Assembly: GCF_019056515.1 (NCBI RefSeq)
Contig: NZ_CP064873.1
Coordinates: 1,054,001-1,118,000, forward strand
DNA: 64,000 bases
Reading direction: 5' to 3'
DNA from: Microbacterium paraoxydans
GTDB lineage: Bacteria > Actinomycetota > Actinomycetes > Actinomycetales > Microbacteriaceae
In this document: positions 1 through 64,000 of the stretch, one piece after another
How positions within the stretch are numbered: the first letter of the stretch is position 1
How the letters are laid out: each line of letters begins with the position of its first letter
Position numbers and translations under genes: made by a program
Notes under the pieces: model-generated
Databases searched by the model: none
What the model saw: only the letters and a program-made list of their open reading frames with translations
What the model was told of the DNA's origin: nothing

Positions 1-149
1 ACATCCCGTGGGACACCGTGACGCCGAACGGACTGCGGCTGCTCAACCCGGGCTCTCCCACCGACCGGCGCCGGCAGCCGGTGCACACGATGATGCACGT
101 CGTGGTCGACGGACGCGATGTCGAGGCGACCCTGGTGTCGCTCCGATGA
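1..149 (+). CDS. Metallophosphoesterase, YfcE-like (C-terminal fragment)
   Basis: The gene runs in from the left edge; about 48 codons are visible, read in frame from base 3 to the TGA at 147-149. The fragment contains LLNPGSPTDRR followed by a short beta-rich tail. That NPGSPT-type motif is typical of the metal-binding C-terminal part of YfcE/MJ0936-type calcineurin-like phosphodiesterases. The stop overlaps the next start (ATGA), so the two genes are probably translationally coupled. The N-terminal metal ligands lie outside the window, so the family call rests on one motif and substrate cannot be inferred. Confidence 0.6.
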   Translation, partial: IPWDTVTPNGLRLLNPGSPTDRRRQPVHTMMHVVVDGRDVEATLVSLR

Positions 150-649
150 CCGACGACGGAGCCGATGTCCCGATCGCCTACCGGGCGCCGATGCGCTCCC
201 GCGACGACACCGTCGCCCCGGGGGTCGCGGTCGAGCGGGCGCTCGCCGGAGGGGTGTGCGGCATGGGTGGGCGGCTCGACAGCCCGCCCCGCTCCCTGAC
301 CGCGGCGCTCGCGGCCGTCGACGCCCGTCATGGCGAGCGAGCGGCGCGGCGGCTGAAGCGCTTCGCGGCGCTTCCGACGGGAACCCTCGTCTGGACGCGG
401 GACGTCGACGGGTACTTCTGGCTCGGGACGCTGACGGGGCCGTGGCGCTACGACGACGATCCGGCGGCGGTGGCGGCAGACCTCGTGCATGTGCGCGACT
501 GCACCTGGTCGTCGCGCCCGGTGGCGCCTTCCGATGTCCCGCCGGGCGTCACGGCCACGTTCGCCCGCGGGGGACGCAACGGCCAGCGCATCCGCACGGC
601 CGAGGTCGGGGAGCAGTCAGCCGCACTCTGGGAGCGCGGCCTCCGCTGA
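146..649 (+). CDS. Uncharacterised 167-aa protein
   Basis: The ATG at 146 overlaps the upstream TGA (ATGA), which decides the start. No signal peptide or membrane segment is visible. The middle carries TLVWTRDVDGYFWLGTLTG then PWRYD, followed by VHVRDCTW. This alternation of hydrophobic strands and conserved W/R/Y resembles the small SH3/PUA-like barrel that precedes some Mrr-type and related nucleases, but no nuclease domain is attached here. The C-terminal FARGGRNGQRI is probably part of the same fold. Function is unknown; coupling to the phosphoesterase is the only contextual clue. Confidence 0.7.
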   Translation: MTDDGADVPIAYRAPMRSRDDTVAPGVAVERALAGGVCGMGGRLDSPPRSLTAALAAVDARHGERAARRLKRFAALPTGTLVWTRDVDGYFWLGTLTGPWRYDDDPAAVAADLVHVRDCTWSSRPVAPSDVPPGVTATFARGGRNGQRIRTAEVGEQSAALWERGLR

Positions 650-657
650 TCCGCGCC

Positions 658-1017
658 TCAGCGCCAGATCGCGGCGATGGCCGCGTTGACCGCGGTGAGG
701 ATGCCCACGAGCCAGAAGACCGCGGGCGGCACCACCTGGTCGCGCTTCTGGCGCGCCGTCCCGATCCCGAGCAGGGCGCCGATCGCGAGGAGGATGACGA
801 GCTTCGTGCCGATCTTGGCGTAGTTCATCTCGACGCCCTCGGGAAGGCCCCACGGGGCGGCGAGGGCGAGGCCGGCGACCGCGGCGATCGTCATGCCGAT
901 GGTCATCAGACGCGTGAACACCCGCTTGCCACCGAACGCCTGCGCCGCCCAGGCCCCGAAGAGCACGGCGAAGCCGATGAGGTGGACGAAGAGCACGATG
1001 TGGCGCAGGGTCTCCAT
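658..1017 (-). CDS. Small integral membrane protein, 119 aa
   Basis: The product has about four hydrophobic helices: HIVLFVHLIGFAVLFGAW, a second in the 40s, a third in the 70s to 80s and a C-terminal one. It has no recognised domain; some close actinobacterial proteins are simply called membrane proteins. I chose the ATG at 1017 over an in-frame GTG at 1056 because TACGGT ends exactly 6 nt upstream of 1017, matching the leaderless promoters seen throughout the window. The gene converges with the 146-649 gene, with 8 bp between the stops. Confidence 0.75.
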   Translation of the reverse strand: METLRHIVLFVHLIGFAVLFGAWAAQAFGGKRVFTRLMTIGMTIAAVAGLALAAPWGLPEGVEMNYAKIGTKLVILLAIGALLGIGTARQKRDQVVPPAVFWLVGILTAVNAAIAAIWR

Positions 1018-1102
1018 GCCCTCACCGTACGAGAGCGCGGCGTTCCGCGCCACCAAGGCACGCCTGACCTCGCGCCCGCGATCGGGCGCGAGGCGGAGGG
1101 GG

Positions 1103-1576
1103 TCAGCCGCGCAGCTCGCGGATCACGAGGGCGGTGCGCAGCGCGGCATCCGCGGCCTCCGCGCCCTTGTCCTCCTTCGAGCCCTCCAGGCCCGCGCGGT
1201 CCAGCCCCTGCTTCTCGTCGTCGAGCGTGAGGAGCCCGAACCCGACGGGCTTGCCGGCATCGAGGGAGACGCGGGTGAGGCCGTCGGTCGCCGCCGCCGA
1301 GACGTACTCGAAGTGCGGCGTGCCGCCACGGATGATGACCCCGAGGGCGACCACCGCGTCCGCACCGCCGGCGAAGGCGGCCTGTGCGGCCACGGCGAGC
1401 TCGAACGAACCGGGCACTCGCACGAGCCGATGCGTCGCCCCCGCCTCGTCGAGCACCCGCTGGGCGCCGGCGATCAGGCCGTTCGAGATCACCTCGTGCC
1501 AGGTGCCGGCGATCACGACGACCTCCAGCCCCCGCCCGTCGATGTTCCCCGTCTTCGGTGCTCCGGCGCCGCTCAT
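1103..1576 (-). CDS. ribH: 6,7-dimethyl-8-ribityllumazine synthase
   Basis: This 157-aa enzyme condenses 5-amino-6-ribitylamino-uracil with 3,4-dihydroxy-2-butanone 4-phosphate, the penultimate step of riboflavin synthesis. Family landmarks are visible: VRVPGSFELA around residues 52-61 (pyrimidine binding) and GVIIRGGTPHFEYV around 79-92 with the catalytic His88. Length is normal for the family. Its ATG overlaps the stop of ribBA (ATGA), and it is the last gene of the ribD-ribE-ribBA-ribH operon, so it should be under the FMN riboswitch at 4672-4803. Confidence 0.95.
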   Translation of the reverse strand: MSGAGAPKTGNIDGRGLEVVVIAGTWHEVISNGLIAGAQRVLDEAGATHRLVRVPGSFELAVAAQAAFAGGADAVVALGVIIRGGTPHFEYVSAAATDGLTRVSLDAGKPVGFGLLTLDDEKQGLDRAGLEGSKEDKGAEAADAALRTALVIRELRG

Positions 1577-2841
1577 TCCTCGTCCTTTCCTGCCGCGAGG
1601 GCCTCGGCGAGCTCTGCTTCGCCGATGATGTGGCCCATGCGGTCGCGCTTGGTCTCCAGGTACTGGTGGTTGTTCGGGCCCACGCCCACGATCAGCGGCA
1701 CCTGCTCGACGACGTCGAGGCCGAGCTCGCGCAGCTTGTTCACCTTGTCGGTGTTGTTGGTGAGCAGCCGGACCTTCGAGACGCCCAGGTCGGTGAGGAT
1801 CCCGGCCGCCGCGGCGTAGTCGCGGGCGTCCGCGGGGAGCCCCAGCGCCAGGTTCGCGTCGACGGTGTCCAGGCCGTCCTCCTGCAGGCTGTAGGCCCGC
1901 AGCTTGTTGATGAGCCCGATGCCGCGTCCCTCGTGCCCCCGCATGTAGATGACGATGCCGCCCTCGCGGTCGATCGCGTCCAGCGCGGCGTCCAGCTGCG
2001 GCCCGCACTCGCACTTCTGGGAGCCGAACGCCTCGCCGGTCAGGCACTCGGAGTGCACGCGCACGAGGGCGGTCTCGGTCGGCTCGCCGGACACGACCGC
2101 GATGTGGTCGGTGCCGGTGACGCGGTCCTTGTAGGCGAGGAAGCGGAACGTGCCGTGGTCGGTGGGCACGGTGGCGTCGGCACGGAGGCTCACACGGCGT
2201 CCACGCTGGGCGGCCGGTGTCGCTCCGTCCGGGTCGATCTCGTTGAGGTGCGCGATCAGCTGCTCGATCGTGATGACCGGCACGCCGTCGCGGGCGCCCA
2301 GTTCGAGAAGCCCGGGAAGCCGCATCATGCTGCCATCCTCGGCGACGACCTCCGCGATCGCGCCGACCGGCCGGAGGCCGGCGAGCTTCATGAGCTCGAC
2401 CGCGGCCTCCGTGTGACCGCTGCGCTCGCGCACACCGCCGTCGACGGCCCGGAGCGGCAGCACGTGGCCGGGGCGGATGATGCTCGTCGCCGTCGAGGAC
2501 GGATCGGCCAGGACGTTGAGGGTGTGCGCGCGGTCGCTCGCGCTGATCCCCGTCGTCACCCCTTCCGCGGCGTCGACGCTCACGGTGTAGGCGGTGGAGC
2601 GGGCGTCTTCACTGGCCGCGACCATCGGCGGGAGGTTGAGGCTGTCCGCGAGGTCGGTGGGCATCGGCGCGCAGATGAAGCCGGACGACCAGCGCACCGT
2701 CCACGCCACCCATTCGGGGGTGGCGAGCTCGGCGGAGAGGACGACGTCCCCCTCGTTCTCGCGGTTCTCGTCGTCGGCCACGAGCACGGGCCGGCCGGCG
2801 CGCAGCGCCTCCAGGGCCTCGGGGATGGTTGCCAGGCTCAT
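1573..2841 (-). CDS. ribBA: Bifunctional DHBP synthase / GTP cyclohydrolase II
   Basis: A 422-aa fusion that supplies both precursors of the riboflavin pathway. The N-terminal half is DHBP synthase: the acidic metal loop DDENRENEGDV starts near residue 23 and RSGHTEAAVEL near 140 holds the second metal His. The C-terminal half is GTP cyclohydrolase II: zinc cysteines lie at about 266, 277 and 279 (HSEC, KCEC), followed by RGHEGRGIGL near 301. The start overlaps the ribE stop and the stop overlaps the ribH start, both as ATGA, so translation is tightly coupled through the operon. Confidence 0.95.
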   Translation of the reverse strand: MSLATIPEALEALRAGRPVLVADDENRENEGDVVLSAELATPEWVAWTVRWSSGFICAPMPTDLADSLNLPPMVAASEDARSTAYTVSVDAAEGVTTGISASDRAHTLNVLADPSSTATSIIRPGHVLPLRAVDGGVRERSGHTEAAVELMKLAGLRPVGAIAEVVAEDGSMMRLPGLLELGARDGVPVITIEQLIAHLNEIDPDGATPAAQRGRRVSLRADATVPTDHGTFRFLAYKDRVTGTDHIAVVSGEPTETALVRVHSECLTGEAFGSQKCECGPQLDAALDAIDREGGIVIYMRGHEGRGIGLINKLRAYSLQEDGLDTVDANLALGLPADARDYAAAAGILTDLGVSKVRLLTNNTDKVNKLRELGLDVVEQVPLIVGVGPNNHQYLETKRDRMGHIIGEAELAEALAAGKDEE

Positions 2842-3542
2842 CGCGAGCCCCCTTCCGGTGCGGCGCGGAACGCGAGCAGGCGCTCGACGTGCCGCGCGAG
2901 GATGTCGGTCTCGAGGTTCACGCGGTCGCCGACCGCGCGCGTGCCGAGGGTGGTCGCCGCCAGGGTCTCCGGGATGAGCGAAACTTCGAACCAGTGCCCG
3001 CCCCGGGCCCCCGAGCCGTCCTGGGTCCCCGAGCCGTCCTGGGTCCCTGAGCCTTCCTGGGTCCCTGAGCCTGTCGAAGGGTCCGGCGGGCTCACCGCAC
3101 TCACCGTCAGCGAGGTGCCGTCGACCGAGATGGAGCCCTTGTCGACGACGAGCGGCGCGAGGTCGTCCGGAAGGCTGATGCGGAGCACGCTCCACTGCGC
3201 GCCCGGGCGCACCTCGAGCACGACACCGGTCCCGTCGACGTGGCCCTGCACGATGTGCCCGCCGAGCCGCGCGCCCACGGGCATCGCCTTCTCGATGTTG
3301 ACCCTGGTCCCGACGCTCGCCGTAGCGAGGGCCGCGACGTCGAGCGTCTGCTTCATGACGTCGGCGTCGAAGGTCTCGGCCGTGGAGCCGACGACGGTCA
3401 GGCAGACGCCGGAGACCGCGATCGACTCCCCGTGCACGGCGTCGGCGGCCGCCTTCGGTGCGCGGACGGTGAGCCGCCAGCCGTCGCCCGACTCGGCGAT
3501 GGCGGTGATCTCGCCGATCTCCTCGATGATTCCGGTGAACAT
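2838..3542 (-). CDS. ribE: Riboflavin synthase, alpha chain
   Basis: This 234-aa protein dismutates two lumazine molecules to riboflavin. It has the two tandem lumazine-binding barrels: MFTGIIEEIG and SGVCLTV in repeat one, SVDGTSLTV in repeat two. The oddity is a low-complexity stretch at about residues 153-181, made of GSGTQ(E/D) units. It is encoded by a DNA repeat at 3005-3081 and interrupts a loop of the second barrel just after the SLTVSAV strand. The reading frame stays open, so the protein is probably functional with a surface loop extension. The start forms TGATG with the ribD stop. Confidence 0.93.
   Translation of the reverse strand: MFTGIIEEIGEITAIAESGDGWRLTVRAPKAAADAVHGESIAVSGVCLTVVGSTAETFDADVMKQTLDVAALATASVGTRVNIEKAMPVGARLGGHIVQGHVDGTGVVLEVRPGAQWSVLRISLPDDLAPLVVDKGSISVDGTSLTVSAVSPPDPSTGSGTQEGSGTQDGSGTQDGSGARGGHWFEVSLIPETLAATTLGTRAVGDRVNLETDILARHVERLLAFRAAPEGGSR
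3005..3081. repeat. 18-bp tandem repeat ending in a REP-like element, inside ribE
   Basis: Three 18-bp units lie head to tail: 3005-3022, 3023-3040 and 3041-3058, of the form GGGTCCCYGAGCCKTCCT. A fourth, longer copy at 3059-3081 reads GGGTCCCTGAGCCTGTCG followed by AAGGG. Unit length is a multiple of three, so the copies are translated in frame as GSGTQ(E/D). The last copy is nearly identical to copies inside ppc at 14599-14663, pointing to a dispersed family that inserts into genes. Confidence 0.9.
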
Positions 3543-4600
3543 CAGAGGCTTCCCTCCTTCTCCGGGCCCGCGTGGTCCGGGTCGTCCGCGTCCGCAGGAT
3601 GCGCGATCGCGAGCAGGTCTGCGCCCAATGGCAGCCATTCGTCCACGACGAGGCGGCGCGCCTGGTCGATCGAGCGGACGCCGATGTCGGTCACGGCCAG
3701 GCGGCTCCCGCCCAGGAGGACCGGGGCGACATAGGCGAGCACACGGTCCGCGAGCCCGGCGGCGAGGAACGCGCTGGCGAGCGTCGGGCCGCCCTCCACG
3801 AACAGCGTCTGGATGCCGCGCTCGTGCAGCGCGGCGAGGACCGCCGACAGGTCGTGCGTGTCGAAGAACAACGGCGTGTGCGGATGACGGTGCACCGCCG
3901 CATCCGCAGGGGTGGGCCGCGCGCCGATCACGACCGGGACGGGCTGATGCGGAAGGAGCTCGTCGCTGGCGCGGGCGGTGAGCGCGGGGTCGTCGGCGAG
4001 CACGGTGCCGGTGCCGACCGCGATGGCGTCGGCCGCGGCGCGTCGCCGGTGCACGTCGGCACGCGCCTCGGGCCCGGTGATCCACTGGCTGGTGCCGTCG
4101 TCCGCTGCAGCCCTGCCGTCGAGGCTCTGCGCCCACTTGACGGTGACGTGCGGACGGCCGCGTCGCGCCGCGAAGAGCCAGTCGCCGATCAGCGCGCGTG
4201 CGTCCGCGGCCCGTTCGCCGGACTCGACGCTGACGCCCGCGGCGCGCAGCCGCTCCGCGCCGCCGCCGGAGACCTCACCCGGGTCGTCGAGGGCGTAGAC
4301 GACCCTGGCCACCCCGGCCTCGATGAGCGCGAGCGCGCACGGACCGGTGCGACCGGTGTGGTTGCACGGTTCGAGGGTGACGACCGCGGTCGCGCCGCGT
4401 GCGGCGCCGGGGGCGAGCTTCGACAGCGCGTCGACCTCGGCATGCGGAGTGCCGGAGCCCCGGTGCCAGCCCTCGGCTAGCACCTCGCCGTCGGGGGAGA
4501 GGAGCACGGCGCCCACCTGCGGATTGACTCCGCGGGGGCCTCGGGTCGCGAGGGCGAGCGCGCGATCCATCGCGCGGCGCTCTGTCGCGGTCACTGCCAT
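3542..4600 (-). CDS. ribD: Diaminohydroxyphosphoribosylaminopyrimidine deaminase / reductase
   Basis: This 352-aa bifunctional enzyme carries out the second and third steps of the pyrimidine branch of riboflavin synthesis. The N-terminal deaminase domain has the zinc motif HAEVDA (about 53-58) and PCNHTGRTGPC (about 78-88). The C-terminal NADPH reductase begins near HVTVKWAQSLDGR (about 150) and contains FVEGGPTLASAF. It is the first gene of the operon, directly downstream of the FMN riboswitch, with roughly 70 nt between the aptamer and the ATG. Confidence 0.95.
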   Translation of the reverse strand: MAVTATERRAMDRALALATRGPRGVNPQVGAVLLSPDGEVLAEGWHRGSGTPHAEVDALSKLAPGAARGATAVVTLEPCNHTGRTGPCALALIEAGVARVVYALDDPGEVSGGGAERLRAAGVSVESGERAADARALIGDWLFAARRGRPHVTVKWAQSLDGRAAADDGTSQWITGPEARADVHRRRAAADAIAVGTGTVLADDPALTARASDELLPHQPVPVVIGARPTPADAAVHRHPHTPLFFDTHDLSAVLAALHERGIQTLFVEGGPTLASAFLAAGLADRVLAYVAPVLLGGSRLAVTDIGVRSIDQARRLVVDEWLPLGADLLAIAHPADADDPDHAGPEKEGSL

Positions 4601-4671
4601 CCGTCGTCCTCTCTGGCGGCCTCGGGGTCGCTGCAGGGGGGCGGAACGGACGCACGCGCGTGCGCCTCGTG

Positions 4672-4803
4672 CTGCCTCCCTTCCGGACTAGCGAGGTGTC
4701 CCTCGCATCACCGTCGGTTCCGGAATTCCACCGGATCGGCATCCCGATCACTCGGAACGCTCGCGGACTGTCACCGCCGGTTCGGATTCCCACCGACCCC
4801 GGA
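4672..4803 (-). promoter_or_regulatory. FMN riboswitch (RFN element)
   Basis: Read on the minus strand, the element begins GGGGTCGGTGGGAATCCGAA, continues ACCGGCGGTGACAGTCCGCG, then GGTGGAATTCCGGAACCGAC, and closes with AGTCCGGAAGGGAGG. These are the conserved blocks of the six-helix FMN aptamer, in order. It sits immediately upstream of ribD. FMN binding is expected to turn off ribD-ribE-ribBA-ribH. A possible -10 box, TACACT, lies upstream near 4823-4828; no good -35 box is visible. Confidence 0.95.
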
Positions 4804-4877
4804 GCACGTTGCTGCTCTGAGTGTACTCAACGCGTCCGCGCCCGTTTCATTCCGTGGCAGGGGCCCTTCCCCGCCCC

Positions 4878-5741
4878 TCACTTGAGCAGGCGGGAGAGCC
4901 GCCGATCGGCGAGCACCTTGCCGCCGGTCTGACAGGTGGGGCAGTACTCCAGGGAGCGGTCGGCGAAGAACACGCTGCGCACCTCATCGCCGCAGACCGG
5001 GCACGCCTCGCCCCGGCGGGCGTGCACCCGCATGCCGCGGCGCTTGGCGTCCTTGAGATCAGCCGGAGGTTTGCCCGCGGCGGCCGCGACGGCCTCGGCG
5101 AGGGTCTCCTGCATCGCCGCGAACAGGCGGTCGATCTCGGCGTCGTCCAGCGTGCCGGCGATCGCATACGGCGACATGCGGGCCGCGTGCAGGATCTCGT
5201 CCGAGTAGGCGTTGCCGATGCCCGCGATCACGCCCTGGTCGCGGAGCAGCCCCTTGATCTGCATCCGACGGTCGTCCAGCAGCGCGGCGAAGGCGTCGCG
5301 CGTGAAGGACGGATCGAGCGGGTCGGGGCCGAGCCGAGCGATGCCGGGCACCTCGGCGGGGTCGCGGACCACGTACACGGCCAGCGACTTCTTCGTCCCG
5401 GCCTCGGTCAGGTCGAAGCCGCTGCCGTCGTCGAGGGCGATCCGCAGCGCGATGGGCGACTTGCCCGGCTTGAGGAGCGTGGTCGGCAGAGTGTCGTACC
5501 AGCGCAGCCATCCGGCCTTCGCCAGGTGGAAGACGAGGTGCAGCTCGGACCCGCAGCACAGCACCACGAACTTGCCGCGGCGCTCCGCGCCGGTGATCGC
5601 CGCGCCTTCCAGTGCCGAGATCGGCGGGTCGTAGGTCTTGAGCGCGGCGATCGCGGCCACGGAGGCACGGGTGATCGTGCGTCCGGTGGTGCGCTCGCCG
5701 AGGAACGCGACGAGTCCTTCGACCTCCGGCATCTCAGGCAT
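4878..5741 (-). CDS. Fpg/Nei family DNA glycosylase
   Basis: This 287-aa protein removes oxidised bases from DNA. It starts MPEMPEVEG, giving the N-terminal Pro nucleophile and Glu3 after Met removal. The helix-two-turn-helix region contains GVIAGIGNAYSDEIL, and the C-terminus has a CPVC...CPTC zinc finger. The order is canonical, but the sequence (for example AGTKKSLAVYVV) is unlike the main MutM, so it may be a paralogue with different lesion preference. CAGGAT ends 6 nt upstream of the ATG, suggesting a leaderless transcript. It stops about 75 bp upstream of the FMN riboswitch region. Confidence 0.88.
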   Translation of the reverse strand: MPEMPEVEGLVAFLGERTTGRTITRASVAAIAALKTYDPPISALEGAAITGAERRGKFVVLCCGSELHLVFHLAKAGWLRWYDTLPTTLLKPGKSPIALRIALDDGSGFDLTEAGTKKSLAVYVVRDPAEVPGIARLGPDPLDPSFTRDAFAALLDDRRMQIKGLLRDQGVIAGIGNAYSDEILHAARMSPYAIAGTLDDAEIDRLFAAMQETLAEAVAAAAGKPPADLKDAKRRGMRVHARRGEACPVCGDEVRSVFFADRSLEYCPTCQTGGKVLADRRLSRLLK

Positions 5742-5790
5742 GCAGCCATCCTGTCACCGGGGTCCGACGCTGTCACGCGTGGACGTGCGG

Positions 5791-6354
5791 TCAGAGCACC
5801 GACCACTCGACCGGCGTCCGGTCGTCCTCACGCAGCAGCCCGGCGAGCCAGCCGTCGTCCCGTCCGCGCTGGCTGGTGAGTCCCTGGCGCATGGTGCCCT
5901 CGAAGCGGAAGCCGAGGGCGCGGGCGGCGCGGGCGGAGGGGACGTTGCCCACGACGGCCTGCCAGCGGATGCGGGCGAGGCCGAGCTCCGCGAAGCCCCA
6001 ATCGAGCACGGCCCGCGCGGCCTCGACGAGGTAGCCGCGGCCGCGGGCGTTCGCGACGACCCAGTAGCCGAGCTCGGCATGGCCCCCGGCCGGATGCTCC
6101 CCGATGTGGTGGAGTCCGACCATGCCCACGAGGACGTCGTCGGCGTAGACACCCCAGACGGTCTGCGAGCCGTCCTCCCACCACTGCTCGACGAGGGCGA
6201 CGAAGTCCTCCGCGTCCTGCCGGAAGTAAGGGGAGGGCACCGTCGTCCACCGCGCGATCTCCGGGTCCTGGCACGCCTCGGTGATCGCGTCGACATCCGC
6301 CTCCGTCGGGGCGTGGAGGACGAGTCGTGCGGTGGTGAGGGTGACCGGAAGCAT
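5791..6354 (-). CDS. GNAT family N-acetyltransferase, RimJ/RimL-like
   Basis: A 187-aa protein with the RimJ/RimL layout: an N-terminal TARLVL strand, HAELGYWV around residue 90, the acetyl-CoA loop ANARGRGYLVEAA around 104-116 and GNVPSARAARALGFRFEG in the 130s-140s. Members acetylate protein N-termini or small amines; the substrate cannot be read from the sequence. TAGGCT ends 6 nt upstream of the ATG, so the mRNA is probably leaderless. It is divergent from mfd across a 143-bp gap. Confidence 0.85.
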   Translation of the reverse strand: MLPVTLTTARLVLHAPTEADVDAITEACQDPEIARWTTVPSPYFRQDAEDFVALVEQWWEDGSQTVWGVYADDVLVGMVGLHHIGEHPAGGHAELGYWVVANARGRGYLVEAARAVLDWGFAELGLARIRWQAVVGNVPSARAARALGFRFEGTMRQGLTSQRGRDDGWLAGLLREDDRTPVEWSVL

Positions 6355-6421
6355 CCGTCCAGCCTAAAACGCTCGACCCGGCCCCTTCGGTTCGCCCCGG
6401 CCTCTTCCGCGCGTCCGTAAC

Positions 6422-6458
6422 GGGGTGGGAGGCACGGAAAGGGGTGGGATGCACGGAA
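6422..6458. repeat. 19-bp tandem duplication upstream of mfd
   Basis: Two copies of an 18-bp sequence, GGGGTGGGAGGCACGGAA at 6422-6439 and GGGGTGGGATGCACGGAA at 6441-6458, differ at one base and are separated by one A. They sit between the divergent promoters of the acetyltransferase and mfd, about 30-60 bp upstream of the mfd -10 box (TAGGCT, 6486-6491). The second copy contains GGATGCACG, which is also the core of the repeat cluster at 47.0-48.3 kb. Confidence 0.7.
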
Positions 6459-6497
6459 GCCGACCGCAGTGTCGGTGGGCGCGATTAGGCTTGTCCG

Positions 6498-9400
6498 GTG
6501 ACTGTTCCGGGGATTCTGCGCGCCTTGGAAGAGGCGTCTCTGTATCGTGACGCTCTCGCCTGGGCGCACACCGACGCCGACCTCGGCCTGGTCGACGGGC
6601 TCGACGCGCCCGTGCTCGCCGGTCTGCTCGCCAAGCGCGCGGCGGCCGGCCACCCGGCGGCGCTGCTGGCCGTGGTGCCCACGGGGCGCCGCGCGGAATC
6701 GGTCGCGCAGGCCCTGGAGACGTACGTCCCGGACGCCGAGGTGCTCACCTTCCCCGCCTGGGAGACGCTGCCGCACGAGCGCCTCAGCCCCAGCCCGGAC
6801 ACGGTCGGCCTGCGACTGCAGACCCTGCGGCGCGTCGCCGAGTGGTCCGGGGAGCGTCCCCTCGTGGTCGTGGCCTCCGTGCGCGCCGCGCTCCAGCCCA
6901 TCGCCGGGAACCTCGGCGACATCGTGCCGCTCGAGCTGACCGTGGGCAGCCGCGGCAACGAGCTCGACCACGTCGCCGAGCAGCTCGTGGAACGGGCGTA
7001 CTCCCGCGTCGACATGGTGTCGCGACGAGGCGAGTTCGCCGTCCGCGGCGGCATCCTCGACGTCTTCCCTCCCACGTCGGAGCACCCCTACCGCGTGGAG
7101 TTCTTCGGCGACGAGATCGATCAGATCCGCGCGTTCTCCGTGGCGGACCAGCGTTCCCTCCCCGGCGATGTGCCGCGCGTCGACCTCCCGCCCAGCCGCG
7201 AGCTCCTGCTCACCGCCGAGGTGCGGGAGCGCGCCAGGGCGCTCATCGGTGGCTTCCCGGCCATCAGCGGCATGCTCGAGAAGATGGCCGAGGGCATCCC
7301 GGTCGAGGGCATGGAGTCGCTGCTGCCCGCGGTCGCCGGCCCCCTCAAGTCGCTCGTCGAGTACCTGCCCGAGGGCACGGCGACCGCCGTGATCGACCCG
7401 GAGCGCTCGACCGCCCGCGCCCTCACCCTCGGCGAGACGAACCGCGAGTTCCTCGACGCCGCCTGGAGCGCGGCGACCTCCGGTGCCTCCGCCCCCATCG
7501 ATCTCGGCGCCGGCGACTTCCTCACCATCGCCGACCTGCGCGAGGTCGTCCGCGACCGGGGCGGCGTGTGGTGGCGGCTGAGCCCATTCGGGATCGGCGA
7601 TGCGACCGCGGAGAGCGTCGAGGCGGCCACCGTCATCCCCTCCTTCCACGGCAACGTCGACGGCGCCATCGCCTTCGTCGACGCGAAGGTCGCCGACGGC
7701 TGGCGCGTGGTCGTGCTCGCGACCGGACACGGCCTCGTCGACCGCGCCCGCGACGTGCTGTCCGACCGCGGCATCGCGGCGCGGGTCGTCGAGACCATCG
7801 CGGACGCGCCGGACCCGGGGGTCGCGACCCTCACCGTCGGCGGCGTCGAAGCCGGCTTCCAGGTGCCGGAGGCGAAGCTCGCCGTCCTCACCGACAACGA
7901 GTTCTACGGCCGCACCATCGGCGGCGACCAGCGCGTCGTCAAGAAGCTCGCCTCCCGTCGGAAGAACGTCGTCGATCCGCTGCAGCTCAAGCAGGGCGAC
8001 TTCGTCGTGCATGCCACGCACGGCATCGGCCGCTTCGTCGAGATGACCCAGCGCGAGGTCTCCACCGGGGGCCGCAACGCCGCGAAGTCCGTCCGCGACT
8101 ACCTCGTGCTGGAGTATGCGCCGTCGAAGCGCGGCTACCCCGGCGACAAGCTGTTCGTCCCCACCGACCAGCTCGACCTCCTGTCGAAGTACGTCGGCGG
8201 CGAGGCCCCGACGCTGTCGAAGATGGGCGGCAGCGATTGGGCGCAGGCCAAGGGCAAGGCGCGCAAGGCGGTCCGCGACATCGCCGTCGAGCTCGTCAAG
8301 CTCTACTCCGCCCGGATGAGCGCCAAGGGGTACGCCTTCGGCCCGGACACCCCCTGGCAGCGCGAGCTGGAGGAGGCGTTCCCGTTCGCGGAGACCCAGG
8401 ACCAGCTGCAGACCATCGACGAGATCAAGGCCGACATGGAGCGGCCCATCCCGATGGACCGGCTGCTCTCGGGCGATGTCGGCTTCGGCAAGACCGAGGT
8501 CGCCGTCCGTGCGGCGTTCAAGGCCATCCAGGACGGCAAGCAGGTGGCGATGCTCGTCCCGACGACCCTGCTCGTCAAGCAGCACCTCGAGACGTTCACG
8601 GAGCGCTTCGCCGGGTTCCCGGTCAAGGTGCGGCCGCTGTCGCGGTTCCAGACCGACAAGGAGGCGCGGCTCACGCTGCAGGGCCTCCTCGACGGCTCGG
8701 TGGACATGGTGATCGGCACGCACCGCATCCTCACCGAGCAGGTGCTGTTCAAGGATCTCGGCCTCATGATCATCGACGAGGAGCAGCGCTTCGGCGTCGA
8801 GCACAAGGACGCGCTGAAGAAGATGAAGACCAACGTCGACATCCTCGCGATGAGCGCCACCCCGATCCCGCGCACGCTGGAGATGGCGGTCACCGGCATC
8901 CGCGAGATGTCGACGCTCGCCACACCCCCGGAGGACCGGCACCCGATCCTCTCGTTCGTCGGACCCCGCAGCGACAAGCAGATCGCCGCCGCCATCCGCC
9001 GCGAGATCCTCCGCGAGGGGCAGGTCTTCTTCGTGCACAACCGCGTGCAGTCGATCCAGCGGGTCGCGGCCGAGCTCGCCGAGCTGGTCCCGGAGGCGCG
9101 GATCGCCGTGGCACACGGGCAGATGGGGGAGCACGCGCTGGAGCAGGTCGTCGACGACTTCTGGGAGCGCAAGTTCGACGTCCTCGTCTCGACCACGATC
9201 ATCGAGACCGGCCTCGACATCTCCAACGCGAACACGATCATCATCGACCGCGCCGACAAGTACGGGCTGAGCCAGCTCCACCAGCTCCGCGGACGCGTGG
9301 GTCGCGGACGGGAGCGCGCCTACGCGTACTTCCTTTACGACGACATGAAGCCGCTGAGCGAGACCGCGGCCGACCGGCTGCAGACCATCGCGGTCAACAA

Positions 9401-10064
9401 CGACCTCGGCTCCGGAATGCAGGTCGCCCTGAAGGACCTCGAGCTGCGCGGTGCCGGAAACCTCCTCGGCGCGGAGCAGGCCGGACACATCGCGGGGGTC
9501 GGCTTCGACCTGTATCTGCGCATGATCGGCGAGGCCGTCGCGACCTTCCGCGGCGAGGAGGTCGAGACCGGGCAGGAGCTCCGCCTCGAGCTGCCGCTCG
9601 ACGCCCGCATCCCCGAGGACTACATCGACAGCGAACGCCTCCGGCTCGAGGCGTACCAGAAGCTCTCCGCCGCCTCGGCCGCGACCGCGAAGGACGACGC
9701 CATCGACCTCGTGGTGGAGGAGCTCGTCGACCGGTACGGCACGCCGCCGGAGGAGGTCACCGGACTCGTGTCGATCGCACGGCTGCGGCGCCGGGCGGCC
9801 AGGGCCGGGCTCACCGACGTCGTGGCCATGGGCTCGAACCTGCGCCTCGCGCCCGCCCGCCTCGAGGACTCCATCAAGGTCCGGTTGCAGCGGCTGTATC
9901 CGAAGGCGAAGCTCGTCTCCGGCGGGGAGGCCCTGGTCGTGCCGATGCCCACGGTGCCCGCGGCGGTCGGCGTGGGCGTGGAGCCGCTGCCCGACGCCGA
10001 GCTGCTCGCCTGGGTCGACCAGCTGTTCACCGCCATCTTCCCCGAGCCCGCCAAGCCCGAGTGA
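6498..10064 (+). CDS. mfd: Transcription-repair coupling factor
   Basis: This 1188-aa ATPase displaces RNA polymerase stalled at lesions and recruits UvrA. The order is standard: a UvrB-homology module at the N-terminus, the RNA-polymerase-interacting CarD-like domain near residue 490 (LKQGDFVVHATHGIGRFV), a RecG-like translocase with Walker A GDVGFGKTEV near 657 and DEEQRFG near 760, and a TRCF C-terminal domain. The GTG at 6498 lies 6 nt after TAGGCT, supporting this start and a leaderless mRNA. Length is typical for the family. Confidence 0.97.
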   Translation: MTVPGILRALEEASLYRDALAWAHTDADLGLVDGLDAPVLAGLLAKRAAAGHPAALLAVVPTGRRAESVAQALETYVPDAEVLTFPAWETLPHERLSPSPDTVGLRLQTLRRVAEWSGERPLVVVASVRAALQPIAGNLGDIVPLELTVGSRGNELDHVAEQLVERAYSRVDMVSRRGEFAVRGGILDVFPPTSEHPYRVEFFGDEIDQIRAFSVADQRSLPGDVPRVDLPPSRELLLTAEVRERARALIGGFPAISGMLEKMAEGIPVEGMESLLPAVAGPLKSLVEYLPEGTATAVIDPERSTARALTLGETNREFLDAAWSAATSGASAPIDLGAGDFLTIADLREVVRDRGGVWWRLSPFGIGDATAESVEAATVIPSFHGNVDGAIAFVDAKVADGWRVVVLATGHGLVDRARDVLSDRGIAARVVETIADAPDPGVATLTVGGVEAGFQVPEAKLAVLTDNEFYGRTIGGDQRVVKKLASRRKNVVDPLQLKQGDFVVHATHGIGRFVEMTQREVSTGGRNAAKSVRDYLVLEYAPSKRGYPGDKLFVPTDQLDLLSKYVGGEAPTLSKMGGSDWAQAKGKARKAVRDIAVELVKLYSARMSAKGYAFGPDTPWQRELEEAFPFAETQDQLQTIDEIKADMERPIPMDRLLSGDVGFGKTEVAVRAAFKAIQDGKQVAMLVPTTLLVKQHLETFTERFAGFPVKVRPLSRFQTDKEARLTLQGLLDGSVDMVIGTHRILTEQVLFKDLGLMIIDEEQRFGVEHKDALKKMKTNVDILAMSATPIPRTLEMAVTGIREMSTLATPPEDRHPILSFVGPRSDKQIAAAIRREILREGQVFFVHNRVQSIQRVAAELAELVPEARIAVAHGQMGEHALEQVVDDFWERKFDVLVSTTIIETGLDISNANTIIIDRADKYGLSQLHQLRGRVGRGRERAYAYFLYDDMKPLSETAADRLQTIAVNNDLGSGMQVALKDLELRGAGNLLGAEQAGHIAGVGFDLYLRMIGEAVATFRGEEVETGQELRLELPLDARIPEDYIDSERLRLEAYQKLSAASAATAKDDAIDLVVEELVDRYGTPPEEVTGLVSIARLRRRAARAGLTDVVAMGSNLRLAPARLEDSIKVRLQRLYPKAKLVSGGEALVVPMPTVPAAVGVGVEPLPDAELLAWVDQLFTAIFPEPAKPE

Positions 10065-10125
10065 TCCGGTGGTGATGATCTCCGAAGTCGTGCACGCCGC
10101 AGACGCCGCGGACTAGTCTGGCCGC

Positions 10126-10722
10126 ATGTTGTACGAGCACCTCGGGGCTCGCCCCCGCATCCACGACACCGCCGTCGTCGCTCCGACCGCCGTCATCTCC
10201 GGTGACGTGGAGCTCGGACCGGGCTGCCAGGTGCTGCACGGCGCCGTCATCACCGCGGAGGGCGGCCCGATCACCCTCGGCGCGCACGTCATCGTGATGG
10301 AGAACGCGCTGATCCGGGCGACCGCGGCGAACGCCGTCCACATCGGGGCGCACACCCTCGTCGGGACACTGGCCAGCATCGCCGGGGCGACCGTGGGCGA
10401 GGAGGTGTTCTTCGCGTCCGGAGCCCGGGTCTTCAACGGCGCGCTCGTCGGGGATCGGTGCGAGGTGCGGGTCAACGCCATCGTGCATCGCCGGGCCGTG
10501 CTGCCATCGGGGACGGTGGTGCCGATCGGGTGGGTCGCGGTCGGCGATCCGGTGCAGCTGCTCTCACCCGACCGGGACGCGGAGATCGCGGCGGCCCAGC
10601 CCGAGCTCGACTTCCCCGGACACGTCTTCGGCGTCGACCGGGACACTCCCGACCTCATGGTGCAGCTCACGGAGCGCTACGGCAGCTCCCTCGCGCGGCA
10701 CGCCGACGACCGTCAGGTCTGA
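10126..10722 (+). CDS. Hexapeptide-repeat (left-handed beta-helix) protein, gamma-carbonic-anhydrase-like
   Basis: This 198-aa protein has isoleucine-patch hexapeptide repeats across about residues 15-140, such as ISGDVELGPGCQVLHGAVI and IGAHTLVGTLASIAGATVG. It resembles the gamma-carbonic-anhydrase/PaaY group in length and layout. However, the position where that family usually has VGH reads LVGT, so the full set of zinc histidines is not obvious and I would not claim carbonic anhydrase activity. TAGTCT ends 6 nt before the ATG. The gene converges on gdhA through a strong hairpin. Confidence 0.75.
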   Translation: MLYEHLGARPRIHDTAVVAPTAVISGDVELGPGCQVLHGAVITAEGGPITLGAHVIVMENALIRATAANAVHIGAHTLVGTLASIAGATVGEEVFFASGARVFNGALVGDRCEVRVNAIVHRRAVLPSGTVVPIGWVAVGDPVQLLSPDRDAEIAAAQPELDFPGHVFGVDRDTPDLMVQLTERYGSSLARHADDRQV

Positions 10723-10732
10723 CCCCACACCC

Positions 10733-10791
10733 TTCGAATCGCCCGAATGGTCGCATCTCGGCCGGATTTGGGACCATTCAGGCGATTCGAA
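10733..10791. terminator. Long inverted repeat between convergent genes
   Basis: The arms are 10733-10752 (TTCGAATCGCCCGAATGGTC) and 10772-10791 (GACCATTCAGGCGATTCGAA). They pair at 19 of 20 positions around a 19-nt loop. The element lies between the converging ends of the hexapeptide gene and gdhA, so a bidirectional terminator is the simplest reading. It has no T-run and is much less G+C-rich than the surroundings. Confidence 0.7.
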
Positions 10792-10795
10792 CGGG

Positions 10796-12250
<1,455 letters not shown>

Positions 12251-12298
12251 CTAGCGTCGGCGACGAGGGCCTCCGCGCACGCGGCAGGAGGGCTCCGG

Positions 12299-15040
12299 TC
12301 ACCCGGTGTTCTGCAGGCCGGCGGCGACCCCGCTGACGGACAGGAGGAGCAGGCGCTGCTGTTCGGCGTCCGCGCCGGAGCCCTCCGGCTGCTCCGGCGC
12401 CGAACGGAGCGCGCGGAGCGCCCGCAGCTGCAGGAGGGAGAGGGCGTCGACGTACGGGCTGCGCAGCTGCACGGCCCGCTGCAGCACGGGCTTGTTCTCC
12501 AGCAGGCCCTCGCCTCCGGTGAGACGGATGACCCAGCGACGGGTGAGCGCGAGCTCGTCGAGCACCAGGGCGGCGAGGTCGTCGCGGTCGCCGAGGGCGA
12601 GGTACTGCCGGGCGATGCGCTCGTCGGTCTTGGCGAGGCTCATCGCGACGTTGTCGACCATCGTGCGCAGCAGCGGCCACTCGCGATAGGCCTCCGTGAG
12701 CAGTTCCTCGTCGCCGACGGCCTCGAGCGCGGTGCCGAGTCCGAACCAGCCGGCGAGGTTGATCCGGGCCTGCGTCCACGCGAACACCCAGGGGATGGCC
12801 CGGAGGTCTTCCAGCGACTCCACCGAGAGGCCACGACGGGCGGGCCGCGAGCCGAGCGCGAGCAGGCCGATCTCCTCCATCGGGGTCACGGTCGCGAACC
12901 ACGGGGCGAAGCCCTCGGCCTTGACGAGCGCGAAGAACCGCTCGCGGGAGGCGGCGTCCATCATCGCGGCGACCTCGGCGTAGCGGGCGGCCGCGCGGCT
13001 CGTGCGCTCCTCGACCGTGGGGGAGGAAGCGAGCAGCGTCGCGGCGGCGACCTGGTCGATGTGCCGCATCGCGATCGCGGGCTCGCCGTAGCGGGCGAAG
13101 ATGACCTCGCCCTGCTCGGTGAGCTTGAACCGACCGTCGACGGAGTGCGGGGGCTGCGCGAGGATCGCGGAGTTGGCGGGGCCGCCGCCACGGCCGAGCG
13201 CACCGCCGCGGCCGTGGAAGAGGGTGAGCTCGATGCCCGATTCCTGTGCCCAGCGGGCGATCTTCTCCTGCGCCGTGTACAGCGCGAGGTTCGCGGCCAC
13301 GGGCCCGACGTCCTTGGAGGAGTCGGAGTAGCCGAGCATGACCTCCAGCCGGTTGCCGGTCGCGGCCATCCGCTCGCGGAACTCCGGGAAGGTGACGGCC
13401 TCGGCGAGGATCCCCGGGGCGGCCTGGAGGTCGGCGAAGGTCTCGAACAGCGGCACGACGTCGAGCACCGGGGCGTCGTCGCCGAGCGCATGACGGGCCA
13501 GCTCGTACACGTTCGCGAGGTCGGAGGCCGCCTGCGTGAAGGAGACGACGTAGCGACCCGCGGCGCGCAGCCCGCGGTCGCGCTGGATGTCCGCGATCGC
13601 GCGGAACACCTCCAGCACCTCCTCGGTCTGCGTGCTGATCGGACCGCCGGCCTCGAGTTCGGCCAGGGCCTTGGCGTGCACCTGGGAGTGCTGGCGCACC
13701 TCCAGCTCCGTGAGGTGGAAGCCGTAGGTCTCGACCTGCCAGATCAGGTGCTGCACGCCGCCGAACGCGTGACGGCGGGCTCCGGCGGCGACGAGGGAGG
13801 ACTGCACGGTGCGCAGCTCCGCGAGCAGCTCCTCCGGACCCGTGTAGCCCTCCTCGTCTCCGCGGCGCGTGGCCGCCACGCGGCGGGCCATGACGAGGAC
13901 GACCCGGCGGTGCGGCTCGTCAGGGGAACGGGCCGCGAGCTCGTCGGCGACCGTCGGCTCCGCGGCCGCGAAACGCTCCCAGAGTGCCGTGACCTCGGCG
14001 CTGGGCGGGGTGTCGTCCGCGGCGAGCGTGAGGGTGCGGCCGATCCGGTCGAGCGCCCGCTCCAGGCCGCGGAGCACGTGGTCGGAGGCGATCTGCGACG
14101 CCTCGCGGGTGACCGCGGCGGTGACGAACGGGTTGCCGTCGCGGTCGCCGCCGACCCAGGAACCGATCCGCACGAACGCCGGGACGACCGGGGCGGTGGC
14201 GCCGGACTCCTCGCCGCGGAGGGCGTCGTCGATCCGGCGGTAGACGTGGGGGACCGTGGTGAACAGCGTCTCGTCGAAGACGCCCATGACGGTGCGGACC
14301 TCGTCGGTCGGGGAGGGCTTCTGCGCGCGCAGCGGCGCCGTGCGCCACAGGGTGTCGATCTCCTCGAGCATCCGGCGGCGCGCGCGGTGCTCCTCGGAGC
14401 CGCCTGCGCTTGCCACGTCGTGCTGGGTGAGCAGCTCCGAGAGGCGGCGGATGCTCGACGAGACCGCGCGGCGCCGGGCCTCGGTCGGGTGGGCCGTGAA
14501 GACGGGGTGGAAGCGCAGGCCGTCCAGACGACGGCGGGCCTCGTCGTCGCCGACCTCCTCGCGCAGCCGGGCGTACGCCCCCGCGACCGTGTCCGTCGCC
14601 TGGGCCCCTGAGCCCGTCGAAGGGCCCGAGCCCACCTGGGTCCCTGAGCTTGTCGAAGGGGTCTGCCCCGCCCGCTCCCGGAGCACGCGCACGCGCTGGT
14701 GCTCCTCGGCCAGGTTCACGAGGTGGAAGTAGCAGGTGAACGCGCGGGCGACCTCGTCGGCACGGGCGATCGTGAAGGAGTCGGCGATCGCCGCGGCGCG
14801 GTCGAACGCGTCGGAGCTGTGGTCCTCGTAGGCCTGGATCGTCGCGAGGCGCAGGCGCTCGACGTCCTCGAACAGGTCGTCGCCGCCGGCCTCGCGGAGC
14901 ACCTGGCCGAGGAGCTGGCCCAGCATCCGCACGTCGGAGCGCATGGCATCGGGGATGCCGCGACCGGCTTCGAAACGACCGATCACGCGGATGGCCTCGG
15001 TGGGCGTCGGCTCGGAGAAAGCGGGGGAATCGGGGGTCAC
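12299..15040 (-). CDS. ppc: Phosphoenolpyruvate carboxylase
   Basis: This 913-aa enzyme carboxylates PEP to oxaloacetate. Signatures include VFTAHPTEARRR near residue 181, MLGYSDSSKDVG, FHGRGGALGRGGGP and the C-terminal AGLQNTG. A low-complexity insertion rich in S, T, G and Q occupies about residues 128-148; it is encoded by two dispersed-repeat copies and lies before the first catalytic motif. The GTG at 15040 is preceded by TACTCT ending exactly 6 nt upstream, which supports it over an in-frame ATG at 15082. It is divergent from nhaA. Confidence 0.96.
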   Translation of the reverse strand: MTPDSPAFSEPTPTEAIRVIGRFEAGRGIPDAMRSDVRMLGQLLGQVLREAGGDDLFEDVERLRLATIQAYEDHSSDAFDRAAAIADSFTIARADEVARAFTCYFHLVNLAEEHQRVRVLRERAGQTPSTSSGTQVGSGPSTGSGAQATDTVAGAYARLREEVGDDEARRRLDGLRFHPVFTAHPTEARRRAVSSSIRRLSELLTQHDVASAGGSEEHRARRRMLEEIDTLWRTAPLRAQKPSPTDEVRTVMGVFDETLFTTVPHVYRRIDDALRGEESGATAPVVPAFVRIGSWVGGDRDGNPFVTAAVTREASQIASDHVLRGLERALDRIGRTLTLAADDTPPSAEVTALWERFAAAEPTVADELAARSPDEPHRRVVLVMARRVAATRRGDEEGYTGPEELLAELRTVQSSLVAAGARRHAFGGVQHLIWQVETYGFHLTELEVRQHSQVHAKALAELEAGGPISTQTEEVLEVFRAIADIQRDRGLRAAGRYVVSFTQAASDLANVYELARHALGDDAPVLDVVPLFETFADLQAAPGILAEAVTFPEFRERMAATGNRLEVMLGYSDSSKDVGPVAANLALYTAQEKIARWAQESGIELTLFHGRGGALGRGGGPANSAILAQPPHSVDGRFKLTEQGEVIFARYGEPAIAMRHIDQVAAATLLASSPTVEERTSRAAARYAEVAAMMDAASRERFFALVKAEGFAPWFATVTPMEEIGLLALGSRPARRGLSVESLEDLRAIPWVFAWTQARINLAGWFGLGTALEAVGDEELLTEAYREWPLLRTMVDNVAMSLAKTDERIARQYLALGDRDDLAALVLDELALTRRWVIRLTGGEGLLENKPVLQRAVQLRSPYVDALSLLQLRALRALRSAPEQPEGSGADAEQQRLLLLSVSGVAAGLQNTG
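14599..14663. repeat. Two REP-like repeat copies inside ppc
   Basis: The first copy, from 14599, reads CCTGGGCCCCTGAGCCCGTC then GAAGGGCCC. The second, from 14635, reads CCTGGGTCCCTGAGCTTGTC then GAAGGGGTC. They share the CCTGAGCYYGTCGAAGGG core with the copy in ribE at 3059-3081. Both are read in frame in ppc and encode the STSSGTQ/STGSGAQ stretch. Their presence in two unrelated enzymes suggests a dispersed genomic repeat. Confidence 0.88.
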
Positions 15041-15118
15041 CCTCCGAGAGTAGCCGGGCGGATCGGGGTGTCCTGCACGCATGACGACCGTGTGACGCCG
15101 CGGCCTACGATGGACGGG

Positions 15119-16285
15119 ATGCGCATCACAGCGAACCCCCTCCGCGGGCAGCAGTTCCCCGCCGTCCTCCTGCTCGTGGCCGCCGGCCTCGGACTCCTCT
15201 TCGCGAACCTGCCCACGCACGACGCGATCGCCGGGCTGTTGGAGACGCACCTCGCCGTCCCGGGGACGGCGCTGGACCTCTCGATCGCGCACTGGGTGTC
15301 GGACGGACTGCTCGCGATCTTCTTCCTCGTCGTGGCGATCGAGCTGCGGCACGAGCTCACCCACGGCGAGCTCGACTCCCCGCGGAAGGCCGTGCAGCCG
15401 GCCATCGCGGCGACCGGCGGCGTGCTCGTGCCGATCCTCGTGTACCTGCTGATCGCGGGAGGGCCGGAGACGGCGTCCGGGTGGCCGATCCCGACCGCCA
15501 CCGACATCGCCTTCGCGCTCGGCGTGCTGGCGATGTTCGGACGCGGACTCCCGTCCCGGGTGCGGGTGTTCCTGCTGGCCCTCGCGATCCTCGACGACAT
15601 CATCGGCATCATCTTCATCGCGGTGCTCTTCGCGCACGACGTGCAGTGGCTCCTGTTCGGGCTCGCGATCGTCGGGGTGGCGGTGTTCTGGCTGCTGAGC
15701 CGCCTGCTGCACGCCACCGGACACACGCTCGTCGCGGTCGGGATGGCCGTCGTCGGCGTCGTCACGTGGGGCCTCGTCGCCTCGTCCGGCATCCACGCGA
15801 CCATCGCCGGCGTGATGCTCGGCCTCGTCATGGCGCCGGTACCCGCCGGACGCACCCGGCATGCGCTGGAGCCGACCGTAAACGGCGCGATCCTGCCGCT
15901 CTTCGCCTTCGTGGCGGCCTTCGTCGTCATCCCCGCCGTCTCGCCGACGGCCCTCTCCCCGGCCTTCTGGGCGATCGTGGTGGCCCTTCCGGTGGGGAAG
16001 ATCATTGGCATCTCCCTGTTCGGCTGGCTCGCCATGCGCATCCGTCCGAAGGGGGCCGACCCGGCGCTGCCCTTCGCGGACATCCTCGCCGCTGGCGCCC
16101 TGGGCGGCATCGGATTCACCGTCTCGCTCCTGCTCGCGAACCTCGCGTTCGAGGGCGACGCGGTCATCCGCGACCAGGCGATCCTCGGCGTCCTCGTGGG
16201 GTCGCTCTTCGCGCTGATCCTCTCCGGCATCGTCGTCACCCTGCGCGCCCGGTGGTACCGTCGCGCTGCGCCCATCCCCGCCTGA
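15119..16285 (+). CDS. nhaA: Na+/H+ antiporter NhaA
   Basis: This 388-aa inner-membrane antiporter exchanges Na+ or Li+ for protons. It has about 11-12 hydrophobic segments, and the paired aspartates essential for transport are in LAILDDIIGI around residue 160. Other family motifs are FFLVVAIELRHEL, PTATDIAFALGVLAMFG and GALGGIGFTVSLL. I prefer the ATG at 15119 to the one at 15110 because TACGAT (15106-15111) ends 7 nt before it and overlaps the upstream ATG. Confidence 0.95.
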   Translation: MRITANPLRGQQFPAVLLLVAAGLGLLFANLPTHDAIAGLLETHLAVPGTALDLSIAHWVSDGLLAIFFLVVAIELRHELTHGELDSPRKAVQPAIAATGGVLVPILVYLLIAGGPETASGWPIPTATDIAFALGVLAMFGRGLPSRVRVFLLALAILDDIIGIIFIAVLFAHDVQWLLFGLAIVGVAVFWLLSRLLHATGHTLVAVGMAVVGVVTWGLVASSGIHATIAGVMLGLVMAPVPAGRTRHALEPTVNGAILPLFAFVAAFVVIPAVSPTALSPAFWAIVVALPVGKIIGISLFGWLAMRIRPKGADPALPFADILAAGALGGIGFTVSLLLANLAFEGDAVIRDQAILGVLVGSLFALILSGIVVTLRARWYRRAAPIPA

Positions 16286-16304
16286 GCCGGAGTCCGGAGG
16301 AAGC

Positions 16305-16967
16305 ATGACCAGCGAGCAGCGAGGCCCCGAGGACATCGACGATCCGCTGCGCGCGGCCGCAGAGACCATGCGTGCGGTGCGGGAGCGGTGTGTGTGGTCG
16401 CAGCGCATCACGCACCGCGACCTCGTGCCGTACCTCATCGAGGAGTCGCACGAGGTGATCGACGCGGTCGAGGACGGCTCGCGCGCCGACCTCCGCGAGG
16501 AGCTGGGCGATCTGCTGTGGCAGGTGCTGTTCCATGCCGCGATCGCGGCACAGGATCCGGACGACCCGTTCGACATCGACGACGTCGCCCGCACGCTCAC
16601 CGAGAAGATGGTGCGGCGGCATCCGCACGTGTTCGGCGACGAGGTCGCGGAGACGCCGGAGGAGGTGCTCGTGCACTGGAACGCGGCGAAGGCGGCGGAG
16701 AAGCGCACCCGCCGCAGCGTGCTCGACGGGATCCCGCGCGCGATGCCCGCCCTCGCGCGTGCGCAGAAGATGTCGGGTCGTGCCGCCGGTGCCGGCGTGG
16801 TGCCCGCGCCGCCGTCCGCCCTGCGCCCGTCGTCAGAGGAGGAGCTCGGCGATGCCCTCCTCGCCCTCGTGGACGCCGCTCGGGTCGAGGGCTGGGACGC
16901 GGAGCGCGCACTCCGGGAACGGTTGACGCGCCTGGAGGACGAGGTCCGCGCCGCCGAGGCCGGTTGA
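16305..16967 (+). CDS. mazG: MazG nucleoside triphosphate pyrophosphohydrolase
   Basis: This 220-aa enzyme hydrolyses NTPs to NMP and pyrophosphate. The metal-binding acidic helices are LIEESHEVIDAVE and REELGDLLWQVLFHA, with a third conserved segment EKMVRRHPHVFGD. It is shorter than the roughly 260-aa two-domain E. coli MazG, and the C-terminal repeat is reduced to about 60 residues with LGDALLALVDAAR. The ATG follows nhaA by 19 bp and is preceded by GGAGGA, so it is probably cotranscribed with nhaA. Confidence 0.92.
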   Translation: MTSEQRGPEDIDDPLRAAAETMRAVRERCVWSQRITHRDLVPYLIEESHEVIDAVEDGSRADLREELGDLLWQVLFHAAIAAQDPDDPFDIDDVARTLTEKMVRRHPHVFGDEVAETPEEVLVHWNAAKAAEKRTRRSVLDGIPRAMPALARAQKMSGRAAGAGVVPAPPSALRPSSEEELGDALLALVDAARVEGWDAERALRERLTRLEDEVRAAEAG

Positions 16968-17007
16968 CCCGACACGGACACCGCCGCCGACCTGGGAAGA
17001 TAGACGG

Positions 17008-18285
17008 GTGGCTACCGTGAACGCGCCGCGCGGCATGCGCGACTTCCTCCCCGCCGACAAGGCCCGCCGTGAGCGGGTGCTCTCCGTCATCCGCGACCGC
17101 TATCGCGCGCACGGATTCGACGAGATCGAGACCCCCGTGGTCGAGGAGTACGACCGGCTGCACGCCGGCATCGGCGGCGACAACGAGAAGCTGTCGTTCA
17201 ACATTCTGCGTCGCGGCCTGGATGCGGAGGCCGTCCGCGCCGGCGCCGACGATCCGGCGGAGCTCTCCGACCTCGGCCTGCGCTACGACCTGACGGTGCC
17301 GCTCGCCCGCTTCTACGCGAGCAACCGGGGACAGCTCCCCGGCGTCTTTCGATCCATCCAGATCGGTCCCGTCTGGCGGGCCGAGCGTCCGCAGAAGGGG
17401 CGCTACCGCCAGTTCGTCCAGTGCGACATCGACATCATCGGCGACGCGTCCGCGCGCGCCGAGGCCGAGCTGCTGGCCGCCTCGCTCGACGCCGTCGACG
17501 CCCTGGGGCTGGAGGGCGCGAGCGTGCGGATCAACGACCGCCGCGTGCTGGAGTGGATGCTGGAGCACTTCGGCTTCACCGAGGAAGAGCGCCCGCAGGT
17601 GCTGATCACGATCGACAAGCTCGACAAGATCGGGCCGGAGGGTGTGGCTGCCGAGCTCCGCGAGCGCGGGGCTACGACGACCGCGGTCGACGCGTTCCAG
17701 GCCTTCCTCGGTCGCCCGCAGACGCTCGAGTACCACCCGTTCGGCGACCGCCAGATCCGCAAGGCGCTCCCGGACGGCGCGCCCGACGAGCTCGTCGCCC
17801 ACCTCGTCGGCATCGGCGAGGCCGTCGCGGCGGGTCGAGGGCAGGACGACATCCCGCTCGTGTTCGACCCGTTCCTCGTGCGCGGCATGGGGTACTACAC
17901 GGGGACGATCTTCGAGCTCGCGCACCCGTCCGTCACGTACTCGCTCGGCGGTGGAGGACGGTACGACGGCATGATCGGCCGGTTCCTCCAGCAGGACGTG
18001 CCGGCGGTGGGCTTCTCCCTCGGGTTCGAGCGCCTGGTCGACCTCGTCTCGACGGACCCGGCCACCGCGGCGCAGGCGATCGTGCTCGTCCACGACGCGG
18101 CCGTGCCCGTCGCGGAGCTCGTGGCGCACAAGACGGCCCTCGTCGCGAAGGGCGCGCGGGTCCGCCTCGAACAGCGCACGAAGAACCTCAAGGCGCTGCT
18201 GGAGCGCTCCGCCGCGGACGGCTACACCCACTTCGCGAGCGTGCGCCCCGGCGACGACGAGCTCGAGGTCAAGACGCTGGCCTGA
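17008..18285 (+). CDS. hisS: Histidyl-tRNA synthetase
   Basis: A 425-aa class II synthetase charging tRNA-His. Visible signatures are LRYDLTVPLARF, motif 2 RSIQIGPVWRAERPQKG, the HisA motif RGMGYYTG, and motif 3 GGGGRYDGMI followed by VGFSLGFERL. An anticodon-binding domain occupies the last 90 or so residues. The GTG start fits the N-terminus MATVNAPRGMRDFLP; GAAGAT ends 6 nt upstream, a weak leaderless -10. It stands 40 bp after mazG. Confidence 0.96.
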   Translation: MATVNAPRGMRDFLPADKARRERVLSVIRDRYRAHGFDEIETPVVEEYDRLHAGIGGDNEKLSFNILRRGLDAEAVRAGADDPAELSDLGLRYDLTVPLARFYASNRGQLPGVFRSIQIGPVWRAERPQKGRYRQFVQCDIDIIGDASARAEAELLAASLDAVDALGLEGASVRINDRRVLEWMLEHFGFTEEERPQVLITIDKLDKIGPEGVAAELRERGATTTAVDAFQAFLGRPQTLEYHPFGDRQIRKALPDGAPDELVAHLVGIGEAVAAGRGQDDIPLVFDPFLVRGMGYYTGTIFELAHPSVTYSLGGGGRYDGMIGRFLQQDVPAVGFSLGFERLVDLVSTDPATAAQAIVLVHDAAVPVAELVAHKTALVAKGARVRLEQRTKNLKALLERSAADGYTHFASVRPGDDELEVKTLA

Positions 18286-18346
18286 GTCGCCCCCGTCGGG
18301 ACGAGGCGTTCACCGGACGTTCACGGCGGTCGGCTGGAATCGCGCC

Positions 18347-19150
18347 GTGCGTCGTCTGCCTCTGCTGACCCTGGTCGCGCTCGCCGCCGCGCTCGTCGTG
18401 GGCGCCCGCGCGGTCCTCGACCGGCAGGCCGCCCTCGCGCGCCGGCGCATCGGGAAGCCGCTGGGGGAGCAGTCGCTCGACGCCGACCGTGTCTGGCGCC
18501 CGGGGCTCGAGGGCGAGCCGCTCGACCTCCTGCTGCTGGGCGACTCCCTCGCTGCCGGCCTGGGAGCGGCACGGCGGAAGGAGACCCTCGGGGCGCGGCT
18601 CGCGAAGGCGACGGCACGCCGGCTCGGGCGTCCGGTACGGCTGCGCACCGCCGCGGTCGTGGGCGCGGAGTCGCGGGATCTCGCCGGGCAGCTCTCCCGT
18701 CTCCCCGCGGACTACCGCCCCGACGTCGCCGTGATCGTGGTCGGCGGCAACGATGTCACCCACCGCCTCCCGGCAGCGGAGTCGGCCGGCCACCTGCGCG
18801 CGGCCATCAGTCGCCTGCAGGCTCGCGGTGCCCGCGTCGTCGTCGGCACCTGCCCCGACCTCGGCGCCCTGCGCGCGGTGCCGCAGCCGCTGCGCCGCAT
18901 CGCCTCCGGTCTGTCCCGACGGCTGGCGGAGGCGCAGGCGGAGGCCGCGCACCGGGAAGGAGCGGAGACGGTGGACCTGCGGCGGGCTGTCGGCCCGATG
19001 TTCTTCGACGAGCCGGAGGAGATGTTCAGCCTCGACCGCTTCCACCCGAGCGCCCTCGGCTACCGCCGCACCGCGGAGGCGCTGCTGCCGGCCGTCGAGC
19101 GGGCCTCCCTGGTCGCGCTCAGCTCCCAGCACTCTCCGGCGCGGCGCTGA
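18347..19150 (+). CDS. SGNH/GDSL-family hydrolase, exported or membrane-anchored
   Basis: This 267-aa protein starts with a hydrophobic segment (LLTLVALAAALVVGARAV) that is a signal anchor or signal peptide without an obvious cleavage site. The SGNH blocks are clear: LLGDSLAAGLG (nucleophile Ser), VGGNDVTH (Asn), and DRFHPSALGY (Asp and His). Members are esterases or lipases acting on acyl esters, in the envelope if exported. TGGAAT ends 6 nt before the GTG. Its last 32 bp overlap the 3' end of the opposite-strand VOC gene. Confidence 0.85.
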   Translation: MRRLPLLTLVALAAALVVGARAVLDRQAALARRRIGKPLGEQSLDADRVWRPGLEGEPLDLLLLGDSLAAGLGAARRKETLGARLAKATARRLGRPVRLRTAAVVGAESRDLAGQLSRLPADYRPDVAVIVVGGNDVTHRLPAAESAGHLRAAISRLQARGARVVVGTCPDLGALRAVPQPLRRIASGLSRRLAEAQAEAAHREGAETVDLRRAVGPMFFDEPEEMFSLDRFHPSALGYRRTAEALLPAVERASLVALSSQHSPARR

Positions 19151-19646
19151 ACGAGGCCGCCCACTCCGCGACCCGTCGTGCGCTCTCCTCGTCGGAGAGG
19201 TCCTCCACGCGGGTCATGATCGACCAGCGGACGCCGAACGGGTCGCGGATGCTGGCGTAGCGGTCGCCGGAGACGAACAGGGACGGCGCCTCGCGGACGG
19301 TCGCCCCCGCCGCGACAGCGCGCGCGACCACGGCGTCCACATCCGGGACGTAGAGGCCCATCGAGTAGCAGTCGTCGTCGCCGGCGGGCGCGGGCACGAG
19401 GTGGTACTCGGGGCTGGGCTCACCGAGCTGGAGTCGTCCGAGCCCGAAGTCGAGGTCGGCGTGCGCGACGACACCGCCGAACTCCGTCACGTCGACCACG
19501 CGGGCGCCGAAGACGTCCCGGTAGAACTCGACGGCGCGGGCGGCGTCGGGGATCGCGAGGAAGGGGGTGAGCGAGGTCGCGCTGTGCGGGCGGCCGTCGG
19601 TGGTGTGTGCGCCGGTCACACCGGCCGGAGGTGTCTGTTCGGTCAT
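19119..19646 (-). CDS. VOC (glyoxalase/bleomycin-resistance fold) family protein
   Basis: This 175-aa protein has a VOC module: LTPFLAIPDAARAVEFYRDV at the N-terminus, LDFGLGRLQLGEP in the middle and a C-terminal DPFGVRWSIMTR strand. The layout matches PhnB-like solos of unknown substrate. TAGCGT ends 6 nt before the ATG. Its 3' end overlaps the SGNH hydrolase on the other strand by 32 bp. It is divergent from an AraC-type regulator across 92 bp, so that regulator may control it. Confidence 0.83.
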   Translation of the reverse strand: MTEQTPPAGVTGAHTTDGRPHSATSLTPFLAIPDAARAVEFYRDVFGARVVDVTEFGGVVAHADLDFGLGRLQLGEPSPEYHLVPAPAGDDDCYSMGLYVPDVDAVVARAVAAGATVREAPSLFVSGDRYASIRDPFGVRWSIMTRVEDLSDEESARRVAEWAASFSAAPESAGS

Positions 19647-19738
19647 GCGGCCACGCTAGACGCGGGAGGGCGCCCGCCGCTTGAAGATCCGCGACACGTC
19701 GCCGACGCCGCGTCGGTGGCGCGTTCTACGCTGGGCCC

Positions 19739-20518
19739 ATGGTGGACCGGACGCGCGGAGTGCTCTATCCCGCACGGCTGCCCTCGTTCCATCGGGTACC
19801 CCCGCCCGCTGAGGCCGCCGCGCTCGTCTCCTGGTTCTGGATCCCGGAGTGGAGCCTCCCGGACGGCGAGGTGTCGCGGCAGGAGATCGTCTCGTATCCG
19901 GCCGTCAACCTCGTCGTCGCCCCGGAGGGCGTGTCGATCTCGGGCGCCACGACCCGCGCGTCGACCAGGGAGCTGCGGGGGTCGGGGTGGGCTGTCGGCG
20001 CTCTACTCCGCCCCGCCGCGGTCCCTGCCCTCACCGACGACCCTCCGGCCCTGATCGACGCGGAGCACTCCTTCGACGCCCCCGAGCTGCACGCGGCGGT
20101 GACGACGGCGATGCGGACCGCGCCCGAACGCCGGGAGCGCGCCGTCGCGGTCTTCGCCGCGTGGCTGTCACAGCGCGTCGGCCCGGTCGGCGCGGCGGGG
20201 CGGCAGGCCAACGCGATGCTCGACGTGCTGCTGGGGGAGGGGGCGGCGCTGACGCCGGAGGAGGCGGCGACCCGACTCGCGCTCTCGGTGCGCACGCTGC
20301 AGCGCCTCACACATCGCACCGTGGGACTGTCGCCGGGCGCGATCATCCGCCGTCGCCGGTTGCAGGAGGCGGCGCAGCGTCTCCGCGAGGAGCCGGAGAC
20401 GGATCTCACGGCGCTCGCCGCCACGCTGGGGTATGCCGACCACGCGCACCTCACGCGCGACTTCGCAGCCGTCCTCGGTCTGCCGCCCCGCGACTATCGC
20501 GCCCGGGTCTCCGGCTGA
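19739..20518 (+). CDS. AraC-family transcriptional regulator
   Basis: A 259-aa regulator with the C-terminal double helix-turn-helix typical of AraC: EEAATRLALSVRTLQRLTHR as the first HTH, and LTALAATLGYADHAHLTRDF with the classic GYADHAHLTR motif. The N-terminal half (DUF6597-like) is a presumed effector domain. TACGCT ends 6 nt before the ATG. It faces away from the VOC gene and ends 6 bp from the converging APC permease; one of these is a plausible target. Confidence 0.87.
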   Translation: MVDRTRGVLYPARLPSFHRVPPPAEAAALVSWFWIPEWSLPDGEVSRQEIVSYPAVNLVVAPEGVSISGATTRASTRELRGSGWAVGALLRPAAVPALTDDPPALIDAEHSFDAPELHAAVTTAMRTAPERRERAVAVFAAWLSQRVGPVGAAGRQANAMLDVLLGEGAALTPEEAATRLALSVRTLQRLTHRTVGLSPGAIIRRRRLQEAAQRLREEPETDLTALAATLGYADHAHLTRDFAAVLGLPPRDYRARVSG

Positions 20519-20524
20519 GCGCGA

Positions 20525-21763
20525 TCAGCCCGGCCGATGCTGCTGCCGCCGCACCCGCAGCGCCCGCCCCGCGACGCCGAGCAGCACGACGCCCATGCCG
20601 ACCAGCGAGGCGAGGGCGGGAAGCGTGCTCACGAGCACGAGACAGCCGAGGGCGCCGCCCACCTGCAGTGCCCGGGGGTATCGTCGGGCCGCGCCGTGCT
20701 GGCGGAAGGCGGCGGCGTTCGCGATGAGGTAGTACAGCAGCACACCGAAGGAGGAGAACCCGATCACCTCTCGGAGATCCCCGACGAGCACGAGCGCGAT
20801 CACGATGACCGCGAGGATGATCTCGGCGCGGCGCGGCACCTGATGGCGCTCGTCGATGCGGGCGAGGAACCGCGGGAGATCGCCCTCTCGCGCCATGGCG
20901 AGGGTCGTGCGCCCGATGCCGGTGAGCAGGGCCAGCAGAGCGCCGAGGGACGCGGCGGCCGCGGCGATCCGCACGACGGGGGCGAACGCCGACCAGCCGG
21001 CGGCGGTGAGGACGTCGGAAAGCGGTGCGGCCGCTCCGCTGACGGCGCCGCCGAGCACGAGGAGCACGACGACGCCTACGAGCCCGTAGACGACGACGGC
21101 ACCGCCGAGGGCGAGCACGATGGCGCGGGGGATCGTCCGCGCCGGGTCCACCACCTCCTCGCCCATCGTCGCGATCCGGGCGTAGCCGGCGAAGGCGAAG
21201 AACAGCAGTCCGGCGCCCTGGAGCACGCCGTACACGGTCGTGTCGGGGAGCGGTGCGGGGGAGGCGGTGGGCGCGGCGCCGAGGCCGACCGCGACCACGA
21301 CCGAGAGTCCGAGCAGCGAGCAGGCCACGAGGATGCGGGTCGCGAGCGCCGTCCGCGTCACGCCCAGGCAGTTCACGACCGCGAGGGCGACGACGGCGAT
21401 CACGGCGACCGGGGTCTGCCACCCCGCGGGAGCGGCGTAGGCGGCGAAGGTCATGGCCATGGCGGCGCAGCTCGCGATCTTGCCGATCACGAAGCTCCAG
21501 CCGGCGACGAAGCCCCACCACGGTCCGATCTCCGCTCGCGCATACGCGTACGTGCCACCGGCGACGGGGTGGACGGCCGCGAGCTGTGCGGAGGCGGTGG
21601 CGTTGGCGTAGGCGACCGCGGCGGCGATTCCGAGCGCGACGAGCGTCGCGTTCCCGGCGACGTCGACGGCCGGGCCCCAGACCGCGAACACGCCGGCACC
21701 GATCATCGATCCGAGGCCGATGGCGACGGCATCCGGCAGCGTCAGGCGGCGGGCGAGGGGCAC
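20525..21763 (-). CDS. APC-superfamily amino acid/polyamine permease
   Basis: This 412-aa transporter has roughly 11-12 hydrophobic helices. The first helix carries the unwound substrate-site motif IGLGSMIGAGVFAVWGP, typical of APC transporters, followed by VHPVAGGTYAYARAEIGPWW. The substrate cannot be assigned. The GTG at 21763 fits the family N-terminus, and GACGAT ends 6 nt upstream. It converges on the AraC gene with only 6 bp between stops. Confidence 0.85.
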   Translation of the reverse strand: MPLARRLTLPDAVAIGLGSMIGAGVFAVWGPAVDVAGNATLVALGIAAAVAYANATASAQLAAVHPVAGGTYAYARAEIGPWWGFVAGWSFVIGKIASCAAMAMTFAAYAAPAGWQTPVAVIAVVALAVVNCLGVTRTALATRILVACSLLGLSVVVAVGLGAAPTASPAPLPDTTVYGVLQGAGLLFFAFAGYARIATMGEEVVDPARTIPRAIVLALGGAVVVYGLVGVVVLLVLGGAVSGAAAPLSDVLTAAGWSAFAPVVRIAAAAASLGALLALLTGIGRTTLAMAREGDLPRFLARIDERHQVPRRAEIILAVIVIALVLVGDLREVIGFSSFGVLLYYLIANAAAFRQHGAARRYPRALQVGGALGCLVLVSTLPALASLVGMGVVLLGVAGRALRVRRQQHRPG

Positions 21764-21804
21764 CCGGTCATCGTCGCACGCCGGGGTGAACGACGGGTGA
21801 CGTG

Positions 21805-22275
21805 TCAGCCGCGGGACGCGGTGACGCGCTTCTTCTCGCGGATGTAGACCTCGCGGCGCACGGTCGCCACGACGTCTCCGTCGCGATCGGTGATGACCGT
21901 CTCGAACCACTCGAGCACCTTCGCGCCGCCGCGGGCGCGCTGCCGGAGCTCCTCCGCCTTCTCCCGCGTCACCTCGAACTCCGCGGTCAGCACCCCGCGC
22001 CCCGGCTTGAGGAACTCGATCTCGCCTCGGGTGTCCCACACGACGTAGTCCCGTCCGAGCTGATGCATGACGAGCATGAAGAAGTACGGGTCGGTCATCG
22101 CCGACATCGAGCCGCCGAACGCGGTCTTGACGTAGTTGCGGGTGAGGAGGTTCACGTGCAGCTCCACGGTCGCCTGGGTCCAGTCGTCGCTGAACCGGCG
22201 GACGCGGATGCCGCTGCAGAGATTGGGGATCCAGAGGCTCATGCCGAGGGCGAGGCGGCGGGGCGTGATGCGCAT
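21805..22275 (-). CDS. DUF4442 hotdog-fold protein
   Basis: A 156-aa protein with the DUF4442 pattern: a short helix, a strand with IRVRRFSDDWTQATVEL, then NYVKTAFGGSMSAMTDPYFF forming the long hotdog helix with the conserved FGG. The fold is that of acyl-CoA thioesterases, but DUF4442 members have no assigned reaction and the usual catalytic acidic residue is not obvious. CACACT ends 6 nt upstream of the ATG. It is upstream of the APC permease on the same strand with a 41-bp gap. Confidence 0.85.
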   Translation of the reverse strand: MRITPRRLALGMSLWIPNLCSGIRVRRFSDDWTQATVELHVNLLTRNYVKTAFGGSMSAMTDPYFFMLVMHQLGRDYVVWDTRGEIEFLKPGRGVLTAEFEVTREKAEELRQRARGGAKVLEWFETVITDRDGDVVATVRREVYIREKKRVTASRG

Positions 22276-22324
22276 GAGGTCAGTGTGGAGGATGCGCCGA
22301 GTCCCCGCGAAGACGTCTGGAGGG

Positions 22325-22360
22325 TTGGCACAGTTGTTCTAGTTCACATAGAATAACTAG
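22325..22360 (+). promoter_or_regulatory. Promoter and putative operator of the GntR module
   Basis: A good sigma-70-type promoter is visible: TTGGCA at 22325-22330, 18 bp, then TAGAAT at 22349-22354. A perfect inverted repeat CTAGTT-N10-AACTAG (22339-22360) overlies the -10 box, and a nested TTCTA-N7-TAGAA (22338-22354) lies within it. A palindrome on the -10 box immediately ahead of a GntR gene is what autorepression would need. Confidence 0.7.
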
Positions 22361-22374
22361 CGAAGGGAAGTGCC

Positions 22375-22782
22375 ATGCTCATCCGCGTCGATGTCGACAG
22401 CCCGCTCGCGCTCTACGACCAGGTGGCCGCCTCGGTGCGTGCCGACATCCTCTCCGGTGCTCTCGCGCCGGGCGATCGTCTGCCGGCCGCCCGCGACGTG
22501 GCCGCCGCCCTCGACATCAATCAGCACACCGTCCTGCACGCCTACCAGCGCCTCCGCGACGAGGGCCTGGTCGACCTCCGGCGGGGGAGGGGCGCCGTGA
22601 TCGCCGCCTCCGCCGCGCCGCTCGCCGCACTCTCTCACGAGATCGATGGGCTGATCCGGCGGGCGGCGGCCCTGGGTGTCTCCGCCGAGACCCTCGCCGG
22701 CATCGTCCGCACGCACCGCGCAGAAGCCGAACCTCCCACCCCCGCCGCGACCCCCCAGGAGGCCTCCCATGACGACGCCTGA
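22375..22782 (+). CDS. GntR-family regulator, YtrA type
   Basis: This 135-aa regulator has the GntR winged helix in residues 1-70: PLALYDQVAASVRADILSGA, APGDRLPAARDVAAALDIN and VLHAYQRLRDEGLVDLR. It has only a short C-terminal tail and no FCD, UTRA or aminotransferase domain, as in the YtrA subgroup that usually represses an adjacent membrane-protein operon. The ATG has an AAGGGAAG ribosome site. The 3' end overlaps the next gene by 14 bp. Confidence 0.9.
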   Translation: MLIRVDVDSPLALYDQVAASVRADILSGALAPGDRLPAARDVAAALDINQHTVLHAYQRLRDEGLVDLRRGRGAVIAASAAPLAALSHEIDGLIRRAAALGVSAETLAGIVRTHRAEAEPPTPAATPQEASHDDA

Positions 22783-23821
22783 CCCCACCCGCACCCCTCC
22801 GGCCACCCTGCGCCGCGCACGACGGGCCTTCGTCCTCGTGGCGCTCGTCCTCCCGGTGCTCATCGTCGCGATCTCCGCTCTCGTGCTCACGGCCTGGCTG
22901 CCGTCGTTCCCCACCGACGTCGCGATCCACTGGGGCGTCGACGGGGCGGACGGTTTCGGCCCGGCCGCCACCTACCTCTGGGTGCTCCTCGGCGTCGGTC
23001 TCGGCCTCCCGGTGCTCCTGACCGTCACGACACTGGTCGCCGTCGGGGCGCACTGGGGCGCGACCGCCCGTCTGCTCGGAGCGACCGCGGCCGGCATGTC
23101 GGCGTTCGCGGGCGTGATCTGCCTGGGCTCCCTCGCGATCCAGCGCGACCTCCCGCCCTCCGGTGAGGTCCCGGGCATCGCGGGAGTGATGGCACTGGCC
23201 TGGGCGGCTCTCCTCGGCGTGGGCGCGATGGCGTGGTTCGTGCAGCCGCGCGTGCAGTCGGTGCCCGGCGCCGCTCTCGAGCCCCGCCACGACGTGCGGG
23301 TCGGCGACGGCGAGCGGGTCGTCTGGGTGGGCACCACGACCATGCCCACCGGTGCCCTCGTCTTCCTCCTGCTCGTGCTGCTCGGGCTCGTGGAGCTCGC
23401 CGTGGCGATGCTCATCACGGGCACCCCGCTGGCCTGGGTCTCGGGTCTGGTCGCCCTCGTCGTCGGGTTCGCGCTGGCGGCGACCGCCTCGTTCCGGGTG
23501 CGCGTCACGCCGGACGGCATCGACGCCCGTGCCGTGATCGGGTGGCCTCGGAAGACCATCCCGGTGGCGGAGATCGCGTCGGCCAGGGCCGTGCGCATCT
23601 CGCCCTTCGGCGAGTTCGGCGGCTGGGGGTGGCGTCTCGCTCCCGACGGCCGCAGCGGGATCGTGATGCGCCAGGGGCCGGCGATCGAGGTGCATCGCCG
23701 CGACCACGGACCGTTCGTCATCACGATCGACGGGGCGGAGGAGGCGGCGGCGCTCCTGCAGGCGTACGTGGACCGATCCGCGGGGCCTGCGCCCTCCGGA
23801 GGAACGGAGAGGACGGCATGA
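22769..23821 (+). CDS. DUF1648 membrane protein, 350 aa
   Basis: The N-terminal DUF1648 region contains the short signature LPTDVAIHWG-like FPTDVAIHWGVDGADGFG after a first transmembrane helix. About six hydrophobic segments follow, and a C-terminal soluble part of about 110 residues resembles a PH-like domain (VRVTPDGIDARAVIGWPRK). The ATG has an AGGAGG ribosome site and overlaps gntR by 14 bp; the stop overlaps the next start (ATGA). DUF1648 proteins of this kind often accompany YtrA-type regulators, but their activity is unknown. Confidence 0.85.
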   Translation: MTTPDPTRTPPATLRRARRAFVLVALVLPVLIVAISALVLTAWLPSFPTDVAIHWGVDGADGFGPAATYLWVLLGVGLGLPVLLTVTTLVAVGAHWGATARLLGATAAGMSAFAGVICLGSLAIQRDLPPSGEVPGIAGVMALAWAALLGVGAMAWFVQPRVQSVPGAALEPRHDVRVGDGERVVWVGTTTMPTGALVFLLLVLLGLVELAVAMLITGTPLAWVSGLVALVVGFALAATASFRVRVTPDGIDARAVIGWPRKTIPVAEIASARAVRISPFGEFGGWGWRLAPDGRSGIVMRQGPAIEVHRRDHGPFVITIDGAEEAAALLQAYVDRSAGPAPSGGTERTA

Positions 23822-24780
23822 TGAGCGCTCTGACGCCGACCCGCGTGCCCTGGCGCGCGGTCCTCATCTTCACCCTCACGGCCTGCGGGCTCGCGGCTCT
23901 CGTCTGCCTGCCCCTCTGGCTCGGCGACGGCCTCGCCGAACCCTTCGCGGGAGCGCTCCTCCCCGTGATGATGTTCACGCCCGCGGCCGCGGTGCTCGTC
24001 GTCATGCTCACCACGGGCGTACCGGAGAAGGGCAGTCGGGCGCGCTTCCTCGGGATGTGGCCGCTGCGGCCCGCGAAGCGCGTCGTCGGGCTGCTGGTCG
24101 CGGCCTGGCTCGTGCCGCCGCTGCTCGTCGCCCTCGGCGTCCTCCTCGCCGCCGCATTCGGGTGGGTGCGGCTCGACCTCACCTTCTCGACCTTCGCGGA
24201 TCAGCTCGCCCAGGCTCTTCCCCCGGGGACACCGGTGCCGCCGGTCGGAGTGGTCGTGTTCGCGCAGCTCGCCGCGATCCCGGTCGGGGCGCTGGTGAAC
24301 AGCGTGCTCGCCTTCGGCGAGGAGCTCGGCTGGCGCGGCTGGCTGCTCCCGGCGCTGCGTCCGCTCGGCACCTGGCCGGCGCTCCTGCTCAGCGGGGCGA
24401 TCTGGGGGCTGTGGCACAGCCCCGTCATCCTCCTCGGCTACAACTTCGGCCGGACGGACGTCACCGGCGTGCTGTTCATGATCGGCGGCTGCGTGGCGTG
24501 GGGGGTCCTGTTCGGCTGGCTGCGGCTGCGCTCCGGCTCGCTGTGGCCGGCGGTCGTCGCGCACGGGGCCCTGAACGCCGCCGCGGGCCTGGTCCTGATC
24601 GTCGCCGCCGAGCAGCCCGACCTCGCCCTCGCCGGACCGCTCGGCGTCGCGGGCTGGATCGTCGCCGCCGTCGTGGCCATCGTCCTCATGCTCACGGGGC
24701 AGTTCCGCCGCCAGCCGGAGCTCGCCGCGCCGCGCACCCCGCCGACGCTTGACGGCCGGCCGGCGCCGGGGGTTGGCTGA
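23818..24780 (+). CDS. CPBP-family intramembrane metalloprotease
   Basis: A 320-aa polytopic protein with the CPBP (CAAX protease and bacteriocin-processing) motifs: FGEELGWRGWLLPAL with the EExxxR signature, LWHSP with the first catalytic His, and VVAHGALNAAAG with HxxxN. About eight membrane helices are present. Two adjacent ATGs (23818, 23821) are possible; the first overlaps the upstream stop. Third in the GntR module, it is probably co-expressed with the DUF1648 protein. CPBP proteins act in prenyl-protein-like processing or peptide self-immunity; which applies here is unknown. Confidence 0.88.
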   Translation: MMSALTPTRVPWRAVLIFTLTACGLAALVCLPLWLGDGLAEPFAGALLPVMMFTPAAAVLVVMLTTGVPEKGSRARFLGMWPLRPAKRVVGLLVAAWLVPPLLVALGVLLAAAFGWVRLDLTFSTFADQLAQALPPGTPVPPVGVVVFAQLAAIPVGALVNSVLAFGEELGWRGWLLPALRPLGTWPALLLSGAIWGLWHSPVILLGYNFGRTDVTGVLFMIGGCVAWGVLFGWLRLRSGSLWPAVVAHGALNAAAGLVLIVAAEQPDLALAGPLGVAGWIVAAVVAIVLMLTGQFRRQPELAAPRTPPTLDGRPAPGVG

Positions 24781-24784
24781 GCAC

Positions 24785-25444
24785 ATGGAATCCACTCCCG
24801 CCGCCTGGGCCCGCGCCGACACCTTCCTCGCCGACATGCTCGTGGGTCCGGATCCGGCCCTGGCGTCGGCCTTGGAGGCGCAGCGGGCGGCGGGGCTGCC
24901 CGAGATCGAGGTCGCGCCGGTCGCGGGGAAGCTGCTGAATCTCCTCGTGCGGATGAGCGGTGCCCGCCGCGTGCTGGAGATCGGCACCCTCGGCGGCTAC
25001 TCGACGATCTGGATGGCCCGCGCGGTCGGACCGGCGGGACAGGTCGTGACGATCGAGGCGGAGGCGGACAACGCCGCCGTCGCCCGGGCGAGCATCGACG
25101 CGGCCGGAGTGGGGGACCGCGTCGACATCCGGATCGGTCGGGGAGCCGACGTGCTGCCGACCCTCGCCGGCGCCTTCGACCTCGTCTTCATCGACGCCGA
25201 CAAGGAGTCCAACACCGTGTACCTGGACTGGGCCGCGAAGCTCGGTCACCCGGGCACCGTTGTCGTGCTCGACAACATCGGCCGCGACGGCGAGATCGTC
25301 CGCGACGACTCGACGGACCCCAAGGTGAACGGCACGCGCGCGGGGCTGCGGATGCTCGGGGAGGACCCGCGCTTCGACGCCACGGCGCTGCAGACGGTCG
25401 GGATCAAGGGATGGGACGGCATCGCGCTCGCCCTCGTCGTCTGA
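24785..25444 (+). CDS. O-methyltransferase, SAM-dependent (family 3)
   Basis: This 219-aa protein belongs to the COMT/CCoAOMT-like bacterial group. SAM motif I is RVLEIGTLGGYSTIWMA, followed by the acidic VVTIEAEADNAAVAR and the metal-site segment DLVFIDADKESNTVYLDWA. The substrate, probably a catechol-type phenol, cannot be determined. The ATG at 24785 is 4 bp after the CPBP stop, so it may be part of the same transcript, although the function is unrelated. Confidence 0.88.
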   Translation: MESTPAAWARADTFLADMLVGPDPALASALEAQRAAGLPEIEVAPVAGKLLNLLVRMSGARRVLEIGTLGGYSTIWMARAVGPAGQVVTIEAEADNAAVARASIDAAGVGDRVDIRIGRGADVLPTLAGAFDLVFIDADKESNTVYLDWAAKLGHPGTVVVLDNIGRDGEIVRDDSTDPKVNGTRAGLRMLGEDPRFDATALQTVGIKGWDGIALALVV

Positions 25445-25541
25445 CGCGGGCGGATCCCCCCGGCTCGTCTCCGGGTGCGGTCCGACGCCGGGGATAGACT
25501 GGGCGCGGATCGACGACGCTCCACACACCCTTCCATCCTGA

Positions 25542-26837
<1,296 letters not shown>

Positions 26838-26914
26838 GCGCCCGCGACAGCGACCACGCCGCATCCGCGGCACGACCGCGCCGCCCGGATGGCGGCTGAC
26901 ACGAAGGAGGAGCC

Positions 26915-27448
26915 GTGGCACGACGACCGGCTCCTCCTTCGCCGTCGATCGGGGCGGCGACGCCTCGCTCGACGTCCTCGTCGCGACAGCCGCGGAGCGG
27001 CGCCCCCGCCGCACCCCGCGTGGACGTGCGCGAGTGGGCCTCGGGCATGCGGCTCTCGGCCTTCTCCGTGATCATGCTCTCCCTCGTGGTGCTGGGAGCC
27101 TGGGTGCTCGTGCCCACGCTGGGCACCTTCATCGACCAGCGCCAGAAGATCGCGGCGCTGGAGCAGTCCGTGCAGGTGAGCGAGGACGAGATCGCCGCGC
27201 TGACCGCGGAGCGCGAGCGCTGGGACGACCCCGCGTACATCACGACCCAGGCCCGTGAGCGCCTGTACTACGTCAAGCCGGGCGAGGTCGTGTACCTCAT
27301 CGACAACGACCTCGATCCCTCCACCCTCCCGCGCGAGCAGGAGCCGGTGAGCGACACCCTCGAGGAGAAGCCCGCCGACTGGATGCCGCAGCTGCTGCGC
27401 ACCCTCGTCTCCGCGGGACTGAGCGACACCGCCGTCCCCGCAGGCTGA
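26915..27448 (+). CDS. Septum formation initiator (FtsB/DivIC-like)
   Basis: This 177-aa single-pass protein has a basic, Ser/Pro-rich cytoplasmic N-terminus of about 45 residues, a membrane helix (FSVIMLSLVVLGAWVLVP), then a periplasmic coiled coil (about 75-100) and the family motif DPAYITTQARERLYYVKPGE. FtsB/DivIC proteins bind FtsL and FtsQ in the divisome. The GTG has an excellent AAGGAGGAG site. It is longer than the roughly 100-aa E. coli FtsB because of the N-terminal and C-terminal tails, as is common in Actinobacteria. Confidence 0.9.
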   Translation: MARRPAPPSPSIGAATPRSTSSSRQPRSGAPAAPRVDVREWASGMRLSAFSVIMLSLVVLGAWVLVPTLGTFIDQRQKIAALEQSVQVSEDEIAALTAERERWDDPAYITTQARERLYYVKPGEVVYLIDNDLDPSTLPREQEPVSDTLEEKPADWMPQLLRTLVSAGLSDTAVPAG

Positions 27449-27495
27449 ACCCGGGCTCCGAGCATCCTCCCGGACGGCTCCCCTACGCTGGTGGG

Positions 27496-28038
27496 GTGAC
27501 CACCCCGCCGTTCCCCGCGCCCACCTCCGCCGAGCTCGCCGTCGTCTCGACCCAGCTCGGACGCCCCGCCCGCGGTGTCGTCGGCATCGCGGCCCGCTGT
27601 CGGTGCGGGAACCCCACGGTGGTGGCCACCACCCCGCGCCTGCCCGACGGCACGCCGTTCCCCACGTTCTACTACCTCACGCATCCGGCGGCGACCGCCG
27701 CGATGTCGACGCTCGAGGCGAACCAGGTCATGCCCGAGCTCGCGGCGATGCTCGCGGAGGACGAGACCGTGGCCGCCGCGTATCGGTCCGCCCACGAGGC
27801 GTACCTCGCCGACCGTGCGCAGTTCGGCGAGGTGCCCGAGATCGACGGGATCTCCGCCGGAGGCATGCCCACCCGGGTGAAGTGCCTGCACGCCCTCGCC
27901 GGCCACGCCCTGGCGGCGGGAGCCGGTGTGAACCCGATCGGCGATGCCGCGCTGGCCCGCAGCTCGTGGTCTCCCGAGGTCTGCCGCTGCGAAGAGCCCG
28001 GCGCCGCGCTCCGCGACGATCCGGCACGTTCGGCATGA
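27496..28038 (+). CDS. DUF501 protein
   Basis: This 180-aa protein matches the actinobacterial DUF501 pattern: LGRPARGVVGIAARCRCGNP, then FPTFYYLTHP, and near the end GMPTRVKCLHALAGHALAAG. Conserved cysteines (CRCG, VKCLH, VCRCE) and histidines suggest metal binding. Function is unknown, but the gene consistently sits with eno and ftsB. TACGCT ends 6 nt before the GTG, so it has its own probable leaderless promoter. The stop overlaps the protease start (ATGA). Confidence 0.9.
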   Translation: MTTPPFPAPTSAELAVVSTQLGRPARGVVGIAARCRCGNPTVVATTPRLPDGTPFPTFYYLTHPAATAAMSTLEANQVMPELAAMLAEDETVAAAYRSAHEAYLADRAQFGEVPEIDGISAGGMPTRVKCLHALAGHALAAGAGVNPIGDAALARSSWSPEVCRCEEPGAALRDDPARSA

Positions 28039-29354
28039 CGCGGCGGCGGATGCTGCGCGGCGCCGTCGCCCTCGTGGCGGTGGCGGCATCCGTCCTGCTC
28101 CTCGGTTCCACGGCGACGCCGACGCCGACGCCACCTCCGGTCGCCGACGACCCGGCCGATCCGGTGCGGGCGGCGGAGTACTGGCTGGACGGTGCCCGCA
28201 TCCGCGACGCCTGGCAGACGACCCGCGGGGAGGGCGTCACGATCGCCGTCATCGACACGGGCATCGGCAAGGTGCCGCAGGTCTTCGACGAGGCGGTCGT
28301 CGGGGGGACGGACGTGTCCGGAGCCGGGACGCCGGACGGACGCACGCCGCTCGGCGCCGTCGACGGCAATCACGGCTCGTGGGTGGCGTCCCTCGCGGCA
28401 GGACGCGGCAAAGCCGACGGCACCGGCATGATCGGGGTCGCGCCCGAGGCGGAGCTTCTCTCGATCTCCGTGGGGTTCGGCGCCGCCGCGGCGGTGCCGT
28501 TCACCGAGCAGGTGGCCACCGGCATCCGCTGGGCCGTCGACCACGGCGCCGACATCATCAACCTGTCGTTCACGACGAACACGCTCGACTGGGATCAGAG
28601 CTGGGACGACGCCTTCCTCTACGCGTTCGAGCACGACGTCGTGGTCGTCGTCGCGGCCGGCAACCGGGGGAGCGGCACGAACATCATCGGCGCGCCCGCC
28701 ACGATCCCCGGCGTGCTCACGGTCGGCGGCGTCGACCAGACCGGCACCGCGAGCATCGAGGCCTCGACGCAGGGCATCACCATCGGCATCTCGGCGCCGA
28801 GCGAGGGCCTGCTGGGGGTGTCGGCGGACGGCGAGGTCGTCTCCTGGAGCGGGACCAGCGGCGCGGCTCCGATCGTCGCCGGCGTCGCGGCGCTCATCCG
28901 CTCGGCGCACCCCGACATCTCCGCGAACGACGTCATCAACCGCATCATCAAGACGGCGATGCCGGTGGCGGATGCGAAGAAGCCGCGCGATCCGCTGTAC
29001 GGCTTCGGCCTGGTGGACGCGGAGGCGGCGATCTCGGCGAACCTGCCGTCCGTGAGCGAGAACCCCATGGGCGATCTCGCGGAGTGGGTGCGGCTGTACC
29101 GCCGCGCCGACAGCGAGCCCACGCCCGAGCCGTCGCTCGCCCCCGTGGAGGTGCCGCCGCTGCCCGACGCGGATGCCCCCACCGACCCCGGTTCACCGCT
29201 GCTTCCCAGCGCCGACTCCCTGCGCTACGGTACCCTGCCGCTCATCGCCCTCACGGTCCCTGGTATCCTGGTAGCGCTTGGCGTCACCGCAGCTGCCCGG
29301 CGCATCCGATCGGCGCGCGTTCCCGTACGCCACAATCCCGACTCCGAGGAGTAG
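28035..29354 (+). CDS. S8 serine protease (subtilase), membrane-anchored, mycosin-like
   Basis: This 439-aa protein has an N-terminal signal sequence (MLRGAVALVAVAASVLLLG), a subtilisin domain and a C-terminal membrane helix (LPLIALTVPGILVALGV) followed by a basic tail. The triad is clear: Asp in IAVIDTGIG, His in NHGSWVASL, Ser in SGTSGAAPIVAGVAA, with the oxyanion Asn in VAAGNRG. A Pro-rich linker precedes the anchor. The shape is that of mycosins of type VII secretion, but no ESX genes are in this window. It is translationally coupled to DUF501. Confidence 0.92.
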   Translation: MTRRRMLRGAVALVAVAASVLLLGSTATPTPTPPPVADDPADPVRAAEYWLDGARIRDAWQTTRGEGVTIAVIDTGIGKVPQVFDEAVVGGTDVSGAGTPDGRTPLGAVDGNHGSWVASLAAGRGKADGTGMIGVAPEAELLSISVGFGAAAAVPFTEQVATGIRWAVDHGADIINLSFTTNTLDWDQSWDDAFLYAFEHDVVVVVAAGNRGSGTNIIGAPATIPGVLTVGGVDQTGTASIEASTQGITIGISAPSEGLLGVSADGEVVSWSGTSGAAPIVAGVAALIRSAHPDISANDVINRIIKTAMPVADAKKPRDPLYGFGLVDAEAAISANLPSVSENPMGDLAEWVRLYRRADSEPTPEPSLAPVEVPPLPDADAPTDPGSPLLPSADSLRYGTLPLIALTVPGILVALGVTAAARRIRSARVPVRHNPDSEE

Positions 29355-29361
29355 TTCTTCT

Positions 29362-30876
29362 GTGCCTCAGAACAGCACTGTGCCCAAGATCCTGATCGTC
29401 GGCGGAGGGTACGCAGGTTTCTACACCGCGTGGAAGCTCGAGAAGCATCTGCGCAAGGGCGAGGCCGACGTGACCATGGTCGACCCGCTGCCGTACATGA
29501 CGTACCAGCCGTTCCTCCCGGAGGTCGCCGCCGGATCGATCGAGGCCCGGCACTCCGTCGTCGCGCACCGCCGTCACCTGAAGCGCACGCACGTGCTCAC
29601 CGCCAAGGTGACGAACATCAACCACGCGCAGAAGGTCGCCACCATCACGCCGCCCGTCGGCGAGCCGTACGAGTTCGCGTACGACCAGATCGTCGTCACC
29701 GCGGGCGCCGTCTCGCGCACGTTCCCGATCCCCGGCATCGCCGACAACGCCATCGGGCTCAAGACGATCGAAGAGGCCGTCGCCATCCGTGACAAGGTCA
29801 TGTCGAACTTCGACAAGGCCGCCTCCCTCCCGGCTGGCCCCGAGCGCGACCGCCTGCTGACCGTCGTCGTCGTCGGCGGTGGCTTCGCGGGCATCGAGGT
29901 CTTCGCCGAGCTCCGCTCGCTCGCCTCGTCGCTGGTGAGCAAGTACCCGCAGCTGACCTTCGACGACACGCACTTCCACCTCATCGAGGCCATGGGCCGC
30001 ATCATGCCCGAGGTCTCGCTGAAGACGAGCGAGTGGGTCCTGAAGGACCTCGCCACGCGCGGCGCGAACGTCCACCTCGACACCCAGGTCACCGGTGCCA
30101 TCGACGGCAACGTCGAGCTGTCGACCGGCGAGGTCATCCCGACGGACGTCATCGTCTGGACCGCGGGCGTCATGGCCAACCCGACCGTCGTGCGCGGCGG
30201 CGACCTGCCCGTCGAGGAGCGCGGTCGCATCCAGACCCGTGCCGACCTGCGCGTCGGTACCCCCGAGGCGTTCGTCGAGGGTGCCTGGGCCGCGGGCGAC
30301 GTCTCGGCCGTTCCCGACCTCTCGGGCGGCGGCGTCGGCGGATTCTGCGTCCCGAACGCGCAGCACGCCGTCCGGCAGGCGAAGCTCCTGGCGAAGAACC
30401 TCGTCGCGGTGCTCCGCGGGGAGACCCCCAAGGAGTACTTCCACAAGAACCTCGGTGCCGTCGCCGGCCTCGGCCTGTACAACGGCGTCTTCCAGTCCGG
30501 CAAGATCGCGCTGAAGGGCTTCATCGCCTGGCTCGCGCACCGCGGCTACCACGGCTTGGCCATGCCGACGTGGGAGCGCAAGTGGCGCGTGCTCTGGGGC
30601 TGGTGGAACAACCTGTGGCTGGGCCGCGACCTCGTGAACCTGCAGACGGTGCAGAACCCTCGCTACGTCTTCGAGGAGTTCGCCGCCCGCCCGCGTCCCG
30701 CGGCACCCGCCGACGCCACCCCGGCCGCCAAGGCGCCGGCCGCTGAGAAGCCGGCCGCTGCGCCCGCGGCGGAGACGCCGTCTGAGATCAAGAAGCCGGC
30801 CGCCAAGCGGCCCGCAGCGAAGAAGGCTCCGGCCTCCGTTGCGAAGGACTCCGCGGAGACCGCTGCGGCGAAGTGA
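29362..30876 (+). CDS. ndh: Type II NADH:quinone oxidoreductase (NDH-2)
   Basis: This 504-aa flavoprotein passes electrons from NADH to menaquinone at the membrane without pumping protons. Two dinucleotide folds are present: ILIVGGGYAGFYTAWKLE for FAD near the start and VVVVGGGFAGIEVF for NADH around residue 170. The C-terminal amphipathic part contains GYHGLAMPTWERKW. The last 60 or so residues are a Lys/Ala/Pro-rich tail (KKPAAKRPAAKKAP) resembling histone H1. The GTG at 29362 is 7 bp after the protease stop. Confidence 0.94.
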   Translation: MPQNSTVPKILIVGGGYAGFYTAWKLEKHLRKGEADVTMVDPLPYMTYQPFLPEVAAGSIEARHSVVAHRRHLKRTHVLTAKVTNINHAQKVATITPPVGEPYEFAYDQIVVTAGAVSRTFPIPGIADNAIGLKTIEEAVAIRDKVMSNFDKAASLPAGPERDRLLTVVVVGGGFAGIEVFAELRSLASSLVSKYPQLTFDDTHFHLIEAMGRIMPEVSLKTSEWVLKDLATRGANVHLDTQVTGAIDGNVELSTGEVIPTDVIVWTAGVMANPTVVRGGDLPVEERGRIQTRADLRVGTPEAFVEGAWAAGDVSAVPDLSGGGVGGFCVPNAQHAVRQAKLLAKNLVAVLRGETPKEYFHKNLGAVAGLGLYNGVFQSGKIALKGFIAWLAHRGYHGLAMPTWERKWRVLWGWWNNLWLGRDLVNLQTVQNPRYVFEEFAARPRPAAPADATPAAKAPAAEKPAAAPAAETPSEIKKPAAKRPAAKKAPASVAKDSAETAAAK

Positions 30877-30889
30877 CCGTCCGGTTCTG

Positions 30890-30930
30890 AGGAGAAGGCC
30901 CTGAGCGCGTGAGCGCCAGGGCCTTCTCCT
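30890..30930 (+). terminator. Rho-independent-type hairpin after ndh
   Basis: The arms AGGAGAAGGCCCTG (30890-30903) and CAGGGCCTTCTCCT (30917-30930) pair perfectly over 14 bp around a 13-nt loop. They lie 14 nt after the ndh stop. There is only a short ATT after the stem. Confidence 0.88.
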
Positions 30931-31036
30931 ATTGACCGGGGACGGGAGTTGGTCGCGTAACATCTCACATTGTACGCTCGCAGGGGTGCTCGGGAGGGGT
31001 GTGTGCGAGGCACCCCCGATGCGGGGAGGAGGTCCG

Positions 31037-32095
31037 GTGAGCGCGCACGGGGGAGAATCACCGACCGTCAGTGTGTCGATCCGGACGGGTCCGGGCGAGG
31101 ACGCGCATGCGGCACAGCTCGCGGCACGGCTCGACGGCGCTCCCGTCCGCATCTGCCCGACGGGCGCCGCGGCATGGCGGCCCTGGACGCGACGAGCCAC
31201 GCATCATCTCGTCCTCGACGCTGCGGTGCGCCCGCACCCTCACCTTCTCGCCCAGGTGCAGGAAGCCGTCGCCGCGCAGCCCCGGGCGGTCCTGAGGCTC
31301 TTCACCCGCAGTGACGGCTACGCCTCGCATGCGTCCCGGGTGGCGGCGTTCTCCGGGTGCTCGTGGTTCGTGCCGCCGGGCCCCGATCCGTCGTCCGTCG
31401 CCGTCGTGCTGCCGGTTCCCGAGGCGGCGGAGTTCGCGCGTTCCGTCCCGGGTGGCGATCTCGACCCCGTCGGGCTGCTGCTGCAGCGGTTCGCGGCGGA
31501 ACAGGGCCTCAGCCTGCTCGCGAGCACGGCCGATCTCGTGCAGCTCGAAGGGGCGGGGGCGCACGCTCCGGCCACTGCCTTCCTGTCTGCGGCGATGGCG
31601 CCGGCGGACTGGTGGCGGCGGCCGTCGCTCGTGTCGCCGTCGTCGATCCCGGTGGTCCATCTCCGGGACGGCGAGCCGCTGTCGTACGAGTCCGTGCCGG
31701 GCACGCCGGATGGTTGGCGTCTCCGCACACGCCGGGAGGTGCCGACGCCGCACGCCCGACGGCTCGCACGAGTGATGCAGGAACGCCTTCTCGGCACGGA
31801 GGTGGCCCGCAGCCATCTCCGCGCAGCGGCCGTGCTCCTCGGGGTGGCGGGAGTGCTGCGCGACCAGCTCCTCCTCGCCGCGGGGTGGGGCCGGCCGTCC
31901 GATGAGTTCGGCACGGCGGTGGCGCGGGAGGCCGCGGCGACCCTCGCCCTCGGGACACTGGCGGAGGCGGTCCCGGCTGCGAGTCGACCGGATGGTGCCG
32001 CAGAGCTCCGCGACGCCTTCCGGGTGCTGTACGACGAGATGACCGCGATCCTGGGCACGGCGCCTCCCCGGGCCGCGCGTGGAGCCGATCCATAG
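31037..32095 (+). CDS. Uncharacterised 352-aa protein
   Basis: I do not recognise this family. The GTG at 31037 is chosen because GGGAGGAGG lies 5-6 nt upstream. The N-terminal 110 residues (VSVSIRTGPGEDAHAAQLAARL, then THHLVLDAAVRPHPHLLAQV) recall a degenerate GT-A glycosyltransferase fold in which the DxD-like position reads LDAAV. The rest is Ala/Leu-rich with FSGCSWFVPPG and a helical C-terminus, without clear membrane helices. A Rossmann-like, non-catalytic protein is the most I would infer. It stands alone between the ndh terminator and the riboswitch. Confidence 0.75.
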   Translation: MSAHGGESPTVSVSIRTGPGEDAHAAQLAARLDGAPVRICPTGAAAWRPWTRRATHHLVLDAAVRPHPHLLAQVQEAVAAQPRAVLRLFTRSDGYASHASRVAAFSGCSWFVPPGPDPSSVAVVLPVPEAAEFARSVPGGDLDPVGLLLQRFAAEQGLSLLASTADLVQLEGAGAHAPATAFLSAAMAPADWWRRPSLVSPSSIPVVHLRDGEPLSYESVPGTPDGWRLRTRREVPTPHARRLARVMQERLLGTEVARSHLRAAAVLLGVAGVLRDQLLLAAGWGRPSDEFGTAVAREAAATLALGTLAEAVPAASRPDGAAELRDAFRVLYDEMTAILGTAPPRAARGADP

Positions 32096-32110
32096 GCCGC
32101 CTCGCTAGCG

Positions 32111-32250
32111 TGTCGACCGCAAGGGGAGTACTCCCGTCTGCAGCGACGTCGTCATGACGGGCATGTCATCGTGCCCCGGCCCGCTGGCCCGCGAGGGTGG
32201 AGGAGACCTTGGCACCCGAATCGCGGGCTGCCCGGAACCTTGCGTCGACA
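32111..32250 (+). promoter_or_regulatory. yybP-ykoY (Mn2+) riboswitch
   Basis: Both metal-binding loop sequences are present: AAGGGGAGTA at 32121-32130 and GGAGACCTTGGCA at 32202-32214. P1 closes CGCAAGG (32118-32124) on CCTTGCG (32238-32244), and pairing extends outward to TGTCGAC/GTCGACA. P2 is CCCGTC (32133-32138) with GACGGG (32156-32161), enclosing the conserved ACGTCGTCA. P3 includes GTGCC (32171-32175) with GGCAC (32211-32215). A -10 box TAGCGT lies at 32106-32111. Downstream, GTCCC-N5-GGGAC (about 32275-32289) could hide the ribosome site of the next gene. Confidence 0.85.
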
Positions 32251-32292
32251 GAGGTCGCGGAGAACGGCGGTCCGTCCCACGAAGGGACCCCC

Positions 32293-33159
32293 ATGTCGAA
32301 GCTCTCCCGCCTGATCCGCCTCGCCACCGACGCCATCGACGCGAAGGGGGGAAGCCCCGGGGTGCGCGGCGGCGAGGGCGCGCGTGCCTCCACCGACTGG
32401 AGCGGGATGATCCGCGGCGCGGTCGACGCCGTGCGGGGCACCGATCCTCAGGCGCAGCGCCCGACCGCGCCTCCTCCCGCGTCCCCGGCGCCCACCCCTC
32501 CCGCCGGACGAGCATCCGCCGCAGGGGCGTACGCCCCGCCGCCCGCTCCCGCGTCCGGTGGTGCGTCGGACGTCTCCGCGGCGGACCGCGCGGCCATCGC
32601 CCGGTACGACTACCTCCTGCAGACAGCGGATCCACATCGGATCGAGCAGATCCATCGCGAGGCCTTCGCGCGCCTCACGCCGTCGCAGCGCGCGCACGTC
32701 GACGCCCGCATGCGGGCGGAGCTCCCGGCGGAGGAGCGACCGCGCTCGTCGTCTGCGGACGACCTGGCCCGCGCGGCCGGACGGGCCGAGGCGATGCAGC
32801 CCGGCCGCCTGCGCGGACTCCTCTCCCGCGCCCGCGGCGGCGGGGCCGCGGTCGCCGCGGGCGGCGCGGCGGTCGGTCTCCTCGGCGTGGTGGCCGGCGG
32901 AGCCGTCGTGAGCACCGTGGCCGCACCGCTCCTGGAACAGGCGGCGGGGCTCGGGGTGGACTTCGACGCGCTGGCGCAGGGCATCGACCTGGATGCGCTC
33001 GCCTCCGGCGTCGACATCGACGCGCTGGCCGGCGGCGCCGACGAGATGCTCGGCTCGGCCGGCGAGGCCGTCTCGGGTCTCGGCGAGACGGCGACCGGCT
33101 GGGGGGAGCGGCTCGGCGATCTCGGTATCCCCGGGATCGGCGACATCCTCGGCCGCTGA
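32293..33159 (+). CDS. Uncharacterised 288-aa protein under a Mn2+ riboswitch
   Basis: The protein has a short helical N-terminus (MSKLSRLIRLATDAIDAKGG) and a Pro/Ala-rich linker (about 55-95). A conserved-looking core follows, with IARYDYLLQTADPHRIEQIH and FARLTPSQRAHVDARM. Next come a Gly/Ala-rich hydrophobic helix (about 195-220) and a C-terminal DxDAL repeat: VDFDALAQG, IDLDALASG, VDIDALAGG. The acidic DxD repeats could bind divalent cations, but that is inference. The upstream yybP-ykoY element normally controls Mn2+ exporters such as MntP, TerC or P-type ATPases; this gene resembles none of them. The start follows GAAGGGA. Confidence 0.8.
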   Translation: MSKLSRLIRLATDAIDAKGGSPGVRGGEGARASTDWSGMIRGAVDAVRGTDPQAQRPTAPPPASPAPTPPAGRASAAGAYAPPPAPASGGASDVSAADRAAIARYDYLLQTADPHRIEQIHREAFARLTPSQRAHVDARMRAELPAEERPRSSSADDLARAAGRAEAMQPGRLRGLLSRARGGGAAVAAGGAAVGLLGVVAGGAVVSTVAAPLLEQAAGLGVDFDALAQGIDLDALASGVDIDALAGGADEMLGSAGEAVSGLGETATGWGERLGDLGIPGIGDILGR

Positions 33160-33162
33160 CGG

Positions 33163-33235
33163 TGCCCCCGCTGGGACTCGAACCCAGACTGAGGCGATTT
33201 TAAGTCGCCTGCCTCTGCCATTGGGCTACGGGGGC
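33163..33235 (-). tRNA. tRNA with UAA anticodon (Leu by anticodon), class-I shape
   Basis: On the minus strand the 73-nt cloverleaf has acceptor GCCCCCG/CGGGGGC, an anticodon arm GGCGA-CTTAAAA-TCGCC, a five-base variable loop (TCAGT), and T arm CTGGG-TTCGAGT-CCCAG, with A at the discriminator position. The anticodon is TAA (UUA, Leu). A standard bacterial tRNA-Leu is class II with a long variable arm and about 85 nt; this one is not. The D stem has only three good pairs (C·A at 13-22). CCA is not encoded. Confidence 0.85.
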
Positions 33236-33299
33236 TGCGCCGCCAGCCTATCGTCGGCGGGGTCGTGACCCGGCGGGGCTCAGGCCGTAGGGTGGGGGA

Positions 33300-34544
33300 G
33301 TGCTCGACCTCACCGACGAACTGAGCCCCGTCCCGGGTGGCCCCGCGGTCGCCCCCGAATGGGAGGACCCGGGCCGCTACTGGCCGCGCCTGTCGGCCGC
33401 GACCGGGCACCTTCCGGCGCCCGTGGCGGTCATCGATCGCGAAGCGCTGCGCTACAACGCCATGGACCTGCTCGTCCGTGCCGGCGGACTGCCGATCCGC
33501 GTGGCGTCGAAGTCGGTGCGGGTGCGTGCGGTCCTGGATGCCGTGCTGCGGCTCCCGGGTTTCCGCGGGATCCTCGCGTTCACGCTGGAGGAGGCGCTCT
33601 GGCTCGCGGCGACGCACGACGACATCGTCCTCGGCTACCCGACCGTGGACCGGGCGGGCATAGAACGGCTGTGCGCCGACGAGCAGGCGGTGCAGCGCAT
33701 CACCCTCATGATCGACGACCCCGTGCACCTGGACCTCGTCGACAGCGTGGTGGCCCCTTCCGCGCGCCCCGAGCTTCGCGTGGCCATCGACGTCGACGCG
33801 TCCTGGCGATCCGCGCTGCTCGGTCACATCGGCGTCCGCCGATCGGCCCTCTTCTCCGCCGGGGAGGTCGCCGCGTTCGCGCGGACGGTCGTCGCACGCC
33901 CCGGCTTCCGCCTCGTGGGGCTGCAGATGTACGACGCCCAGATCGCAGGACAGGGCGATGCCGGTCCCGATGGACCGCTGATCCGTCGCGTCCAGGCCCG
34001 CTCGCGCGAGGAGCTGCGGGAGCGAAGGGCGGCGATCGTCGCCGCGGTCGGCGCCGTGACGCCGCTCGAGTTCCTCAACGGCGGGGGCACCGGATCCCTG
34101 GAGTTCAGCGGCAGCGACGAGTCGCTCACCGAGGCCAGCGCGGGCAGCGGCCTGCTCGGCGGACACCTGTTCGACGGGTACCGGTCCTTCCATCCGGCGC
34201 CGGCCGCGGCCTTCGCCTTCGACGTCGTGCGCCGTCCCGCTGCCGACATCGCCACGGTGCTGGGCGGCGGCTGGATCGCCTCGGGTCCGGCGCTGGCCTC
34301 GCGACAGCCGCGCCCGGTGTGGCCGGCGAACCTGCGCACGCTTCCGCGAGAGGCTGCCGGCGAGGTGCAGACGCCGCTGCAGGGGCCGACAGCGGCGACG
34401 CTCGGCGTCGGCGATCGTGTCTGGTTCCGTCACGCCAAGAGCGGCGAGCCGGCCGAGCGCATCGCCGCGTACCAGCTCGTGTCCGGCGACGAGGTCGTGG
34501 ACGAGCTGCCGACGTACCGCGGCGAGGGGAAGGCGTTCCTGTGA
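33300..34544 (+). CDS. PLP-dependent amino acid deaminase/aldolase (alanine-racemase-like barrel)
   Basis: This 414-aa protein has the alanine racemase N-terminal barrel. PVAVIDREALRYNAMDLL and RVASKSVRVRAVLDAVL include the probable PLP Lys in ASKSVR. GFRGILAFTLEEALWLA follows, then the phosphate-binding FLNGGGTGSLE. A C-terminal D-threonine-aldolase-type domain ends with WFRHAKSGEPAERI. Such proteins act on D-amino or hydroxy-amino acids; substrate unknown. TAGGGT ends 6 nt before the GTG. Its stop overlaps the next GTG. Confidence 0.88.
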   Translation: MLDLTDELSPVPGGPAVAPEWEDPGRYWPRLSAATGHLPAPVAVIDREALRYNAMDLLVRAGGLPIRVASKSVRVRAVLDAVLRLPGFRGILAFTLEEALWLAATHDDIVLGYPTVDRAGIERLCADEQAVQRITLMIDDPVHLDLVDSVVAPSARPELRVAIDVDASWRSALLGHIGVRRSALFSAGEVAAFARTVVARPGFRLVGLQMYDAQIAGQGDAGPDGPLIRRVQARSREELRERRAAIVAAVGAVTPLEFLNGGGTGSLEFSGSDESLTEASAGSGLLGGHLFDGYRSFHPAPAAAFAFDVVRRPAADIATVLGGGWIASGPALASRQPRPVWPANLRTLPREAAGEVQTPLQGPTAATLGVGDRVWFRHAKSGEPAERIAAYQLVSGDEVVDELPTYRGEGKAFL

Positions 34545-35854
34545 CGAGAATCGGCGGCACCTGGCAGAACTGGGGCCGGTCGGCGTCCGTGCGCCCCGTG
34601 CGGGTCGAGCGCCCGCGCAGCCCCGAGGGCGTGCAGCGTGCCGTGCGGGCAGCGGTGCGACAGGGGCTCACGGTCAAAGCCGTCGGCGCCGGTCACAGCT
34701 TCACCGGGATCGCCATCGCCCCCGGTGTGCTCCTGGAACTGGACGACCTGCAGGGACTCGTGTCCGCGGACGTCGCGAGCGGACGGGTCACGCTCCTCGC
34801 CGGTACCCGGCTGCACCGCATCCCCGGGCTGCTCGCCCGCTACGGCCTCGCGATGGAGAACCTCGGCGACATCGACCGCCAGTCCATCGCCGGCGCGATC
34901 TCCACGGGCACGCACGGCACCGGCGCCGGTTTCGGCGGACTCGCCACCCAGGTCGTCGGGGTGACCCTCATCACCGCCGACGGGGAGTTCCTCCGCATCG
35001 ACGAGGCGCACAGTCCGGAGCTCCTACCCGCGGTCGCTCTGGGGCTGGGCGCGCTCGGCATCATCGTCGAGGTCACCCTGCAGTGCGTGCCCACGTTCGT
35101 GATGCATGCGGTCGACGAGCCGCTGCCGCTGGACGAGGTGCTCGGCACGATCGACGAACGCGTCGCCGCCGCCGACCATTTCGAGTTCTACTGGTTCCCG
35201 CATACCGACGTCGCACTCACCAAGCGGCAGTCGCGTCTGCCGGAATCGACGCGACGGAGGCCGCTCCCGGTCGTGGGCCGGTGGGTGGATGAGACCCTGC
35301 TCGCGAACGGCGTCTATCGCGTCGTCTGCGCGGCGGGACAGGCGGTGCCGGCGATCACGCCGCCGTTCAACCGGCTCGCGGTGCGGCTCACCGGTGACCG
35401 TGAGTACACCGACCTCTCGAATCGCGTGCTCACCCAGAGCCGGACCGTGCGCTTCCGCGAGATGGAGTACGCGCTGCCGGCGGCCGAGGTGGTGCCGGCA
35501 TTCCGCGCCCTCCAGGAGCTCATCGCCGAGCGCGGCTGGCGGATCGAGTTCCCCGTGGAGGTCCGCTTCGCTGCCGCCGACGATCGCTGGCTCTCCACCG
35601 CGTACGGCCGCCCCAGCGCCTACATCGCGGTGCACCGGTACTGGCGCGCGGACCCGACGGCGTACTTCGGTGCGGTCGAGGAGATCATGCGGGCCCATGG
35701 CGGCCGCCCGCACTGGGGCAAGCTGCACACCATGACCCGGGAGACGCTGCGGGGGAGCTACCCCCGCTTCGATGACTTCGTGGCGCTGCGCGACCGCCTC
35801 GATCCGGATCGCCGCTTCACGAACCGCTATCTGGAGCGGGTGCTGGGACGCTGA
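34541..35854 (+). CDS. D-arabinono-1,4-lactone oxidase-type FAD oxidoreductase
   Basis: This 437-aa member of the VAO flavoprotein family oxidises sugar lactones or alditols. The FAD domain carries VGAGHSFTGIAIAPG, with the His that can bind FAD covalently, and AISTGTHGTGAGFGG. The C-terminal ALO domain has the HWxK-type active-site motif PHWGKLHT near residue 392. The GTG overlaps the upstream TGA (GTGA), so it is coupled to the PLP enzyme; the pairing suggests a shared pathway for a polyol- or hydroxy-amino-acid-type substrate, which is inference. Confidence 0.9.
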   Translation: MTRIGGTWQNWGRSASVRPVRVERPRSPEGVQRAVRAAVRQGLTVKAVGAGHSFTGIAIAPGVLLELDDLQGLVSADVASGRVTLLAGTRLHRIPGLLARYGLAMENLGDIDRQSIAGAISTGTHGTGAGFGGLATQVVGVTLITADGEFLRIDEAHSPELLPAVALGLGALGIIVEVTLQCVPTFVMHAVDEPLPLDEVLGTIDERVAAADHFEFYWFPHTDVALTKRQSRLPESTRRRPLPVVGRWVDETLLANGVYRVVCAAGQAVPAITPPFNRLAVRLTGDREYTDLSNRVLTQSRTVRFREMEYALPAAEVVPAFRALQELIAERGWRIEFPVEVRFAAADDRWLSTAYGRPSAYIAVHRYWRADPTAYFGAVEEIMRAHGGRPHWGKLHTMTRETLRGSYPRFDDFVALRDRLDPDRRFTNRYLERVLGR

Positions 35855-35940
35855 TCGGCGGCGCTGGTCCGTCGCATCCCCAGTCCACGTGCAGGCACCG
35901 CGTCTAGGATGAGAGAAATACGGGAAAGGGTGGGGCACTG

Positions 35941-36507
35941 ATGGAATGGCTCGTGCCGGTACTGATCGTCGTCGGGGTGATCCTGCTCGTCGGCGTCTAT
36001 CTCTGGGCGACGTACAACTCGCTGGTGCAGCTGAACGTCCGCGTAGACGAAGCCTGGAGCGGCATCACCGTCCAGCTCAAGCGCCGAGCCGACCTCATCC
36101 CGAATCTCATCGAGACGGTCAAGGGCTACGCCTCGCACGAGAAGGCGGTGTTCGAGAACGTCACCCGCGCCCGCGCCGAGACCCTCTCCGCCGGCAGCCC
36201 CGGCGAGGCGGGGATCGCCGAGGGGCACCTGCAGCAGGCCCTGCGCAGCCTCTTCGCGGTGGCCGAGGCCTACCCGCAGCTGCAGGCCAGCCAGAACTTC
36301 CTTCAGCTGCAGCAGGCCCTCGTCGACACCGAGGACAAGATCCAGGCCGCGCGGCGCTTCTACAACGGCGGCGTCCGCGAGCTCAACACCAAGATCAAGG
36401 TGTTCCCCAACAACCTCTTCGCCAAGGGACTCGGCTTCACCGAGCGCGAGTTCTTCGAGGTCGCCGACAGCGGCGCCATCTCCGAGCCGCCGCGCGTGCA
36501 GTTCTGA
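35941..36507 (+). CDS. lemA: LemA family protein
   Basis: This 188-aa protein has an N-terminal membrane helix (LVPVLIVVGVILLVGVYLW) with a short outside end and a long helical cytoplasmic or surface domain. The LemA signature VDEAWSGITVQLKRRADLIP, then LIETVKGYASHEKAVFENV and FYNGGVRELN, is intact. Its function is unknown although it is widely conserved. TAGGAT at 35904-35909 and an AAAGGG site imply a short leader. It ends directly at a terminator hairpin shared with the opposite-strand gene. Confidence 0.93.
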   Translation: MEWLVPVLIVVGVILLVGVYLWATYNSLVQLNVRVDEAWSGITVQLKRRADLIPNLIETVKGYASHEKAVFENVTRARAETLSAGSPGEAGIAEGHLQQALRSLFAVAEAYPQLQASQNFLQLQQALVDTEDKIQAARRFYNGGVRELNTKIKVFPNNLFAKGLGFTEREFFEVADSGAISEPPRVQF

Positions 36508-36509
36508 TT

Positions 36510-36537
36510 CTCGCCCTCACCACACGGTGAGGGCGAG
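36510..36537. terminator. Bidirectional terminator overlapping a gene end
   Basis: CTCGCCCTCACC (36510-36521) pairs perfectly with GGTGAGGGCGAG (36526-36537) over 12 bp around ACAC. It begins just after the lemA stop. The right arm and loop hold the last codons and stop of the minus-strand gene at 36517. Confidence 0.85.
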
Positions 36538-37416
36538 TTCGTCTGCGGTGATATCCACAGCACCGCGAACGCTCCACGCGGTGCTGCGGTAGGTGACGGT
36601 GCGCGCAGCGCCGTCCTGGCCGGTGCCGGTCACGGTCGCCTCGAGGATGCCGTCGTCCGCGGTGAACCCGCCGGCGGAGAGCGTCACCGCGGGGAACCGC
36701 TCGACGCGGAACGCCACGTGGGAGACGTCCCGGAACTCCGTGCCCCACGGGATCCGGATGCCGCAGTTGTCGGGAATCGCGTGGCCGTCGGCGGTGCAGG
36801 TCTCCAGGTAGCCGTCGAGCTGCGTCTGCGCGGCCTCCGTCGCCTCCGGGCGGAGTTCCGCGGTCACGCGTGCGGTGGCGTCGTCGCCGGGGAGGACGAC
36901 GGCCTCGGTCGTGCCGGCCAGCAGCGCCCGCGGCGCGGCCGCGACCGGGTACACGCCAGGGAGCAGAGCGGTGTCTTCGGTCACCGGGAGGACCGCATCG
37001 CCGACCTGGACCGTTGTCCCGATCGTCGTCGTGGCGCGGAGGGCACCGAGTCCGGAGGCGTCGACGGTCCAGCGGCCGCTCTCCGGCGTCAGCCGGACGC
37101 GCGCCTGGTGCTCGTCCCCGTCGAGTCGGAAGCGCACCGTCGCGGACGCGTCACCGTCTCCCTCACGCACATCGGTGACCTCGGCGTCCGCGATGGTCGA
37201 CGAGGCTCCGGCGAACGCGGTGAGGGCGGCGTCGGACACCGCGGTCCCCGTCGCCGCGACCGCCTCGGGATCGCCCGACTCCAGCGCCCGGAGATAGGCC
37301 AGCGCTGCGTCCTCCGCGGTCGGCGAGCGGAGCGCGGACAGCCCCCACCACACCGCGCCGGTCAGGGCCACGGCCACGACGACACCGCCCAGGAGCCACC
37401 AGCGACGACGGCTCAC
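36517..37416 (-). CDS. Membrane-anchored protein with NTF2-like region, 299 aa
   Basis: An N-terminal helix (RWWLLGGVVVAVALTGAVWW) anchors an extracytoplasmic protein. Residues 32-115 (AEDAALAYLRALESGDPEAV onwards) look like an NTF2-like fold of the type found in actinobacterial lipid- or ligand-binding lipoproteins. The remainder is beta-rich and unrecognised, with one Cys pair (TCTADG, DNCGIR). The GTG start overlaps the stop of the YcaQ-like gene (GTGA), so the two are coupled. No function is assigned. Confidence 0.8.
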   Translation of the reverse strand: MSRRRWWLLGGVVVAVALTGAVWWGLSALRSPTAEDAALAYLRALESGDPEAVAATGTAVSDAALTAFAGASSTIADAEVTDVREGDGDASATVRFRLDGDEHQARVRLTPESGRWTVDASGLGALRATTTIGTTVQVGDAVLPVTEDTALLPGVYPVAAAPRALLAGTTEAVVLPGDDATARVTAELRPEATEAAQTQLDGYLETCTADGHAIPDNCGIRIPWGTEFRDVSHVAFRVERFPAVTLSAGGFTADDGILEATVTGTGQDGAARTVTYRSTAWSVRGAVDITADELALTVW

Positions 37417-38672
37417 GCGACGGCCTCCCGGACGTGGACGTGACGACGCACCGTGTCCGGGGCGGTGGAGGCGAGCGCGGTGTGGACGGCAGCGGTCGCA
37501 TCGCCCCATCCGGAGACCGACACCTGTTCGAGACCCTGCCACCGCGCGGCGCGGAGGAGCTCCGCCGCGATCGCCTCGGCGTCGCCGGGACGCGCCTGCG
37601 GCTCCCACCACGCCGACTGCACCTGCAGCGTGGACGTGCCGCGGTCGGCCTTGAGGTCGACCCGCGCCACGATCCGGTCGCCGACGAGCACGGGCAGCGA
37701 GTAGTAGCCGTAGCGGCGCTTCGCCGCCGGCACGTAGATCTCGATGCGGTAGTCGAGCTCGAAAGCCCGCAGCGCGCGTTCCCGGAACCACACCACCGGA
37801 TCGAACGGAGTCAGCAGGGCGGCGGTCTCGACCCGGCGCGGAAGAACTGCGTCGCGATGCCGCCAGGCGGGGAGGGGCCGGCCACCCCGCTCCCAGCCGC
37901 GGACGGTCACGGGCTGCACTTCCCCGGCGTCGACGAGGTCGGCGATCGCCCCGGTCACCGCGGCACGGTCGCGGAGGCGGTAATAGTCGGCCAGGTCGGC
38001 CGCCGTCCCGACGCCGCTGGACCGAGCGGCGCGTCGGACGAGCTCGCGGACGGCGTCCTCGCGCGGGATCTCGCGGGACCGGATGCGCTCGGGGATGACC
38101 TGCTCGGCGAGGGCGTAGGTGCGCTCGAAACCCCGGCGCCCGCTCACAGCGACGTCGCCCGTGCGCCACAGATGCTCGAGGGCGAGCTTGACCTCGTCCC
38201 AGTCCCACCAGGTGCCGCGCTCGCGCGGGGCGTCGGCACGGAGGGCGACCGGGCGGAGCGGTCCGCGCGCACGGAGCTCGTCCTGCACCCACTGCACCGT
38301 CCGGGCGTTCGTACGGAGCCAGGAGTCCTCCGCGGACCAGCGCCGCCGGAAGTCGTCCATGCGGAACCGCCACAGGGGCCAGTCCTCGACGGGGATGAAG
38401 GTCGCCTCGTGGGCGAGGTACTCCACATAGTGCGTCGTGCGCGACAGGAAGAGGCGGTCGAGGAGTGCGGGATCGTAGGCGCCGAGCCGGGAGAACAGCG
38501 GGACGTAGTGTGACCGGGCGAACACGTTGACCGAGTCGATCTGCAGCACGCCGAGCCGGTCCATCACCCGGTGCAGATGGCGACCGGAGACGGTGGCCGG
38601 GCGTGCGCGGGTGAAGCCCTGAGCGGCGAGGGCGATCCGTCGTGCCTGGGCAGGACTGAGGGTGTCGGTCAC
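37413..38672 (-). CDS. Winged-helix DNA glycosylase-like protein (YcaQ/AlkZ family)
   Basis: A 419-aa protein of the DUF1006/YcaQ family. The catalytic QxD motif is seen in LGVLQIDSVNVFARSHY near residue 43, followed by YVEYLAHEATFIP. Three tandem winged-helix modules make up the rest, ending with DLKADRGTSTLQV. Family members unhook DNA interstrand crosslinks and excise bulky N7-guanine adducts. TACGCT ends 6 nt before the GTG, implying a leaderless transcript. It is divergent from the AI-2E-family gene. Confidence 0.9.
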   Translation of the reverse strand: MTDTLSPAQARRIALAAQGFTRARPATVSGRHLHRVMDRLGVLQIDSVNVFARSHYVPLFSRLGAYDPALLDRLFLSRTTHYVEYLAHEATFIPVEDWPLWRFRMDDFRRRWSAEDSWLRTNARTVQWVQDELRARGPLRPVALRADAPRERGTWWDWDEVKLALEHLWRTGDVAVSGRRGFERTYALAEQVIPERIRSREIPREDAVRELVRRAARSSGVGTAADLADYYRLRDRAAVTGAIADLVDAGEVQPVTVRGWERGGRPLPAWRHRDAVLPRRVETAALLTPFDPVVWFRERALRAFELDYRIEIYVPAAKRRYGYYSLPVLVGDRIVARVDLKADRGTSTLQVQSAWWEPQARPGDAEAIAAELLRAARWQGLEQVSVSGWGDATAAVHTALASTAPDTVRRHVHVREAVA

Positions 38673-38757
38673 GCCGCCAGCGTATCCCCGCTCTCCGACA
38701 TCGTCCTGGCGTGCAGGATGCGTCGAACGGCATACGGCATGACCGTAGACTGAGGCG

Positions 38758-39954
38758 ATGAGCGAGGACCAGCGACCCCGGCTGCGCGATCTGTTCCGTC
38801 CGCGCCCCGTGGTGACCGATCGGACCGTGACCACCGAAGCCGACGAGGCGGTGCCGCTGCCCCTGCGCATCACGGCGAGCTACGCCTGGCGCCTGCTGCT
38901 CATCGCAGCGGCGGCCGGCGTCTTCATCTGGCTGGTGATGCTGCTCAAGCTCCTCGTCATCCCGCTGATGGTGGGCATCCTCATCACCGCCCTGCTGTGG
39001 CCGGCGTTCTCCTGGATGCTGCGTCACGGATTCCCGCGCTGGCTCGCGATCGCTGTCTCCCTCATCGGCACGATCGCCATCGTCACCGGGCTGATGTGGC
39101 TCGTGGTCTGGCAGGTGCGCGCCCAGCTCCCGGACGTGCAGCAGCGCACGACCGAGGCCTTCGACCAGTTCCAGGTGTGGCTGCACGACGGTCCGCTGAA
39201 CCTGTCGGACACGCAGATCGCGAACTACCTGCAGCAGGGCCTCGACTTCATCAGCGAGCAGGCGCAGGTCCTCTGGACGGGTGCCCTCGCGATCGGCACG
39301 ACCGTCGGGCACGTCGCCACCGGCGCGCTGCTGTCGCTGTTCATCCTCATCTGCCTCCTCGCCGACGGCGCCGGCATCTGGCGCTGGACGCTGCGCATCT
39401 TCCCCCGGAAGGCCCGCCCCGCCGTCGACGGCGCCGCGCGCAACGGCTGGACGACGATCGTCAACTACGCCAGGACGCAGCTCTTCGTGGCGACGATCGA
39501 CGCGATCGGCATCGGCCTCGGCGCCTTCCTGCTCCAGGTCCCGCTCGCGCTGCCCGTCGCCGTTCTCGTGTTCCTCGGCTCGTTCATCCCCATCGTCGGT
39601 GCGGTGGTGACCGGTGCCGTGGCCGTCTTCCTCGCGCTCGTCTACAACGGGCCGTGGATCGCCCTCTGGATGCTCGTCGTCGTCCTCGCCGTCCAGCAGA
39701 TCGAGGGCCACATCCTGCAGCCGATCATGATGGGCTCCGCCGTCAAGGTGCACCCCCTCGCCGTCGTCCTCGTGGTCGCGGGCGGCGCGATGATCGCGGG
39801 CATCCCGGGTGCCCTGTTCGCCGTCCCGCTGGCCGCGTTCGTGAACGTGGCGGCGGTGACCATCAGCTCGGGATCCTGGCGCACCGGCGTCGGGCCGAGT
39901 GGAGATCTGATCTGGAGCACAGTTCCGCGTGAGCGGAGACGGAGGAATCGATGA
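38758..39954 (+). CDS. AI-2E family transporter (PerM/YdiK-like)
   Basis: This 398-aa membrane protein has about eight helices. The N-terminus (MSEDQRPRLRDLF) is hydrophilic, then helices follow from about residue 40. Conserved segments are VFLGSFIPIVGAVVTGAV and VQQIEGHILQPIMMGSAVKV, characteristic of the UPF0118/AI-2E family. Substrates proposed for the family vary, so autoinducer export should not be assumed. TAGACT ends 6 nt before the ATG. Its stop overlaps the ilvA ATG (ATGA). Confidence 0.9.
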   Translation: MSEDQRPRLRDLFRPRPVVTDRTVTTEADEAVPLPLRITASYAWRLLLIAAAAGVFIWLVMLLKLLVIPLMVGILITALLWPAFSWMLRHGFPRWLAIAVSLIGTIAIVTGLMWLVVWQVRAQLPDVQQRTTEAFDQFQVWLHDGPLNLSDTQIANYLQQGLDFISEQAQVLWTGALAIGTTVGHVATGALLSLFILICLLADGAGIWRWTLRIFPRKARPAVDGAARNGWTTIVNYARTQLFVATIDAIGIGLGAFLLQVPLALPVAVLVFLGSFIPIVGAVVTGAVAVFLALVYNGPWIALWMLVVVLAVQQIEGHILQPIMMGSAVKVHPLAVVLVVAGGAMIAGIPGALFAVPLAAFVNVAAVTISSGSWRTGVGPSGDLIWSTVPRERRRRNR

Positions 39955-41180
39955 GCGCAGTCCCCAGCCTGACCGAGTTCCAGGACGCGGCTCGAAGTCT
40001 GGCTGAGGTGATCTCGCACACCCCGACGCTGCCCTCCCGGGCGCTGTCCGACGCGCTCGGTGCCCCCGTGCTGCTGAAGATGGAGAACCTGCAGCGCACG
40101 GGGTCCTTCAAGATCCGCGGCGCGGCGTACCGGCTCTCCCGCCTCAGCGCGGAGGAGCGCTCCCGTGGCGTCGTGGCGGCCTCGGCCGGGAACCACGCGC
40201 AGGGCGTCGCTCTGGCCGCCCAGGCGCTCGGCATCCCCGCGACGATCTTCATGCCGCTCGGGGTCCCCGTGCCGAAGCTCCTCGCCACCCGCGGCTACGG
40301 GGCCGAGGTGGTGCTCGAGGGGGAGACCGTCGCCACGTCGCTGCGCCTGGCCGCCGAGTTCGCGGAACGCACCGGCGCCGTCCTCATCCACCCGTTCGAC
40401 CACCGGGACATCGTGATCGGGCAGGGCACCCTCGGTCTGGAGCTGCTGGAGGATGCGCCCGAGATCGACACCGTCGTCCTCGGCATCGGCGGAGGAGGGC
40501 TGATCGCCGGCGTCGCCGCCGCGGTCAAGGCCAAGGCCGCCGAGCTCGGACGGACGATCCGCGTGATCGGCGTGCAGGCGGAGAACGCGGCCGCGGTGCC
40601 GCCGTCGCTCGCGGCCGGGGAGCCGGTCGACATCGTCACGCGCCCGACCATCGCCGACGGCATCCTCGTCGCGCGCCCGGGAGCTGTGCCGTTCGAGATC
40701 ATCAAGGACCTCGTCGACGAGGTGGTGACCGTCTCGGACGACGACCTCGCGCGCGCCATGCTCGTCCTCCTGGAGCAGGCCAAGGTCGTCGTGGAGCCCG
40801 CCGGAGCCGCGGGCGTCGCCGCGATCCTCTCCGGACGTGTGTCGGCGACCGGCACGACGATGGCCGTGCTGTCGGGCGGCAACATCGACCCGCTCCTGCT
40901 GCAGCGCGTGGTGTCCCACGGCCTCGCCGCCTCGGGGCGGTACCTGACGATCCGCATCCCGCTGCCGGACCGTCCCGGCCAGCTGGCCCGCGTGTCCGAG
41001 CTCATCGCGGAGGCGGGAGCGAACGTCATCGAGGCGATGCACACGCGTCACGGCCACGGACTGCAGATCAGCGAGGTCATCCTCGAGCTCAGCGTCGAGA
41101 CCCGCGGCGCGGACCACTCGGCCCACACGCTCGACACCCTCCGTCGCGCGGGCTTCGCACCCATCGTCGTCCAGGACTGA
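39951..41180 (+). CDS. ilvA: Threonine ammonia-lyase
   Basis: This 409-aa PLP enzyme deaminates threonine to 2-oxobutyrate, feeding isoleucine synthesis. The PLP Lys is in RTGSFKIRGAAYR around residue 50, ASAGNHAQGVA binds the substrate, and GIGGGGLIAGVA forms the phosphate loop. One C-terminal ACT domain (IPLPDRPGQLARVSELIAEA) is present, shorter than the double regulatory domain of E. coli IlvA. It is coupled to the upstream transporter by an ATGA overlap and ends at a strong hairpin. Confidence 0.94.
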   Translation: MSAVPSLTEFQDAARSLAEVISHTPTLPSRALSDALGAPVLLKMENLQRTGSFKIRGAAYRLSRLSAEERSRGVVAASAGNHAQGVALAAQALGIPATIFMPLGVPVPKLLATRGYGAEVVLEGETVATSLRLAAEFAERTGAVLIHPFDHRDIVIGQGTLGLELLEDAPEIDTVVLGIGGGGLIAGVAAAVKAKAAELGRTIRVIGVQAENAAAVPPSLAAGEPVDIVTRPTIADGILVARPGAVPFEIIKDLVDEVVTVSDDDLARAMLVLLEQAKVVVEPAGAAGVAAILSGRVSATGTTMAVLSGGNIDPLLLQRVVSHGLAASGRYLTIRIPLPDRPGQLARVSELIAEAGANVIEAMHTRHGHGLQISEVILELSVETRGADHSAHTLDTLRRAGFAPIVVQD

Positions 41181-41190
41181 CCCCCGGACG

Positions 41191-41231
41191 CGAGACACCC
41201 CCTCGACCGTGGCGGTCGAGGGGGCGTCTCG
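41191..41231. terminator. Bidirectional terminator between ilvA and greA
   Basis: CCCCCTCGACCG (41198-41209) pairs with CGGTCGAGGGGG (41213-41224) across a 3-nt loop. After one mismatch the stem continues with CGAGAC and GTCTCG. It lies between the converging ilvA and greA stops. Confidence 0.88.
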
Positions 41232-41241
41232 TGAGGGGGCG

Positions 41242-41733
41242 TCAGCCCGTGTAGGTCTCCACCTTCACGATCTCGACGCTGATCGAGCGGCCGTTCGGCG
41301 CCTCGTACGACGAGGACTCGCCGACCTTGAGGCCGAGGATCGCCTGGCCCAGCGGGCTGGCCTCGCTGTAGACGTCGAGGTCGCTGCCGGCGGCGGCGAT
41401 CTCGCGGCTGCCGAGGAGGAAGACCTCCTCGCCGCCCGCGACGATCGCGGTCACGACGGTGCCCGGCTCGACGATGCCCCGGCTGGCAGGGGCCTCGCCG
41501 ACCTTGGCGGTCTTCAGCAGCGCCTCCAGGGTGCGGATGCGCGCCTCCTGCTTGCCCTGCTCGTCCTTCGCCGCGTGGTAGCCGCCGTTCTCCTTGAGGT
41601 CGCCCTCCTCGCGGGCCGCCTCGATGCGCTTGGCGATCTCGTCGCGACCGACGGTGGAGAGGTGTTCCAGCTCGGCGACGAGCCGGTCGTAGGCTTCCTG
41701 CGTGAGGAAGGGGACCTGAGCATCGGTGGACAT
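41242..41733 (-). CDS. greA: Transcription elongation factor GreA
   Basis: This 163-aa factor rescues backtracked RNA polymerase by stimulating transcript cleavage. The N-terminal coiled coil carries the acidic tip in REEGDLKENGGYHAAKDEQ, with the tip Asp and Glu retained. The C-terminal domain has SPLGQAILGLKVGE. AAGGAGC precedes the ATG at a normal distance. The usual second block NAEY reads NGGY here. The length is typical. Confidence 0.95.
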   Translation of the reverse strand: MSTDAQVPFLTQEAYDRLVAELEHLSTVGRDEIAKRIEAAREEGDLKENGGYHAAKDEQGKQEARIRTLEALLKTAKVGEAPASRGIVEPGTVVTAIVAGGEEVFLLGSREIAAAGSDLDVYSEASPLGQAILGLKVGESSSYEAPNGRSISVEIVKVETYTG

Positions 41734-41786
41734 GACGAAGCTCCTTCTATCGGGATCCCGCCGAGATGCCGCGGGGGATATGCCAA

Positions 41787-41813
41787 GACGCCCCGGCACG
41801 GTGCCGGGGCGTC
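41787..41813 (-). terminator. Hairpin after the DUF4307 gene
   Basis: GACGCCCCGGCAC (41787-41799) and GTGCCGGGGCGTC (41801-41813) form a near-perfect 13-bp inverted repeat. Outer bases TGCCA and TGGCA can extend it. On the minus strand it is followed by TTGG. It lies between the DUF4307 stop and greA. Confidence 0.82.
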
Positions 41814-41830
41814 GTCTGTCTGGCATCAGT

Positions 41831-42217
41831 CTAGGCGACCCAGCAGGTGTTCACCAAACCTGTCGTGGCCTCCGCGACGGTCGGGATGCGCTCCGCACGG
41901 GTGAGCGCATGGGCGTCTCCCGCCGGGATCTCCACGATCTTCCAGCCCACGACGCCGAACTCCTCGTCGAGGGCCTCGAGCACGCACACGACGTCCTTGC
42001 CCTGGACGCCGGTCACCTGGAAGCGCACGTCGACGGCGTGCTCGTCCACGAGCTCGAAGCCCAGATCATCGGCGTCGACCGAGCTCAGCGACTGGCCGAC
42101 GATGGACCACGCGAGGGCCGCGAGGAGGAGGAGCGCGACGGCCCCGGCGAGGAACCACGGCCACCGGCGGCGGCGGGTGCGGCCATAGCGTTCGTCGAGC
42201 TGGAGGGCGGTCGTCAC
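41831..42217 (-). CDS. DUF4307 membrane protein
   Basis: A 128-aa protein with one membrane helix (WFLAGAVALLLLAALAWSIV, about 21-40) after a basic cytoplasmic end (TRRRRWP). It is followed by an external beta domain of about 85 residues containing VRFQVTGVQGKDVVCVLEAL and ending NTCWVA. This matches the actinobacterial DUF4307 family, which has no assigned function. The start is GTG. No -10 box stands at leaderless distance. Confidence 0.88.
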   Translation of the reverse strand: MTTALQLDERYGRTRRRRWPWFLAGAVALLLLAALAWSIVGQSLSSVDADDLGFELVDEHAVDVRFQVTGVQGKDVVCVLEALDEEFGVVGWKIVEIPAGDAHALTRAERIPTVAEATTGLVNTCWVA

Positions 42218-42285
42218 AGGTGGGGTCTTCCGGTCGTTAGGCTGGTGATACCAGGTTATGCGACCTGCGTACGAAAGGCCGATTC

Positions 42286-42573
42286 ATGCGCTTCCTCTCC
42301 GAGACCCCGATGCCGACACCGTCGATGACGGTGGCCCCGGAGTCGGTCACGCCGGGCTTCGCGGGCTTCGCGGTGATCGTCATCGTGCTCGTCGCCGTGA
42401 TCCTGCTGATCTGGGACATGAACCGCCGGATCCGCCGGGTGCGGTACCGCGAAGAGGTGCGCGAGGAGCTCGACGCGGAGGAGGCCGCCCGCGCCGCCGA
42501 AGACGCCCAGGACCAGGGTCGCACCGCACCGGACGCACCGGCCGCGCCCGACGAGGAGCCGCGCGAGCGCTGA
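42286..42573 (+). CDS. Small single-pass membrane protein, 95 aa
   Basis: The layout is a short N-terminus, one membrane helix (FAGFAVIVIVLVAVILLIWD, about 25-44) and a charged, probably cytoplasmic tail rich in Arg, Glu and Ala (RYREEVREELDAEEAARAAE). No family is recognised. A -10-like TAGGCT at 42238-42243 and a GAAAGG site (about 42275) fit a short leader. It converges on the hemolysin III gene, with 7 bp between stops. Confidence 0.75.
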   Translation: MRFLSETPMPTPSMTVAPESVTPGFAGFAVIVIVLVAVILLIWDMNRRIRRVRYREEVREELDAEEAARAAEDAQDQGRTAPDAPAAPDEEPRER

Positions 42574-42580
42574 CCGCCGC

Positions 42581-43312
42581 TCAGGGCGCGCCGAGCGACG
42601 GCGAGAGCGGGTGCAGGGCGATCAGCAGGCATGCGGTCCAGTGGCAGAGGAAGGCCAGGACCGTGCACACGTGGAAGATCTCGTGGAAGCCGAAGTGGCC
42701 AGGCCACGGGTTCGGCCTCTTCAGCGCGTAGACGATGGCGCCGCCCGTGTAGAGCAGACCGCCGACGATCACGAGCACCATCATGGCGACGTTGGCCTGG
42801 AGCAGGTCGACGATGTACATCACCGCGGCCCAGCCGAGCAGCAGATACAGCGCGACGTAGAGCCAGCGCGGCGCATGGATCCAGAACACGCGGAAGAGGA
42901 TGCCGAGCAGGGCCCCGCCCCAGACCAGGGTCAGCAGCAGGACGCCCTTGGCCGGCGGCAGCGCCAGGGTCGCGAGCGGGGTGTACGTGCCGGCGATGAG
43001 CAGCAGGATGTTGGCGTGGTCGATCCGCTTGAGGATGCCCTTCACCCGGGGCCGCCAGTGGAAACGGTGGTACAGGGCGGAGTTCCCGAACAGCAGCAGC
43101 GAGGTGGCCATGAAGACCACCGCCGCCCACTTGGCCGCCGCTCCTTGGGACAGGGTGACGAGGACGATGCCTGCGGCGATCGCGACGGGGAACGTGCCGG
43201 CGTGGATCCACCCGCGCCAGGTCGGTTTGATCTCGGTCGCCGCGTCGGCGGCGGCCGCTTCGAGCAGCGGCAGCTTCGGGAGGTCGGCGCCGGTCTGGTC
43301 GGAAGTGCTCAC
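42581..43312 (-). CDS. trhA: Hemolysin III family (PAQR) membrane protein
   Basis: This 243-aa protein has about seven helices. PAQR/hemolysin III landmarks are SALYHRFHW with the conserved Ser and His, RIDHANILLLIAGTYTPLA, and the late FGFHEIFHVCTVLAFLCHW, whose histidines form the metal site. In bacteria this family influences membrane lipid homeostasis; the hemolytic activity is historical. TAGAGT ends 6 nt before the GTG. It is divergent from uppS. Confidence 0.9.
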   Translation of the reverse strand: MSTSDQTGADLPKLPLLEAAAADAATEIKPTWRGWIHAGTFPVAIAAGIVLVTLSQGAAAKWAAVVFMATSLLLFGNSALYHRFHWRPRVKGILKRIDHANILLLIAGTYTPLATLALPPAKGVLLLTLVWGGALLGILFRVFWIHAPRWLYVALYLLLGWAAVMYIVDLLQANVAMMVLVIVGGLLYTGGAIVYALKRPNPWPGHFGFHEIFHVCTVLAFLCHWTACLLIALHPLSPSLGAP

Positions 43313-43405
43313 GTGCTCACTCTAGGCGGGAGCGCATGCCCGTCTCCGTACATGTCCCCAGGTTCTGCACCGGCGCGGACGGGCGGGGCAGGGTAGCGTA
43401 GGTGG

Positions 43406-44188
43406 GTGATGTCACGCGAGAGCCCGGGACGGGGACCGCTGTACCGGCTGTACACTAGCCGGCTGCGTCGCCACCTCGATCCGGCCTCGGTTCCGCACCA
43501 CGTCGCCATGATGATCGACGGCAACCGCCGGTGGGCGCGCCAGCTCGGATTCGATACCCCGGCCGAAGGGCACCGTGCAGGCGCCGCCAAGATGCAGGAG
43601 TTCCTCGGCTGGTGCGACGAACTCGGTGTGCGTGTGGTCTCGCTCTACCTCCTCTCCAGCGACAACCTCCGCAAACGGGACTCGGCCGAGCTCGCCGACC
43701 TCATCGAGATCATCGCGGAGCTCGCCGAGGCGCTGTCCCAGAAGGGCAACTGGCGGGTCAAGCACGTCGGCCGCTCCGACATCCTCCCCGCGGAGCTGGC
43801 GCGCGTGCTCGCCGATGCGGAGGAGCGCACGAAGGACCACACCGGCCTGCACGTGAACCTCGCGGTCGGGTACGGCGGCCGGAACGAGATCGTCGACGCG
43901 GTGCGCAGCATCATCACCACACACGAGGCGTCGGGCGGGACGCTGGAGGACCTCGCGGCGCAGCTCACTCCGGAGATGATCGGGGAGCACCTCTACACGG
44001 GCGGCCAGCCCGATCCGGACCTCGTGATCCGCACGAGCGGCGAGCAGCGGCTGAGCGACTTCCTGCTGTGGCAGAGCGCGCACAGCGAGTTCTACTTCGT
44101 CGAGGCGCTCGGGCCCGATCTGCGACAGGTCGACTTCCTCCGCGCGATCCGCGACTACGCCGACCGCGACCGCCGCTTCGGTCGCTGA
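43406..44188 (+). CDS. uppS: Cis-prenyltransferase (isoprenyl diphosphate synthase)
   Basis: This 260-aa enzyme elongates an allylic diphosphate with IPP to make the polyprenyl carrier lipid for wall synthesis. Signatures are VAMMIDGNRRWAR (catalytic Asp), AVGYGGRNEIVDAV, and DLVIRTSGEQRLSDFLLWQ. I chose the GTG at 43406 (just ahead of an ATG at 43409) because TAGCGT ends exactly 6 nt before it. Product chain length, C50 or otherwise, cannot be read from the sequence. Confidence 0.93.
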   Translation: MMSRESPGRGPLYRLYTSRLRRHLDPASVPHHVAMMIDGNRRWARQLGFDTPAEGHRAGAAKMQEFLGWCDELGVRVVSLYLLSSDNLRKRDSAELADLIEIIAELAEALSQKGNWRVKHVGRSDILPAELARVLADAEERTKDHTGLHVNLAVGYGGRNEIVDAVRSIITTHEASGGTLEDLAAQLTPEMIGEHLYTGGQPDPDLVIRTSGEQRLSDFLLWQSAHSEFYFVEALGPDLRQVDFLRAIRDYADRDRRFGR

Positions 44189-44221
44189 TCCGGGAGCCGC
44201 GGGGCGTGGCACAATGACGCA

Positions 44222-45352
44222 GTGAGCGCTTTCGACGACTACCTGAGCGCGTTCGACGCGGAGCCCGGCTATCTGAACTGGGCAGCATTCGGCCCCGTGT
44301 CGCCCTCCGTCCGTGCCGAGGTCTTCGCCGACGCGGACCTCCTCGGGAACGGCCGGCCGTCGTCGCTGGCGCTCGTGGGGGAGCGGATCGGACAGGCGCA
44401 GGAGGTCGTCGCCGAGCTCCTCGGGGCCGAGGCCGCGGAGGTCACGCTGCAGCCGTCGTCGACGCACGGCCTCATGCACGCGCTCTACGGGGTCTCCGGC
44501 GCGGTCGTCGCGAGCACGGCGGAGTTCCCGAGCGTGAGCCTCACCCTGGAGCGCGCGGCGGCCGCGTCACAGCACGCGGTCACGCCCCGCTGGATCTCGC
44601 CCGACGACGGACGCGTCACCCCCGACGACATCGCCGCCGTCCTCGACGACGATGTCGTGGCCCTGGCCGTCAGCCACGTCGACTTCCGCACCGGGTACCG
44701 GGTCGACCTCGCCGCGCTGCGGGACGTCCTCGGCCCGGACCGCCTCCTCATCGTCGACGCCGTGCAGTCCTTCGGCGTGATCGACGCCGACTACAGCGTC
44801 GCGGACGTCGTCGTCGGGCACGGCTACAAGTGGCTGCGCGCGGGCCGGGGCACCGGGTTCGCCTGGTTCTCGCCGCGGGCGCGTGAACGGATCGTGCCCG
44901 TGCTCTCCGGCATCACGGGGACGGCGGCGACCGGGCTGGTCGTCGACGAGCGCCCGGCCCCGGCACCGGACGCGCGGGCCTACACGATCAGCATGCCGGA
45001 CACGCTCGCCGCCGGCCGGCTCGCGATCGGCGCTCGGGACGTCAGGGACGCCGGGGTCGCGGCGATCGAGGAGCGGCTGTCCGCGCAGGTGGACGCGGTC
45101 ATCGCCACGGCCGACCACCACGGGATCGCCGTCGTCTCCCCACGCGAGCGCACCGAACGCGCCGGGATCGTCGCACTCGCACCGGAGGAACCGGCGCGGC
45201 TCGCCGCGGCTCTCGCCAACGCCGGTCTCGTCGTCACCGCTCGGGGCGGATCCATCCGCATCGCGCCGCACGCCGGAACCGACGCCGAGACCCTCGGCCT
45301 GCTCGACGAAGCGCTCGGGGCCTTCGGCAGGGAATCGTTCATCGTCCCGTAA
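44222..45352 (+). CDS. Class V aminotransferase-fold PLP protein
   Basis: This 376-aa protein has the fold type I core of the class V group (cysteine desulfurases, isopenicillin-N epimerase, kynureninase). [12 protein letters not shown] binds PLP phosphate, [14 protein letters not shown] carries the PLP Asp, and [15 protein letters not shown] contains the Schiff-base Lys near residue 204. No conserved active-site Cys loop of NifS/SufS is evident. The reaction is unassigned. CACAAT ends 6 nt before the GTG. Confidence 0.85.
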
Positions 45353-45510
45353 CGAATCGCTGGCGTGTCGAGGCCGGGAAAGACCCTCGGGCGGCCGTAC
45401 CTTCAAGGCATCGGGCAAGGCGCCCGGTCGGGTCGGCCTCAGGTTCGCGACTCGTGACCCCCTGGTCGACTCGTTCGAATAGCCGGGAATCCCCGGGTCG
45501 GGAGTGGGTC

Positions 45511-46893
45511 GTGACCACACGTACAGCGCAGCTGTCCACCAGCACCGCGCAGCAGTCCACCCGTCAGACGCCGAGTCAGGCCGCGGCCGCAGAACCCGCT
45601 CAGGATCTGCGCACCTACGTCCTCGACACCTCGGTCCTGCTGAGCGATCCGCAGGCGCTCTTCCGGTTCGCGGAGCATTCCGTGGTGCTCCCGGTCGTCG
45701 TCATCACCGAGCTCGAGGGCAAGCGGCACGACCCGGAGATCGGGTACTTCGCCCGCCAGGCGCTGCGGCACCTCGACGATCTCCGCGTCGAGCACGGCCG
45801 CCTCGACTTCCCGGTGGAGGTCGGCGAGGGGGGCACGCTCCGCGTCGAGCTGGGCAACGCCGACCTCTCGGTCCTCCCGGCCGGCATCCGCCTCAGCGAC
45901 AACGACAGCCGCATCCTCTCCGTCGCGATGCACCTCGCGCAGGACGGCCAGGACGTGACCATCGTCTCGAAGGACCTGCCGATGCGGGTGAAGGCCGCGT
46001 CCCTCGGGCTGCGTGCCGAGGAGTACCTCGCGGAGCAGGCCGTGGACTCGGGCTGGACCGGCATCGCCGCCCTCGATCTCTCCGGCGACGACATCAGCGA
46101 CCTCTACGAGAGCGAGGTCGGGCTCAGCGAGGACGTGCACGGGCTTCCCGTCAACACGGGCCTCATCATCCACTCCGAGCGCGGGTCCGCCCTGGGTCGG
46201 GTCACCGGTGACGGCGAGTTCCGGCTCGTCCGCGGTGACCGGGACATCTTCGGCATGCACGGGCGCTCCGCCGAGCAGCGCATCGCGATCGACCTGCTCC
46301 TCGACCCCGAGGTGGGCATCGTGTCCCTGGGCGGGCGCGCGGGTACCGGCAAGTCGGCGCTCGCACTGTGCGCGGGGCTGGAGGCCGTGCTGGAGCGCCA
46401 GCAGCAGAAGAAGATCATCGTCTTCCGCCCGCTGTTCGCCGTGGGCGGCCAGGAGCTCGGGTACCTGCCGGGCGACCAGGGCGAGAAGATGAACCCCTGG
46501 GGTCAGGCGGTGTACGACACCCTCGGCTCCGTGGTCTCGGGGAACGTCATCGACGAGGTGGTCGAGCGCGGGCTCCTGGAGGTGATGCCCCTCACCCACA
46601 TCCGGGGACGGTCCCTGCACGACGCGTTCGTGATCGTGGACGAGGCGCAGTCCCTGGAGCGGAACGTGCTGCTCACGGTGCTCAGCCGCATGGGCCAGAA
46701 CTCGCGCGTGATCCTCACCCACGACGTCGGGCAGCGCGACAACCTCCGCGTCGGCCGGCACGACGGTATCGCGAGCGTCATCGAGACCCTCAAGGGACAC
46801 GGTCTCTTCGGCCACGTCACCCTGACCCGCTCGGAGCGCTCCGCCATCGCCGCCCTCGTCACCGACCTCCTGGAGGGCGGCGAACTCAGCTGA
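45511..46893 (+). CDS. PhoH family ATPase with N-terminal PIN domain
   Basis: This 460-aa protein fuses a PIN ribonuclease domain ([12 protein letters not shown], about 35-165, with conserved acidic residues) to a PhoH ATPase domain. Walker A is [12 protein letters not shown] near 275 and Walker B is FVIVDEAQS near 374. PIN-PhoH proteins are RNA helicase/RNases. The GTG at 45511 follows a GGGAG site; no -10 box lies at leaderless distance, and I see nothing definite in the 158 bp upstream. Confidence 0.93.
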
Positions 46894-46904
46894 CCCGAGC
46901 CGTC

Positions 46905-46934
46905 GGGCGGGCTCTGCATGACCCGGGCCCGCCC
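46905..46934 (+). terminator. GC-rich hairpin after phoH
   Basis: GGGCGGGC (46905-46912) pairs with GCCCGCCC (46927-46934) around a 14-nt loop, 12 nt after the PhoH stop. There is no T-run. Confidence 0.65.
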
Positions 46935-46995
46935 GCACGATCCCGTCCCGCCCGCACGGCCTCGTCCCGGCTGTGGGCCCCACTGGCCTCTCGGA

Positions 46996-47173
46996 TCGTG
47001 CATCCGTGTCGGGCTCGTGCATCCGGAGATCCAGACGTCACGTCCCACGAGCCGGTGGATACACGGCCCCGTCGGATGCACGATCTCCCGGATGCACGAT
47101 CCGACGACAACGGTGGGTCGATCAGGGGTGTCCCGCCGTGCAGGCGTATCCAGCTCGTGCATCCGTGCATCCG
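46996..47173. repeat. Cluster of TCGTGCATCCG repeats in a gene-free stretch
   Basis: The 394-bp stretch 46894-47287 holds no convincing gene. It contains five perfect copies of TCGTGCATCCG. Forward copies are at 46996-47006, 47015-47025 and 47155-47165. Inverted copies are at 47073-47083 and 47089-47099. A one-mismatch copy lies at 47163-47173. A 14-mer CACCTGCACGATCC at 47202-47215 recurs beyond the neighbouring gene. Forward and inverted copies can pair into stems. The cluster abuts the 3' end of the AbiEi/DUF559 gene. Confidence 0.9.
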
Positions 47174-47287
47174 TGCCGCGGCCCTCGGACGTCGGTAGCG
47201 ACACCTGCACGATCCTGCACCGTCGGCCGGCCGCTGCGGCCCGAGGGGTCGTGCGGGTGGAACGGGGTCGTGCGGGCGGAGCCGTGG

Positions 47288-48124
47288 TCAGAGGCGGTCG
47301 TGCGCTCGACGCAGGGCACCCTCGATCGCGGCCTGGACCGTCGGCCAGTCGTGCACGACCTGGGCGTAGTCGAAGCGCAGCGTCTCGTACCCGAGTCGCG
47401 AGGCGGCGGCGTCGCGGGCGAGGTCGCGGTGGCGCATCGCCGGGGCACCGTGGTGCTCGCGGCCGTCGACCTCGATGATGAGTCGACCGTCGACAACGAA
47501 GTCGACGCGGCCGACACCGGAGATCGTGACCTGCGTCGTGAGCTGTACGCCGAGGATGTGGAGACGGAGGCGCAGGAGGGATTCCAGGCCGCTGTCCGCG
47601 TCGGAACGGGCGAAGTCCACGAGCCAACGCGCGGACCGAGGCAGCGCGGCGCGGATCCGGGCCCGTGCGGCCCGCCCGATCAGTCCCTGCCGCCAGGCTG
47701 ACTCGAAGGACACGAAGAAGGCCTCGTCACCCTCGCACACGTGCAGATGCCGAAGCGCATCCTCGACAGACACGATGCCGAACCGGGTGCGTCCCTCGAA
47801 ATGATGCGGGATGCACCGGCACTCGATGTGCGGGTGCGCGCGGCCGTTGCGACCGAGCCAGACGTGCGGCGCATCGCTCTCCGACAGCACCCAGACTCCG
47901 TGGGCACGGAGCGCGGTGCCGCAGCTGATGGCCCCTCCGTGGGCAGCCGCCGTCAGCACCGTCGCGTCGAGGTCGTGACTGGCGAAGATTCCCGGCCGGA
48001 CCCGATGGATCCGGCCGGCGCGCACCGCGCGGGACAAGGCGGAGCGGGAGATTCCGAAGGCCCCGAGGTCGCGGCCGCGGGCGATGCCTCCGAGACGGTG
48101 AAGGGTCGAGACGGGATCGAGCAT
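47288..48124 (-). CDS. AbiEi-like N-terminus fused to DUF559 (PD-(D/E)XK) nuclease domain
   Basis: This 278-aa protein begins with an antitoxin-like winged helix (RLGGIARGRDLGAFGISRSA, then LSRAVRAGRIHRVRPGIFA), as in type IV toxin-antitoxin AbiEi regulators. The C-terminal 100 residues are DUF559, a very-short-patch-repair-like endonuclease fold with VGRVDFVVDG and LIIEVDGREHH as the catalytic D and ExD elements. No AbiEii toxin is adjacent. CAGAAT ends 6 nt before the ATG. It is bracketed on both sides by repeat-rich DNA. Confidence 0.88.
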   Translation of the reverse strand: MLDPVSTLHRLGGIARGRDLGAFGISRSALSRAVRAGRIHRVRPGIFASHDLDATVLTAAAHGGAISCGTALRAHGVWVLSESDAPHVWLGRNGRAHPHIECRCIPHHFEGRTRFGIVSVEDALRHLHVCEGDEAFFVSFESAWRQGLIGRAARARIRAALPRSARWLVDFARSDADSGLESLLRLRLHILGVQLTTQVTISGVGRVDFVVDGRLIIEVDGREHHGAPAMRHRDLARDAAASRLGYETLRFDYAQVVHDWPTVQAAIEGALRRAHDRL

Positions 48125-48262
48125 TCGCCGATTCTGCGTCCTCCGGTGTCTCGGCGGGGCCCGAAGGGCGTCATGGGGACGAGTCGGGGTGTCCGGGGAG
48201 CCGTGGAGGAAAAGTCACCTGCACGATCCGGAGCCGCGGGTAGTCCTGATCCGGGGATGCCG

Positions 48263-48292
48263 TCGTGCATACGGAACGTGGTCGTGCATCCG
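48263..48292. repeat. Further TCGTGCATCCG copies, upstream side of the DUF559 gene
   Basis: A one-mismatch copy TCGTGCATACG is at 48263-48273 and a perfect copy at 48282-48292. The 14-mer CACCTGCACGATCC is repeated at 48216-48229. The gene-free stretch 48125-48463 (339 bp) holds these copies, the tandem repeat at 48304 and the fumC terminator; I see no gene in it. Confidence 0.88.
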
Positions 48293-48303
48293 GGGCAGGA
48301 ACT

Positions 48304-48395
48304 GAGACGGACGGAGACGGGAACCGAGACGGACGGAGACGGGAACCGAGACGGACGGAGACGGACGGAGACGGACGGAGAACGGGATCGGAGAC
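48304..48395. repeat. Short tandem repeat array (GAGACGG-type)
   Basis: Two perfect 22-bp units, 48304-48325 and 48326-48347 (GAGACGGACGGAGACGGGAA plus CC), are followed by a degenerate run of ACGGACGGAG 10-bp units to about 48395. The array is purine-rich on the plus strand. It lies in the gene-free stretch upstream of the DUF559 gene. Confidence 0.9.
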
Positions 48396-48415
48396 GGGAC
48401 GCGGCCGGAGACGAC

Positions 48416-48449
48416 GGATGCCGCCAGGATCGAGGTCCTCGCGGCATCC
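48416..48449 (-). terminator. Hairpin after fumC
   Basis: GGATGCCGC (48416-48424) pairs with GCGGCATCC (48441-48449). After one C-C mismatch, AGGA pairs with TCCT around a 6-nt loop. It lies 14 bp beyond the fumC stop, so it probably ends the xseB-DUF4245-carbonic anhydrase-fumC transcript. Confidence 0.8.
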
Positions 48450-48463
48450 GTGTCAGGTGTGGA

Positions 48464-49854
<1,391 letters not shown>

Positions 49855-49858
<4 letters not shown>

Positions 49859-50529
49859 TCCGAACCCTCCTTGGTTGCGGGGTCGATCCCCTCGGCTTCG
49901 ATGCCGACCGTGATGACAGGCGCTGCCTCACCCTCGGCCAGACGATAGTTGGCGCCGACGATGCCGAGACGGCCTTCGGCGACGGCGTTGCTGATGATCT
50001 CGGACGACTGCAGCAGGTCGTTGACGGTGTTGCGCAGGTGCTCGCGTCCGACGAGCTCCGCATCGATGTCGGCCACCGTGCCGCCGCCGCTCTCCGCGAG
50101 GACCTTGCGCGCGGCAGGGACGATCGGCGCGATGAGCTTCCAGATGTGCGGGGGGAGCGGGTCGGCATCGATGGCGGTGCCGTCGATGGCGGCGCGCACC
50201 GCACCGCAGGAGTCGTGTGCGAGGACCACGATGAGCGGCACCTCGAGGACGGCGACCGCGTACTCCAGGCTCGCCACGATCGACTCGCCGATCACCTGCC
50301 CGGCGTTGCGCACGACGAAGAGGTCGCCGAGGCCGAGGTCGAAGATGATCTCGGCGGCCAGGCGGGAGTCCGAGCAGCCGAACAGCGTCGCGACGGGGTG
50401 CTGGGCCGCGGTGAGGTCCTTGCGGCGGTCGACGTTCTGGTTCGGGTGCTGGGGCTCGTCGCGGACGAAGCGACGGTTGCCGTCCTGCATCTGCTTCCAG
50501 GCGGCGGCGGGGGTCAGCGGGTGGGTCAT
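49855..50529 (-). CDS. Beta-class carbonic anhydrase
   Basis: This 224-aa zinc enzyme interconverts CO2 and bicarbonate. Ligands are visible: FGCSDSR (Cys52, Asp54, Arg56) and AHDSCGA (His105, Cys108). VRNAGQVIG follows the first motif as usual. No signal peptide is present, so it is cytoplasmic. Overlaps at both ends (ATGA) couple it to the DUF4245 gene upstream and fumC downstream. Confidence 0.95.
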
Positions 50530-51170
50530 CGGGCCTCCGAGACGGTGCGGATCTGGGGGATGAGCGACTCCGCGAGCTCGGCGGTGGAGTCGGCCGAGCG
50601 GGAGCCGTAGAGAAGCACGTAGTCGTCGCCGGCCTGGGTGCCGAGGGCATAGGTGACGTTCGCCTCCGCGCCGGCGGACCCGGGCCGATAGACGTCCCAC
50701 TCCCGGCCGCCGATGCGGATGGTGTCGGTCGGGGCGACGCCGTTCAGGCGCTGCGGGGCCCACGAGGCGTCGGCGTCGAAGGCCTGGGCGAGCTTGATGA
50801 ACCCGCGCTCGTCCTGGGCCGCGGGGGCGAGGGTGACCTCCCAGACGACGGGGGCTCCGCTCTGGAGCTCAGCGGCGTTCACCCGCCAGAAGTCGTCCGT
50901 CTCGGGGACGATCGCCGGGCTGCCCATGGACGACTCGACGTCCGCGGCGATGGCGGCGACGTCGATCGGCTTCGCCGCGACCGGCTCGCCCCGGGGGACG
51001 AGCGCGATGATGACGACGACGACCGCGAGGGTCACCACGAGCGCGGCGACGAGGTTGCGGACGGTCTGGCTCGACCGGTAGGCCTTGCTCGACGCGGCCT
51101 TGCGTGCGGCGGTCTCGTCGGGCGTCTCCGGTCGACCGAGGTCGGCGTTGATCGCGGGGCCCTTGCTCAT
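50526..51170 (-). CDS. DUF4245 membrane-anchored protein
   Basis: A 214-aa protein with a cytoplasmic N-terminus, one helix ([20 protein letters not shown], about 39-58) and an external domain ending [15 protein letters not shown]. This is the actinobacterial DUF4245 family, function unknown, often found beside xseB and glpX or fumarase genes. Its ATG overlaps the xseB stop and its stop overlaps the carbonic anhydrase start. Confidence 0.9.
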
Positions 51171-51400
51171 GACGCGTCGCTCTCGTCGGTGGTGGCGGTG
51201 CGCGCGGCTTCGAGGCGACGCTTCGCGCCGAGCAGCCACTCCTCGCAGCGGGCGGCCAGGGCCTCGCCGCGCTCCCAGAGCGCGAGTGAGTGCTCGAGGG
51301 TGGGCGCCCCCTGTTCGAGCTCGGCGACGACCCGGACGAGCTCGTCACGGGCCGCCTCGAACGACAGCGTGTCCACAGAGGTGTCGTTCACGGCGCTCAC
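51167..51400 (-). CDS. xseB: Exodeoxyribonuclease VII small subunit
   Basis: A 77-aa helical protein with the family pattern [40 protein letters not shown]. It binds XseA to form the single-strand exonuclease. TAGGAT ends 6 nt before the GTG, so it has its own likely leaderless promoter although it follows xseA by 36 bp. The stop overlaps the DUF4245 ATG. Confidence 0.94.
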
Positions 51401-51436
51401 TCCTCCATCCTACGTCGTGCCCCGGACGCCGCCCGC

Positions 51437-52714
51437 TCAGGCGCCTTCCGCGATCTCGCCCTCCGAGCGCACCGCGAGCGACCCTCGGTCCACCGTGAGG
51501 GTGAGCGCGCTGCCCGCAGGCGCATCGGCCGCATCGCGGAGGATGACGCCGCCCTCCAGATGCGCGATCGCGTAACCGCGGGCCAGAGTGGCGGCGGGGG
51601 AGAGGGCGCGCAGCGAGGCGCGCAGTTCACCGGTCCGCCGGCCGGCGTCGTCGAGCTGCCGGGTGACCGCGTCGCGACCGCGAGCGAGAAGCAGGAAGGT
51701 CTCCTGCGCACGGCTGTCGATGATCGGATCGGGCGAGCGCAGCACCGGCCGGGACCGCAGCTGCTCGAGCTGGGCGATGTCGTGCGTGAGGCGCTGCGTG
51801 AGGCGGGTGGTGGCCCGGGACCGCAGCTGCGCGATGAGTGCGCGTTGCTCCCCGACGTCGGGGACGACGCGCTTGGCGGCATCGGTCGGCGTCGAGGCGC
51901 GGAGATCGGCGACGTCGTCGAGGAGGGGGTGGTCGTTCTCATGGCCGATGGCGCTGACCACCGGTGTGGAGGCGGCGGCCACGGCTCGGACGAGGCGTTC
52001 GTCGCTGAAGCCGAGGAGGGTCTGCGGGTCGCCGCCGCCGCGAGCGATGATGATGACGTCGACCTCGGGGTCGGCGTCCAGACGGGCGAGAGCCGCCAGC
52101 GTGTCCGGCACGCAGCGATCGCCCTGCACCGCGGCGTACGCGGTCTTGAACCGCACCTGCGGCCAGCGCAGCTCGGCGTTGCGGTGCACGTCCTTCTCGG
52201 CGTCGGAGCGCTCGCCGGTGATGAGTCCGATGACATGGGGGAGGAACGGCAGGCGCTTCTTGCGTGCGGGATCGAAGAGGCCCTCCTGGCGGAGCTGCAC
52301 CCGCAGCCGCTCCAGGCGCTCGAGCTGGTCGCCGAGCCCGACGTGCTTCATGGCCGAGACCGCGAAGCTGAAGTCCCCGGAGCGGACGAAGTAGTCGGCC
52401 TTCACGGCGGCGACCACGTGATCGCCCACGCCCAGGTCGGCGGGGATGCGGCCGCGCACGCTCGACCAGACGCGGATGGAGATCTGCGCGTCGGACCGGG
52501 TGTCCTTGAGGCGGGCGAAGACGTTTCCGGCGCGCACGTTCCAGGACGTGATCTCGCCCTCGACCCACACCGTGTTCCATCGCGCCACGAAGTCGCGGAT
52601 GGTGGCGTTCAGTCGGGCGACCGACGTCGGTGCCTGGGCCGTGGAGTCGCGCGGGGCGACGACATCCGCCGGCGGGGTCTCGCCCGGTCCCGTCGTCGCT
52701 TCGAAGACTGTCAT
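51437..52714 (-). CDS. xseA: Exodeoxyribonuclease VII large subunit
   Basis: This 425-aa catalytic subunit has an N-terminal OB fold (WNTVWVEGEITSWNVRAGNV) and the catalytic XseA domain with IGLITGERSDAEKDV, DVIIIARGGGDPQTLLGF and VSAIGHENDHPLLDDVADLR. With XseB it degrades single-stranded DNA in repair. A GGGAG site precedes the ATG. It is divergent from ispH with 64 bp between. Confidence 0.95.
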   Translation of the reverse strand: MTVFEATTGPGETPPADVVAPRDSTAQAPTSVARLNATIRDFVARWNTVWVEGEITSWNVRAGNVFARLKDTRSDAQISIRVWSSVRGRIPADLGVGDHVVAAVKADYFVRSGDFSFAVSAMKHVGLGDQLERLERLRVQLRQEGLFDPARKKRLPFLPHVIGLITGERSDAEKDVHRNAELRWPQVRFKTAYAAVQGDRCVPDTLAALARLDADPEVDVIIIARGGGDPQTLLGFSDERLVRAVAAASTPVVSAIGHENDHPLLDDVADLRASTPTDAAKRVVPDVGEQRALIAQLRSRATTRLTQRLTHDIAQLEQLRSRPVLRSPDPIIDSRAQETFLLLARGRDAVTRQLDDAGRRTGELRASLRALSPAATLARGYAIAHLEGGVILRDAADAPAGSALTLTVDRGSLAVRSEGEIAEGA

Positions 52715-52778
52715 CTGCTCCCGTTCCTGCCTGCGCGCTCACCGGCCCCGCCCAGCCGCACGACGGTAGAATCGAGGG

Positions 52779-53861
52779 GTGACTTCGACTGCCGTTCATC
52801 TTCCCGCTCCTCGCATCCCACGAGTGCGCGCCGCGGCCGGGCGGCTTCAGGATAACCCGGTGCCCGGACACAAGCGCGTCCTGCTCGCCGCCCCCCGCGG
52901 TTACTGTGCAGGCGTGGACCGCGCCGTGGTCGCTGTGGAGAAGGCGCTCGAGCGCTATGGCGCCCCGGTCTACGTCCGCAAGCAGATCGTGCACAACATC
53001 CACGTCGTGACGGAGCTCGAGGCCAAGGGGGCCATCTTCGTCGAGGAGGTCGACGAGGTGCCCGAGGGCGCGCACGTCGTCTTCAGCGCGCACGGCGTCT
53101 CCCCGGCTGTCGTCAACGCCGCGTCCGACCGTGGCCTGCACGCGATCGACGCCACCTGCCCGCTCGTCACCAAGGTCCACCGCGAGGCCGTGCGCTTCGC
53201 GCGGGACGACTTCGAGATCCTGCTCATCGGCCACGACGGGCACGAGGAGGTCGAGGGCACGGCCGGAGAGGCACCGGATCACGTCACCGTCGTGAACTCC
53301 CCGGAGGAGGCCGACACCGTGCAGGTGAAGGACCCCTCGAAGGTGGTGTGGCTGTCGCAGACGACGCTCTCCGTGGACGAGACCATGGAGACGGTGAACC
53401 GGCTCCGCACCCGGTTCCCCGAGCTGCACAACCCGCCGTCCGACGACATCTGCTACGCCACGCAGAACCGGCAGGTCGCCATCAAGAAGGTCGCCCAGGG
53501 TGCTGATCTGGTGATCGTCGTGGGGTCCGCCAACTCCTCCAACAGCGTGCGACTCGTCGAGGTCGCGCTGGAGTACGGAGCCAAGGCCGCCTACCGCGTG
53601 GACTACGCCGAGGAGATCCGCCAGGAGTGGCTCGACGGCGTGGAGACGGTCGGCGTCACCAGTGGCGCGTCGGTCCCCGAGGTGCTCGTGCGCGAGGTGC
53701 TCGACGCGATCGGCGATGCCGGGTATCGCGACGTGGAAGAGGTCAAGACGGCGGAGGAGGACCTCATGTTCTCCCTGCCGAAGGAGCTCCGTCAGGACGC
53801 CACGGGCCAGCGCGACGCGCGCGCCCTCGGCGGACGCGCCTCCGCAGGAGGGGGTGCGTAG
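52779..53861 (+). CDS. ispH: 4-hydroxy-3-methylbut-2-enyl diphosphate reductase
   Basis: This 360-aa Fe-S enzyme makes IPP and DMAPP in the last step of the MEP pathway. The three cluster cysteines are in [11 protein letters not shown] (Cys43), DATCPLVTK (near 127) and [11 protein letters not shown] (near 225). The N-terminus is extended by about 25 residues relative to short homologues. TAGAAT ends 6 nt before the GTG. The IclR-type gene begins 2 bp after its stop. Confidence 0.96.
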
Positions 53862-53863
53862 CG

Positions 53864-54655
53864 GTGAACGCCGCGGAGGCGGAGCCGACCCTCATCGGGT
53901 CCGTGCAACGCGCACTCCGCCTGGTCGACATCGTCGCGAACTCGCCGCGCCCGCTGCCGGCGAAGATGCTCTCGTCGATCACGGGCTTGACGCCGGGTAC
54001 CACCTACAACCTCGTGCGCACGCTCGTGCACGAGGGGTACCTGAGTGCGGAGCCCGACGGCCTCGTGCTGGGGAACCGGTTCCCGTCCTTCCAGCAGCAG
54101 ATCGGCTCCCGAGGCGTGTTCCTCGCCCGCGTGCGCGCCGCCTTGCGTGCGGTGACCGAGGACGTCGGCGCCACGGCCTACCTGTCGCGGTACGCGGATG
54201 GGGAGATCCACCTCGTCGACATCGTGGACGCCGTGCGGAACCCTCGGATCGAGCTGTGGGTCGGGCTGCACGCCAGCGCGCACGCGACCGCCCTCGGGAA
54301 GCAGATCCTCGCCGCCCTCTCGGAAGAGGACCGGCTGGACTACCTCGCCCGTCATCGGCTCGAGGAGCTCACGCCGCGGACGATCAGCGACCGGACAGCG
54401 CTCCTCACCCAGCTCGAGCAGACCCCGGGGTGGGCGATCGATCGCGAGGAGTACGCGATCGGCGCGACCTGTGTCGCGGTCCCGGTCATCGCCCCGGGCG
54501 TGACGGCATCGCTGGCCGTCTCCCTCCCGGCCGACCAGGCGGTGGTCAACCGGCGGCTCGTCTCGAACCTGCAACGCGCCGCCCGTCGGCTGTCGGTGCA
54601 GCTCGGGGCCGATGCGCTCGACACCGACGGGCCGGACGCCGAGTTCACCATCTGA
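53864..54655 (+). CDS. IclR-family transcriptional regulator
   Basis: This 263-aa regulator has an N-terminal winged helix (IGSVQRALRLVDIVANSPRP, then KMLSSITGLTPGTTYNLVRT) and an IclR effector domain with LHASAHATALGKQILAAL and AIDREEYAIGATCVAVPVIA. The GTG follows AGGAGGGG. It is 2 bp from ispH, so it is cotranscribed; its effector and targets are unknown. A candidate small RNA lies directly downstream. Confidence 0.9.
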   Translation: MNAAEAEPTLIGSVQRALRLVDIVANSPRPLPAKMLSSITGLTPGTTYNLVRTLVHEGYLSAEPDGLVLGNRFPSFQQQIGSRGVFLARVRAALRAVTEDVGATAYLSRYADGEIHLVDIVDAVRNPRIELWVGLHASAHATALGKQILAALSEEDRLDYLARHRLEELTPRTISDRTALLTQLEQTPGWAIDREEYAIGATCVAVPVIAPGVTASLAVSLPADQAVVNRRLVSNLQRAARRLSVQLGADALDTDGPDAEFTI

Positions 54656-54696
54656 ATTCGTGACCCTGGTGCCCGCCACGTCGCTTATCTATGATC

Positions 54697-54828
54697 GAAG
54701 GCGTAGTGGCTGACAACGCCCTACTGATCGCCCATGGCGGCCCCAGCGCCGGCGACCGAACGGGATGAGGAGCGTCCCCAGCGCTCTCCGTCCGCGGCCC
54801 CGAGAAGTCCCCACTTCTCCGGGGCCGC
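54697..54828 (+). ncRNA. Candidate C-rich-loop small RNA
   Basis: A -10 box TATGAT stands at 54690-54695; no good -35 box is seen. Downstream are stem-loops with no ORF of note. The first is GTAG-N-GGC with GCC-N-CTAC (about 54703-54724). A second, around GAGCGTCCCCAGCGCTC (about 54771-54787), presents CCCC in its loop. The last is a terminator, GCGGCCCCG-GAAGT-CCCC-ACTTC-CGGGGCCGC (54794-54828). Three CCCCA runs fall in single-stranded or loop positions. The layout recalls actinobacterial 6C-type RNAs, but the C runs are only four long. Confidence 0.5.
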
Positions 54829-54888
54829 TATCGGTTGGGCCCCCTTTTCCTGAACGGGCGGCTGAGCGCCGGCCGATACCATGGCGGC

Positions 54889-55410
54889 ATGACCGACCAG
54901 CGCCCCCGCTACGGAGAACTCGCCACGCCCGAGGAGCAGCGGAGGGCCGCGGGGCTGCCGCCCGTGGCGGAGGTGGTCGCCCCGTCGGCTCCCGTCTCGG
55001 ACCCCGCGCCCGCGGCTCCTGCTCCGGCGCGCCCCTCCTCGGTGGACCGCTTCGCGACGATCGCGCTGCTCGCCTACGGCCTCGTGAACGTCGTCGTCAC
55101 CGGCCTGTCCTACCTCGACATCGTCCCGGTGATGAATCAGACCATGGGGATGCTGGGCATCGAGGGGGAGTTCACCAACTACGCCGCGGGCCGCACGTGG
55201 GGCACGATCGCGGCCGTCGTGCTGGCGGTCGGCTGGTGCGTCACGGCGGCCCTGTCGATCCGTCGCCTGCGTCGTGGCCGCCTCACCTGGTGGGTCCCGC
55301 TCGTCGGAGCCGTCATCACGCTGGGCATCGCCTCGTTCTGCCTCGTCGTGCCGATGATGGGCGACCCGGCCTTCATCGCCTACCTCGACCAGGCGACCGG
55401 GGTGCGTTGA
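54889..55410 (+). CDS. Small polytopic membrane protein, 173 aa
   Basis: The N-terminus (MTDQRPRYGELATPEEQRRA) is hydrophilic and followed by an Ala/Pro-rich linker. Three or four membrane helices then lie between residues 60 and 160 (IALLAYGLVNVVVTGLSYL, WGTIAAVVLAVGWCVTAAL, WWVPLVGAVITLGIASFCLV). It looks like a Microbacteriaceae-restricted DUF family (DUF6264-like) with no known role. TACCAT ends 6 nt before the ATG, which decides the start. Confidence 0.82.
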   Translation: MTDQRPRYGELATPEEQRRAAGLPPVAEVVAPSAPVSDPAPAAPAPARPSSVDRFATIALLAYGLVNVVVTGLSYLDIVPVMNQTMGMLGIEGEFTNYAAGRTWGTIAAVVLAVGWCVTAALSIRRLRRGRLTWWVPLVGAVITLGIASFCLVVPMMGDPAFIAYLDQATGVR

Positions 55411-55416
55411 CCCCGT

Positions 55417-55469
55417 GCAGACAGACGAAAGGGGCCCGGCATGATGCCGGGCCCCTTTCCTGTGTCTGC
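55417..55469. terminator. Strong bidirectional terminator before fba
   Basis: AAAGGGGCCCGGCAT (55428-55442) pairs perfectly with ATGCCGGGCCCCTTT (55444-55458). An outer stem GCAGACA (55417-55423) with TGTCTGC (55463-55469) can extend it. A-run and T-run on both sides suit termination in both directions, between the convergent membrane-protein and fba genes. Confidence 0.92.
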
Positions 55470-55474
55470 GGGTG

Positions 55475-56503
55475 TCAGCTCTTCGACTGGCCGTACGATC
55501 CCAGCTGGCGGGTGGACTCGACCACGCGGGCGGCCATGGCCGACTCGGCGATCTTGCCCCAGGCGCGCGGGTCGTACTGCTTCTTGTTGCCGACCTCGCC
55601 GTCGACCTTCAGCACGCCGTCGTAGTTCTTGAACATGTAGTCGGCGATCGCACGGGTGTACGCGTACTGCGTGTCCGTGTCGATGTTCATCTTGATGACG
55701 CCGTTGGCGACCGCGAGGGCGATCTCCTCATCGGTCGAGCCGGAGCCGCCGTGGAAGACGAGGTCGAGCGGCTTCTCGCCGGTGTTGTACTTCGCGGCGA
55801 CCTCGGCCTGGATCTCGCCGAGCAGCTCCGGGCGCAGCTTCACGCCGCCCGGCTTGTACACGCCGTGGACGTTGCCGAAGGTGAGCGCGGCGATGTAGCG
55901 GCCCTGCTCGCCGAGGCCCAGCGCCTGGACGGCCTGGTCCACGTCGGCGAACGTCGTGTAGAGCGCCTCGTTCGAGCCCTCGTGCTGCACGCCGTCCTCC
56001 TCGCCGCCGACGACGCCGATCTCGACCTCGAGGATGGCGTTGATGGCCTTCATGCGGGGGAGCAGCTCCTTGGCGATCTCGATGTTCTCCGCGAGCGGCA
56101 CGGCCGAGCCGTCCCACATGTGGGACTGGAAGATCGGGTTGCGGCCGGCCTTGACCTCTTCCTCCGAGGCGGCGATGAGCGGCTCGACGAAGCCCGCGAG
56201 AGCGTCCTTCGGGCAGTGGTCCGTGTGCAGGGCGACGGTGACCGGGTAGTTCTTGGCGACCTCGGTGGCGTAGCGGGCGAAGGCGAGGGCGCCGGTCGCC
56301 CGGGCCTTGACCGTGTGACCGGCGAAGTAGTCGGCGCCACCGGTGGTGACCTGGATGATGCCGTCGGAGCCGGCCTCGGTCAGACCCTGGAGGACGGCGT
56401 TGATCGTCTGCGAGCTGGAGACGTTGAACGCGGGGTACGCGAAGCCGCCTGCCTTCGCGCGGTCGAGCATGTCGGCGTACTGATCCGGGGTGGCGACGGG
56501 CAT
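55475..56503 (-). CDS. fbaA: Fructose-bisphosphate aldolase, class II
   Basis: This 342-aa zinc enzyme splits or forms fructose 1,6-bisphosphate. Metal and substrate residues are in VALHTDHCPKD, EVEIGVVGGEEDGV and VFHGGSGSTDEE. The ATG at 56503 has the site GCAGGAG and matches the family start MPVATPDQYADML; an in-frame GTG-type extension to 56542 is unnecessary. It is divergent from glpX, whose product acts on the same metabolite. Confidence 0.97.
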   Translation of the reverse strand: MPVATPDQYADMLDRAKAGGFAYPAFNVSSSQTINAVLQGLTEAGSDGIIQVTTGGADYFAGHTVKARATGALAFARYATEVAKNYPVTVALHTDHCPKDALAGFVEPLIAASEEEVKAGRNPIFQSHMWDGSAVPLAENIEIAKELLPRMKAINAILEVEIGVVGGEEDGVQHEGSNEALYTTFADVDQAVQALGLGEQGRYIAALTFGNVHGVYKPGGVKLRPELLGEIQAEVAAKYNTGEKPLDLVFHGGSGSTDEEIALAVANGVIKMNIDTDTQYAYTRAIADYMFKNYDGVLKVDGEVGNKKQYDPRAWGKIAESAMAARVVESTRQLGSYGQSKS

Positions 56504-56690
56504 GAGAACTCCTGCGGTAGGTGAAGCCGGGACAGCTGCCACTCTATCGGGGCGGGTGTCCGGCTTCGGCAGGAGGAGTCGCGCGCCGGCGGGGGCTGTC
56601 CTTCGGTGGTGTTAAGAACTGCGATTTCTTCCTCGCTCAGAGGCGGAAAACGAGCCGATCGATCCCCTGCTCGCGGATAGGCTGGGGATC

Positions 56691-57677
56691 ATGGTGAGTC
56701 TGACTGCCGACCTGAGCCCGCTGCGTCCCGACCGTAACCTCGCGATGGAGTTGGTGCGCGCGACCGAGGCGGCGGCGATCCGTGCCGTTCCGTTCATCGG
56801 TCGCGGTGCGAAGGAGGCTGCCGACGGCGCCGCCGTCGACGCCATGCGGGCGTTCCTCGGGACGGTCGACTTCCAGGGCCGCGTGGTGATCGGCGAGGGC
56901 GAGAAGGACAATGCCCCGATGCTGTTCAATGGCGAGGTCGTCGGCACAGGACGCGGCCCGCTGTGCGATATCGCGGTCGACCCGATCGACGGCACGTCGC
57001 TGACCGCGGCCGGTCGGCAGAACGCGCTCTCGGTGATCGCCGTGTCCGACCGCGACACGATGCTCGACGCCTCCAGCGTCTTCTACATGGACAAGCTCGT
57101 CACCGGGCCCGCCGGTGTCGGCGTCGTCGACATCCGCCTGCCCATCGGCGAGAACATCCGCAAGCTCGCCGGCGCGCTGGACAAGCCGGTCGACGAGATC
57201 GTCGTCTCGGTGCTCAACCGCCCGCGGCACGAGCAGCTCATCCAGGAGATCCGCGACGCCGGTGCCGGTACGCGTCTCATGAGCGACGGCGATGTCGCCG
57301 GTGGCATCAACGCCGCCCGCCACGACGCCCGCACCGACATGTGCGTCGGCATCGGCGGCAGCCCCGAGGGCATCGTCACCGCGTGTGCGATCAAGGCCCT
57401 CGGCGGCCACATCCAGGGACGGCTCTGGCCGCGCGATGACGACGAGCGCCAGCGCGGTATCGACGCGGGGCTCGACATGGACAAGGTCTACGAGGCGGAC
57501 GACCTCGTGCAGGGGAACAACACGATCTTCGTCGCGACCGGGGTCACGGACGGCCAGCTCGTGGCCGGCGTCCGGCGGGAGCGCGGTTACGTGTACACCG
57601 AGAGCGTGGTCCTGCGCGGAGCCTCCGGCACCCTGCGCCGCATCGCGTCGGAGCACCTCGTCTCGAAGTGGCTGTGA
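56691..57677 (+). CDS. glpX: Fructose-1,6-bisphosphatase, class II (GlpX)
   Basis: This 328-aa gluconeogenic phosphatase has the class II signatures VVIGEGEKDNAPMLF, DIAVDPIDGTSLTAAG and DGDVAGGINAARHD. Length is typical. TAGGCT ends 7 nt before the ATG, implying a leaderless mRNA. It is divergent from fba across 187 bp; the shared intergenic region could coordinate the aldolase and phosphatase. Confidence 0.96.
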   Translation: MVSLTADLSPLRPDRNLAMELVRATEAAAIRAVPFIGRGAKEAADGAAVDAMRAFLGTVDFQGRVVIGEGEKDNAPMLFNGEVVGTGRGPLCDIAVDPIDGTSLTAAGRQNALSVIAVSDRDTMLDASSVFYMDKLVTGPAGVGVVDIRLPIGENIRKLAGALDKPVDEIVVSVLNRPRHEQLIQEIRDAGAGTRLMSDGDVAGGINAARHDARTDMCVGIGGSPEGIVTACAIKALGGHIQGRLWPRDDDERQRGIDAGLDMDKVYEADDLVQGNNTIFVATGVTDGQLVAGVRRERGYVYTESVVLRGASGTLRRIASEHLVSKWL

Positions 57678-57776
57678 CGGCTCTTCTGCCGGCATGATCG
57701 CGGGGAGGACTCTCGCCATCGTTACCGACCCGGTATCGCCTCCTGCACGGGTCGGGCCCGGTTCGGCGAGCCGCCG

Positions 57777-57791
57777 TGTCACAATTGTCAC
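57777..57791. promoter_or_regulatory. TGTCAC direct repeat upstream of a small membrane gene
   Basis: TGTCAC occurs at 57777-57782 and 57786-57791, separated by AAT, about 60 bp upstream of the gene at 57849. The 9-bp spacing and AT-containing centre suggest a binding site, but no promoter elements are clear. Confidence 0.35.
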
Positions 57792-57848
57792 TGGGTTTGT
57801 CGCCGTCGACGGAGCCGCCAGGCACCGCAGGCACAGGAGGGCGAACGC

Positions 57849-58136
57849 ATGACAACGCAGCACACGACCGGCTCGAAGAGCGCCGCGCCGACGAAGATCA
57901 TCACCACGAACACCGGACGCATCCTCCGGGTGAGTGCCGATGCCGAAGCGGCCGCCGTGGCCCCGCCGGCACCCGTCGCTCAGCCGGCCGTCGATCCGGC
58001 TCGCCGCGCCGACGTGCTGTTCCGCGTCCGTCGCGCCGAGGGGCACGAGGTCAGCGCCTGGTGGATGATCGGTGCGTTCCTCGCGACGAGCGGCCTCGTC
58101 ATCCTGCTGCTCAGCGGCGTGCCCGGCGTCGCCTGA
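57849..58136 (+). CDS. Small single-pass membrane protein, 95 aa
   Basis: The N-terminal 55 residues are Thr/Ala/Pro-rich (KSAAPTKIITTNTGRILRVS), then a basic stretch (RRADVLFRVRRAEGHEVS) leads to one C-terminal helix (WWMIGAFLATSGLVILLLSG). It may be a tail-anchored protein. No family is recognised. The ATG has an AGGAGGG site. It lies between glpX and the converging rmuC. Confidence 0.75.
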   Translation: MTTQHTTGSKSAAPTKIITTNTGRILRVSADAEAAAVAPPAPVAQPAVDPARRADVLFRVRRAEGHEVSAWWMIGAFLATSGLVILLLSGVPGVA

Positions 58137-58172
58137 CGCTCCCGCGGTCGGAGGATCCGGTCGCTCCCGTCG

Positions 58173-59441
58173 TCACTGCTCCCGGTCGCGGAGCGCGGCG
58201 GCGTGGTCGAGACGCGCGCGTACCTCGCCGACGTCGGCCTGCATCGCATCGGCGGCCTCTCCGGCCTCGGTCGGGGCCAGGAGCTCCGGAGCGGTGAAGC
58301 GCCGCCCGTCCGCGGTGATCGGCGACGCCGGCGCCAGGGCCTCCGCATCGACGCCGGGGAACTGCCGGGCGGTCACGAGCACCCGGGACTCCAGGGATCC
58401 TGCGAAGCGGTTGTAGCTGTCGACCGTGCGCTCGATCGCCCGGCGCAGGTCGTCGGCGTGACCCGCGAGTGTGCCGAGGCGCTCGTACAGCTGCGTGCCG
58501 AGCGCGAGCAGACTCCGGGCCTCGGTGGACACCTCCTGCTGGGTCCAGGTGTAGGCGACCGTCTTGAGGACCGCCCAGAGGTTGACGGGGGAGGCGAGGG
58601 CCACGCGGCGGCTGAACGCGTAGTCGAGCAGCGTCGGATCCTCGTCGATGGCTGCCGCCAGCAGCGACTCGCTCGGCAGGAAGCAGATGACGAACTCGGG
58701 GCTCGCGTCGAGGCCCGACCAGTAGGCCTTCTTGGCGAGGGCGTCGACGTGGGCGCGGACGGCGCGGACGTGCTTCTGCATGTGGGCGCGACGCTGGGGT
58801 TCGTGGGCGTCGCCGAGGGGGAGCGCCGAGGCCTCGAGGTAGGCGTCGAGGGGAACCTTCGCGTCGACGGCGATCGACGTGCCCCCCGGGAGACGGACGA
58901 CCATGTCGGGGCGCCCCTGGCCGCGGTCGGAGGTGATCGTCGCCTGGAGGTCGAAGTCGACGTGTCTGGTCAGCCCCGCCGCCTCGACGACGCGCCGCAG
59001 CTGGGTCTCGCCCCAGACGCCGCGCGTGGACGTGGAGCGCAGCGCACCCGCCAGTGACTCGGTCGTCGCGCGGAGCGCCTCATCCGACTCCTGGGCGCGC
59101 CGGAGCTGCTCGGCGAGCGTGCCGAACTGTGCCTGCCGCTCGCTCTCGATCGCGGCGACCTTGGACTGCATCTGCTGGAGACTCTCGCGGACCGGCGCCA
59201 GAGCCTGCAGCACGGCGTTCTGCTGCTGGACGCGCTGAGCCTCCGCCCGCTGCTCGGAGCGGGCGTGCTCGACGGCGTCCCGGTAGAGGTCGTACTGGCG
59301 ATCGCGGTCGTCTCGCGCGGCCGCCAGCTCCGCCTGCGTGCGTGCGATGTCGGCGGCGCTGCGACCGGCTCGCAGGAACCACCCGAGAGCGACGCCCGCG
59401 GCGAGGGCCACGAGCAGGAGAACGATCGACAGGGCATCCAT
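58173..59441 (-). CDS. rmuC: DNA recombination protein RmuC
   Basis: A 422-aa protein with an N-terminal membrane helix (LSIVLLLVALAAGVALGWFL), a coiled coil (about 40-110) and a nuclease-like domain of the PD-(D/E)XK type: RGVWGETQLRRVVEAAGL, GRPDMVVRLPGGTSIAVDAK and FVICFLPSE. RmuC limits inversion at short inverted repeats. CATCAT ends 6 nt before the ATG at 59441. The domain order and length are standard. Confidence 0.93.
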   Translation of the reverse strand: MDALSIVLLLVALAAGVALGWFLRAGRSAADIARTQAELAAARDDRDRQYDLYRDAVEHARSEQRAEAQRVQQQNAVLQALAPVRESLQQMQSKVAAIESERQAQFGTLAEQLRRAQESDEALRATTESLAGALRSTSTRGVWGETQLRRVVEAAGLTRHVDFDLQATITSDRGQGRPDMVVRLPGGTSIAVDAKVPLDAYLEASALPLGDAHEPQRRAHMQKHVRAVRAHVDALAKKAYWSGLDASPEFVICFLPSESLLAAAIDEDPTLLDYAFSRRVALASPVNLWAVLKTVAYTWTQQEVSTEARSLLALGTQLYERLGTLAGHADDLRRAIERTVDSYNRFAGSLESRVLVTARQFPGVDAEALAPASPITADGRRFTAPELLAPTEAGEAADAMQADVGEVRARLDHAAALRDREQ

Positions 59442-59492
59442 GGCTCCATGATGCCGGGGGCGTCCGACATCGCCGGGAGGACGCGAGGTGCG

Positions 59493-60086
59493 TCAGGCGA
59501 CGGCGCGCTCCAGTGCCGGCACGGCGGGCTCGGTCACGCGGAGGCCGAGGACATCGGCGAGCGCGAAGACATCCGCGGCTCCGGCCCGCGCGGCCGCGTC
59601 CACGATGATCTGGGCGCAGGCGAGGGCATCCGCCAGCGCGTCGTGATGCGAGAACTCGGCGTATCCGGCCGCCGCGGCGGCGAGCGGCAGACGGTAGGAG
59701 TCGAGCTGGTAGGTCTTCCGCGCCACCTGGAGGCTGCACAGCGACCGGTACGGCGGACAGATCTGACCGGTGACCTCGGTCGCTCGCCGCAGGACGTTCA
59801 GGTCGAAGCCGGCGTTGTGGGCCACGAGCACGTCGGCACCCGCGAAGCCGCACAGACGGTCGAACTGATCGACCCACGTCGCCGCCGACAGCACGTGCTC
59901 AGGGCGGATGCCGTGGATGCGGACGTTCCACTCCTGGAACTCGTCGTGGCCGGGCGGAGGCTGGATCAGCCAGTTCGCGGTGGCGACGACCTCCCCGTCC
60001 CGCACCCGCACGAGTCCCACGGAACACGCGGAGGCCGGGCTGGAGTTCGCGGTCTCGAAGTCGATCGCAGTGAAGTCCAGTGGCAC
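59493..60086 (-). CDS. 3'-5' exonuclease, DnaQ-like (DEDDh)
   Basis: This 197-aa protein has the DEDDh motifs: Exo I AIDFETANSSP, Exo II VAHNAGFDLNVL and Exo III HHDALADALA. The sequence is of the small PolC/epsilon-like subgroup also seen fused to BRCT domains, but here it stands alone. A repair or RNA-turnover role is possible; it is not the replicative proofreader on this evidence. GAGAGT ends 6 nt before the GTG. It is divergent from the methyltransferase gene. Confidence 0.88.
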   Translation of the reverse strand: MPLDFTAIDFETANSSPASACSVGLVRVRDGEVVATANWLIQPPPGHDEFQEWNVRIHGIRPEHVLSAATWVDQFDRLCGFAGADVLVAHNAGFDLNVLRRATEVTGQICPPYRSLCSLQVARKTYQLDSYRLPLAAAAAGYAEFSHHDALADALACAQIIVDAAARAGAADVFALADVLGLRVTEPAVPALERAVA

Positions 60087-60145
60087 GTCCTCACTCTCTC
60101 CCGGGGCTCCGACGTCGCTGTGCAGGCTCGCCGTATGCTGGCCAC

Positions 60146-60886
60146 ATGGCGGACGAACTCGCGAGATCCTTCGGCGCGGCGGCCGGAAGCTACGAGGCCG
60201 GACGGCCCGAGTACCCCTTCGAGGCCGTCGCCTGGATGCTGGAGCCGATGGCGGACGGTGCGCGGCGGGTCGCCGATGTCGGCGCCGGTACCGGCAAGCT
60301 CACGCGGGCGCTCGTCGCGGCTGGGGATGCCGAGGTGGTGGCGATCGATCCGGACCCCGCGATGCTCGCGGCCCTTCGCGACGCCGTTCCCGGGGTGCCC
60401 ACGTTCGTCGGGACCGCCGAGGCACTGCCGCTTCCGGACGCGAGCGTGGACGCCGTCGTGCTGGGCCAGGCGTGGCACTGGGTCGAGCCGGTCGCCGCCT
60501 CGGCGGAGATCGGTCGCGCGATGCGCCCGGGCGGTGTGCTCGGGCTCGTCTGGAACCTCCGCGACGAGCGCGTGGACTGGGTGCGCCGGCTCACCGAGAT
60601 CATGCACGGCAGCAACGCCGAGATCATGCTCGCCGCGGGCGACCCCGTGGTGGCGGAGCCCTTCGGCGCCCTGGCGCAGGAGCGCTGGGAGTGGTCGCGC
60701 CCCATGACGCGGGAGCTCCTGCATCGTATGGCCGCGTCCCGCAGCGCCGTGATCACCGCCGACGATGCCGAGAAGGCACGGATCCGCCGCGAGATGGACG
60801 CCCTGTTCGACGAGCTCGGCCTGCGCGGGAACGGTGTGATCGAGGTGCCCTATGTGACGAGGGCCTTCCGCGCGGTCCGCGACTGA
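60146..60886 (+). CDS. SAM-dependent methyltransferase, class I
   Basis: This 246-aa protein resembles UbiE/BioC-type methyltransferases. SAM motif I is VADVGAGTGKLTRALV, with VVAIDPDPAMLAAL following, and later DAVVLGQAWHWVEP, typical of methyltransf_11 proteins. The substrate is unknown. TATGCT ends 6 nt before the ATG, which decides the start. A possible terminator follows at 60888. Confidence 0.86.
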   Translation: MADELARSFGAAAGSYEAGRPEYPFEAVAWMLEPMADGARRVADVGAGTGKLTRALVAAGDAEVVAIDPDPAMLAALRDAVPGVPTFVGTAEALPLPDASVDAVVLGQAWHWVEPVAASAEIGRAMRPGGVLGLVWNLRDERVDWVRRLTEIMHGSNAEIMLAAGDPVVAEPFGALAQERWEWSRPMTRELLHRMAASRSAVITADDAEKARIRREMDALFDELGLRGNGVIEVPYVTRAFRAVRD

Positions 60887-60887
60887 A

Positions 60888-60949
60888 CAGGCGTCCGCGC
60901 CGCATCAGGCACTTTCCCACCCTGCCGCCTGACTCCGCGTGGGCGCCTG
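60888..60949 (+). terminator. Possible nested hairpin after the methyltransferase gene
   Basis: CAGGCG (60888-60893) can pair with CGCCTG (60944-60949), and TCAGGC (60905-60910) with GCCTGA (60927-60932) inside it. The element starts just after the methyltransferase stop. Stems are short and the loops uneven, so termination is a guess. Confidence 0.4.
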
Positions 60950-60999
60950 CCCTCGCGAGGGTGAGGTGGGGGAGAACAGCGCAGGTAGACTCATACCCC

Positions 61000-62073
<1,074 letters not shown>

Positions 62074-62087
62074 GTATTCGGAGAGCG

Positions 62088-62426
62088 ATGATCGATCACG
62101 ACAGAGCAACGCTGGCGATCTACAGCGAGTCGCGCACTGTCGCGGAGATCACCGCCTCGCTCCGGCTCGAACCCACCGAAGCTGCGAACATCGGCGAACA
62201 GACCCGGTCCGGCCGAGCAGGACGAGCGTACAAGCCCGAGTATCTGACCTCTCAGCGGACGACGTGGCTTCTTGACGTGACCGCACGTTCAACGGGCGAC
62301 GACGAAGGTGTCAATGCGAGCCTGATCACGGACCTCGCCGCCATTGGATGTGAGGTTCGTGGGACCGTCTTCCTCGATGATCATGATGCAGGACGTGACG
62401 GAGTGGAGTTCCGCTTCGACGACTGA
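62088..62426 (+). CDS. DUF4279 protein, 112 aa
   Basis: The protein has the DUF4279 pattern: an N-terminal strand (ATLAIYSESRTVAEITASLR), LEPTEAANIGEQTRSGRAG, and a second half with WLLDVT and a C-terminal VFLDDHDAGRDGVEFRFD. DUF4279 proteins have been linked to polymorphic-toxin immunity families, but no toxin gene is nearby. The base composition is visibly lower in G+C and third-position GC than that of its neighbours, hinting at acquisition. The ATG follows GGAGAG, 14 bp after ychF. Confidence 0.82.
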   Translation: MIDHDRATLAIYSESRTVAEITASLRLEPTEAANIGEQTRSGRAGRAYKPEYLTSQRTTWLLDVTARSTGDDEGVNASLITDLAAIGCEVRGTVFLDDHDAGRDGVEFRFDD

Positions 62427-62454
62427 TAGGTTCCGGCATATCGGAAGGCGGGCG

Positions 62455-63141
62455 ATGTCTCGATCGACAGCACGAACGGCAGCGCTCGCGTCCGTGGGGG
62501 TGGTGGCACTGCTCTTGGTCGGGTGCGCCGCGGAGGGAACCGGGGACACGTCGAGTGCTCCATCCCCGCCCGCGATCCGCGAGCCCGAGCCCGAGCCCGT
62601 GACGGCGGGGGCACCGGAGCCGACCACGACGGACCGCTGCGTCCGGATGTCCGAGGTCGTCAGCTACACCGACGACTGGCGGTGGGAGCGTCGGCAGCCG
62701 CTCGTCGACCTCGGCGCTAGGGAGTTCGCGCAGGGGGAGGTGACCCTCGATGACGACGGTCATGTCGTGACGTACACGGTCGCGCCCGGCGACGTCGAGG
62801 CGGTGATCGCCGAACGGCTCTGCGCCTACCCGTCCCTCGCCTTGCTGAATCACGTGCGCGATCTCTCCCCGGGGCAGGTGCTCTGGCTCACCCCGGATCC
62901 CGACTCGCCCTGGGTGCCGTACTTCAGCCCGCTGGACGCCGAGGCCGGATTCGCACAGATCGCCTACCAGAACGCCATGACCGCGGCGGGTCTCGCGGTC
63001 GACGCGGGCGACATCGACGGCGTGCGTGCGATCTGGAACGACACGCTGGCGGGCATGTTCACCGACCCCGCCACCATCGAGGCCATCCAGAAGGTGGTCG
63101 ACGCCGGGGACCCCGACGCGCTGCGCCAGCTCTTCTCCTAA
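62455..63141 (+). CDS. Lipoprotein with degenerate LysM-like segment, 228 aa
   Basis: The signal peptide ends in a clear lipobox LLVGCAA (Cys near 24), then a Pro/Glu-rich linker (about 40-60). Residues around 105-145 read VTYTVAPGDVEAVIAERLCA, then LALLNHVRDLSPGQVLWLTP, matching the LysM pattern of YTV-GD-AI-R...LN...L-PGQ-L. A helical C-terminal part (about 165-228) is unrecognised. It is probably surface-exposed, perhaps peptidoglycan-associated. GGAAGG precedes the ATG. Confidence 0.8.
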   Translation: MSRSTARTAALASVGVVALLLVGCAAEGTGDTSSAPSPPAIREPEPEPVTAGAPEPTTTDRCVRMSEVVSYTDDWRWERRQPLVDLGAREFAQGEVTLDDDGHVVTYTVAPGDVEAVIAERLCAYPSLALLNHVRDLSPGQVLWLTPDPDSPWVPYFSPLDAEAGFAQIAYQNAMTAAGLAVDAGDIDGVRAIWNDTLAGMFTDPATIEAIQKVVDAGDPDALRQLFS

Positions 63142-63206
63142 GTCCGCCGAACCCGCGGCCGGAGCGAGGTCTGGATCCCACTCGGTTCGCCTGGGAGAGT
63201 GGTGGG

Positions 63207-63548
63207 ATGCAGCAGGCAGAGACGAGTCGACCGCGGCTCCTGAGGAGAGCCCTGCCGGCGGTCGTCGTCGTGCTCGTGACATGGCTGCTCCTCTGGCTGG
63301 CTCAGGGAGTGCCGACCGTGTGCGCCCTCGCGTTCCCCTGCCCCACGCCGGACGTCCGTGTCGCCCCGGCCCTGCTCTTCGGCGGGCTGTTGCTCGTGTC
63401 GACGGTCGTCCTGCTTCTCACGTCCGGATCGCGCCACGGGCGGAGCGGGGTCCGCGCTGTCGCGTGGGTGCTCCTGGTCGGCATGGCCGTCGTGGGCCTC
63501 GGCGCGGTGCTGTTCTCGGGCGGCTTCAGCATCGGTCTCGGTCGCTGA
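63207..63548 (+). CDS. Small membrane protein, 113 aa
   Basis: Three hydrophobic helices (ALPAVVVVLVTWLLLWLAQG, APALLFGGLLLVSTVVLLLT, AVAWVLLVGMAVVGLGAVLF) with basic loops. No family is recognised. A CxxxxxxC (VCALAFPC) lies between helices one and two on the presumed outer face. GAGAGT ends 6 nt before the ATG. It converges on the next gene, 11 bp away. Confidence 0.72.
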   Translation: MQQAETSRPRLLRRALPAVVVVLVTWLLLWLAQGVPTVCALAFPCPTPDVRVAPALLFGGLLLVSTVVLLLTSGSRHGRSGVRAVAWVLLVGMAVVGLGAVLFSGGFSIGLGR

Positions 63549-63559
63549 CGTGCGACGGC

Positions 63560-63844
63560 TCAGCGCCGTACACCCGCGTCCGGCCCATGGCGATCCTCGA
63601 ACGCGCGGAGCGCGCGCCTCGCGCGGCGAGTCTCGACGATACCGACGACGATCCCGGCGGCGAACACGATGATGCTGAGAACGCGCCACAACCCGGCGGG
63701 CGCATCCAGGAGGAACGCGACCGTCCAGCCGACCGTCATCACCGAGGAGAACACGATCGCGTAGACGCCCCAGTTCCGCCGCCGTTCCAGCGCCATGCGC
63801 TGCTGGATGAGCGACGGCTCCGGTCCGCCCGCGGGCCCGCTCAT
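63560..63844 (-). CDS. Small two-helix membrane protein, 94 aa
   Basis: The ATG at 63844 overlaps the stop of the upstream gene (ATGA), which decides the start. The N-terminal 30 residues are hydrophilic (GGPEPSLIQQRMALERRRNW), then two helices (GVYAIVFSSVMTVGWTVAFL, LWRVLSIIVFAAGIVVGIVE) and a basic tail. The family is not recognised, although the layout resembles actinobacterial DUF-type two-pass proteins. Confidence 0.78.
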   Translation of the reverse strand: MSGPAGGPEPSLIQQRMALERRRNWGVYAIVFSSVMTVGWTVAFLLDAPAGLWRVLSIIVFAAGIVVGIVETRRARRALRAFEDRHGPDAGVRR

Positions 63845-64000
63845 ACCCGGAGGGAGGAACCCTCGTCGCTCGCGGTCGGAATCGGAACCGCAGCGCCGGA
63901 GCGGGTGCGGAACCACAGGGTGAGCTCGAACAGGGCGCGCTCCATCGTGGAGGCGTCCGCGCCGTCGACGAGGTCGTCGAAGGAGTCGCGGAAGCCCGCG
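63841..64000 (-). CDS. C-terminal end of an unidentified gene (partial)
   Basis: Fifty-two codons are visible on the minus strand before the TGA at 63841-63843. They include GFRDSFDDLVDGADASTMER, then ALFELTLWFRTRSG. The C-terminus ends SDEGSSLRV. The gene continues past the right edge. I do not recognise the family. Its stop overlaps the ATG of the two-helix membrane protein, so they are coupled. Confidence 0.6.
   Translation of the reverse strand, partial: AGFRDSFDDLVDGADASTMERALFELTLWFRTRSGAAVPIPTASDEGSSLRV

Follow-up and report, generated by a model that had tools for sequence, protein, structure and literature searches.

Within the stretch of 64,000 nucleotides of Microbacterium paraoxydans analysed here (the window; contig NZ_CP064873.1, positions 1,054,001 to 1,118,000), a riboswitch which by computational identity is a Mn2+ riboswitch of the yybP-ykoY class has been found before the gene of a 288-residue protein, P288 (32293-33159, plus strand), that matches no Pfam or NCBIfam family and is linked to TerC through its homologues and their operons. 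We consider it fairly probable that P288 is a Mn2+-induced membrane partner of TerC, whose gene would respond to Mn2+ by being switched ON and whose product would sit in the membrane as a single-pass protein. Its purpose we infer from the co-regulation and the overlap with TerC, and the protein probably helps Microbacterium to handle manganese. The observations behind this reading are computational and concern the identity and covariation of the aptamer, the position of its promoter box, the terC context, the operon overlap and the lack of a profile match to known families. The riboswitch can thus be regarded as a built-in function label: through it, a family of membrane proteins that has no annotation is connected with Mn2+ handling, while the likely partner is named by the overlap with terC. 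P288 is thereby a direct candidate for a protein that TerC needs.

The element occupies the intergenic region between the upstream ORF, which ends at 32095, and P288. The aptamer itself has been located at 32115-32216 on the plus strand (contig positions 1086115-1086216), where the covariance model R1 scores 110.2 bits (E 4.6e-24), the window's own aptamer being among the sequences used to build this model. R1 is derived from an alignment of Microbacterium-type leaders, A1, in which 42 of the 52 distinct elements are represented by one row each, two of these rows being TerC leaders and one labelled Microbacteriaceae only; a second alignment, A2, comprises 92 elements. The motifs GGGGAGTA (32123-32130), CGTCAtgACG (32150-32159) and GAGACC (32203-32208) are found in the aptamer. 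By counts on a hand-drawn structure, the switch helix P1.1 is formed by CAAGG (32120-32124) with CCTTG (32207-32211) and P1.2 by CTCC (32131-32134) with GGAG (32199-32202). P3.1 joins CAGCG (32141-32145) to CGCTG (32182-32186) with both-sided changes in four of five pairs, the P3.2 hairpin (32159-32176, with 32159-32165 paired to 32170-32176) shows such changes in six of seven pairs, and the P4 hairpin GCCC-GCGA-GGGT (32187-32198) is paired in 100% of cells. The 5' side of loop L1, GGAGTA (32125-32130), is invariant in 42/42 rows of A1 and, as GGGAGTA, in 92/92 rows of A2; on its 3' side, GAGA (32203-32206), AGACC is invariant in A1 and the preceding G is kept in at least 90% of rows, so that in A1 numbering G9-A16 and A90-C94 are invariant and G89 reaches at least 90%. 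Loop L3 (32146-32158) contains CGTCA..AC including A32154, and CGTCA, ACG and C.GG are invariant in A1. The first-pass annotation of this DNA had seen both metal-binding loops together with P1, P2 and P3. Indeed, L1, L3, P1.1, P1.2, P3.1 and P3.2 are all present, as is P4; the P2 arm, on the other hand, is absent, the linker at this place being only 3-7 nt long in 91 of the 92 A2 elements.

Upstream of the aptamer, a -10 promoter box TAGCGT has been recognised at 32106-32111 (plus strand). In 55/55 homologous leaders, a TANNNT box precedes GGGGAGTA by 16-18 nt, whereas shuffled letters give an average of 4.7/55 and a maximum of 11/55 over 500 shuffles. From this near-fixed spacing, the transcript is expected to begin with the aptamer or a few bases before it.

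That the riboswitch element is real, as had been proposed in the first-pass annotation, has become clear from its conservation and covariation. Homologues have been retrieved by two routes, through 38 named contigs and through 59 genomes of the genus (31 with a match, 26 close), and both routes have been pooled into 64 close P288 loci, the window's own included and some genomes present twice. Of the 64 loci, 56 carry the element immediately ahead of P288, one (L054) carries it ahead of a terC-P288 pair, and seven (L024, L028, L033, L034, L036, L047 and L052) lack it. RNAalifold on A1 yields the expected fold unaided, with both-sided changes in 14/26 pairs, each in at least one sequence. A second structure has been drawn by hand on the same sequences, following the helix architecture of the known yybP-ykoY aptamer; it leaves 96.5% of cells paired versus 34.6-49.0% for slid versions, a control that is biased towards any structure derived from the tested sequences themselves, and it shows both-sided changes in 14/25 pairs. 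The covariation score of 0.370 versus 0.195 in shuffled alignments has been reached by 0/500 shuffles, and further pair types have been no more numerous than in shuffles (197/500 as high). Save for the outer two P1.1 pairs and one P3.1 pair, the hand-drawn helices are recovered independently by RNAalifold.

Regarding the class of the element, the Rfam model RF00080, to which the first-pass annotation had referred its proposal, gives no match in the window even at E <= 10, and a search of the complete genome stays empty at both E <= 0.001 and E <= 0.5. Over its cut-off, it has been found in 0/199 Microbacteriaceae genomes and in none of 246 genomes of the class (Actinomycetes). The same model (Rfam 15) does not recognise the alx leader of E. 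coli K-12 (L241) at all, and the mntP leader (L242) reaches 44.9 bits versus a cut-off of 45. Therefore, the failure of RF00080 in the window is uninformative, and it is the model that falls short. Both the alx and the mntP leaders are described as Mn-sensing riboswitches in PMC9603457. R1, built from Microbacterium-type leaders, scores 40.9 bits on the alx leader (E 3.9e-9), in an alignment that shares GGGGAGUA, CGUCAUUACG, CCGG and GAGACCUU, and its match to the mntP leader is weak (10.9 bits, E 0.16). At E <= 0.001, R1 finds the element in 131/199 Microbacteriaceae and 147/246 Actinomycete genomes. Furthermore, in seven of eight actinomycete loci with sub-threshold RF00080 matches the best R1 match falls at about 1464-1640, with 19.7-45.1 bits (six at E <= 1e-5, one at 0.0031), which is the locus middle and the expected RF00080 site if the flank is 1500 bases; the eighth locus (L240) has no R1 match there. 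The window element is accordingly placed, by this computational identity, as a new member of the known yybP-ykoY class. The present RF00080 model misses Actinomycete riboswitches, and surveys that use it will miss real Mn2+ riboswitches.

The likeness to the class (RF00080; alx, mntP, L. lactis yoaB, X. oryzae) extends to the L1 motifs GGGGAGUA/GAGACC, to GUCA..ACG in L3 with CCGG, to the helices P1.1, P1.2, P3 and P4, and to the position before Mn2+ efflux genes. By its motif, compared with the L. lactis aptamer sequence, A32154 is presumably the invariable Mn2+-ligating adenosine (A41 in L. lactis, A48 in X. oryzae), and its column is invariant in 42/42 rows of A1. For the solved aptamers, passages of PMC6754395 and PMC9190785 describe Mn2+ as coordinated by five phosphoryl oxygens together with N7 of the invariable adenosine, and the former source describes a stabilisation of the switch helix P1.1 by Mn2+. 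For the 3' half of P1.1 with L1, the X. oryzae construct has GAGACCAGGGAU, as given in passages of the same two papers (PMC6754395, PMC9190785), and the window counterpart reads GAGACCTTGGCA. Unlike the L. lactis and X. oryzae crystals, the Microbacterium element has no P2 arm to complete a four-way junction. As the E. coli alx leader likewise has no insert at the place of P2 in the R1 alignment, this absence is not counted as a departure from the class. A difference does lie in what is controlled, since the P288 family goes unmentioned in the passages of class literature consulted. In the open-licence literature searched, no report of P288 or of a riboswitch before it has been found.

The genes behind other copies of the element connect P288 to TerC. 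Two more copies are present in the same genome, each before a TerC gene (PF03741, E 1e-48 each). Among Microbacteriaceae, 92 matches in 90 loci are followed by TerC in 86 cases (by BLAST), by P288 in two and by neither in four. A class search over 26 loci has given TerC in 22, P288 in three, all of the genus Microbacterium, and neither in one, and 20 further class loci, selected because their genomes hold several copies or are small, have given TerC in 16 and neither in four. Taken together, 124/138 R1 matches in Actinomycete loci precede TerC, in a sample that is not random, as its loci were picked for top scores, as second copies, or for the multiple copies or small size of their genomes. 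A yybP-ykoY leader before terC of Corynebacterium glutamicum is described in passages of PMC3890552. Some Actinomycetes carry three to five copies: five R1 matches have been found in one genome (G382), where TerC lies downstream of three of the four fetched copies, and three in another (G302), all three followed by TerC.

The elements with neither TerC nor P288 downstream (4/92 family and 5/46 class matches) are those of L133, L146, L192, L106, L108, L221, L223, L228 and L231. In L133 (334-434, 54.3 bits) and L146 (352-451, 49.6 bits), which belong to two Microbacteriaceae of a single genus with genomes of only 1.5-1.7 Mb, the R1 match precedes a gene for a TctC-like receptor and then further transporter genes. 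In L133, Pfam identifies these genes as TctC-TctB-TctA, unusual company for a Mn2+ riboswitch, and an Rfam scan of this locus returns nothing at E <= 0.1. A strong match in L192 (1501-1604, 67.7 bits) stands before a gene for a 110-residue membrane protein with a PGPGW domain and not before terC. L106 (3388-3493, 60.9 bits) and L108 (3405-3495, 64.6 bits) are likewise strong matches with no TerC within the fetched stretch, and the L108 element is directed into an ackA-like gene of the opposite strand, at the 3' end of that gene.

The closest tie between the two proteins is an operon. In six genomes of four genera, terC and P288 follow one another behind one riboswitch (L054 in Microbacterium; L159, L160, L164, L171 and L175 in three others), and the P288 start lies at gaps of -1, +2, -4, -4, -4 and +2 from the terC stop, in the same order of loci. 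This position of the start at the terC stop suggests that both genes are translationally coupled in the operon genomes. P288 and the TerC family (PF03741; MeeF/MeeY in B. subtilis, Alx in E. coli) thus share the same riboswitch and, in these six genomes, an operon. At one further locus (L058), terC and P288 diverge, with a separate element in front of either gene. The first-pass annotation had proposed to check whether homologues of the protein in other Actinobacteria follow such elements as well. They do within Microbacterium, in the 56 of 64 loci and the one operon given above, and mostly do not in other Microbacteriaceae, where the element accompanies more distant homologues in 5/26 loci, all via terC, and the remaining 21/26 are without an element in the fetched flank, save for a chance-level match in L180 (16.2 bits, E 0.1).

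In a tree of 88 proteins, the P288 forms of the six operons group together (100/97), next to those of Microbacterium. A clade of 65 rows (99/98) contains the riboswitch-linked P288 proteins, 52 with their own element, six in the operon and seven without, and the 23 rows outside this clade have no element in the fetched flank. We read the tree as a single origin of the Mn2+ link of P288 followed by about two losses; it is compatible with, and no proof of, such a single origin. All seven close homologues that lack the element look leaderless. Six of them (L024, L028, L033, L034, L047 and L052) form one clade with Microbacterium oleivorans. In this clade a -10-like TACCGT lies just before the ATG, and these P288 genes are apparently leaderless, in what would be a natural loss of Mn2+ control.

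P288 had been set apart in the first-pass annotation from MntP, TerC and the P-type ATPases usual behind this riboswitch, and the profile searches bear this out. It is not a member of the TerC family, as it has no PF03741 match and only one hydrophobic segment. The name 'cation-transporting ATPase', frequent on NCBI records of its homologues, reflects a likeness in name only, no ATPase domain being found in Pfam or NCBIfam. Of 8000 candidates scored for the family, 759 proteins reach E <= 0.001. In the 42 aligned members, a helix-like stretch at the N-terminus is followed by a linker of low complexity, the helical core, a glycine-rich hydrophobic segment and an acidic tail. In P288 the helical core covers residues 96-182 (32578-32838), with FARLTPSQR at residues 125-133, and the surroundings of FARLTPxQR are conserved across the family, with invariant residues. 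The AlphaFold model gives block pLDDT values of 78-97 over residues 101-180 and below 70 for most other blocks; as a whole it is of low confidence outside the core (mean pLDDT 67.1, pTM 0.40). Since LTPxQR recalls the LTxxQ of CpxP-Spy-like metal-stress chaperones, DUF3106 and CpxP have been inspected. Profile scores in the family are weak (DUF3106 at best E 0.0079, in 10/42 members; CpxP at 0.071, in 1/42), and no metal-binding domain has been recognised in P288.

Downstream of the core, the hydrophobic segment at residues ~187-214 (32851-32934; Kyte-Doolittle maximum 2.06 at 196-214) would form one membrane span, and the acidic tail of residues 215-288 (32935-33156) contains 14 D/E and two K/R. 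The three DxDAL units, which the first-pass annotation had named along with the FARLTPSQR motif, are found in this tail as DFDAL, DLDAL and DIDAL; family-wide, only the DF of the first is nearly invariant. Apart from L035, which reads out of frame, the tails of the 96 scanned family proteins have 10-16 acidic and 0-3 basic residues. With L035 left out, the tail is net negative in 95/95 members, the net charge before the hydrophobic segment is positive in 89/95, and over the 30 residues just before it in 94/95. According to the positive-inside rule for membrane protein topology, positive charges before a segment followed by a negative tail would place this tail outside. P288 would then be a single-pass membrane protein with a cytoplasmic core.

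Regarding the control of expression, TerC leaders and the 16 short P288 leaders show more complementarity between the 3' strand of P1.1 and the region of the ribosome site than shuffles do, so that formation of P1.1 would free the ribosome site in these. The long P288 leaders, to which the window belongs, show a complementarity only slightly above shuffles. The likely ribosome site of the window, by sequence reading, is GAAGGGA (32281-32287) before the ATG at 32293. A stem GTCCC-ACGAA-GGGAC had been suggested to mask it; the letters are present at 32274-32288, and the masking function finds no support, as the aptamer, when forced in an ensemble calculation, does not free the ribosome site (an increase in 22/51 leaders, mean 0.50 -> 0.45) and RNAalifold on 45 leaders returns no conserved pairs, in a weak test that mixes long and short leaders. 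By analogy to the class, excess Mn2+ would dock L1 on L3, the docking would stabilise P1.1, and the formation of P1.1 would turn expression ON. Expression of P288 would then rise alongside that of the two TerC copies which the genome carries under the same aptamer.

As for the readings that compete with this one, it is hardly credible that the element before P288 is a chance or non-functional remnant. The empty RF00080 search of the window would fit such a remnant, yet the model misses alx as well, and the compensatory changes in 42 distinct rows and the near-fixed -10 spacing in 55/55 leaders speak against it; the covariation already contradicts it. Improbable, too, is a leader that senses something else in addition to or instead of Mn2+, such as alkaline pH, to which the E. 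coli alx leader has been reported to respond. The score of R1 on alx, far above that on mntP (40.9 vs 10.9 bits), would agree with this, while the kept metal-site letters of L1 and L3, including the invariable adenosine, argue for Mn2+ as the ligand. A hint at alkalization in the context of alx is contained in PMC9603457.

A different alternative accepts the riboswitch as real and sees in P288 a general Mn2+-stress envelope protein of the same regulon that has no working contact to TerC, for example an acidic Mn2+-binding membrane buffer. Most Microbacterium copies of P288 examined indeed stand alone, each with its own element and with no TerC in the fetched flank, homologues without a nearby riboswitch or terC exist, and the net negative tail throughout the scanned members (95/95, L035 left out) would suit a buffer. 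Against this, the six operon genomes, the P288 proteins of which form one clade, show a stop-start overlap with terC that points to coupled production, and we regard a P288 without TerC contact as possible though rather unlikely. If P288 is instead the membrane partner of TerC, as we prefer, it would work with TerC either by assisting Mn2+ export or by passing Mn2+ to secreted or membrane proteins. For B. subtilis TerC proteins, passages of PMC10550928 report Mn2+ efflux activity and propose that they metalate exported proteins at the secretion machinery. Only tentatively can the preferred reading be carried further, to a new family of TerC partners founded by P288, which would be induced by Mn2+, bind TerC and hand Mn2+ by the acidic outer tail to exported proteins or the cell surface; in this far-reaching form we consider it doubtful.

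A paralogue group of Microbacteriaceae, recognisable by MGFLDRLFG...GFGDFGF, has the core motif, the hydrophobic segment and the acidic tail as in P288. The six loci of this group that were examined (L065-L068, L184 and L186) contain no riboswitch. DUF2076 appears in some UniRef names of the group; a scan of four paralogue proteins does not confirm it, with E 4.6 in a single one. Directly behind P288 on the minus strand, a tRNA-Leu (taa) has been located at 33161-33235; a tRNA likewise follows P288 immediately in L001 and at a distance of about 0.7 kb in L002. The window also contains an FMN riboswitch at 4666-4810 on the minus strand, with a score of 79.8 bits.
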